34,987 nt of DNA, from NCBI GenBank assembly GCA_021300355.1, contig JAJTEF010000026.1, positions 1 through 34,987 of the forward strand, given 5' to 3'. A program made the translations under genes and the position numbers. The notes beneath the pieces are model-generated. The model ran no database searches, was not told the DNA's origin, and worked only from the letters and a program-made list of their open reading frames with translations. The stretch is from Sphingomonadaceae bacterium (GTDB taxonomy: Bacteria; Pseudomonadota; Alphaproteobacteria; Sphingomonadales; Sphingomonadaceae). Shown in pieces: positions 1-34,987 of the stretch (positions are counted from its first letter, which is position 1; each line of letters opens with the position of its first letter).

Positions 1-720
1 CATCTTCCAGTCCATCGACGTGTCGAGCATGGTATTGAAATATTCGGCCACAGACACCGCGACATTGGTCCCCGCGTCAACATGGGTTTGCAGGTTGGGA
101 AGCGAGAATTTCTCGCGGAACATATAGTTCAGCGCCCATGATGGATGGATTGCGTAGCTCAGCACCGATGCAGGTGTAAATCGCGGCGGCGAGGTGAACC
201 CACTGCGCAGGCAGCGTTCCCGGTTGCCCGATACGATCGTATCGACGGTTAACGCGATGGCATCAAATTTCGCGGCTTTGCAACGTTCGATCATCGACGC
301 GTTCAGGCCTTCGTCTTTGTGGATATACAGCTGAAACAGTTTTGGCGTCTTGATGCGTTCGCCGACTTCCTCGATGCTCACCGTGGCAAGCGAGGAAATG
401 CCGAACCATGTGTTAAACTGTTGCGCCACAGCGGCAACGGCACGTTCACCTTGCCAATGGAATAAGCGTTGCAACGCGGTCGGCGATAGCATGAGCGGCA
501 TGGAAATGTCTTTGCCCATGACACGAACGCTCGTGTCGATATCAGAAACGCCCGCGAGCACATTGGGCACAAGGTCGCAGTCGTCGAACGACGCACTGTT
601 GCGACCTTTCGTCCGCTCATCATCGGCAGCGCCGTCGATATAGTTGAAAATAGGCGACGGCAGGCGCGCCTTCGCCAGCTGGCGAAAATCGGCGACATTA
701 TGACAATCATTCAAACGCAT
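1..720 (-). CDS. lldD: FMN-dependent alpha-hydroxy-acid (L-lactate) dehydrogenase, 3' part beyond the left edge
   Basis: The reverse strand is open without a stop from the ATG at 718-720 to the window edge, giving the first 240 codons. The protein begins MRLNDCHNVADFRQLAKARL, followed by NYIDGAADDE, LSPTALQRLF, the QLYIHKD segment and LTVDTIVSGNRERCLRSGF. These match, in order, the N-terminal half of the FMN-dependent alpha-hydroxy-acid dehydrogenase barrel (L-lactate dehydrogenase/glycolate oxidase family). The family oxidises L-lactate or a similar 2-hydroxy acid and passes the electrons to the respiratory chain. The C-terminal half, with the catalytic His and the FMN phosphate loop, lies outside the window, so the substrate cannot be judged. 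It diverges from the 3-hydroxybutyrate dehydrogenase gene across a gap of about 136 bases, which must hold both promoters. Confidence 0.88.
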   Translation of the reverse strand, partial: MRLNDCHNVADFRQLAKARLPSPIFNYIDGAADDERTKGRNSASFDDCDLVPNVLAGVSDIDTSVRVMGKDISMPLMLSPTALQRLFHWQGERAVAAVAQQFNTWFGISSLATVSIEEVGERIKTPKLFQLYIHKDEGLNASMIERCKAAKFDAIALTVDTIVSGNRERCLRSGFTSPPRFTPASVLSYAIHPSWALNYMFREKFSLPNLQTHVDAGTNVAVSVAEYFNTMLDTSMDWKM

Positions 721-856
721 GCGACGCTTATGACAGGCCTTTTATATAATTGCACCTATTTGGTCTTGGCATTCTGCCATATTGTCCTGCACCAACATTG
801 CGTTTAGCGATGTTCAGCACAAATAACGTCCATCCCTAATGCAAAGGCTATCTCGC

Positions 857-1642
857 ATGTTCCTCCAAGGCAAAACGGCGCTCATTACCGGTTCAACATC
901 TGGCATTGGATTGGGCTATGCGCGTGCACTGGCGGCCGAGGGTGCCAATGTGATGATCAACGGTTTCGGTGATGCGGATGCCATACAAGGCTATGTCGCG
1001 GAACTCGCCGCTGCAAGCGGTGGCAAAGCACTCCATTCTGGCGCGGATATGATGAAGCCAGATGAAATCAGGGCGATGGTCGCTGAATGTGCCGAGAAAC
1101 TGGGATCGCCCGATATTTTGATCAACAATGCGGGTATCCAGCATGTCGCGCCGGTTGATGAATTCCCGGAAGACAAGTGGGACGCAATCATGTCGATCAT
1201 TTTGTCGTCCGCATTTCATACCACAAAAGCTGCTTTGCCCGCGATGAAGGCAAAGGGGTGGGGCAGGGTCATTAACACCGGTTCGATGCACAGCCTTGTC
1301 GCGTCACCGTTTAAGTCGGCGTATAATGCGGCAAAACACGGCCTCGCCGGCTTTAGCAAGACTGTTGCGCTTGAGGTCGCGACGCAAGGCATAACCGTCA
1401 ACAATATCTGCCCGGGATATGTGTGGACGTCATTGGTTGAAAACCAGATTCCCGACACGATGAAGGCACGCGGGTTGACGCGCGAACAGGTCATCAACGA
1501 TGTGTTGCTGGCGAACCAGCCGCAGAAAAAATTTGTTCAGGTTGAACAATTGGCGGCATTGGCGGTGTTCCTATGCAGGGATGAGGCCAGCGCGATTACC
1601 GGAACGAACCTATCGGTTGATGGTGGCTGGACTGCCCAGTAA
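857..1642 (+). CDS. bdhA: 3-hydroxybutyrate dehydrogenase (short-chain dehydrogenase/reductase)
   Basis: The 261-residue protein is a classical SDR. The NAD-binding TGSTSGIG lies at residues 11-18, NNAG at 90-93, the catalytic Ser at 143 and the YNAAK motif with Tyr156 and Lys160. Overall resemblance (MINGFGDADAIQGYVAEL, VQVEQLAALAVFLCRDEAS, GTNLSVDGGWTAQ) points to D-3-hydroxybutyrate dehydrogenase, which interconverts 3-hydroxybutyrate and acetoacetate in polyhydroxybutyrate and ketone-body use. I chose the ATG at 857 because an AAAGG sits nine bases upstream; an in-frame ATG at 839 would add six residues that the family lacks. The gene diverges from the lactate dehydrogenase, and its last 33 bases overlap the 3' end of the convergent proline-rich gene. 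The isocitrate lyase nearby fits growth on C2/C4 acids. Other SDR substrates cannot be excluded. Confidence 0.88.
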   Translation: MFLQGKTALITGSTSGIGLGYARALAAEGANVMINGFGDADAIQGYVAELAAASGGKALHSGADMMKPDEIRAMVAECAEKLGSPDILINNAGIQHVAPVDEFPEDKWDAIMSIILSSAFHTTKAALPAMKAKGWGRVINTGSMHSLVASPFKSAYNAAKHGLAGFSKTVALEVATQGITVNNICPGYVWTSLVENQIPDTMKARGLTREQVINDVLLANQPQKKFVQVEQLAALAVFLCRDEASAITGTNLSVDGGWTAQ

Positions 1643-2083
1643 ACCCTCGATTCTGGGTTCACTGCGTAAGGGCGCACCAGTCTCCGTGTCCCCATCTTCC
1701 TCGTCTAGGGCGGGAGCGTCCGGCATGCTAAATACCGGCGGTGTATAGCCAATTTTGTTCTTTTGGGGTGCGTCCGGATTTTCTCTGTCGGATCGCGGAG
1801 ATACGCCAAATGGCAACCCGAAATCAGCTTGAATTGGCCGGCCGTCAATCGATGGCGTGCCGGTTATAAATCCAACAGTAACCTCGGAATCGAATGAAAC
1901 GGGCGGCGGAGATGGCGGTGGAGAGGGTGGCGGTGCTGTTGGCTCGGGCGGCGGCGCGTTAACTTCTGCGGTCGTGCCATCTGCGGCTTCGTGGGGCGCA
2001 ATGGGATTGCCCTGCGGAATGACCACGGTGATGAACCCGGTGACCGACAGAACCCCAAGCAAGATTTTTAGTGTATTATCCAC
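1610..2083 (-). CDS. Proline-rich, membrane-anchored protein of unknown function
   Basis: I do not recognise this protein family. The reading frame gives about 157 residues from a GTG at 2083, or 165 from a TTG at 2107; no ATG is available near the N-terminus. The N-terminus (LKILLGVLSVTGFITVVI) is a single hydrophobic segment that looks like an uncleaved anchor or signal peptide. It is followed by a linker made almost entirely of Pro with Ala, Ser and Glu (about residues 40-65), then a polar acidic C-terminal region with no motif I know. The layout of anchor, stiff Pro linker and periplasmic tail resembles envelope-spanning proteins, but a TonB-like ending is not visible. It overlaps the 3' end of bdhA by 33 bases in convergent orientation. 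The absence of a good ATG or ribosome binding site lowers confidence. Confidence 0.5.
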   Translation of the reverse strand: MDNTLKILLGVLSVTGFITVVIPQGNPIAPHEAADGTTAEVNAPPPEPTAPPPSPPPSPPPVSFDSEVTVGFITGTPSIDGRPIQADFGLPFGVSPRSDRENPDAPQKNKIGYTPPVFSMPDAPALDEEDGDTETGAPLRSEPRIEGLLGSPATINR

Positions 2084-2162
2084 GCGCCCCAGCCTGTTTG
2101 GTTGCAAGGGGGATATACCAACGGCCTTAAGAAAATATTAGCGACAATGCGTTGGCCCACAG

Positions 2163-2192
2163 AAAAAACCGCCGACATTGCTGCCGGCGGTT
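2163..2192 (-). terminator. Rho-independent terminator of the aceA transcription unit
   Basis: On the reverse strand an eight-pair perfect stem, AACCGCCG with CGGCGGTT (2185-2192 and 2167-2174), closes a ten-base loop and runs straight into six T residues (2168-2163). It lies 43 bases downstream of the 52-codon ORF that follows isocitrate lyase, so it probably ends an aceA-small ORF transcript. Confidence 0.8.
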
Positions 2193-2235
2193 AGGTGTTT
2201 TCCTCCCCAGGAAAACTCGTAAAATATATGCGCGC

Positions 2236-2394
2236 TTATTTGCCGCCTGCGCTCCCCAAACGGTGGTAGAGGCGGGCAAATTTAATCGATTCTGGCTGAT
2301 CCTTTATCGCTTCCAGATAGTGGACCAAGGCTTGCCTCAAAAGCGTGAGGTCCTCGGTCGACAAAACGGCGCGTGCACGTGCTGGTTCGCTCAT
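2236..2394 (-). CDS. 52-residue small protein encoded directly downstream of isocitrate lyase
   Basis: This small reading frame starts at the ATG at 2392-2394 and stops at 2236-2238. The product begins MSEPARARAVLSTEDLTLLR, continues with a helix-like stretch (QALVHYLEAIKDQPES) and ends in LYHRLGSAGGK. The start codon is only 13 bases after the isocitrate lyase stop, and its ribosome binding site AGAAAGG overlaps that stop, which suggests translational coupling. A terminator follows 43 bases later, so the two genes look like a complete transcription unit. No known domain or catalytic motif is visible. The predicted fold is one or two amphipathic helices with no membrane segment. A role linked to isocitrate lyase (stability, assembly or activity) is only an inference from position. 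The clean codon structure and placement make a chance ORF unlikely. Confidence 0.65.
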   Translation of the reverse strand: MSEPARARAVLSTEDLTLLRQALVHYLEAIKDQPESIKFARLYHRLGSAGGK

Positions 2395-2407
2395 GGATTC
2401 ACCTTTC

Positions 2408-4009
2408 TTACGCTGCGTTGCTGAACTGGTTCATGGTATTGTCTTTACCACCGGCCTTGAGCGCGGCTTCGCCAGCGAAATATTCCTTATGCTCGTCGCC
2501 AATGTCGGAACCCGACATGTTCTGGTGCTTAACACAGGCGATACCTTGGCGGATTTCCTTGCGTTGGACGCCGGCAACATATCCGAGCATCCCCATTTCG
2601 CCGAAATAATCCTTCGCCAGATTGTCCGTGCTCAATGCTGCGGTGTGATATGTTGGCAAGGTGATCAGGTGGTGGAAAATGCCCGCACGCTTTGCAGAAT
2701 CGCGTTGGAAATTCTGGATCCACATATCGGCTTGTGTACCCAATTCTGTTTCATCATATGATGCGCTCATCAGGTTTGCACGGTCGTAAGCCGACACGTC
2801 CTTACCTTCTGCGGCCCAGGCGTCGAATACCTGCTGACGGAAATTGAGCGTCCAGTTGAAACTTGGCGAGTTGTTATAGGCCAATTTGGCGTTGGGAACG
2901 ACTTCGCGGATACGGTCGACCATGCCGGCAATCTGTTCAATGTGCGGCTTTTCAGTTTCAATCCAGATAAGGTCGGCGCCATTCTGCAGCGATGTGATGC
3001 AATCCAACACGCACCGGTCTTCGCCTGTTCCTGAACGGAATTGGAAAAGGTTCGAAGGCAAACGCTTTGGCTTCAAAAGCTTCCCATTGCGGTTCAGGAT
3101 GACATCGCCATTCTGCGCTGTGCTTGGGTCGATTTCTTCGCAATCGAGGAAGCTGTTGTACAAGTCGCCTAGGTCGCCAGCTTCTTTCGATACCGCGATT
3201 TGCTTGGTAAGGCCTGCACCCAAGGAGTCCGTGCGCGCAACGATGATGCCATCAGGAACGCCCAGTTCGAGAAACGCGTACCGGCAGGCACGAATTTTCT
3301 GCAGAAAATCTTCGTGCGGGACGGTGACTTTGCCATCTTGGTGGCCACATTGTTTCTCGTCCGAAACCTGATTTTCGATCTGCAGGGCGCATGCGCCCGC
3401 TTCGATCATTTTCTTGGCCAGAAGATAGGTTGCTTCGGCATTGCCAAAGCCGGCGTCGATGTCCGCGATGATCGGCACGACGTGCGTTTCATGGTTTTCG
3501 ATTTTGGCGAGTGCCTGCGCTTCCTTGGCGGCGTCATTCGCTGCGCGAGCGTCATCAAGGTCCTTGAACAGAAGGTTGAGCTCACGGCTGTCCGCTTGAC
3601 GCAGGAATGTGTAGAGTTCGACGATAAGCGCAGGGACGCTCGTCTTTTCATGCATAGATTGGTCGGGTAATGGGCCAAACTCGCTGCGCAGCGCCGCAAT
3701 CATCCAGCCCGACAGGTAAAGATAGCGCTTCTTGGTTGTGCCGAAATGCTTCTTGATCGAAATCATCTTCTGCTGCGCAATGAACCCGTGCCAGCAACCC
3801 AACGACTGCGTGTATTGCGCGGGGTCAGCATCATAAGCCGCCATGTCTTCGCGCATAATTTTTGCGGTGTAGCGGGCAATGTCGAGGCCCGTCTGGAAAC
3901 GGTTTTGCAACTGCATACGCGCCACGGACTCTGCGCTGATCGAGTCCCAAGTGCCATTATTCGCGGCAATGTGCGTGCTGTTTTCAGCAATGAGCGACTG
4001 GTACGACAT
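2408..4009 (-). CDS. aceA: Isocitrate lyase (glyoxylate shunt)
   Basis: Isocitrate lyase cleaves isocitrate to glyoxylate and succinate, letting cells grow on acetate, fatty acids or 3-hydroxybutyrate. The 533-residue protein belongs to the longer subgroup (about 530 residues, like the Pseudomonas enzyme). Diagnostic stretches include SLGCWHGFIAQQK near the N-terminus, the metal-site strand VVPIIADIDAGFGN, and the active-site segment EKQCGHQDGKVTVPHE with the catalytic Cys at 221, followed later by LAYNNSPSFNW. Short-type enzymes have KKCGH at the same place. The ATG at 4007-4009 has GAAGGA eight bases upstream. The gene diverges from a ScfR/RamB-type regulator across a 150-base spacer with repeated TTGTAA motifs, so acetate- or acyl-CoA-responsive control is likely. 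Malate synthase is not in this window. Confidence 0.96.
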   Translation of the reverse strand: MSYQSLIAENSTHIAANNGTWDSISAESVARMQLQNRFQTGLDIARYTAKIMREDMAAYDADPAQYTQSLGCWHGFIAQQKMISIKKHFGTTKKRYLYLSGWMIAALRSEFGPLPDQSMHEKTSVPALIVELYTFLRQADSRELNLLFKDLDDARAANDAAKEAQALAKIENHETHVVPIIADIDAGFGNAEATYLLAKKMIEAGACALQIENQVSDEKQCGHQDGKVTVPHEDFLQKIRACRYAFLELGVPDGIIVARTDSLGAGLTKQIAVSKEAGDLGDLYNSFLDCEEIDPSTAQNGDVILNRNGKLLKPKRLPSNLFQFRSGTGEDRCVLDCITSLQNGADLIWIETEKPHIEQIAGMVDRIREVVPNAKLAYNNSPSFNWTLNFRQQVFDAWAAEGKDVSAYDRANLMSASYDETELGTQADMWIQNFQRDSAKRAGIFHHLITLPTYHTAALSTDNLAKDYFGEMGMLGYVAGVQRKEIRQGIACVKHQNMSGSDIGDEHKEYFAGEAALKAGGKDNTMNQFSNAA

Positions 4010-4150
4010 TTACAATTCCTTCGGTAACCTGATTTATGGCTGCAGATATGCGGTTGTAATGGCCAAAGGACGAGTCTATTTTGTAATATTTGTTGTGTTA
4101 TGGTGCAGATAATCTAAAGCATAATTGTAAATCTGTAATATAACTTACAA
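4010..4150. promoter_or_regulatory. Divergent aceA/regulator control region with repeated TTGTAA/TTACAA half sites
   Basis: The spacer holds TTACAA at 4010-4015 and 4145-4150, TTGTAA at 4054-4059, 4081-4086 and 4125-4130, and a one-base variant CTGTAA at 4133-4138. The last two elements form an inverted repeat, TGTAA-N6-TTACA (4134-4149). One half site abuts the aceA start codon and another lies just before the regulator ATG at 4160. Related regulators (RamB, PccR) are known to bind TTTGCAAA-like sites, so these A+T-rich variants are the natural operator candidates for the divergent regulator. The repeats are seen directly; binding is inferred. Confidence 0.55.
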
Positions 4151-4159
4151 GGCGCTGCC

Positions 4160-5575
4160 ATGAGTGAACAAAAGCTATTTGCCGGTCACGCCGTCCGCAG
4201 AATCCGTCGTGCAAACGGACTGACACAAGGGGCAATGGCGGATGTGCTCACAATATCCGCGTCTTACCTAAACCTGATTGAGCGCAATCAACGTCCGCTC
4301 ACGGCCACCTTGTTGCTGAAGCTCGCGCAGTCATATGACTTCGACCCACGCACACTGACTGGGACAACACCCGGCGGTGGCGTTGAGGCCATTCGCCGCC
4401 GGTTGAGCGATCCCATGTTTGCAGATCTGTCGGTCGACCGAACACAGGTGGAAGAATGGATTGCAGCCAGCCCTGACGCAGCCGAAGCTTTTGCCCGCGC
4501 GTTCGACCGTTTGTCTGGCGGTTCGCATGGCGGAGCGGGCACCTTGCAAGGCGGCGCAAGCATTGAACCTGAATCCATCGCATCGGCGCGGCGCGAGATT
4601 GAGCGATGGCGCAACCATTTTGCGGATTTGGACTCGCAAGCTGAAAACCTCGCGGATGAACTGCGCCTCACCAACGCGGACCTGTATGGCGCGATTACCG
4701 AACGTCTGCGCGTGAAGCATCAGCTGTCGATACGGATATTGCCGTTTGACGTAATGCCCGACCGATTACGCCGGTTGGACCTCCATGCGCGGCAATTGCA
4801 GCTGTCGGAGCTATTGGACCCAGCAAGCCGCACATTCGCCGCCGCCTTGCAACTTGGTATGTTGGAGGCAAAGGCGGAGATTGAGGCCCTCGTTTCCGGC
4901 GCCTCCTTCACCGAACGGGCAGGGGAGCGTCTCTACCGACGCCATTTGCACAGCTATTTCGCCGCAGCCGTCATGATGCCCTATGCACGTTTCCTGCGCG
5001 CTTGCGAGGCGACTGGCTATGATCTTATCTTGCTGCAACGCCGGTTTGGTGCGGGCTTTGAACAAGTCGCGCACCGCCTAACGACTTTGCAGAGGGTTGG
5101 GCAACGCGGATTGCCATTTTTCATGCTGCGGATCGATCGGGCGGGGCAGAGCAGTAAGCGTTATGCCGGGGCGAGCGCATCACCGTTGGTGGAAACCGAC
5201 CGCCGATGCCCCTTGTGGCACGTGCACAACGTTTTTGCACGACCGGGCACACTGATGCCGCATCTGGTTGAGCTGGAGGACAAAAGCCGCTGGTTCACGC
5301 TGTCGCGCACGGTGCACCCGCAAACCGCTGTGAGCGGCGGCGTTGAAGCTGAATTCGCCATTTGTTTGGGTATTGATGCCAAACTGGCGGCACCCTTGGC
5401 CGCGGCGCGGGGCTGGGATTTACGCGACGCGGCAGCAACGCCGATCGGATTGGGCTGTCCTGCGTGCACGCGATCGGACTGCCCGCAACGCAGCGCGCCG
5501 CCAGCGGGCAGGGTGCTGGTGTTTAATGAGCGCGAACGAGGGTTGTCGCCATTCGTATTCGACCGGACGGTTTAA
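4160..5575 (+). CDS. XRE-family regulator with short-chain fatty acyl (ScfR/RamB-type) domain
   Basis: The 471-residue protein starts with a helix-turn-helix of the XRE type (residues about 8-62: IRRANGLTQGAMADVLTISA, then YLNLIERNQRPLT). A middle region resembles the IrrE/ImmA-like part of this family (RHLHSYFAAAVMMPYARFL, RFGAGFEQVAHRLTTLQR). The C-terminus carries the family's cysteine signature CPACTRSDCPQRSAPPAGR. Proteins of this build (RamB in actinobacteria, PccR in Rhodobacter) control glyoxylate-shunt or propionyl-CoA genes and are thought to sense short-chain acyl-CoAs. The divergent position next to isocitrate lyase supports control of aceA, and probably of itself, through the TTGTAA repeats between them. 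Start at 4160; an AAGG lies about eight bases upstream. Whether it activates or represses cannot be told. Confidence 0.87.
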   Translation: MSEQKLFAGHAVRRIRRANGLTQGAMADVLTISASYLNLIERNQRPLTATLLLKLAQSYDFDPRTLTGTTPGGGVEAIRRRLSDPMFADLSVDRTQVEEWIAASPDAAEAFARAFDRLSGGSHGGAGTLQGGASIEPESIASARREIERWRNHFADLDSQAENLADELRLTNADLYGAITERLRVKHQLSIRILPFDVMPDRLRRLDLHARQLQLSELLDPASRTFAAALQLGMLEAKAEIEALVSGASFTERAGERLYRRHLHSYFAAAVMMPYARFLRACEATGYDLILLQRRFGAGFEQVAHRLTTLQRVGQRGLPFFMLRIDRAGQSSKRYAGASASPLVETDRRCPLWHVHNVFARPGTLMPHLVELEDKSRWFTLSRTVHPQTAVSGGVEAEFAICLGIDAKLAAPLAAARGWDLRDAAATPIGLGCPACTRSDCPQRSAPPAGRVLVFNERERGLSPFVFDRTV

Positions 5576-5625
5576 TTACATCAGCGCCGATCGAATATTG
5601 CGTGTGTCAGCCGTTGGTGAAGTCG

Positions 5626-5666
5626 TGCATGTTCAATTTCATGCAAAACATGTCACCGGACGTGAC
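5626..5666. promoter_or_regulatory. Two inverted repeats in the spacer before prsR
   Basis: The 287-base gap between the ScfR-type regulator and prsR has two small inverted repeats: TGCATG-N8-CATGCA (5626-5645) and GTCAC-N5-GTGAC (5652-5666). Neither is followed by a T run, so they look more like protein-binding sites than a terminator. I found no sigma-54 promoter (TGGCAC-N5-TTGC) nearby. Function is unknown and chance is possible. Confidence 0.25.
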
Positions 5667-5862
5667 GGCCGACTGTAAAATTAATCGACACTTTACCATT
5701 GCCCTTTAGCAAAGCCGATATGGACGCGGCGCGATGATACGGCTTTTTAGGCATTACATGCCCTATGGGGTGCCGTTTCTGGCGCTAGATGGTCTCCTGC
5801 GGATCAAGACATCGGTCGCGCACGACAGTGATGGCAGCGTGTCCCATCAGGAGCCCGCATAA

Positions 5863-7131
5863 ATGACCGAACATCGGCAAAAGCTGCTCATTGTGGAAGA
5901 CGACCTTGATCTTCAGAAGCAACTCAAATGGTCATATGAAGGTTTCGACGTCTCTTGCGCGTCCAATCGAGAAGATGCGCTCGCCTTGCTGCGCGAAGTA
6001 GAGCCTGGCACCAAAATCATTGTCGTGTCGGGAGATGGCGCTCATGAAAGCGCGCTGCGTGCCATTTCGGCGGGTGCTTTGGTTTTTGGTCATAAGCCCG
6101 TAGATATTGACGAGCTTCACATGCTAGTTCGGCGCGCATTTCATGCGCGTGAGCGGGAGACGCAGAACGCATTATTGCAGCAACCCGATAGCGACGGTGC
6201 ATTGTTGCTGGGAACAATACGCACCGCATCGCCAGAGATGATTAAGGTTGCCCGCACCATAGTGCGCATTGCACCCGCTGATATTTCGGTTTTGCTTTTG
6301 GGTGCGAGCGGCACGGGGAAAGAATTGCTGGCGCGGGGTCTGCACAATGCCAGCGGTCGGCGCGATAAGCCATTCGTCGCCATTAATTGCGGCGCTATAC
6401 CTGAAAATTTGTTGGAATCCGAATTGTTCGGCCACGAAAAAGGTGCGTTTACCGGCGCGGTTAAAACGACCGAGGGCAAGATTGAGCTGGCACATGGCGG
6501 AACGCAATTTTTGGATGAAGTGGGCGACATCCCGTTAGCACTGCAGGTAAAACTGCTCCGTTTTCTACAGGAACGCAATATTGAGCGCATTGGCGGCCGC
6601 AAAGCCATTCAAGTGGATGTCCGCGTGGTCTGCGCCACCCATCGCAATCTCAGCCAGATGATTTCGGAACAAACATTCCGCGATGATTTATATTACCGAT
6701 TGGCAGAGGTCACCGTCAACATTCCGCCGCTGGCCGCGCGCACGGGGGACGCAATTTTGTTGGCCAAGCATTTCACTAGCAAATTTGCACGCGAGATGAA
6801 TCCGACGATTAAGGGCATGTCGACCGGCGCATTGGCAGCAATTGATGCATGGAACTGGCCGGGAAATGTTCGCGAACTTGAAAATCGCGTTAAGCGCGCT
6901 GTCATCATGGCAGAGGGAGCGTTTGTCACGGCGGATGACCTCGACTTGGGCGACGGGAATGCGGACGATCTGCAACTCAACTTGAAGGCCGCGCGCGAGG
7001 CGGCTGATCGCAAAGCGATTACGCGGGCTGTTGCGCGGACAGAGGGCAATATTTCCAACGCAGCAAAGCTACTGGGGATTAGCCGACCGACGCTGTACGA
7101 TCTGCTGAAGCAATATGATCTAAATGTTTGA
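5863..7131 (+). CDS. prsR: PrsR-type PEP-CTERM response regulator (sigma-54 activator) with a shortened receiver
   Basis: The 422-residue protein has the PrsR layout: receiver, AAA+ sigma-54 activation domain, Fis-type HTH. Walker A GASGTGKE is at 147-154, an intact GAFTGA loop at 194-199, Walker B FLDE around 216-219, and the C-terminal helix-turn-helix (ISNAAKLLGISRPTLYDLLK) near 398-417. Family members activate exopolysaccharide and PEP-CTERM/exosortase genes. The receiver is abnormal: the acidic pair (EDD 12-14), Ser56 and Lys78 are present, but the sequence passes from REDALALLREVEP (36-48) directly to GTKIIVVSG (49-57). The strand with the phospho-acceptor Asp (usually LDLGLPP) and the next helix are missing, about 30-36 residues. 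The usual partner kinase PrsK is not adjacent. AGGAG about ten bases before the ATG supports the start. Confidence 0.85.
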   Translation: MTEHRQKLLIVEDDLDLQKQLKWSYEGFDVSCASNREDALALLREVEPGTKIIVVSGDGAHESALRAISAGALVFGHKPVDIDELHMLVRRAFHARERETQNALLQQPDSDGALLLGTIRTASPEMIKVARTIVRIAPADISVLLLGASGTGKELLARGLHNASGRRDKPFVAINCGAIPENLLESELFGHEKGAFTGAVKTTEGKIELAHGGTQFLDEVGDIPLALQVKLLRFLQERNIERIGGRKAIQVDVRVVCATHRNLSQMISEQTFRDDLYYRLAEVTVNIPPLAARTGDAILLAKHFTSKFAREMNPTIKGMSTGALAAIDAWNWPGNVRELENRVKRAVIMAEGAFVTADDLDLGDGNADDLQLNLKAAREAADRKAITRAVARTEGNISNAAKLLGISRPTLYDLLKQYDLNV

Positions 7132-7167
7132 TGGGAACTGATTACAGCAAAAGCCGCGTACAAAAAA

Positions 7168-7512
7168 TCAGCTAAGCGCCAGTAATTCCGCCGGATCGAT
7201 GCCGGCACGCTGCATTTGGGCTTTTACGTCAGGCCAAATATTGTGCATGAAATTATCGCGCTCGAAACTGCGCAGTTTTGAAATCGCGCCAGTTGCAACG
7301 AAAAGACCGACGCCGCGCTTAACGTCCACGAGCCCGCTGTCTTGAAATAGCTGATAGGCTTTAGCGACCGTCAACGGGTTCGCGCCTTGGTCAGCGGCAA
7401 ATGCGCGAACCGAGGGCAACATGTCGCCTTCCTTATACGCACCGTCCAAAATGGCGGCGGCGATCACATCGCGCAATTTTAAATATACGGGTTTAACGTC
7501 ATTCTTCATCAC
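7168..7512 (-). CDS. GntR-family regulator, short YtrA-like subfamily
   Basis: The 114-residue protein (113 if the second ATG at 7509 is used) has the winged-helix GntR N-terminal domain: PVYLKLRDVIAAAILDGAYK, then EGDMLPSVRAFAADQGANP, LTVAKAYQLFQDSGLVDVKR and GVGLFV. Behind it is only a short helical tail of about 40 residues, the hallmark of the YtrA subfamily, which usually represses a neighbouring transporter or membrane-protein operon together with its own gene. No ABC transporter is next to it here. The gene converges on prsR, and a nitroreductase gene lies upstream in the same orientation after a 44-base gap. An inverted repeat just before the start codon may be its own operator. Confidence 0.85.
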   Translation of the reverse strand: MMKNDVKPVYLKLRDVIAAAILDGAYKEGDMLPSVRAFAADQGANPLTVAKAYQLFQDSGLVDVKRGVGLFVATGAISKLRSFERDNFMHNIWPDVKAQMQRAGIDPAELLALS

Positions 7513-7517
7513 ATACT

Positions 7518-7535
7518 TACTGCCATAATACAGTA
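7518..7535 (-). promoter_or_regulatory. Inverted repeat before the GntR gene, possible autoregulatory operator
   Basis: TACTG (7518-7522) and CAGTA (7531-7535) form a perfect five-base inverted repeat with an eight-base spacer, only six bases upstream of the first ATG of the GntR gene. The A+T-rich centre includes TATTAT on the reverse strand, which could be a -10 element. Autoregulation through such sites is common for YtrA-type proteins. The assignment is inference. Confidence 0.35.
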
Positions 7536-7556
7536 GGTCGCGTCAAGGCAGCTATT

Positions 7557-8126
7557 TTAAGGCCATTGGCGAATGATATGCGTGGGGTCGGGGCGCGGCC
7601 GCTCTTCAAGAGGCAGGGCCGGGGACCCCATGAAGAATAGCCCCGCAATTTGCTCGTCGCCGGTACAAATCGCCTTGCGCACGCTGTCGTCGTATGTCGC
7701 CCAACCGGTAATCCAGCTTCCGACAAAGCCATGTGCATGCGCCGCATGCAACACATTCATGCCGACGGCGCCAACGCTGAGTTGCTGTTCCCACAAAGGA
7801 ATTTTTGCGCTCGGCTGCGGCGCGTACACCAAAAGGACAAGCGTTGGGGCCATGCGCGACGGAGATACTGCTGCGTCAATCTGTGCAGGCCGCGCGTCGG
7901 GATTGGCAGCGGTGAATGCATGTGTGAGGAGATCAGCAAAGGCGCTGCGGTCGGTGATCTCGACAAAACGCCACGGAAATAGCTTGCCATGGTCGGGGGT
8001 ACGCGTAGCGGTCTGCAATATGCGGTTAAGCGTGGCTTGGTCGGGAGCGGGTTCCACCATGTCGCGTGGTTTGCCAGACCTGCGGGTTTCGAGATAGCGG
8101 GTTACGGAGGAGAGGTCGTTGAACAT
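7557..8126 (-). CDS. Nitroreductase-family FMN oxidoreductase
   Basis: The 189-residue protein resembles the small YdjA-like nitroreductases: YLETRRSGKPRDMVEP at the N-terminus (the RRS that contacts FMN phosphate), RTPDHGKLFPWRFVEI near residue 50, the SVGAVGMNVLHAAHAHGFVG helix, and GFVGSWITGW. These flavoproteins are cytoplasmic dimers that reduce nitro compounds, quinones or other acceptors with NAD(P)H; the physiological substrate is usually unknown. I use the ATG at 8124-8126 because AGGGAG lies about six bases upstream and the family begins here; an ATG at 8162 would add 12 residues. It is divergent from the POT transporter gene and followed by the GntR gene in the same direction, so the two may share a transcript. 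Confidence 0.85.
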   Translation of the reverse strand: MFNDLSSVTRYLETRRSGKPRDMVEPAPDQATLNRILQTATRTPDHGKLFPWRFVEITDRSAFADLLTHAFTAANPDARPAQIDAAVSPSRMAPTLVLLVYAPQPSAKIPLWEQQLSVGAVGMNVLHAAHAHGFVGSWITGWATYDDSVRKAICTGDEQIAGLFFMGSPALPLEERPRPDPTHIIRQWP

Positions 8127-8259
8127 TCCACTCCCTTCGACGAATTTTGACGGTATCCGCAATTAAATTCTTCACACGCGCAATTTTTTCGGTAGGTTCG
8201 CGGGCAATCGTTCCTTTCAATGGAACATCAAACATAACAGAAATGAGGGGTTTCGCTCG

Positions 8260-9786
8260 ATGGCGACATCATACGCGCAAGATGGAGATGCAGCAGGGAC
8301 ATTCCTTGGCCATCCCAAAGGTCTTTTCGTCTTATTCTTTGCCGAAATGTGGGAGCGCTTTTCCTATTACGGAATGCGCGCACTGCTGATATTTTATCTG
8401 ACAAAGCATTGGCTATTTTCGGATGAAAAATCGGGCGCCATTTATGGCGCGTACACGGCTTTGGTATATATCACGCCAGTGCTTGGCGGCTATTTGGCGG
8501 ACCGATGGCTCGGACAGCGAAAAGCGGTGACATATGGCGCTGTATTGTTGACCTTTGGACATCTGCTCATGGGCTTTGAAGGCACGGGCGGACAAGATAC
8601 TGCCTCGTTGAATATCTTCTGGCTTGCGCTGGCGTTCATTATCGTGGGATCTGGCTTTCTGAAGGCCAATATTTCCGTGATCGTCGGACAGCTCTATCCA
8701 CGCACTGACGTCCGTCGCGATGGTGCATATACCATTTTCTACATGGGCATTAACTTGGGCGCGGCGCTGGGCGCATTGCTCTGCGGTTATCTCGGTGAGA
8801 CCTATGGCTGGTCATATGGTTTTGGTGCTGCTGGCATCGGTATGTTGCTTGGCCTGATTGTATTTGTCGTATTCAAGCCTTTGTTGCTTGGACGCGGCGA
8901 ACCCGCTGATCCCGCCGCTTTGAATAAGCCTGTGATGGGGCTTAAGCTGGAGTGGCTTTTGTATTTGGTCGGCTTGGTCGTCGTTGCCGCTTGCTGGTGG
9001 CTGGTACAAAATCAGGCTATCGTTGGGACGATGCTTGGTATCGCCGGTGCCATTCTGGTTGCTTATGTTTTGTGGACTGCTGTTCGCAAGCTTGAACCAC
9101 ATGACCGTGACCGCATTTTTGCGGCGATGTTCCTGATCATTGGTTCGATCCTTTTCTGGGCCTTGTTTGAACAAGCTGGATCGTCGCTCAATCTGTTTAC
9201 GGACCGCCATGTCGATCGTGCTGGCGTTCCCGCATCAGTGTTCCAATCGTTGAACGCGATTTACATCGTCTTGCTTGCGCCGCTGTTTGCGTGGGCTTGG
9301 ACCGCGCTTGGCCGCAAGGGGCTTGAACCTTCTGCACCGGCGAAGTTCGGTTTGGGTATTGTACAACTCGGAATTGGTTTCCTCGTTCTGGTCGCAGGTT
9401 CTGCTGCCGCGGGCGCGGACAGCATGGTTCCAGTGTTGTTCATTTTCCTCATCTACCTGTTCCACACGACCGGCGAATTGTGCCTGTCACCTGTAGGCCT
9501 AAGCGCCATGAACCGCCTCGCGCCTGCACATCTTGCGTCGTTGATCATGGGCACATGGTTCTTCGCGTCGGCTACCGGTAATTTCGTAGCGGGCCTCATC
9601 GCCTCTGCAACGGGTTCTGAAGCTGCATCCGGTGAAGGGGCTGGCCGCGAAGTCGTTATGGCTGTGTATAGCCAAATCGGCTGGATCGCGATTGGCGTAG
9701 GTGTTGCGGTTGTCGTAATCTCGCCGCTCATCAAGAAACTGATGCACCTCGACACCTTGCGTGATGACGGCAATCTTGAAGGTTAG
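8260..9786 (+). CDS. POT-family proton-dependent oligopeptide transporter
   Basis: The 508-residue protein is a polytopic inner-membrane carrier with about 12-14 hydrophobic helices. It has the POT signature EMWERFSYYGMRA (the ExxERFxYYG motif that couples proton and peptide transport) near residue 29 and the second family motif FYMGINLGA around 163-171. In this family the motif drives symport of di- and tripeptides with protons; some members carry nitrate or other compounds. GAGGGG stands upstream of the ATG at 8260. The two exported amidohydrolases directly downstream, in the same direction and only about 57 bases away, suggest a unit that cleaves and takes up peptides or peptide-like amides; that link is an inference. 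Confidence 0.92.
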   Translation: MATSYAQDGDAAGTFLGHPKGLFVLFFAEMWERFSYYGMRALLIFYLTKHWLFSDEKSGAIYGAYTALVYITPVLGGYLADRWLGQRKAVTYGAVLLTFGHLLMGFEGTGGQDTASLNIFWLALAFIIVGSGFLKANISVIVGQLYPRTDVRRDGAYTIFYMGINLGAALGALLCGYLGETYGWSYGFGAAGIGMLLGLIVFVVFKPLLLGRGEPADPAALNKPVMGLKLEWLLYLVGLVVVAACWWLVQNQAIVGTMLGIAGAILVAYVLWTAVRKLEPHDRDRIFAAMFLIIGSILFWALFEQAGSSLNLFTDRHVDRAGVPASVFQSLNAIYIVLLAPLFAWAWTALGRKGLEPSAPAKFGLGIVQLGIGFLVLVAGSAAAGADSMVPVLFIFLIYLFHTTGELCLSPVGLSAMNRLAPAHLASLIMGTWFFASATGNFVAGLIASATGSEAASGEGAGREVVMAVYSQIGWIAIGVGVAVVVISPLIKKLMHLDTLRDDGNLEG

Positions 9787-9843
9787 GCAGAAGCAGGCGA
9801 AGCTGCTGCCGCTGGCATTCGCCCCACAAATTGGAGTTAAGTG

Positions 9844-11247
9844 ATGGCAAAGTTTAATGCATTGCGCAGCGCATATCTTGTGCTGCCGCTGGCTCTTATG
9901 GCCTGTTCAAACGCGGAAGGCCCAAAGACGCTTTCTGCGGCACTTGTTGCAAAGCCGGTGGAAAAGGCACCTGTGCCGTTCCCGTCGACATATAAGGCAT
10001 ATCCCGGCGTTGCTACCGCCATCCGTAATGTCACCATTTATGATGGCGAAGGTGGCAAAATCGAAAATGGCGTGGTGTTCATTTCTGGCGGCAAGATTAG
10101 CAGCGTCGGTGGGCCGGACACTGCTATACCTTCGGGTACGGTGGTTGTGGACGGTGCAGGCAAGTTTGTGACGCCAGGCATCATCGATATCCATTCACAT
10201 CTCGGGGATTATCCTACGCCATCGGTCGAAGCGCATAGCGACGGGAACGAAGCGACATCGCCGATTACGCCCGAAGTTTGGGCGGAACACAGCGTGTGGC
10301 CACAGGATCCAGGTTTTAGCCGCGCACTCGCCAATGGCGGCGTCACTGCGCTTCAGGTTCTGCCCGGATCGGCTAACCTGATGGGTGGCCGCTCCGTTGT
10401 CCTAAAGAATGTCTATGCGCGCACGGTGCAGGGTATGAAGTTTCCGGGCGCGCCGTACGGTATGAAAATGGCCTGCGGCGAAAACCCGAAGCGTGTTTAT
10501 GGCAGCAAGGGGCGCATGCCCTCAACCCGCATGGGCAACATAGCCGTGAACCGTCAGACATGGATTAAGGCGCAGGATTACAAGAAAAAACGCGACAGCG
10601 GTAAGGAATATACCCGCGATCTCGGCCTTGAAACGCTTGCTGGTGTTCTGGATGGCGACATCTCGATCCAGAACCATTGCTATCGCGCCGACGAAATGGC
10701 GCTCGTTCTCGATATGGCGAAGGAATTTGGCTACAAGGTCTCGACATTCCACCACGCTGTTGAAAGCTACAAGATAGCTGATTTGCTGCGCGACAATGGC
10801 GTGTGTTCCGCCGTTTGGGCGGACTGGTGGGGTTTCAAGATGGAAGCCTATGACGCGATCCCTGAAAATGCCGCGATATTGCACAACACGGGCGCTTGTG
10901 TGGTCATTCACTCGGATGATGAAAACCAGATCCAGCGTCTGAACCAAGAAGCGGCAAAGGCGCAGGCCGATGGTCGCCGGATGGGTATCAATATCAGCGA
11001 TGCTGAAGTCATCAAATGGCTGACATATAACCCTGCCAAGGCACTTGGCATTTCGGACAAAACCGGCAGCTTGAAGCCCGGTAAAATGGCCGATCTGGTG
11101 TTGTGGAATGGCAATCCGCTCAGCGTGTACGCACGGCCTGATAAGGTTTGGATTGATGGCGCGTTGATGTTTGATGCAAGTAACCCGAAAATACGCCCGG
11201 TCAGCGACTTTGAGCTTGGCCAACCCGGTGAAGGAGATGTGAAATGA
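9844..11247 (+). CDS. Lipoprotein amidohydrolase (metal-dependent, imidazolonepropionase-like)
   Basis: The 467-residue protein begins with a lipoprotein signal ending in the lipobox LALMAC (Cys21), so it is probably anchored on the periplasmic face of a membrane. The amidohydrolase fold follows. VTPGIIDIHSHLGDYP holds the HxH metal pair (His117, His119), and further candidate ligands are His278 (NHCYRADE), His303/304 (FHHAVE) and His356/Asp358 (HSDDEN). The C-terminal strand GSLKPGKMADLVLWNGNPL is typical. The substrate is unknown; relatives include peptidases acting on X-Pro or X-Arg dipeptides and imidazolonepropionase. The start is the ATG at 9844, with GGAG upstream. The gene lies behind the POT transporter and overlaps the second amidohydrolase gene by four bases (ATGA). 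Confidence 0.85.
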   Translation: MAKFNALRSAYLVLPLALMACSNAEGPKTLSAALVAKPVEKAPVPFPSTYKAYPGVATAIRNVTIYDGEGGKIENGVVFISGGKISSVGGPDTAIPSGTVVVDGAGKFVTPGIIDIHSHLGDYPTPSVEAHSDGNEATSPITPEVWAEHSVWPQDPGFSRALANGGVTALQVLPGSANLMGGRSVVLKNVYARTVQGMKFPGAPYGMKMACGENPKRVYGSKGRMPSTRMGNIAVNRQTWIKAQDYKKKRDSGKEYTRDLGLETLAGVLDGDISIQNHCYRADEMALVLDMAKEFGYKVSTFHHAVESYKIADLLRDNGVCSAVWADWWGFKMEAYDAIPENAAILHNTGACVVIHSDDENQIQRLNQEAAKAQADGRRMGINISDAEVIKWLTYNPAKALGISDKTGSLKPGKMADLVLWNGNPLSVYARPDKVWIDGALMFDASNPKIRPVSDFELGQPGEGDVK

Positions 11248-12536
11248 GGCATTTCCTCTATGCTGCCGCCGCGCTTGCGGCTTTTGCGACACCCGTTTCG
11301 GCTGAAACGATAGCCATCACCGGCGGCCGCGTCGTGATTGGCGATGGTAGTGCACCTATTGAAGGCGGCACTGTGGTTGTCCGCGATGGCGTTGTCGTTG
11401 CTGCTGGTGCCGGTGTTGCAGTCCCGTCGGGCGCACGTCGCATCGACGCCGCAGGCAAATGGGTAACCCCCGGCGTTTTCGCGGGCTTTACCCGTCTTGG
11501 CCTTGCTGAAGTAGATGCCGTTAACGGCACGAACGACAAAAGCGGCGGTCGAAGCGGTTTCTCGGCCGCGATCGACGTTGCGCCTGCGATTGATCCGTTC
11601 CGGACGCCATTCGCGGTTAACCGTTCAGCGGGCGTAACGCGCGCAGTCGTTGCACCTGAAGGCGCCAATTCTATTTTTGCAGGGCAGGGGGCCATTGCGG
11701 ATCTGGGCGCTGATAGTAATCCGGTTACCAAGGCACGTGCATTTCAGTTTGCCGAATTCGGTGAAGATGGCGCGGATGCCGCTGGCGGAAGCCGCGCTGG
11801 AACGCATCTGCATTTTCGCGCGATGTTGCGTGAAGCGCAGGATTACGCCGCAGGGCGTGGTACCTTTGATGATGATTTGCTGAAAGCAGAAGACGCCAAG
11901 GCTTTGTTATCGGTACTTCGCGGCGAAACGCGTCTTTTGATCCATGTCGAAGGCGCAAATGATATGCTTCGGCTCATTGAGTTGAAACGCGACTTCCCAT
12001 CGATCAAAATGGTATTTGTTGGCGTAAGCGAAGGATGGCGGGTTGCACCGCAACTCGCGCAAGCCCGTATTCCCGTTATCGCGTCGGCGTTGAACGACTT
12101 GCCAGCATCGTTTGAAATGCTGGGTGCCACGCAGAGCAATATCGGTCGCATGAAAGATGCCGGTGTGCAGGTTGCCATTGGCATGATCAATGACCGCGAT
12201 TCGCACCAATTGCGTTACACGACGCAATATGCAGGCAATATCGTAAGCCTTGAACGCGTACCCGGTGCGACTGGCCTGACATGGGATGAAGCATTTGCCG
12301 CGATAAGCTCGGTTCCGGCCAATATCATGGGTGTTGGTGACCGTTTGGGTAGCCTCAAGGCCGGCAAAGCCGCTGACGTCGTTGTTTGGGATGGCGATCC
12401 GCTTGAGCTGTCTTCTACGCCGACCACAGTGATCATCGACGGCGTCGAACAACCCCTGGGCAACCGGCAAAATCGACTGCGTGACCGCTATGCAAGGCCA
12501 ACAGAAGGTGATTTGCCAAAGGCATATGATCGTTGA
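11244..12536 (+). CDS. Exported amidohydrolase-like protein lacking the HxH metal motif
   Basis: The 430-residue protein has a Sec signal peptide (cleavage expected after VSA at residue 20) and the amidohydrolase frame: the small beta domain at both ends and KAADVVVWDGDPLELSS near the C-terminus. Where the family has GxxDxHxH, this protein reads VTPGVFAGFTRLG (residues 74-86), with no histidine pair. The second barrel histidine region is also changed (MVFVGVSEGWRVA). One His remains in LLIHVEGAND. It may therefore be a non-catalytic partner, or use a different metal site. The ATGA overlap with the preceding, apparently active lipoprotein amidohydrolase implies co-translation and perhaps a heteromeric complex. 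No substrate can be named. Confidence 0.8.
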   Translation: MRHFLYAAAALAAFATPVSAETIAITGGRVVIGDGSAPIEGGTVVVRDGVVVAAGAGVAVPSGARRIDAAGKWVTPGVFAGFTRLGLAEVDAVNGTNDKSGGRSGFSAAIDVAPAIDPFRTPFAVNRSAGVTRAVVAPEGANSIFAGQGAIADLGADSNPVTKARAFQFAEFGEDGADAAGGSRAGTHLHFRAMLREAQDYAAGRGTFDDDLLKAEDAKALLSVLRGETRLLIHVEGANDMLRLIELKRDFPSIKMVFVGVSEGWRVAPQLAQARIPVIASALNDLPASFEMLGATQSNIGRMKDAGVQVAIGMINDRDSHQLRYTTQYAGNIVSLERVPGATGLTWDEAFAAISSVPANIMGVGDRLGSLKAGKAADVVVWDGDPLELSSTPTTVIIDGVEQPLGNRQNRLRDRYARPTEGDLPKAYDR

Positions 12537-12586
12537 TTTAATGGTCTGCGATTGAGCGAACATATCCGGCGGCGGGAGTAGAGGTT

Positions 12587-13260
12587 ATGAGCGAATATGT
12601 CTTCTTGACTGCCGCGTCGCTATTGTTTGTCGGCAGCCATTTTCTCATGTCGCATCCTTGGCGCGCGGATATGGTCAGGAGATTCGGTGCAAACGGGTTT
12701 CTGGGGCTTTATTCGCTCGTCTCGTTCGCAACATTTGGCTGGATGCTTTTTGAATTTGGGCGAGTAGCAAAAGGTGATGTTCTGTGGCCAGCGAGTGACG
12801 CTGTTTGGATAGTTGCAAGCGTGCTGACTTTAGTCGCCGCTGTCTTGTTTTCCGGATCGTTCATTCGCAACCCGTCATTGCCGGGTGTGCCCGACACTAT
12901 GGCGGGGCAAATACCCTCTGGCGTGTTTAAGGCAACCCGTCACCCGATGATGTGGGGCTTTGCACTGTGGGGCGTTGCGCATATCTTGGTCGCGCCGCGG
13001 ATCGACAATTTCATTTTTGCCGGCAGCTTGGTTTTCCTCGCGCTGGTGGGTTCAAAGGCGCAGGAAATCAAGAAACGCAAGCTTATGGGCGCCGAATGGG
13101 ACGGGTGGCTGGGCAGAACGCATTTCGCCATCCATCTCGTTGCCTTGTTTCAGGTCGGGATCGGTCCGTGGATTGCGGGCATAATCCTCTGGGCCGCCGC
13201 AACTTGGGCGCACCCATATTGGAATGTCGCTGGCGCTGGCCTGTTCCGGTGGTTTAGCCT

Positions 13261-13264
<4 letters not shown>
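12587..13264 (+). CDS. NnrU-family integral membrane protein
   Basis: The 225-residue protein has about six hydrophobic segments and the NnrU family's features: GSHFLMSHPWRADMVRRFG at residues 16-34, GLYSLVSFATFGWM, TRHPMMWGFALWGVAH near 118-133, and LGRTHFAIH further on. NnrU proteins are linked to nitrite/nitric-oxide metabolism in some bacteria, and a relative (ZISO) is a carotenoid isomerase in plants; the role in organisms without denitrification is not known. No denitrification genes are nearby. A GGGAG lies before the ATG at 12587. Its stop overlaps the convergent aldo/keto reductase stop by four bases. Confidence 0.85.
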
Positions 13265-14242
<978 letters not shown>

Positions 14243-14256
<14 letters not shown>

Positions 14257-15487
14257 GGGCGTTTTCCTTTTCGGGGGCTTCAATGGCGGTAGCGAGCGCA
14301 ACGTCCATTTGCACATTGCCCGTTGTCCGGAAAATATCGGGCAGCGTTTCGACCGCGATCAACAAAGCGAGTGGTTCCACAGGAATGCCAAGCGCAATAC
14401 ATATTGGCGCGATTGAGGTCACAAAGCTGACCGTTCCGGGAAGGCTTACCGCGCCCATAGAGGTCAGTGCAGCGATGAAAATTGCCGCACCATAATCGAA
14501 CGCGTCAAGCTCCACCCCAAACCAGTTTGCAACATAAAGCGCGACGGCAAGGTTCATTGCAGGGCCCGTGGCACGCAACAATGCCACCGCCATTGGTAAC
14601 ACCAAGCCGGCAGTAGACTCACGAACGCCCAACGCCTCTGACTTCTTCAACATCAACGGAAGGCTGGCCAAGGATGATTGTGTGGATACGGCAAAGGCTT
14701 GAACCGGCGCAATCTGACGGGCAAAATCTCGGAAGCGCACTTTGCCGGCAAAAACCGCAATTGGATAAGCAAACGCGCCGACGATGATGCCGACGATGGA
14801 TACCGTGACGATATAATGCGCAACCGCGCCCAACGCGGCCAATCCGGATCGCGCGCCAACGACAAATGCCAACGCAAACACGCCGATGGGTGCGAGCTTT
14901 AGCACCCATTCAATGACGAGTATCATTGCGTCTGCAAGCGCGCTGAAAAATCCAGCCATGTGCGCCCGAGGCTCTTGCGCAAGCCGTGTCACGGCAAAGG
15001 CAAAGACGAGCGTGAAAATCAGAAGTGGCAAGATGGAGTCGCTTGCTGCGGCTGAAATTGGATTGGTTGGAACCAACGCAACGACGAAATCACGCAAACT
15101 TGGCTGTTCGGCTACCGCTGGCGCGGTTGTCAGCGCCGAGCGTAGAGCGGCGGCACTTTCTTGTGGCATGGGCCAAAGTGAAAGCACCATTGGCGTCAAC
15201 AGCGCGCCCAATGCAGCCGACATGAACATCATCACGACGATCCAGCTGATGGTGCGCGCTGCCATCGGTCCGGCCCGCGCGGCTTCGGCGCTTTTGACTA
15301 TTCCAGTGATAACCAATGCGACCACCAACGGAACAACAGTCATGCGAAGGCCGTTGAGCCATAATGTTCCTACAATATCGAGGATCAAATCCAGTTTTTC
15401 GCCAGCGGCAGGGAACTGCGCGGTCACGAAAATGCCGAGGGCAAGGCCAATAACAAGGGCGATAAGAATACGGGTAGCGTTTGACAT
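14243..15487 (-). CDS. Dicarboxylate/amino acid:cation symporter (DAACS/SLC1 family)
   Basis: The 414-residue inner-membrane protein has the glutamate/dicarboxylate symporter pattern: hydrophobic N-terminal helices ([18 protein letters not shown]), [20 protein letters not shown] with the conserved loop, then the re-entrant hairpin [15 protein letters not shown], the [20 protein letters not shown] helix corresponding to the substrate/Na+ site, and [17 protein letters not shown]. The serine-rich hairpin and the NMDGT-like region (here RATGPAMN) differ somewhat from GltP/DctA, so the substrate cannot be fixed. I chose the ATG at 15485-15487, where the transporter begins; the frame stays open far upstream but that part does not look like protein. 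The ribosome binding site is weak. It diverges from glmM across about 96 bases. Confidence 0.88.
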
Positions 15488-15583
15488 AGGATCGGGTCTT
15501 GCCAGCCCATCGCTCCCTATGCAAGGGAGAGGCTTGGCAGCGTGGAAATTCAAAACGTGAACCGCAAAACGGCAGGAAGCAAA

Positions 15584-16924
15584 ATGGCGCGCAAATATTT
15601 CGGAACGGACGGTATCAGAGGTCGCACCAATACCGGCGCCATGACACCGGAAATGGCGATGAAGGTCGGCCAGGCTGCAGGCACGCACTTCCTGCGCGGT
15701 GGGCATAAGCACCGGGTCGTCATCGGGAAAGATACGCGCTTGTCCGGCTATATGATAGAAAACGCGCTTGTGGCTGGATTTACCAGCGTGGGCATGGATG
15801 TGGTCCAGTTTGGCCCGATTCCGACCCCCGCTGTTGCACTCCTGACACGGTCCATGCGCGCAGACCTTGGCGTGATGATCTCTGCCAGCCATAATCCTTA
15901 TGAAGACAATGGCATCAAGCTGTTTGGGCCCGACGGATATAAATTATCCGATGCGGACGAACTGGCGATTGAGGCATTGCTGAGCGAGAGACTGACGCTT
16001 GCTGACGCCCCCGATATTGGCCGCGCGCGCCGTATCGAAGACAGCCGTGGACGGTATATCCATGCGGTAAAGGCGTCGGTGCCAGAACATATCCGTTTTG
16101 ATGGACTACATGTCGTGCTCGATTGCGCAAATGGTGCAGCTTATCAGGTTGCACCAACGGCCATTTGGGAACTGGGTGCGAAGGTAACCTCCATCGGGGT
16201 TGAGCCGAATGGCAAGAACATTAACGACAAGGTTGGGTCAACGCATGTTGCCACGCTTCAGGAAACCGTCGTTGCTTCAGGCGCGGATATTGGGATTGCG
16301 CTTGACGGTGATGCCGACCGGTTGATCGTTGTCGACGAACATGGCCAAGTGGTCGACGGTGACCAGATCATGGCGCTGCTTGGTTGTGCTATGCGCCGCG
16401 CGGGCAAACTTACGGGCGATGGTATCGTTGCGACCGTGATGTCCAACCTTGGGCTCGAGCGCTATTTGGAGAGCCAGCATTTAAAGCTCATCCGCGCAAA
16501 AGTCGGTGACCGCTATGTCCTCGAAGAAATGCGCAAGCACGGCATCAACGTTGGTGGCGAACAATCGGGGCATATGATCCTTTTGGATCATGCGACAACT
16601 GGCGACGGCACGATTGCTGCGCTTCAAGTATTGGCGCAGCTGGTCGAGAGCGGGAAGCCAGCCAGTGAAGTGCTGCATCTGTTCGATCCGGTGCCGCAGC
16701 TTTTGAAAAACGTCCGTTTCTCAGGCGGCAAGCCGTTGGAGGATGCGCACGTTCAGCAGGTTATAGCCGATGCTGAAGCCGAATTGGCCGGCACGGGCAG
16801 GCTCGTCATCCGCCCGTCGGGCACCGAACCCGTCATCCGCGTGATGGCGGAGGGAGATGATGCGGCGCAAGTCGAGCGCATCGTTGACGGCATCTGCGAC
16901 GCTGTGAGGGCGGCTGCGGCCTGA
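15584..16924 (+). CDS. glmM: Phosphoglucosamine mutase
   Basis: GlmM converts glucosamine-6-phosphate to glucosamine-1-phosphate on the way to UDP-GlcNAc for peptidoglycan and lipopolysaccharide. The 446-residue protein has the family length and all signatures: [15 protein letters not shown] at the N-terminus, the phosphoserine loop [17 protein letters not shown] (Ser around 102), the metal loop DGDADR, the sugar loop GGEQSGH, and the phosphate-binding [14 protein letters not shown] near the C-terminus. The ATG at 15584 has AGGAAG six bases upstream; an ATG at 15542 would add 14 non-conserved residues. Its stop overlaps the thiD start (TGATG), the first link of a glmM-thiD-rnhB run. Confidence 0.97.
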
Positions 16925-18066
16925 TGCCCCACAACACACCCGCGCGCATACTGATCATCGCTGGGTCCGACAGCGGCGGTGGCGCTGGTATTCAGGCGGA
17001 TATTAAGACGGTAACCATGCTCGGTGGGCATGCGATGACTGCGATTACCGCCATCACCGCGCAGAACACGCTGGGCGTCGATGCGGTGCATATGGTGCCA
17101 ACGCAGATGGTCATTGACCAGATCGCGGCCGTCGTGAGCGATATTGGCGTGGATGCCGTAAAAATCGGGATGATTGGAAATGCGGCCACGGCACATGCCG
17201 TTGCAGACAGCCTTTCGCAGCTGTCATGTCCCATCATATTCGACCCTGTCATGGTGGCGACCAGTGGCGCGGTGCTGGCGGATGCCGATACTATCGCTGC
17301 ATTTGAACGGCTTATGCGGCTTGCGACACTCACGACGCCCAATCTGCCTGAACTGCAGGCGCTCGGCGGAAAGGATAGCTTGCTGGGGCAGCGCATATCG
17401 TTGCTGATCAAAGGCGGGCATGCGGACGGCGACCAGATTGTGGATGAACTTTACGTCGCGCCGGGCCAAAGCGAAAGCTGGAGTGACGCGCGGATTGAAA
17501 CACGCAGTACCCACGGAACGGGTTGCACTTTGGCCACCGCGATTGCGACGGGGTTGGGGCAGGGCATGGAGTTAGTGCCAGCCATTGAACGTGCGCGCGT
17601 GTTCGTGCGCTTGGCGCTGCTGGATGCGCCGGGCCTTGGCCAAGGTCACGGGCCGATGGGGCACCAAGCCGTGCGCGAAGATGCGATGGTTGCCGGGCCC
17701 TCGCTCAATCATGTCACCGTTGGTTGCCGCAATTACGCGGCCTCTGTCGATTTTTACACAGCGCTCGGTCTTCAACAGATCGTCGACAGCCCCGACAACG
17801 GCTACGCGCGGTTTGAAATGCCCAATGGCGTTACCTTTTCGATCCACCAACATGATGATTGCGCGACATCGACCATAGTCTATTTTGAAAGCAAGCGGTT
17901 GGATGCATGGGTGACCGAACTCACCAGCCAAGGATATGTATTCGAACAGATGCCGCAGGACGAAAGCTGGGGTTGGCGCGAGGCGCGGTTGCTTGATCCC
18001 GCCGGGAATATGGTGTGTCTGTACCATGCGGGCGAGAACCGGCGATATCCCGCTTGGCGCATATGA
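16924..18066 (+). CDS. thiD: Hydroxymethylpyrimidine (phosphate) kinase fused to a C-terminal VOC/glyoxalase domain
   Basis: Residues 1-250 are ThiD, which phosphorylates HMP and HMP-P for thiamine synthesis. Visible are the substrate loop GSDSGGGAGIQADIKT (14-29), DPVMVATSG, TTPNLPEL, LIKGGH and the anion-hole motif THGTGCTLATAIA, ending with the usual GLGQGHGPMGH. The frame then continues, instead of stopping, into about 120 residues of a vicinal-oxygen-chelate domain (from residue 260: SLNHVTVGCRNYAASVDFYT, then RLLDPAGNMVCLYH), like glyoxalase/bleomycin-resistance proteins. An internal ATG at 17686 could start a separate VOC protein, but no good ribosome binding site precedes it. The stretch between PNLPEL and LIKGGH is short compared with E. 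coli ThiD. Overlaps: TGATG with glmM and ATGA with rnhB. Confidence 0.9.
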   Translation: MPHNTPARILIIAGSDSGGGAGIQADIKTVTMLGGHAMTAITAITAQNTLGVDAVHMVPTQMVIDQIAAVVSDIGVDAVKIGMIGNAATAHAVADSLSQLSCPIIFDPVMVATSGAVLADADTIAAFERLMRLATLTTPNLPELQALGGKDSLLGQRISLLIKGGHADGDQIVDELYVAPGQSESWSDARIETRSTHGTGCTLATAIATGLGQGMELVPAIERARVFVRLALLDAPGLGQGHGPMGHQAVREDAMVAGPSLNHVTVGCRNYAASVDFYTALGLQQIVDSPDNGYARFEMPNGVTFSIHQHDDCATSTIVYFESKRLDAWVTELTSQGYVFEQMPQDESWGWREARLLDPAGNMVCLYHAGENRRYPAWRI

Positions 18067-18644
18067 TTTTCGGTGTTGATGAGGCAGGGCGCGGGCCACT
18101 TGCGGGGCCAGTGGTGGCTGCCGCAGTATTGCTATGCAAACCGCGCCCGTCTGGACTGGATGACAGCAAGAAACTCAGTGCCGCGCGCCGTGCCGCGTTG
18201 GAAGAAACGATAAAGCGCCGGTGCCAGTGGGCGGTGGGCATTGTGGATGTTGATGACATCGACCGGTTGAACATATTCGGCGCGACGATGTTGGCGATGA
18301 CACGCGCGGTTGAGGGCTTGTGTGCTAAAATTGGGAGCGACCCAACCGAAGTGCTTGTCGATGGCAATATGACGCCGGCGGGACGTCGGTCCGAGTGGCG
18401 TTGGAATGCGCGGGCCATTGTGGGCGGCGATGCCCGTGAGCCCTGCATTTCTGCGGCCTCCATCATCGCGAAAGAACATCGTGACCGGATGATGTGTGAA
18501 GCAGCGCAGCAGCATCAACATTATGGTTGGGAACGGAACAAGGGGTACGGAACGCCGGACCATTTGGCCGCCTTGCGTTTGCACGGACCAACGCCGCTGC
18601 ACCGCAAAAGCTTCGCGCCCGTGTCACAAATGCTTTTGCTGTGA
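18063..18644 (+). CDS. rnhB: Ribonuclease HII
   Basis: RNase HII nicks DNA 5' of misincorporated ribonucleotides and degrades RNA in RNA-DNA hybrids. The 193-residue protein starts MIFGVDEAGRGPLAGPVVAA, with catalytic Asp6 and Glu7. The third acid lies in VDGNM (Asp100) and the fourth in VGGDAREPCISAASIIAK (Asp123), followed by HRD and YGWERNKGYGTPDH, all family hallmarks. The ATG at 18063 shares ATGA with the end of thiD, which implies translational coupling; an earlier in-frame ATG at 18015 would add 16 residues inside thiD and is less likely. The gene precedes the long promoter region of ccrM. Confidence 0.96.
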   Translation: MIFGVDEAGRGPLAGPVVAAAVLLCKPRPSGLDDSKKLSAARRAALEETIKRRCQWAVGIVDVDDIDRLNIFGATMLAMTRAVEGLCAKIGSDPTEVLVDGNMTPAGRRSEWRWNARAIVGGDAREPCISAASIIAKEHRDRMMCEAAQQHQHYGWERNKGYGTPDHLAALRLHGPTPLHRKSFAPVSQMLLL

Positions 18645-18689
18645 GTTTTTTCTAGTCAGTGGGTCATTCGGGCAACACCACTACCGGTT

Positions 18690-18823
18690 GAGTCCCGTTG
18701 GAATCGCCAGACTCCATATCTTGTGCCGGACTCCTTTCGTTCCACTTAGATGGCCCCAGATCGTGCGACTCGCGGTGAATCCTTATGTTATGAACGTCCT
18801 TGACCTTGCCTTCGCGCTGACTC
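18690..18823 (+). promoter_or_regulatory. Cluster of seven GANTC sites upstream of ccrM
   Basis: The 212-base gap between rnhB and ccrM contains GANTC at 18690, 18701, 18710, 18729, 18767, 18777 and 18819 (start positions), in all cases the recognition sequence of CcrM-type methylases. A random sequence would give about one per 256 bases. In Caulobacter the ccrM promoter itself carries GANTC sites whose methylation state shuts the gene off, so these are the likely feedback elements here. I could not identify convincing -35/-10 boxes. Confidence 0.7.
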
Positions 18824-18853
18824 ATCGCAGTTTAATTCAGTTTTGAGGAGTGA

Positions 18854-21042
<2,189 letters not shown>

Positions 21043-21117
21043 GCTACCGCTATTTGGCTGTCTTGTTGACGGGGTTGCTGTCGCGCAAAAAGGGACCGGA
21101 TATAGGGAGAAAACGAT

Positions 21118-21537
21118 ATGCTCTTGAAATATATAGTTGGTTACATTGCCACCGGGCTTGCGTTCGCGATGATCGACAGCATTTGGCTGCGCAACATGTA
21201 CACGCGGCTTTACCAGCCAGAGATTGGTGAGCTGCTGATGAAGGGCGGGTTCCGCATGGGGCCGGCCATCATATTCTATATATTATATATATTGGGCATG
21301 ATGATCTTTGCTGTTGGACCTGCGTTGCATTCGGGCAAATGGCAGACGGCTTTGCTGTGGGGCGCGATGCTCGGCTTCTTTTGCTATATGACCTATGATC
21401 TGACGAACTTTGCCACATTGAAAGTGTGGAGCACCAAAGTCACCGTGCTCGACATCATCTGGGGCACGTTTTTGACGGGGTCTGCGTCGCTTGCTGGATT
21501 TTGGGTTACGCAGGCGTTGCTCGGCAAAAACGCTTAA
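21118..21537 (+). CDS. DUF2177-family membrane protein
   Basis: The 139-residue protein has four hydrophobic segments and the DUF2177 pattern: YIATGLAFAMIDSIWLRNMY near the N-terminus, AIIFYILYILGMMIFAV, GFFCYMTYDLTNFATLK (the conserved YDLTN), and WSTKVTVLDIIWGTFLTG. Members are small inner-membrane proteins of unknown function, often about 130-140 residues, so this one is full length. AGGGAGA lies eight bases before the ATG. It follows folP after 75 bases in the same direction and its stop overlaps, base for base in TTAA, the stop of the convergent regulator gene. Confidence 0.85.
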   Translation: MLLKYIVGYIATGLAFAMIDSIWLRNMYTRLYQPEIGELLMKGGFRMGPAIIFYILYILGMMIFAVGPALHSGKWQTALLWGAMLGFFCYMTYDLTNFATLKVWSTKVTVLDIIWGTFLTGSASLAGFWVTQALLGKNA

Positions 21538-22961
21538 GCAGCGTCGCTGATCCCAAGGTCGGCGAGCTTACGGTACAGGGTGGAGCGTCCAATGCCCAGG
21601 CGGCGGGCGACTTCGGTCATTCTGCCGCGATAATGGCCTATGGCCAGCCGGATAACGTCCGCTTCGATTTCTTCGAGCGGACGCATATTGCCGTCGTTTT
21701 CGTACAGCGTCACGCCGATGCCGTCATTGGTGCCAGCGCCGCCCGATCCGCCATTGCAAGGAACGCCAACGGCCGCCGATATTTGGGGAAATTCTTCGGG
21801 TGTAAGCGCATCACGTTCGCATAGGACCGCGGCGCGGAACAGCGCGCTCTGCAGCTGCCGGACATTGCCCGGCCAGTCATATCCGCGCAGCATGGTCAAT
21901 GCCTCATCGGTGATACCAAGGCTTCGAAGCCCAGGCTGGTTTGCCATGCGGCCGAGGAAATGACGGGCAAGCGCGGGTATGTCGGATGTCCGTTCGCGCA
22001 GAGGCGGAATGGTCAGTTGCACCACATTCAATCGATAATAAAGGTCTTCGCGAAATTCACCGTCGGCCAATTTGTCCGCCAATGACGAGTTGCTGGCCGA
22101 CAAAATGCGGACATCAATCCGGTAGCTATGTGCGGCACCGAGAATGGAGATTTCACCTTGGGTGAGTAGGCGCACCAACCTAATCTGTGTTTCGGGGGGC
22201 AGCAAATCCACCTCATCCAGAAACACCGTCCCGCCCTCAGCTTGCTGAAATATACCGATGCGCCGGTCAAAGGCGCCAGCGAACGCGTCTTTTTCATGCC
22301 CGAACAAAGCGGAATCGAGCAGGGTGGATGAAATCGCGCCGCAATTGACTTTGAGATAGGGAAGCTTCGCGCGCGGGCTTGCGGCTTGAATGGCGTCGGC
22401 CACGACCTCTTTGCCCACGCCATGCTCGCCTTCGATAAAGATCGGTGCACGGCTGCGTGCCGCCTTTACGGCAATGGCCAGCGCTGTGCGAAATGCTGGC
22501 GCGGATCCGATGATCTCTTCGAACGCCAATGGCTGCGTAATTTTCTCGGTCAGCGGGTAGAGTTCGCCCAACTCTTTGCTTTTATCCGCAGCCATGCTGA
22601 GCGCGGCAATCAGGCGTTCGGGGGCGATGGGCTTGATGATATAGTCAGTCGCACCGGCGCGCATGGCATCGATGGCCGTTTCGTTCGAGCCGATGGAGGT
22701 CATCAACAGGATCGGGAGTGCTGGGCGACGCGATTTGAGTTCAGAAATCAGCGAGACAGAATCCGCTCCCGGGACCCATTGGTCCAGAATGATAGCGTCG
22801 AGCATCATCCCATCTTGCGTGCCAAGCATTGCGATCGCGGTTTCTGCATCACGTGCAAAAACCGTTCTCCATCCGGCGCGTGATGCGATAGCCGACACGA
22901 GCCTGCACTGGGCAGGTTCATCATCGACAAGCATCAACAATCTGGTTTCTCGTTCCTGCAT
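21534..22961 (-). CDS. NtrC-family response regulator with degenerate GAFTGA loop
   Basis: The 475-residue protein has a complete receiver (VDDE 12-15, phospho-acceptor Asp60, Lys110), an AAA+ domain and a Fis-type HTH (MTEVARRLGIGRSTLYRKL). In the AAA+ part, Walker A is GEHGVGKE (178-185) and Walker B VFLDEV; FREDLYYRLNV and the PGNVRQL segment are intact. The loop that touches sigma-54, GAFTGA in active enhancer-binding proteins, reads DAFAGA (225-230), with two changes. Proteins without a proper GAFTGA, such as Rhodobacter capsulatus NtrC, act with sigma-70 instead, so this one probably does not activate sigma-54. No partner kinase is adjacent. It diverges from the coxIV-pnt operon and ends overlapping the DUF2177 gene. 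Confidence 0.85.
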   Translation of the reverse strand: MQERETRLLMLVDDEPAQCRLVSAIASRAGWRTVFARDAETAIAMLGTQDGMMLDAIILDQWVPGADSVSLISELKSRRPALPILLMTSIGSNETAIDAMRAGATDYIIKPIAPERLIAALSMAADKSKELGELYPLTEKITQPLAFEEIIGSAPAFRTALAIAVKAARSRAPIFIEGEHGVGKEVVADAIQAASPRAKLPYLKVNCGAISSTLLDSALFGHEKDAFAGAFDRRIGIFQQAEGGTVFLDEVDLLPPETQIRLVRLLTQGEISILGAAHSYRIDVRILSASNSSLADKLADGEFREDLYYRLNVVQLTIPPLRERTSDIPALARHFLGRMANQPGLRSLGITDEALTMLRGYDWPGNVRQLQSALFRAAVLCERDALTPEEFPQISAAVGVPCNGGSGGAGTNDGIGVTLYENDGNMRPLEEIEADVIRLAIGHYRGRMTEVARRLGIGRSTLYRKLADLGISDAA

Positions 22962-23115
22962 TCACTGTCCGCCAATGTTCATTGACGGCCGTGGTAAGAC
23001 AAATGGGTAAAGACCCGATTAAGCAGTGTATGTATTTTCTTTGTCCATGCCGCTTGAGCATTGGAAAATCACAAGTTAAGACTGCAACGTAATAAAAGTT
23101 TATATGGAGGCTGTT

Positions 23116-23250
23116 TTGGCACAAGATCACGACCTGGGACCTGCAAAAGACACCTATGCGGGTTTCATCGCATTGTTCAAATGGGGCACTGTCGCCGCCG
23201 TTGTTGTCACCGCTTTGGTGGTTCTCATCATCGCTAGCCGCGCGGCTTAA
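23116..23250 (+). CDS. aa3-type cytochrome c oxidase subunit IV-like small membrane protein
   Basis: This 44-residue reading frame encodes a short polar N-terminus (AQDHDLGPAKDTYAGF) and one transmembrane helix (GTVAAVVVTALVVLIIASRAA). That is the pattern of bacterial aa3-type cytochrome oxidase subunit IV: a Tyr-x-Gly-Phe, then a Lys-Trp-Gly before the helix. I place the start at the TTG at 23116, because a perfect GGAGG lies five bases upstream; an in-frame ATG at 23104 would put that GGAGG inside the gene. The stop TAA is followed at once by the GTG of pntAA, so the two are coupled. The oxidase core genes are not in this window. The small size makes it easy to miss. Confidence 0.8.
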   Translation: MAQDHDLGPAKDTYAGFIALFKWGTVAAVVVTALVVLIIASRAA

Positions 23251-24381
23251 GTGGTAAAGATCGCTGTACTGAAAGAGACCGCTGCGGGCGAAACGCGGGT
23301 TTCTGCGTCACCTGAAACGGTGAAAAAATTCATCGCATTGGGGGCATCGGTCTCCGTCGAGAATGACGCCGGGGCCACGGCCTCTATCGGTAACAGCGAC
23401 TATGAAAGCGCGGGCGCTTCAGTCGGAAGCCTGTCTTCGGTTCTGAAGGACGCTGACATCATCCTTGGCGTGCAGGGGCCTGACCCCAAGGCCTTGGTTG
23501 GCATGAAGGCCGGTGCTTGGCTGGTTGCCGGACTTGATCCATTTGGTCAGCGGTCCCGCGTTGACGCCTATGCCAAGGCTGGCGTGGACGCGCTTGCCAT
23601 GGAATTCATGCCGCGCATCACGCGCGCGCAGTCGATGGACATATTGTCGTCGCAGTCGAACCTGTCGGGTTATAAGGCCGTGATCGAAGCCGCGTCGGTA
23701 TATGGCCGCGCCTTTCCAATGATGATGACCGCTGCTGGCACGGTAAGTGCAGCAAAGGCGTTTATCATGGGAGTTGGTGTTGCTGGGCTTCAGGCCATTG
23801 CAACAGCGCGCCGTTTGGGTGCGCAGGTTTCGGCAACCGACGTCCGTTCCGCGACGAAAGAACAGATCGAATCGCTTGGTGCCAAGGCAATCTTCGTTGA
23901 GAATGTTGCCGGTATCGAAGGCGAGGGCGCTGGTGGTTATGCGACCGAAATGTCCGACGAGTATAAGGCAGCGCAAGCTGAACTCGTCTCCGCACATATC
24001 GCGAAGCAAGATATCGTCATTACGACAGCTTTAATCCCCGGTCGTCCTGCACCGCGCCTTATTTCGGACGCGCAGATTGCGACGATGAAGCCGGGTTCTG
24101 TGATATTTGATCTCGCCGTTGCCCAAGGTGGCAATGTCGAAGGTTCAAAGCCAGACGAGATCGTCGTGAAGCACGGCGTGAAGATTGTCGGCTACTCAAA
24201 CACACCGGCGCATTTGGCCGCGGATACATCCGCACTGTTTTCGCGCAATCTGTACAACTTCCTATCCGCGTTTTGGGACAAGGAAGCGGGCAAGCCTATA
24301 TTGCCTGATGACGACGAAATTACCGCAGCCATTCGCCTGACCAAAGATGGCAAGGTCGTGAATGATCGCCTGTTGGCGTAA
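23251..24381 (+). CDS. pntAA: Proton-translocating NAD(P) transhydrogenase, alpha subunit part 1 (NAD(H)-binding)
   Basis: The transhydrogenase uses the proton gradient to move hydride from NADH to NADP+, supplying NADPH. This 376-residue protein is the peripheral NAD(H)-binding domain I of the split type, related to alanine dehydrogenase: KIAVLKETAAGETRVSASPE at the N-terminus, VQGPDP, AMEFMPRITRAQSMDILSSQ, and the Rossmann motif MGVGVAGLQAIATARRLGA. The C-terminus (VKIVGYSNTPAHLAADTSAL) is also typical. Translation begins at a GTG directly after the coxIV stop. The membrane part is encoded by the next two genes. Order pntAA-pntAB-pntB with tiny spacers marks a single operon ending in the terminator at 26114. 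Confidence 0.95.
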   Translation: MVKIAVLKETAAGETRVSASPETVKKFIALGASVSVENDAGATASIGNSDYESAGASVGSLSSVLKDADIILGVQGPDPKALVGMKAGAWLVAGLDPFGQRSRVDAYAKAGVDALAMEFMPRITRAQSMDILSSQSNLSGYKAVIEAASVYGRAFPMMMTAAGTVSAAKAFIMGVGVAGLQAIATARRLGAQVSATDVRSATKEQIESLGAKAIFVENVAGIEGEGAGGYATEMSDEYKAAQAELVSAHIAKQDIVITTALIPGRPAPRLISDAQIATMKPGSVIFDLAVAQGGNVEGSKPDEIVVKHGVKIVGYSNTPAHLAADTSALFSRNLYNFLSAFWDKEAGKPILPDDDEITAAIRLTKDGKVVNDRLLA

Positions 24382-24390
24382 GGGGGCACC

Positions 24391-24672
24391 ATGGACTTCA
24401 TTTCAATTTTATCCATCTTCGTGATGGCGTGTTTCGTGGGCTATTATGTCGTTTGGTCGGTTACACCGGCACTGCACACGCCGTTGATGGCGGTTACGAA
24501 CGCAATTTCTTCGGTTATCATTGTGGGCGCTTTGATCGCGTCGGCAGCGGGTGGCTCGCCGACCGCAAAATGGCTGGGGCTGATTGCGGTTGCACTGGCA
24601 AGCGTGAACATCTTTGGTGGCTTTGCAGTTACCGCGCGCATGCTCGCAATGTACAAGAAAAAGGAGCGTTAA
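24391..24672 (+). CDS. pntAB: NAD(P) transhydrogenase, alpha subunit part 2 (membrane)
   Basis: The 93-residue protein is the small membrane segment of the split alpha subunit. It has three hydrophobic helices (FVMACFVGYYVVWSVTPALH, then VIIVGALIASAAGG, then a last one with NIFGGFAVTARMLAMYKKK). The HTPLMAVTNAISSVI stretch, with a conserved proton-channel region, is diagnostic. It starts nine bases after pntAA with GGGGG upstream and its stop lies one base before the pntB TTG start. Together with pntB it forms the proton-conducting membrane domain II. Confidence 0.95.
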   Translation: MDFISILSIFVMACFVGYYVVWSVTPALHTPLMAVTNAISSVIIVGALIASAAGGSPTAKWLGLIAVALASVNIFGGFAVTARMLAMYKKKER

Positions 24673-24673
24673 G

Positions 24674-26086
24674 TTGGAACATGCTGCTCCTCCCGCATGG
24701 GTGATGCTCGCTTATTTGATATCGGGCGTCTTTTTCATTCTCGCTTTGCGCGGGCTTTCTTCACCAGCGACATCACAGCAGGGCAACCGTTTCGGAATGG
24801 CCGGCATGCTGATTGCCGTTGTGACGACCTTGGTAACGCACGAAGTCGCTTCATTACCCGAAATTTTGGGTGCGATCTTTATCGGTGGCGGCATCGGTTG
24901 GGTGACTGCGCGCAAAATTGCGATGACGGATATGCCGCAACTGGTTGCTGCGTTTCACAGCCTTGTCGGTATGGCCGCAGTGCTTGTTGCCGCTGCCGCG
25001 TTTTTGAATCCTGAAGCATTTGGCATCAATGGCGCGGATGGCCAGATTAACCCTGTTAGCCGCGTTGAAATGGGCCTTGGCATCGCGATCGGTGCGATTA
25101 CATTCTCCGGATCGGTAATCGCGTTCCTGAAGCTTGCGGGCAAAATGTCCGGTGCGCCAATTATGCTGCCTATGCGGCATGTGATCAATCTGGGCACGCT
25201 CGCCGCGATCGTGGGTCTCATCGCCTATTTTACGGTTGATCAAAGCCCGTGGATATTCTGGACGATTACGGCACTCGCATTTGTGATCGGCTTCTTGCTC
25301 ATCATTCCAATTGGCGGCGCAGACATGCCCGTCGTGGTATCAATGCTCAACAGCTATTCAGGCTGGGCAGCAGCCGCAATGGGCTTCACGTTGCACAATA
25401 CAGCAATGATCATCACCGGCGCTTTGGTGGGCTCGTCTGGCGCGATTTTGTCGTACATCATGTGTAAGGCCATGAACCGCAGCTTCATCAGCGTTATCGC
25501 GGGTGGCTTTGGTGCAGAGGCAGCCGCCACCGGTGGCCCTGCCAAAGAACAGCGGCCATGGAAGCGCGGTTCGGCGGAAGATGCTGCCTATATGATGCAG
25601 CAGGCCGAAAGCGTCATCATCGTACCCGGTTACGGCATGGCGGTTGCACAGGCGCAGCATATCCTTCGCGAAATGGCCGACGTGCTGAAGAAACAGGGCG
25701 TTTCGGTGAAATATGCCATTCACCCGGTTGCTGGACGCATGCCGGGGCATATGAACGTTCTGCTGGCCGAAGCGCAGGTGCCTTATGATGAGGTATTCGA
25801 GCTTGAGGACATCAACAGCGAATTTGCGCAAACCGATGTTGCATTCATTATCGGTGCGAATGACGTTGTGAACCCGGCGGCGAAAACCGACAAGACATCG
25901 CCGATTTACGGCATGCCGGTTTTTGATGTCGACAAGGCAAAGACCGTGTTCTTCGTAAAACGCTCAATGGGCGGCGTGGGCTATGCCGGCGTCGACAATG
26001 ATGTGTTCTACATGGACCAAACGATGATGCTTCTCGCGGATGCCAAGAAGATGTGCGAAGACATCGTCAAGGCTTTGCAGCACTAG
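24674..26086 (+). CDS. pntB: NAD(P) transhydrogenase, beta subunit (membrane and NADP(H)-binding)
   Basis: The 470-residue protein has an N-terminal membrane half with about nine helices (WVMLAYLISGVFFILALRGL, MPQLVAAFHSLVGMAAVLVA, MPVVVSMLNSYSGWAAAAMG with the proton-channel His/Asn/Ser residues) and a C-terminal NADP(H)-binding domain III: IIVPGYGMAVAQAQH, HPVAGRMPGHMNVLLAEAQV, IGANDVVNPAA and KRSMGGVGYAG. All key motifs are present. I start it at the TTG at 24674, with AGGAG about eight bases upstream; no ATG or GTG fits, and an ATG at 24614 would overlap pntAB by 59 bases and add 20 residues not seen in the family. The operon ends 28 bases later in a strong hairpin. Confidence 0.95.
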   Translation: MEHAAPPAWVMLAYLISGVFFILALRGLSSPATSQQGNRFGMAGMLIAVVTTLVTHEVASLPEILGAIFIGGGIGWVTARKIAMTDMPQLVAAFHSLVGMAAVLVAAAAFLNPEAFGINGADGQINPVSRVEMGLGIAIGAITFSGSVIAFLKLAGKMSGAPIMLPMRHVINLGTLAAIVGLIAYFTVDQSPWIFWTITALAFVIGFLLIIPIGGADMPVVVSMLNSYSGWAAAAMGFTLHNTAMIITGALVGSSGAILSYIMCKAMNRSFISVIAGGFGAEAAATGGPAKEQRPWKRGSAEDAAYMMQQAESVIIVPGYGMAVAQAQHILREMADVLKKQGVSVKYAIHPVAGRMPGHMNVLLAEAQVPYDEVFELEDINSEFAQTDVAFIIGANDVVNPAAKTDKTSPIYGMPVFDVDKAKTVFFVKRSMGGVGYAGVDNDVFYMDQTMMLLADAKKMCEDIVKALQH

Positions 26087-26113
26087 TTCACTTCACGTTA
26101 TCGAAGAATATAG

Positions 26114-26143
26114 ACCGCCCCGGAGCAATCTCGGGGCGGTTTT
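26114..26143 (+). terminator. Rho-independent terminator of the coxIV-pnt operon
   Basis: A perfect nine-pair stem, ACCGCCCCG (26114-26122) with CGGGGCGGT (26132-26140), closes a nine-base loop and is followed by TTT and more T-rich sequence. It starts 28 bases after the pntB stop. Confidence 0.88.
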
Positions 26144-26251
26144 CGTTTCACGTCAGGGGAAGCGAATATGCGTAAACTGGCGTTGATCGGAAATTGGGCA
26201 GCCACGCCTAATCTCGCTTGCATTTATCATTCTCTAAGGCATGTTGCGCCG

Positions 26252-27457
26252 ATGAGGATAAGAGAGCTGCTATTCGTTGGCGCTGCATTTTGCGCGCTCG
26301 TTCAACCTGCTTCGGCAAAGACTATCGCCGTCTCGCCCGGCGAAGGCGCGCAGGAGCGTTTGCAAGAGGCGCTGATCGCTGCGGAGCCGGGGGACGTTGT
26401 TGAGCTTGCCGCCGGGCGGTTCAAGCTGTCTGACGGGCTCTCGCTTGACGTCAACAAGGTGACGGTAAAAGGACAGGGCGGTTCAGTAACCATCCTTGAT
26501 TTCTCCGGTCAGCAGGGCGCAGGCGAGGGATTGTTGGTAACTTCCGATGATGTTGTCCTGAAAGACTTTGCGGTGGAGAACAGCAAGGGCGATGGTATCA
26601 AGTCAAAGGGTGCGGACCGCATCGTCTATCACAAATTGCGCGTTGAATGGACGGGCGGACCATTGGCGACCAATGGCGCTTACGGTATCTATCCCGTCGA
26701 AAGCAAAGACGTCCTGATTGACTCGGTGTTTGTGCGCGGTGCGTCGGATGCGGGCATTTATGTCGGGCAGTCGCGCAATATCGTTGTGCGCCATTCAACT
26801 GCCGTTGAAAATGTCGCAGGCATTGAAATTGAAAACAGCTTTGACGCAGATGTTCATGATAATATCGCGACCCGCAATACGGGCGGCGTTTTGGTGTTCG
26901 ACCTACCCAATTTGCCGCAAATGGGCGGACATAATGTCCGGATATTTGACAATATCATCGTCAACAACATGACCCCGAATTTTGCGCCGAAGGGGAATAT
27001 CGTTGCCAACGTTCCGACCGGAACGGGCGTCATGGTCATGGCCAACCGCAGAGTTGAAATTTTTGACAATGTCATTGGCGAAAACGGCACGACCAACATC
27101 ATGATCGTTGGCTATCGTTTTCCTTTTCAGGATCCCAAATATGACCCGTTACCCCGCGAGGTAAGTATCTGGGACAACCAGCATAGCCGGGCAGGGTGGG
27201 ACCCCAAATTTCGCGGCGGCACCGAAATTGCAGCCGCCATGGGCGGAAGCTTCCCTGCGATATTCTGGGATGGCGCTGGTGGATCCGAATATATACCGAT
27301 CATTCAGGACGACGTCCCCGCGTTGTCGCTTGGGCTAAAAGACGTGGCCGCGGACACCGCAATGGCGCAACCGGCACCATTGGCCCGTGCAACATCGCGG
27401 CCTGCCGGTTTGCCAGCGATTGTTCTACCAGAAGCAATGGAAGCTGCCGTCCGCTAA
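26252..27457 (+). CDS. Exported parallel beta-helix protein
   Basis: From the ATG at 26252 the 401-residue product has a clean Sec signal peptide (cleaved after ASA near residue 22) and then a right-handed parallel beta-helix: repeated NIVVRHSTAVEN, DADVHDNIATRNTGG, NVRIFDNIIVNN and RVEIFDNVIGEN. The family (TIGRFAM beta_helix_1 type, found in Shewanella as the neighbour of SO2930) has unknown function; the fold suggests a polysaccharide lyase or binder. An in-frame ATG at 26168 has a stronger ribosome binding site (AGGGGAAG) but would put 28 odd residues before the signal peptide. The gene overlaps the following diheme cytochrome gene by one base (TAATG), as in its relatives. Confidence 0.82.
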   Translation: MRIRELLFVGAAFCALVQPASAKTIAVSPGEGAQERLQEALIAAEPGDVVELAAGRFKLSDGLSLDVNKVTVKGQGGSVTILDFSGQQGAGEGLLVTSDDVVLKDFAVENSKGDGIKSKGADRIVYHKLRVEWTGGPLATNGAYGIYPVESKDVLIDSVFVRGASDAGIYVGQSRNIVVRHSTAVENVAGIEIENSFDADVHDNIATRNTGGVLVFDLPNLPQMGGHNVRIFDNIIVNNMTPNFAPKGNIVANVPTGTGVMVMANRRVEIFDNVIGENGTTNIMIVGYRFPFQDPKYDPLPREVSIWDNQHSRAGWDPKFRGGTEIAAAMGGSFPAIFWDGAGGSEYIPIIQDDVPALSLGLKDVAADTAMAQPAPLARATSRPAGLPAIVLPEAMEAAVR

Positions 27458-28473
27458 TGCGTTTTGTAGTGCCGTTTGTGCTGGCTTTTGCAGCCGCCGT
27501 GGCAACTTCAGCTGCGTCGGATGATCCGGCGTTAGTTGCCATCGCTGGTCCGCAAAATCCGGCGACTTTATCAGCCTTTGGATTTTTCGACGGCGGCGCA
27601 GCACGGCCATCGTCCCGCCTGATACCTTATGAACTGCGTACCCCGTTGTTCAGCGATTATGCCGCAAAACAGCGCTTCATCTATGTGCCCGAGGGCACCC
27701 AAATTGGTGCGGATGCAGACGGAAAGCTGATCTTTCCCATCGGTAGCGCACTTATCAAGAGCTTTGGTTATCCGGCAAAGTCTGGCGGACTGAATGTCAT
27801 TGAAACCCGGGTTTTGTTGCATCAAGCGCAGGGCTGGGTTGCCTTGCCCTATGTGTGGCGCGCGGATGGCAAAGATGCGGATTTGCGCGTTGGCGGCACC
27901 CGGGTGCCCGTCACCTTTGCCCATGTTGGCAATGACCTGTCGGTAAATTACAGCGTACCGAACAAGAACCAGTGCAAGCAATGCCACTCGGCAGCAGGAA
28001 ATATCATGCCGATAGGTCCAGTATGGCAAAATATGGCGTTTCCCCGGCCAGCGGACGCACGCGCTATCGTAAAGGCAGCACCCGCGCTTGCGCGGCTTCA
28101 GCCATATCCGAAATGGGATGACAGCCGCACGGGCTCACTGGACCAGAGGGCGCGACAATATCTGAAGGTGAATTGCGGCCATTGTCATGCGCCCCAAGGC
28201 TCTGCAAGCAATAGCGGCTTGTTTCTGGATGGAACGGCCAAAGGTACGGCGGCATTAGGCATCGGCAAAAGGCCGGTCGCGGCGGGCAGGGCAAGCGGCG
28301 ATCTTGATTTCATCATCGCCCCCGGTCAGCCCGACCAGTCCATTTTGATAAAGCGCATGGGAAGCTCCGACCCGGGCATCGCGATGCCGGAGCTTGGGCG
28401 CTCAACGGTGCATGCAGAAGGCGTGGAATTGTTGCGGCAATGGATAGCCGCAATGCCGTCCAATACTCACTGA
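27457..28473 (+). CDS. SO2930-family diheme c-type cytochrome
   Basis: The 338-residue protein has a signal peptide (to about residue 20, TSA) and two heme c attachment sites, CKQCH at 173-177 and CGHCH at 240-244, so it is periplasmic and holds two hemes. Further family stretches are LIPYELRTPLFSDYAAKQRF near residue 55, a conserved Lys-Gln-Cys context, and APGQPDQSILIKRMGSSDPG with MPELGRS near the C-terminus, where an axial Met is likely. Relatives occur next to the beta-helix protein in Shewanella and marine alphaproteobacteria, always as this pair; the electron partner and substrate are not known. The start ATG overlaps the previous stop. Its 3' end overlaps hspQ by seven bases. Confidence 0.85.
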   Translation: MRFVVPFVLAFAAAVATSAASDDPALVAIAGPQNPATLSAFGFFDGGAARPSSRLIPYELRTPLFSDYAAKQRFIYVPEGTQIGADADGKLIFPIGSALIKSFGYPAKSGGLNVIETRVLLHQAQGWVALPYVWRADGKDADLRVGGTRVPVTFAHVGNDLSVNYSVPNKNQCKQCHSAAGNIMPIGPVWQNMAFPRPADARAIVKAAPALARLQPYPKWDDSRTGSLDQRARQYLKVNCGHCHAPQGSASNSGLFLDGTAKGTAALGIGKRPVAAGRASGDLDFIIAPGQPDQSILIKRMGSSDPGIAMPELGRSTVHAEGVELLRQWIAAMPSNTH

Positions 28474-28817
28474 CGCATGAGGCGCTTCAACTGATATTGG
28501 TTGCCATCCCAACCTTCAAACACCGCGCCGATGCCGGGGTGACTGACCGGTCCTTGTTCGCGGTCTGCCAGCAAATTTTGCTGGCTGACATACGCGATAT
28601 AGCTGCTTTCGGCATTTTCCGCGAACAGGTGATAAAATGGCTGATTTTTGATCGGCCGAATGGGCTCGGGTATCGATTCATACCACTCGTCGCTGTTGGC
28701 GAACACGGGATCAATGTCGAAAACGACGCCGCGAAAGTCAAAAATGCGGTGGCGGACCACATCACCGATGGAAAATGCAGCTTCAGCTTGTTCAGGAAGA
28801 GGAATTTGTGACGTCAT
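28467..28817 (-). CDS. hspQ: Heat shock protein HspQ
   Basis: The 116-residue protein has the HspQ/YccV-like domain: FSIGDVVRHRIFDFRGVVFD, DPVFANSDEWYESIP, IRPIKNQPFYHLFAEN, and SYIAYVSQQNLL. In E. coli HspQ binds hemimethylated DNA and also acts as a specificity factor for the Lon protease. In an organism with a CcrM methylase the first activity is notable, although it was described for Dam-type sites. I chose the ATG at 28815-28817; upstream ATGs up to 28880 would give an N-terminal extension that the family lacks. The ribosome binding site is weak. It converges on the diheme cytochrome gene with seven bases of overlap. Confidence 0.9.
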   Translation of the reverse strand: MTSQIPLPEQAEAAFSIGDVVRHRIFDFRGVVFDIDPVFANSDEWYESIPEPIRPIKNQPFYHLFAENAESSYIAYVSQQNLLADREQGPVSHPGIGAVFEGWDGNQYQLKRLMRQ

Positions 28818-28949
28818 GTGACTAATATCATGCCTAATGCCGCGCAAATCAACCTTCAGTCTTGGCAAAGCGAAAAACATCAGTTAATGGCCCCGCTCTG
28901 TCATCAGGACACGCCGGTTTGCCGGCAATGACCAGTCCTAATGATTTGC

Positions 28950-29039
28950 GGAGAGATGGCTGAGTGGTCGAAAGCACCGCACTCGAAATGCGGCGTGCCG
29001 GTGACGGTACCTAGGGTTCGAATCCCTATCTCTCCGCCA
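28950..29039 (+). tRNA. tRNA-Ser(CGA)
   Basis: The 90 bases fold as a class II tRNA. The acceptor arm GGAGAGA (28950-28956) pairs with TCTCTCC (29029-29035), followed by discriminator G and an encoded CCA (29037-29039). The anticodon stem CCGCA/TGCGG encloses the loop CTCGAAA with anticodon CGA at 28984-28986, reading UCG serine codons. A long variable arm (GTGCCG...CGGTAC) and the T arm TAGGG-TTCGAAT-CCCTA confirm serine. Confidence 0.97.
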
Positions 29040-29166
29040 TTTTTTGCTTGCCCTTATGTTTTGACAAAACGTGCTTTTGGTCTCACCACTTACACGAAGT
29101 CATAAAGCCTGTCCGCCCCAAGGAGACTGGGGTGTGCCGTAGGCTTTTGAACCGGGAAGGGTGCGC

Positions 29167-30840
29167 ATGAAGAGGTTTGGTCCGATGTTGATGGCGCTGC
29201 TTGCGGCTTCATTGTTGGCGATTTTTGCGACGACCCCGCCTGAGGCAACGCCCAGTGATGCACCGCTGCGAAGCTTCTCCGCCATTCGGGCTATGGCGGA
29301 TGTGGGGGCAATGGCAAAACGTCCGCACGTTACTGGTTCGGCGGAGAACGCAGTCGTGCGCGATCATATCCTACGCCGCATGCAAGCTCTCGGGATGGAA
29401 GTTTCGGCCAGCACGGGCCTCATCGACGCCAAGGGAACAAAACGGCGCAATCAGTGGAGCGGCCGCAATGACCCACCTGCCACTTTGGTCAATTTAATCG
29501 GCATTCTCCCCGGAAAAAATCGCAACGCTCCTTCGGTCGTCCTGATGTCGCACCATGATACGGTTTGGGGCTCGCCCGGCGCCGCAGACGATGCATCGGG
29601 TGTCGCTGCAAGCTTAGAAGTCGTGCGTGCAATCCGCGCCCATGGGCAGCAGGATCGCGATCTGATCATGCTGGTCACTGATGGCGAAGAACTTGGCCTA
29701 CAGGGCGCGCGTCAATTCTGGGCAAACCATCCTTTACGCAAAAACGTCGGCGCGGTTATCAATATGGAAGCACGCGGAGGCGGGGGGCGGACGACCCTGT
29801 TCCAGACGTCACACCAGAATGGTGAAGCTATGCAAGTTTACGCCGATGCGGTCGGTCGCCCTGGTGCATCTTCACTTGCCGCGTTCATTTACGCGCTGCT
29901 ACCCAATGATTCAGATCTGACACCTGTCATCAAGCATGATTACGCCGCCTATAACTTTGCCTTTATCGGGCGATCCGGCCTCTACCATTCACCAATGGCG
30001 ACGCCAGACAACCTTGATCAAGGCTCATTACAGGACATGGGTGGGCAGGTTCTCGATCTAACGCAAGCGCTCCTAAAAACTGACAGGCTTCCCCAAAGGG
30101 CGCCTGATACCGTGTTCTTTGACATATTCGGGTTGTTCACGGCGATCTATCCCGCTTGGCTTGGTTGGGGAATGATAATCATCGCGGCGGGTGGAATGGG
30201 CCTGGTCTTGCGGCAAGACGGAGCAGCCGGTTTAGCCGCGGGTGTTGGACGTATGTTGGCGCTGATCGTGGCAAGCGCAGCGATACTCTTCGCGCTTAAC
30301 CGCTTATCCCTTGGGCTCGAGCCCGCCAATTATTATGACCGCTTGGCCGCGACCCCTCGGCTAGAGGTTATGGCGGTGTTGGGCTCGTTGGCGGCGTTTC
30401 TCACGGTTTTTGCCAGCTGGCGACCAAGTCGCGTCGGTGTCGTCGGTGCGGCGCTACCACTGTTTATCATGTGCCTTGCCGCGCAAGCATTGGCGCCGAC
30501 GGCGGCCTATGTCGTGGTTCTACCGATGGTGCTCGTCACCATTACCCTTTGGGTGCGGCATTCTGCCGTGCGGATTGGTATTACGGCACTGGTGGGAGGC
30601 TACATGTTGGCGCTGGGTCACCAGTTGATGCAAGGGGTGGGGCCGACGCTTCCGTTCGCCGCAGCGCTACCATTGGCATTGGCCGTTTTATCGACGCTAC
30701 CGCTTTGGCCCGGCATGGAGGTTCGAAAGGCACGGGCGATAGCCGTGCTCGCCTTGCTGGGGGCGGCGTCCGTTTCATTGTGGGTTTTACTGGACGCGCC
30801 TGCCGCGACCCGAGCCGTTTATTCCGATAGCAAGCAGTGA
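29167..30840 (+). CDS. Membrane M28-family metallopeptidase
   Basis: The 557-residue protein has an N-terminal signal or anchor (MLMALLAASLLAIFATT), a zinc aminopeptidase domain and about six transmembrane helices at the C-terminus, the build of Fxna/ERMP1-like peptidases. Zinc ligands and catalytic residues are visible: SHHDTV (His130, Asp131 region), ADDASG (Asp141), GEELGL (Glu174/Glu175), EARG, and YHSPMATPDN with the last His. The catalytic part should face the periplasm, cleaving N-terminal residues of peptides. The ATG at 29167 has GGAAGGG six bases upstream. It stands alone, between tRNA-Ser and a decayed region. Confidence 0.9.
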   Translation: MKRFGPMLMALLAASLLAIFATTPPEATPSDAPLRSFSAIRAMADVGAMAKRPHVTGSAENAVVRDHILRRMQALGMEVSASTGLIDAKGTKRRNQWSGRNDPPATLVNLIGILPGKNRNAPSVVLMSHHDTVWGSPGAADDASGVAASLEVVRAIRAHGQQDRDLIMLVTDGEELGLQGARQFWANHPLRKNVGAVINMEARGGGGRTTLFQTSHQNGEAMQVYADAVGRPGASSLAAFIYALLPNDSDLTPVIKHDYAAYNFAFIGRSGLYHSPMATPDNLDQGSLQDMGGQVLDLTQALLKTDRLPQRAPDTVFFDIFGLFTAIYPAWLGWGMIIIAAGGMGLVLRQDGAAGLAAGVGRMLALIVASAAILFALNRLSLGLEPANYYDRLAATPRLEVMAVLGSLAAFLTVFASWRPSRVGVVGAALPLFIMCLAAQALAPTAAYVVVLPMVLVTITLWVRHSAVRIGITALVGGYMLALGHQLMQGVGPTLPFAAALPLALAVLSTLPLWPGMEVRKARAIAVLALLGAASVSLWVLLDAPAATRAVYSDSKQ

Positions 30841-30883
30841 ACGGCGGTTTGCTTCGTACAGTCATTTTCGCGCCGTCACAGCA

Positions 30884-31063
30884 TCATAATGTCAGCAAAT
30901 AGGCGACGACCTGCTCACGGGCTTTGCGGTCCTGAATACCGTTAAAGGGCATTTTGGTGCCGGGTACCGTCTTCTTCGGGTCAGTTAGCCATCGGTCCAA
31001 TGTTTTGGCGTTCCACGTCAGTCCTGACGCCTTGAGCGCAGGGCTGTAGGCATATCCTGCAAG
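30884..31063 (-). pseudogene. 3' fragment of a class I cytochrome c gene
   Basis: On the reverse strand, from 31063 to the stop at 30884-30886, the translation is LAGYAYSPALKASGLTWNAK, then TLDRWLTDPKKTVPGTKMPF and NGIQDRKAREQVVAYLLTL. This is the C-terminal half of a mitochondrial-type cytochrome c, including the axial Met region (GTKMPFNGI). The N-terminal half with the CxxCH heme site is absent, and the frame meets a stop at 31100-31102 with no start codon. The piece abuts a fragment of an unrelated gene on the other strand, so it is the remnant of a deletion. Confidence 0.75.
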
Positions 31064-31240
31064 CGTTACGAGGCGTTGGCGGCAGCCGAGGAGGGAACGT
31101 TATTCGTGGGCCGTCTTGCGACCTATAAATATTACAACATGGACCAGGTTGTCGGTCAGGCCCTTGCCACATGGCGTAAGCGCGTCGTTGCCGAACAAGA
31201 CAGTATCCAAAGCGTTTCGTCAGTTAAGGCCGCCGGTTAA
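31061..31240 (+). pseudogene. glf: 3' fragment of a UDP-galactopyranose mutase gene
   Basis: From 31061 the forward frame reads KRYEALAAAEEGTLFVGRLA, then TYKYYNMDQVVGQALATWRK and on to a stop at 31238-31240. This matches the C-terminal end of UDP-galactopyranose mutase (the GRLxxYxYYNMDQV FAD-contact region). About 80-85 per cent of the gene, including the FAD-binding N-terminus, is missing and there is no start codon in frame after a stop at 31025. The family makes galactofuranose precursors for surface polysaccharides. The match is from memory of the family and not searched. Confidence 0.7.
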
Positions 31241-31257
31241 AGCAATGAACAATGTGC

Positions 31258-31283
31258 CGGGATGCCGATTGGAGGGCATCCCG
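31258..31283 (+). terminator. Hairpin after the glf fragment
   Basis: CGGGATGCC (31258-31266) and GGCATCCCG (31275-31283) form a perfect nine-pair stem with an eight-base loop, 17 bases after the stop of the mutase fragment. No T run follows, so it is a weak or Rho-assisted terminator, or a leftover of the lost gene. Otherwise 31241-31380 holds only the thyA upstream region. Confidence 0.45.
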
Positions 31284-31380
31284 CCTGCTTCGTCTGTCTC
31301 AAGGCGTCCACGGGCACGTACCCGAGCGGTGATGCATTCGGACAGTTGCCAAAAACATGCTCTGGCCTTAGCGGTGGGGC

Positions 31381-32313
31381 ATGCACATTACGCCTCATTA
31401 TGAAGAGCAATATTTATCGTTGATGCGCCGCATTTGGAACGAGGGCGCTGTTCAGCGCGATCGGACGGCCGTGGGCACCAAAGCATTGTTCGGCGCCAAT
31501 ATGCGCTTCTCGCTGGCCGACGATGCTATTCCGCTGCTGACCACCAAGCGGGTGTACTGGAAAACTGCGGCGCGCGAGATGCTGTGGTTTTTGACCGGCG
31601 ACACAAATATCCAGCCCTTGCTTCAACAGAATGTCAAAATCTGGACCGACTGGCCGCTGGCGCGATATCGGCGCGAAACGGGCGAAGACATCACGCAGGA
31701 AGCATTTGAGCAACGCATTGTCGAAGATGATGCCTTTGCCGAGCAATGGGGCGATTTGGGTCCAGTCTATGGCGCGCAGTGGGTCAACTGGCCACGTTAT
31801 GAGGCGAGCGACAACGGGCTATTCCGACGTGCCGAGAAGGGCATCGATCAGGTCAGTCTGCTGGTTGAAAGTTTGAAGAATAACCCGGGTTCGCGCCGCC
31901 ACATCATCGAAGGCTGGAATGTTGCTGAGCTCGACCAAATGGCGCTTCCGCCTTGCCACAAGACTTACCAGTTCCATGTCGCGGACAATATATTGAGTTG
32001 CATATTGTTTCAGCGTTCGTGCGACCTTGGATTGGGATTTGCGTTCAATGCATTTTCTGCTGCTTTGTTGACGCGGATGCTCGCCGCGGTCTGTGGGTAC
32101 AAGGCGGGCGAACTGATCTGGCAGGGTGGCGACGTGCATTTATATCTGAACCATGCGCCATTGGTTGAGGAGCAGTTGAGCCGCACGCCGTCTGGCAACC
32201 CCAAGTTGAAGCTTTTGCGGACGCCCGACAGCATTTTTGATTTCCGCATCGACGATTTTGAAGTGTCTGATTATCACCCGCAATCGCACATTTCTGCGCC
32301 TGTTGCGGTGTAA
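31381..32313 (+). CDS. thyA: Thymidylate synthase (ThyA type)
   Basis: ThyA methylates dUMP to dTMP with methylene-tetrahydrofolate. The 310-residue protein shows the family order: RTAVGTKALFGANMRFSLAD, PLLTTKRVYWKTAAREMLWF, DLGPVYGAQWVNW, RRHIIEGWNVAELDQMALPP followed by the catalytic Cys192 in PPCH, then QRSCDLGLGFAFN, GGDVHLYLNH and the C-terminal HISAPVAV. The nucleotide-binding RSCD arginine and the folate-side residues are present. A GGTGGGG precedes the ATG at 31381. The gene is functionally tied to the folate gene folP elsewhere in the window but is not in an operon with it. The gap to the next gene is about 109 bases. Confidence 0.96.
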   Translation: MHITPHYEEQYLSLMRRIWNEGAVQRDRTAVGTKALFGANMRFSLADDAIPLLTTKRVYWKTAAREMLWFLTGDTNIQPLLQQNVKIWTDWPLARYRRETGEDITQEAFEQRIVEDDAFAEQWGDLGPVYGAQWVNWPRYEASDNGLFRRAEKGIDQVSLLVESLKNNPGSRRHIIEGWNVAELDQMALPPCHKTYQFHVADNILSCILFQRSCDLGLGFAFNAFSAALLTRMLAAVCGYKAGELIWQGGDVHLYLNHAPLVEEQLSRTPSGNPKLKLLRTPDSIFDFRIDDFEVSDYHPQSHISAPVAV

Positions 32314-32422
32314 TTTCGCATTAGGACAGCGATATTGACCTAAAGGACCGTTTGAAATATTATAACAACCGTGGATAATAAACTACCTGAGTCGTTTCGG
32401 GTACATAACTGCGGAGATGGTG

Positions 32423-33709
32423 ATGGTGCACGGTATCAAGGACAATCTCGCGCCGCTTCATCTCCATGTGCCGGAACCCAAGTTCCGCCCAGGCGATAAG
32501 GCCGATTTTAGCGACATCATTGTGCCCGAAGTGGACGCCATAACGCGCCCCGATGAGCACGCCAGCCCAGCCGACATACATGCACTGGCTTATGGCCTTG
32601 TCCGCGTTTTGGGCGATGATAATCAGGCCGTTGGCAGTTGGAACCCCGGGCTCGATGCCGACACGCTGCGCGCCATGCTGCGCAAGATGCTGCTATTGCG
32701 TGCCTTTGATGACCGGATGTTCCGGGCACAGCGTCAGGGCAAAACCAGTTTCTATATGAAGTCTTTTGGCGAGGAAGCGACGTCGGTTGCAACCACGATG
32801 GCGCTGCATTCGGATGACATGTGTTTTCCAAGCTATCGCCAGCAAGGCATTCTGATTACGCGAGATTATCCTCTGGTTGATATGATGAACCAGATTTATT
32901 CGAACAGTGGCGATCGTCTGAAGGGGCGCCAGCTGCCCATCATGTATTCCGCCAAGGATTACGGATTTTTCAGTATTTCGGGCAACCTGACAACGCAATA
33001 TCCGCAGGCGGTAGGCTGGGCCATGGCGTCTGCATCACGCGCCGATACCCGTATCTCTGCCGTTTGGTGTGGTGATGGGTCGACCGCGGAAGGTGACTTT
33101 CACAGCGCCCTGACATTTGCTGCCGTATATAATGCGCCGGTTATCTTTCAGGTCGTAAACAATCAGTGGGCGATTTCGTCATTCTCCGGTTTTGCAGGGA
33201 GCGAACGGACAACGTTCGCCGCCCGTGCCATTGGTTATGGCATCGCGGGACTGCGCGTGGACGGCAATGATGCGCTGGCCGTTTTTGCAGCCATGCAGTG
33301 GGCGGCCAACCGCGCGCGCACGAATGGTGGGCCAACCTTGATCGAATATTTCACCTATCGCGGGGAAGGGCATTCGACGTCGGATGACCCCGGCGCGTAC
33401 CGTGCGGCGGAAGAATATGCATTGTGGCCGCTTGGCGACCCTGTGACGCGCCTTAAAGATCATTTGATAGCGATTGGCGCGTGGAGTGACGAGCAGCATG
33501 AGGCGCTCATTCTGGAACTGTCGGATTTCGTAAAGGCGTCCCAGAAAGAGGCGGAGCAGAAAGGGATTTTAGGCCACGGCCTGCATCACCCAATGGAAAC
33601 CATGTTCGAAGATGTGTTCGAAGAAATGCCATGGCATTTGAAAGAGCAGTGCGAACAAATGTTGGAAGAACAACGCGACAAATTTGGTCCTGAATGGGAG
33701 GCGCGCTGA
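32423..33709 (+). CDS. bkdA1: Branched-chain 2-oxoacid dehydrogenase E1 component, alpha subunit
   Basis: The 428-residue protein is the thiamine-diphosphate-binding alpha subunit of the branched-chain 2-oxoacid dehydrogenase, which decarboxylates the oxoacids of Val, Leu and Ile. It has RAFDDRMFRAQRQGKTSFYM, FPSYRQQGILITRDYPLVDM, the TPP/Mg motif GDGSTAEGDFHSALTFAAVY ending in VVNNQWAIS, and YFTYRGEGHSTSDDPGAYR, with the phosphorylation-loop-like RxGxHSTSDD typical of BCKDH rather than pyruvate dehydrogenase. The ATG at 32423 has GGAG six bases upstream; an ATG at 32417 directly abuts that GGAG and is less likely. It overlaps bkdA2 by one base (TGATG). Confidence 0.93.
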   Translation: MVHGIKDNLAPLHLHVPEPKFRPGDKADFSDIIVPEVDAITRPDEHASPADIHALAYGLVRVLGDDNQAVGSWNPGLDADTLRAMLRKMLLLRAFDDRMFRAQRQGKTSFYMKSFGEEATSVATTMALHSDDMCFPSYRQQGILITRDYPLVDMMNQIYSNSGDRLKGRQLPIMYSAKDYGFFSISGNLTTQYPQAVGWAMASASRADTRISAVWCGDGSTAEGDFHSALTFAAVYNAPVIFQVVNNQWAISSFSGFAGSERTTFAARAIGYGIAGLRVDGNDALAVFAAMQWAANRARTNGGPTLIEYFTYRGEGHSTSDDPGAYRAAEEYALWPLGDPVTRLKDHLIAIGAWSDEQHEALILELSDFVKASQKEAEQKGILGHGLHHPMETMFEDVFEEMPWHLKEQCEQMLEEQRDKFGPEWEAR

Positions 33710-34737
33710 TGACCGAGCCCGCCACCAAAACGATGAACATGATTGAGGCGATCAATAGCGCCCTAGACGTGATGCTGGCGAAAGACCCCGAAGTTGTCAT
33801 CATGGGTGAAGACGTTGGCTATTTCGGCGGCGTGTTCCGCGCGACTGCGGGGCTTCAGAAAAAGCATGGTAAAACCCGCGTTTTTGACACGCCCATCAGC
33901 GAATGTGGCATCATCGGCGTTGGTGTTGGCATGGCAGCCTATGGCCTGCGGCCCGTGCCCGAGATTCAGTTTGCCGATTACATCTACCCCGGCCTTGACC
34001 AGTTGGTCAGTGAGGCTGCGCGCATGCGCTATCGTTCTGCCAATGACTTTATCTGTCCCATGACCGTGCGTTCGCCATTTGGCGGCGGCATATTCGGCGG
34101 GCAAACGCATAGCCAAAGCCCCGAAAGCCTGTTCACGCATGTGTGCGGGATTAAGACGGTTATTCCCGCGACGCCTTATGATGCAAAGGGGCTGCTGATT
34201 GCCGCCATCGAAGACAATGACCCCGTCGTGTTTTTTGAGCCCAAGCGGATCTACAATGGCCCGTTCAGCGGCTATTATGACCGTCCGGTCGAACCATGGT
34301 CCAAACATGACGGCAGCGCCGTTCCAGAAGGCTATTATCGCATAGACTTAGGCAAGGCGGCGGTCGTGCGGGAAGGGCAGGCGGTCACGGTCCTCACCTA
34401 CGGCACGATGGTGCATGTTGTGAAGGCTGTCGTCGCCGAGCATGGCATTGACGCCGAAATCATCGACCTGCGGACATTATTGCCACTGGACATCGAAACC
34501 ATTGAGGCATCGGTGAAGAAAACGGGCCGCTGTATGGTTGTGCATGAAGCGACGCGCACCAGCGGATTTGGCGCTGAATTGGCTGCGCAGGTGCAGGAAC
34601 GGTGCTTCTATCACCTCGAGGCGCCAATAGAGCGCGTGACCGGGTTTGACACACCATATCCACACAGCCTTGAATGGGCATATTTCCCCGGCCCCGTGCG
34701 GCTCGCCCGCGCATTTGACAAGATCATGAAGGACTGA
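33709..34737 (+). CDS. bkdA2: Branched-chain 2-oxoacid dehydrogenase E1 component, beta subunit
   Basis: The 342-residue protein pairs with the alpha subunit in an alpha2beta2 E1. Family landmarks: MNMIEAINSALDVMLAKDPE, VIMGEDVGYFGGVFRATAGL, RVFDTPISECGIIGVGVGMA, EIQFADYIYPGLDQLVSEAA, and RSPFGGGIFGGQTHSQSPES. The C-terminal domain has VLTYGTMVHVVK and VIDLRTL-like IIDLRTLLPLD. The ATG at 33709 overlaps the alpha stop, with GGGAGG about six bases upstream; an in-frame start at 33694 would lie inside the alpha gene. The E2 gene follows four bases after the stop, so E1-E2 is one operon. Confidence 0.95.
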   Translation: MTEPATKTMNMIEAINSALDVMLAKDPEVVIMGEDVGYFGGVFRATAGLQKKHGKTRVFDTPISECGIIGVGVGMAAYGLRPVPEIQFADYIYPGLDQLVSEAARMRYRSANDFICPMTVRSPFGGGIFGGQTHSQSPESLFTHVCGIKTVIPATPYDAKGLLIAAIEDNDPVVFFEPKRIYNGPFSGYYDRPVEPWSKHDGSAVPEGYYRIDLGKAAVVREGQAVTVLTYGTMVHVVKAVVAEHGIDAEIIDLRTLLPLDIETIEASVKKTGRCMVVHEATRTSGFGAELAAQVQERCFYHLEAPIERVTGFDTPYPHSLEWAYFPGPVRLARAFDKIMKD

Positions 34738-34741
34738 CTTT

Positions 34742-34987
34742 ATGCCCATATTCACATTCAACTTACCCGATATTGGTGAAGGCATAGCCGAGGCAGAAAT
34801 CGTTGCATGGCATGTAAAGGTTGGCGACAAGATTTCTGAAGACCAGCCGTTGGCGGATATGATGACGGACAAAGCGACCGTCGAAATGGAAAGTCCGGTG
34901 GCGGGGATTGTGACCAAGGTTGCTGGCGAGGCGGGCGATGTCATCGCCATCGGTTCGATGCTGGTGGAGATTGAAACCGCGACTGAC
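34742..34987 (+). CDS. bkdB: Branched-chain 2-oxoacid dehydrogenase E2 (lipoamide acyltransferase), 5' part at the right edge
   Basis: The frame starts at the ATG at 34742, four bases after the E1 beta stop, and is open to the window end (82 codons). It encodes a lipoyl domain: FNLPDIGEGIAEAEIVAWHV at residues 5-24, KVGDKISEDQPLADMMTDKA with the lipoylated Lys in the TDKATVE motif near residue 44, and ESPVAGIVTKVAGEAGDVIA. This is the first domain of the E2 acyltransferase, which takes the acyl group from E1 and passes it to CoA. The peripheral-subunit-binding and catalytic domains are beyond the edge, so 2-oxoglutarate or pyruvate E2 is excluded only by the E1 context. Confidence 0.93.
   Translation, partial: MPIFTFNLPDIGEGIAEAEIVAWHVKVGDKISEDQPLADMMTDKATVEMESPVAGIVTKVAGEAGDVIAIGSMLVEIETATD

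Follow-up and report, generated by a model that had tools for sequence, protein, structure and literature searches.

Studies of how alphaproteobacteria couple DNA methylation to replication have for the most part dealt with CtrA, GcrA, and proteolysis in Caulobacter. The ccrM promoter of Caulobacter crescentus is activated by CtrA and carries two GANTC sites in its leader; we know of neither NrdR boxes nor a multi-site array at this gene. Methylation most probably affects ccrM in this organism (PMC3973325; papers are cited throughout by PMC accession), and ccrM has been predicted to be a core GcrA target that was lost in Brevundimonas and its close relatives (PMC7987155). A GANTC site placed between the −35 and −10 elements is characteristic of a class of Caulobacter promoters that is activated at 40–60 minutes (PMC4287350).

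The operators of the repressor NrdR consist of two boxes that lie about three helical turns apart from centre to centre, and those with spacers of 14–17 bp are bound by four NrdRs (PMC12051234). The protein binds as a tetramer that carries ATP and dATP, and each box contains conserved G–C pairs (PMC9110341). NrdR is described as widespread in RegPrecise 3.0, in a passage that leaves its targets unnamed (PMC3840689). In Pseudomonas aeruginosa, it controls topA through a single box and by activation (PMC4409342).

We analysed a window of 34,987 nucleotides, the whole stretch of DNA under study, from a Sphingomonadaceae bacterium (GCA_021300355.1, contig JAJTEF010000026.1, positions 1 to 34,987), in which ccrM stands between rnhB and folP (Table 1). 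Its control region shares with the NrdR operators of ribonucleotide reductase operons the box sequence, the pair spacing, and a C and a G nine bases apart; it differs from them in that the target is a DNA methylase, in that most of the family has GANTC as the inner arms, and in that some 75 bp separate the predicted operator from the likely −35 element CTTGAC downstream of it, whereas NrdR boxes usually overlap the promoter. The topA gene of P. aeruginosa is, like ccrM, a DNA-processing gene other than a reductase under NrdR, there with a single box and activation as opposed to the repression proposed here. In the OxyR/GATC system, a repressor and a methylase share bases; the same logic would apply at ccrM, where the gene under control is that of the methylase itself, which would close the loop. 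As at C. crescentus ccrM, GANTC sites occupy the control region, and the site at 18819 has the same position as in GcrA-dependent and cell-cycle promoters (PMC3667746, PMC4287350), to which the window adds an upstream operator with GANTC-bearing boxes. Taken together, these features make it probable, in our judgement, that the ccrM control region combines an NrdR operator with a GcrA-type core promoter and that both are tuned by methylation. In the open-access literature, we found no paper that links NrdR to ccrM, an earlier prediction in a regulon survey being possible, and none that treats ccrM together with rnhB; in the relevant passage of a study of Acinetobacter, nrdR is named only as a neighbour of methylase genes (PMC10483419).

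Table 1. Features of the rnhB–ccrM–folP region, in coordinates of the window.
Feature	Position	Strand	Basis or remark
rnhB (ribonuclease HII)	18015..18644	+	Pfam RNase_HII 2.9e-39; upstream neighbour of the control region
Degenerate eighth site, GGGTC	18661..18665	.	Conserved GAGTC in relatives; lost in the window
Predicted NrdR box 1, CCACTACCGGTTGAGT	18678..18693	.	nrdA-derived matrix
GANTC on inner edge of box 1	18690..18694	.	Central base G in 63/63 regions with GANTC here
GANTC in spacer between boxes	18701..18705	.	Position and central base vary in relatives
GANTC on inner edge of box 2	18710..18714	.	Central base C in 69/69 regions with GANTC here
Predicted NrdR box 2, ACTCCATATCTTGTGC	18711..18726	.	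nrdA-derived matrix
GANTC downstream of box 2, conserved	18729..18733	.	Followed by TTTCGTTC at 18735-18742
GANTC, lineage-specific, variable middle	18767..18771	.	
GANTC, lineage-specific, variable middle	18777..18781	.	
CTTGAC, predicted −35 element	18799..18805	+	CTTGAC in 82/83 non-redundant regions
GANTC between predicted −35 and −10, GcrA-type position	18819..18823	.	TTGAC-N14-GANTC at 18800-18823
GAGGAG, likely ribosome-binding sequence	18845..18850	+	Read from sequence
ccrM (GANTC adenine methylase, C-terminal RAMA domain)	18857..19987	+	Pfam N6_N4_Mtase 4.2e-68, RAMA 8.4e-20
folP	19984..21042	+	Pfam Pterin_bind 2e-59; overlaps the 3' end of ccrM by 4 bases

A conserved GANTC cluster precedes ccrM

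The intergenic gap between rnhB and ccrM (18645–18856) attracted attention through seven GANTC sites within 134 bases, and a recount recovered all seven starts of the original prediction (Table 1). The chance value offered with them, about 0.5 per 134 bases, was generous, as the local density predicts about 0.16. GANTC is threefold under-represented in the window (41 occurrences versus a mean of 123 in dinucleotide shuffles), in keeping with the under-representation published for alphaproteobacteria (PMC3973325), and the other 134-base stretches of the window that start outside 18500–18900 hold no more than two sites. A search for similar clusters across 11 stretches of the source genome, together 220 kb (10% of the 2.18-Mb assembly; 1.22 GANTC per kb), reached a maximum of three sites per 134 bases.

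The excess is shared by orthologues. We obtained 110 ccrM loci, aligned 103 distinct upstream regions, and used 83 non-redundant regions for counting, the window's own among them; whole-locus comparisons were made with 59 non-redundant loci of relatives of at least 12 kb (12–21 kb each). Family names are used in the broad GTDB sense, and because related sequences are compared throughout, the counts are not independent. Each of the 110 loci has 2 to 10 GANTC in the 260 bases or fewer before ccrM. Across the 59 loci, the 220 bases before ccrM contain 27.4 GANTC per kb versus 1.22 in the rest, a 22-fold difference, and the remainder of these loci (1.18 Mb, with the sites just before ccrM excluded) reaches at most four GANTC per 134 bases, at two sites. 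A limit to this contrast is set by the ctrA promoters of Sphingomonadales, for which published counts range from one to about five GANTC per 300 bp (PMC8116508). The cluster is confirmed as real and conserved, and it stands out at the ccrM promoter as far as sampled.

Counted from the start codon, the 103 aligned regions share two conserved blocks, from −197 to −113 and from −58 to −33, with variable DNA between them. The consensus of the upstream block consists of GAGTC, ACACCAC, GTTGAGTC, a 15-base gap, GACTCAACATCTTGTG, GACTC, and TTTCGTTC. At the columns of the degenerate eighth site, G, A, G, T, and C are each found in 97 to 100 of the 103 regions. The element TTTCGTTC, downstream of the right predicted NrdR box, is also strongly conserved in relatives.

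A sequence-only profile made from the ccrM upstream block alone, R1, gave strong matches in 36 of the 37 genomes of the genus (one genome had none and one had two, each at a ccrM). Elsewhere in the source genome there was no strong match, the next place (E 0.036) lying inside a reading frame. In 24 genomes that represent other families of the order, no match was strong, the best (E 0.004) standing beside the ccrM of G055. CcrM itself was matched in 58 of 61 genomes, the source genome counted in. The full upstream block is confined to the family. R1 nearly always gave, in addition, a weaker match on the opposite strand over the core, and the core is for this reason a dyad.

The core of the cluster resembles an NrdR operator

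The half-site of the dyad, CGCAAGATATTG, was recognized as that of the NrdR box, the consensus of which we take to be aCaCwAtATaTwGtGt. Twenty nrdA promoters then supplied 21 distinct boxes for a matrix (consensus ACACAATATATTGTGG); as these boxes were picked with the box consensus just given, the matrix is independent of ccrM and dependent on that consensus. In the window, the matrix places two boxes with centres 33 bp apart and a 17-bp spacer, at a score of 24.9, and box 1 departs from the consensus in having no central A–T. This score is higher than that of every pair in the 220-kb genome sample, where the best pair, at 21.9, is that of the nrdA promoter.

The threshold was set by shuffling the family's regions letter by letter, 99% of these shuffles scoring below 10.7. 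Above it lie 81 of the 83 Sphingomonadaceae ccrM regions, window included, with spacings of 33 (57 pairs), 32 (22), and 31 bp (2). Among the 20 nrdA upstream regions, the best pair is spaced by 32 bp in 13, 33 in five, and 31 in two, in a listing that permitted these three spacings only; an open scan of spacings from 17 to 55 with the box consensus peaked at 32 for nrdA, and such scans peaked at 33 for ccrM within the family and at 32 for other ccrM regions, which agrees with the 14–17 bp spacers of published operators (PMC12051234). Open scans with the matrix gave peaks at 33 and 32 for the ccrM regions as well. The best pair of the whole 12–21 kb locus stands before ccrM in 57 of the 59 loci, the two that fail having ranks 47 and 104, and 53 of the 59 ccrM scores exceed the maximum of 15.3 found in 4741 background windows. 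A C and a G nine bases apart, in columns that we placed on the box following PMC9110341, are present in 100% and 100% of the left boxes and in 96% and 98% of the right boxes of the 56 aligned regions that also underlie R1, a conservation that is somewhat flattering because 27 of the 83 non-redundant regions (misaligned, short, or similar) had been removed by eye.

Box pairs are also found beyond the family. The outside set of 80 ccrM regions was drawn at roughly one per family from the matches listed, together with other families of the order; 40 of the 80 have a pair above threshold, mostly at a spacing of 32, and the other half have none. Leaving out seven prior R1 matches (L128, L129, L135, L156, L161, L179, L194) gives 33 of 73, and the five regions that had been chosen as R1 matches and were counted apart (L118–L122) all have a pair. 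As a control, 79 of the outside stretches (the short stretch L131 was dropped) were compared at two places: 38 have a pair above threshold within the 280 bases that precede ccrM, as against none in the 250 bases at the beginning of the stretch. R1 itself, searched against 385 genomes of the class, gave E values of 0.1 or less in 34 genomes outside the family, and the match lies directly before ccrM in at least 14 of these.

The genome encodes nrdR (TIGR00244 over cut-off). The co-occurrence of nrdR was considered as evidence and set aside as uninformative, since the gene is too common in the class (matches in 332 of 385 genomes). The original prediction had left room for GcrA or another factor at the cluster; judged from the DNA, NrdR is the most likely candidate for that second role, with dNTP sensing probably a main upstream input.

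GANTC sites form the inner edges of the predicted boxes

The inner box edges in Sphingomonadaceae read GAGTC on the left and GACTC on the right. The conserved G that NrdR needs is supplied by the first base of GAGTC, and the methylated adenine is its neighbour. Both inner edges are GANTC in 58 of the 81 paired regions, one edge in 16, and neither in seven. At each edge, the central base is fixed (Table 1), and the next site after the right box edge has a central C in 45 of 48 regions. CcrM accepts any base at this place, so the fixed central base suggests that something else reads these sites. Because the inner edges are GANTC, CcrM can methylate the putative operator that controls ccrM. The original prediction did not anticipate that, of the seven sites, two form the inner edges of the predicted NrdR boxes and a third stands in the spacer.

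It is nonetheless conceivable that the NrdR operator and the core promoter are both as proposed and that GANTC within the boxes is neutral for NrdR, being kept for CcrM or GcrA or by chance. The position at which GAGTC departs from the usual GTGT varies in nrdA boxes too, and other families do without GANTC: canonical boxes with no GANTC at all occur in several families (L196, L199, L202), from which it follows that NrdR control does not require methylated boxes. Neutrality would sit less easily with GANTC on both edges in most paired regions and with a central base that is fixed left and right, and inspection by eye of the 20 nrdA box pairs listed revealed no GANTC. We give this alternative real weight, short of considering it probable.

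The predicted core promoter resembles GcrA-type promoters

A GANTC that starts 19 bases after TTGAC (TTGAC-N14-GANTC) is found in 60 of the 83 family regions and in 40 of the 80 outside regions. The mean over offsets 6–40 in the outside regions is 3.4, peaks included, and a second, smaller peak lies at 7–10 bases. If a 17-bp spacer is assumed, the last base of the site at 18819–18823 is the first base of the −10 hexamer. A plain sigma-70 consensus scan of 18600–18900 found no promoter, either here or further upstream near the boxes. A gcrA gene is present in the genome (PF07750 over cut-off), and we predict TTGAC-N14-GANTC to be a GcrA-type core promoter.

The multi-site methylation switch of the original prediction is partly supported, by a cluster that stands out at ccrM, is conserved and phased, and has a GANTC at the GcrA-type position; it gives only part of the picture, the core taking the form of an NrdR box pair. 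A pure GcrA/CcrM switch, in which GcrA reads all sites and accounts for the dyad without NrdR, would draw on the presence of gcrA, the core GANTC between −35 and −10, the phased intervals, and the prediction of ccrM as a GcrA target (PMC7987155). We nevertheless consider it improbable, since the likeness to nrdA promoters and the spacing of 31–33 bp are left unexplained, conservation extends beyond GANTC to the outer arms CAC/GTG and the central AT, and the dyad persists in the families of L196, L199, and L202 without GANTC, the regions L196 and L199 being examples among several outside ones that have no GANTC of any kind.

The spacing of the sites bears on a further alternative. The observation that several intervals come close to one or two turns of DNA carries over to relatives: in 75 distinct site patterns, the intervals between neighbouring GANTC peak at 9–11, 18–20, 28–30, and 39–41. 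The best period is near 9.8, not 10.5, in a test that is inflated by relatedness and by the box sites. Phasing follows in part from the box geometry, and the sites of the variable middle seem to obey it as well. Intervals at multiples of about 9.8 bp are what would be expected of an array bound or shielded by some other protein, either a SeqA-like factor that recognizes hemimethylated DNA or MucR, through which some GANTC sites stay unmethylated in Caulobacter and Sinorhizobium (PMC5172544); as the two box sites are explained by NrdR box geometry, such an array is very improbable. A structured RNA, in which GAGTC and GACTC, nested and complementary on the left and right, would form hairpins in the ccrM leader or in a small RNA, can be dismissed, because in 56 of the 83 sequences arm pairing equals the expectation from independent columns, RNAalifold predicts no pair, and there are no compensatory base changes, which refutes a cis-regulatory RNA for this alignment, and because 18500–18950 has no Rfam match up to E 10. 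A coding leader (a 116-aa frame at 18496–18846 with no Pfam match) was likewise set aside.

A model for the control of ccrM

The preferred reading remains an NrdR operator joined to a GcrA-type core promoter, from which we infer NrdR binding and repression, the action of GcrA, and the direction in which methylation acts. With ATP and dATP bound, an NrdR tetramer seated on the two 16-bp boxes with their 17-bp spacer would repress ccrM at times of abundant dATP, as DNA synthesis slows. Low dATP during active replication would release NrdR and free the promoter, and the hemimethylated locus together with GcrA would then give a burst of ccrM. Full methylation of operator and promoter by the new CcrM, along with rising dATP, would turn the gene off. 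Through the GANTC sites at the box edges, CcrM would methylate its own operator, and replication, by leaving these sites hemimethylated, may alter NrdR binding.

If the model is true, a single promoter would, by way of the NrdR operator at ccrM, bring together the supply of dNTPs, replication, and the epigenetic clock, and such coupling would operate in a good part of the class. It would also constitute a rare case of a methylase able to methylate the binding site of its own repressor. A direct test becomes possible, with nrdR set against ccrM expression and the methylation state of GANTC. It is plausible that folP is coupled to ccrM, given the 4-base overlap of the two genes; in many relatives, the gap between them amounts to tens to hundreds of bases.

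An MT-A70 methylase gene with a similar control region

Nine proteins neighbouring R1 matches were scanned, of which one, an MT-A70 methylase, led on. In genome G223, which has an R1 match and no CcrM match, the profile match stands before the MT-A70 methylase gene. This gene is present in 11 of the 16 genomes of the alphaproteobacterial family of G223 (loci L244–L254), and the best NrdR pair of each of the 11 loci lies 142–160 bases before it. The pair scores above 12.9 in 10 of the 11 (9 of 10 without the seed). Four MT-A70 paralogues, at 35–37% identity, score below 7, one of these pairs still being the best in its locus. Within the 16 genomes, CcrM had no match in 12 and partial, weak matches in four; five genomes lack both the MT-A70 gene and a full CcrM. 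Upstream of the MT-A70 gene, GANTC is present in 11 of 11 loci and about six times denser than in the rest of the locus, where it occurs at 1.67 versus an expected 3.21 per kb; TTNAA is as enriched upstream as GANTC. On the simplest reading, the MT-A70 protein, which is unrelated to CcrM, would be a GANTC methylase of another family that is under the same control and may replace CcrM.

A broader scheme would have the operator read dATP/ATP through NrdR and methylation through GANTC in its boxes, such that the methylase is made only during replication, with its own locus hemimethylated; control would follow function rather than enzyme, the MT-A70 methylase having acquired the same pair and a GANTC promoter. 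We offer this scheme tentatively and consider it, taken whole, rather unlikely.

Other R1 matches and additional motifs

Weak R1 matches away from a known ccrM were examined in 20 stretches, and the majority of them are probably due to chance, 14 of the 20 lying inside a mechanically called reading frame. Among them, L236 and L237 share one repeated sequence, and L238 and L243 look like tRNA genes. In L225, a dyad and two GANTC sites lie between reading frames at 1469–1509, in a genome (G351) with no CcrM match at E 1e-100; of the neighbours, one is an acetyltransferase and the others have no Pfam match, and the dyad is unexplained.

A DnaA-box sequence (TGTGGATAA or TTATCCACA) occurs in the ccrM upstream region of 30 of the 83 family members. 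DnaA boxes lie at about −150 from ccrM (L038, L053, L058, L069, L070, L077, and others), and in several Sphingomonas a DnaA box stands just before the right NrdR box. The motif TTAACCAT, which we take to be a CtrA-type half-site, is found in 22 of 83 relatives, within the core promoter or close to it, and is absent from the window; these half-sites lie at about −55 and −98 from ccrM (L018, L020, L023, L025, and others). Elsewhere in the window, the open reading frame at 16924–18066 unites a phosphomethylpyrimidine kinase domain and a C-terminal glyoxalase-type domain in a single frame.
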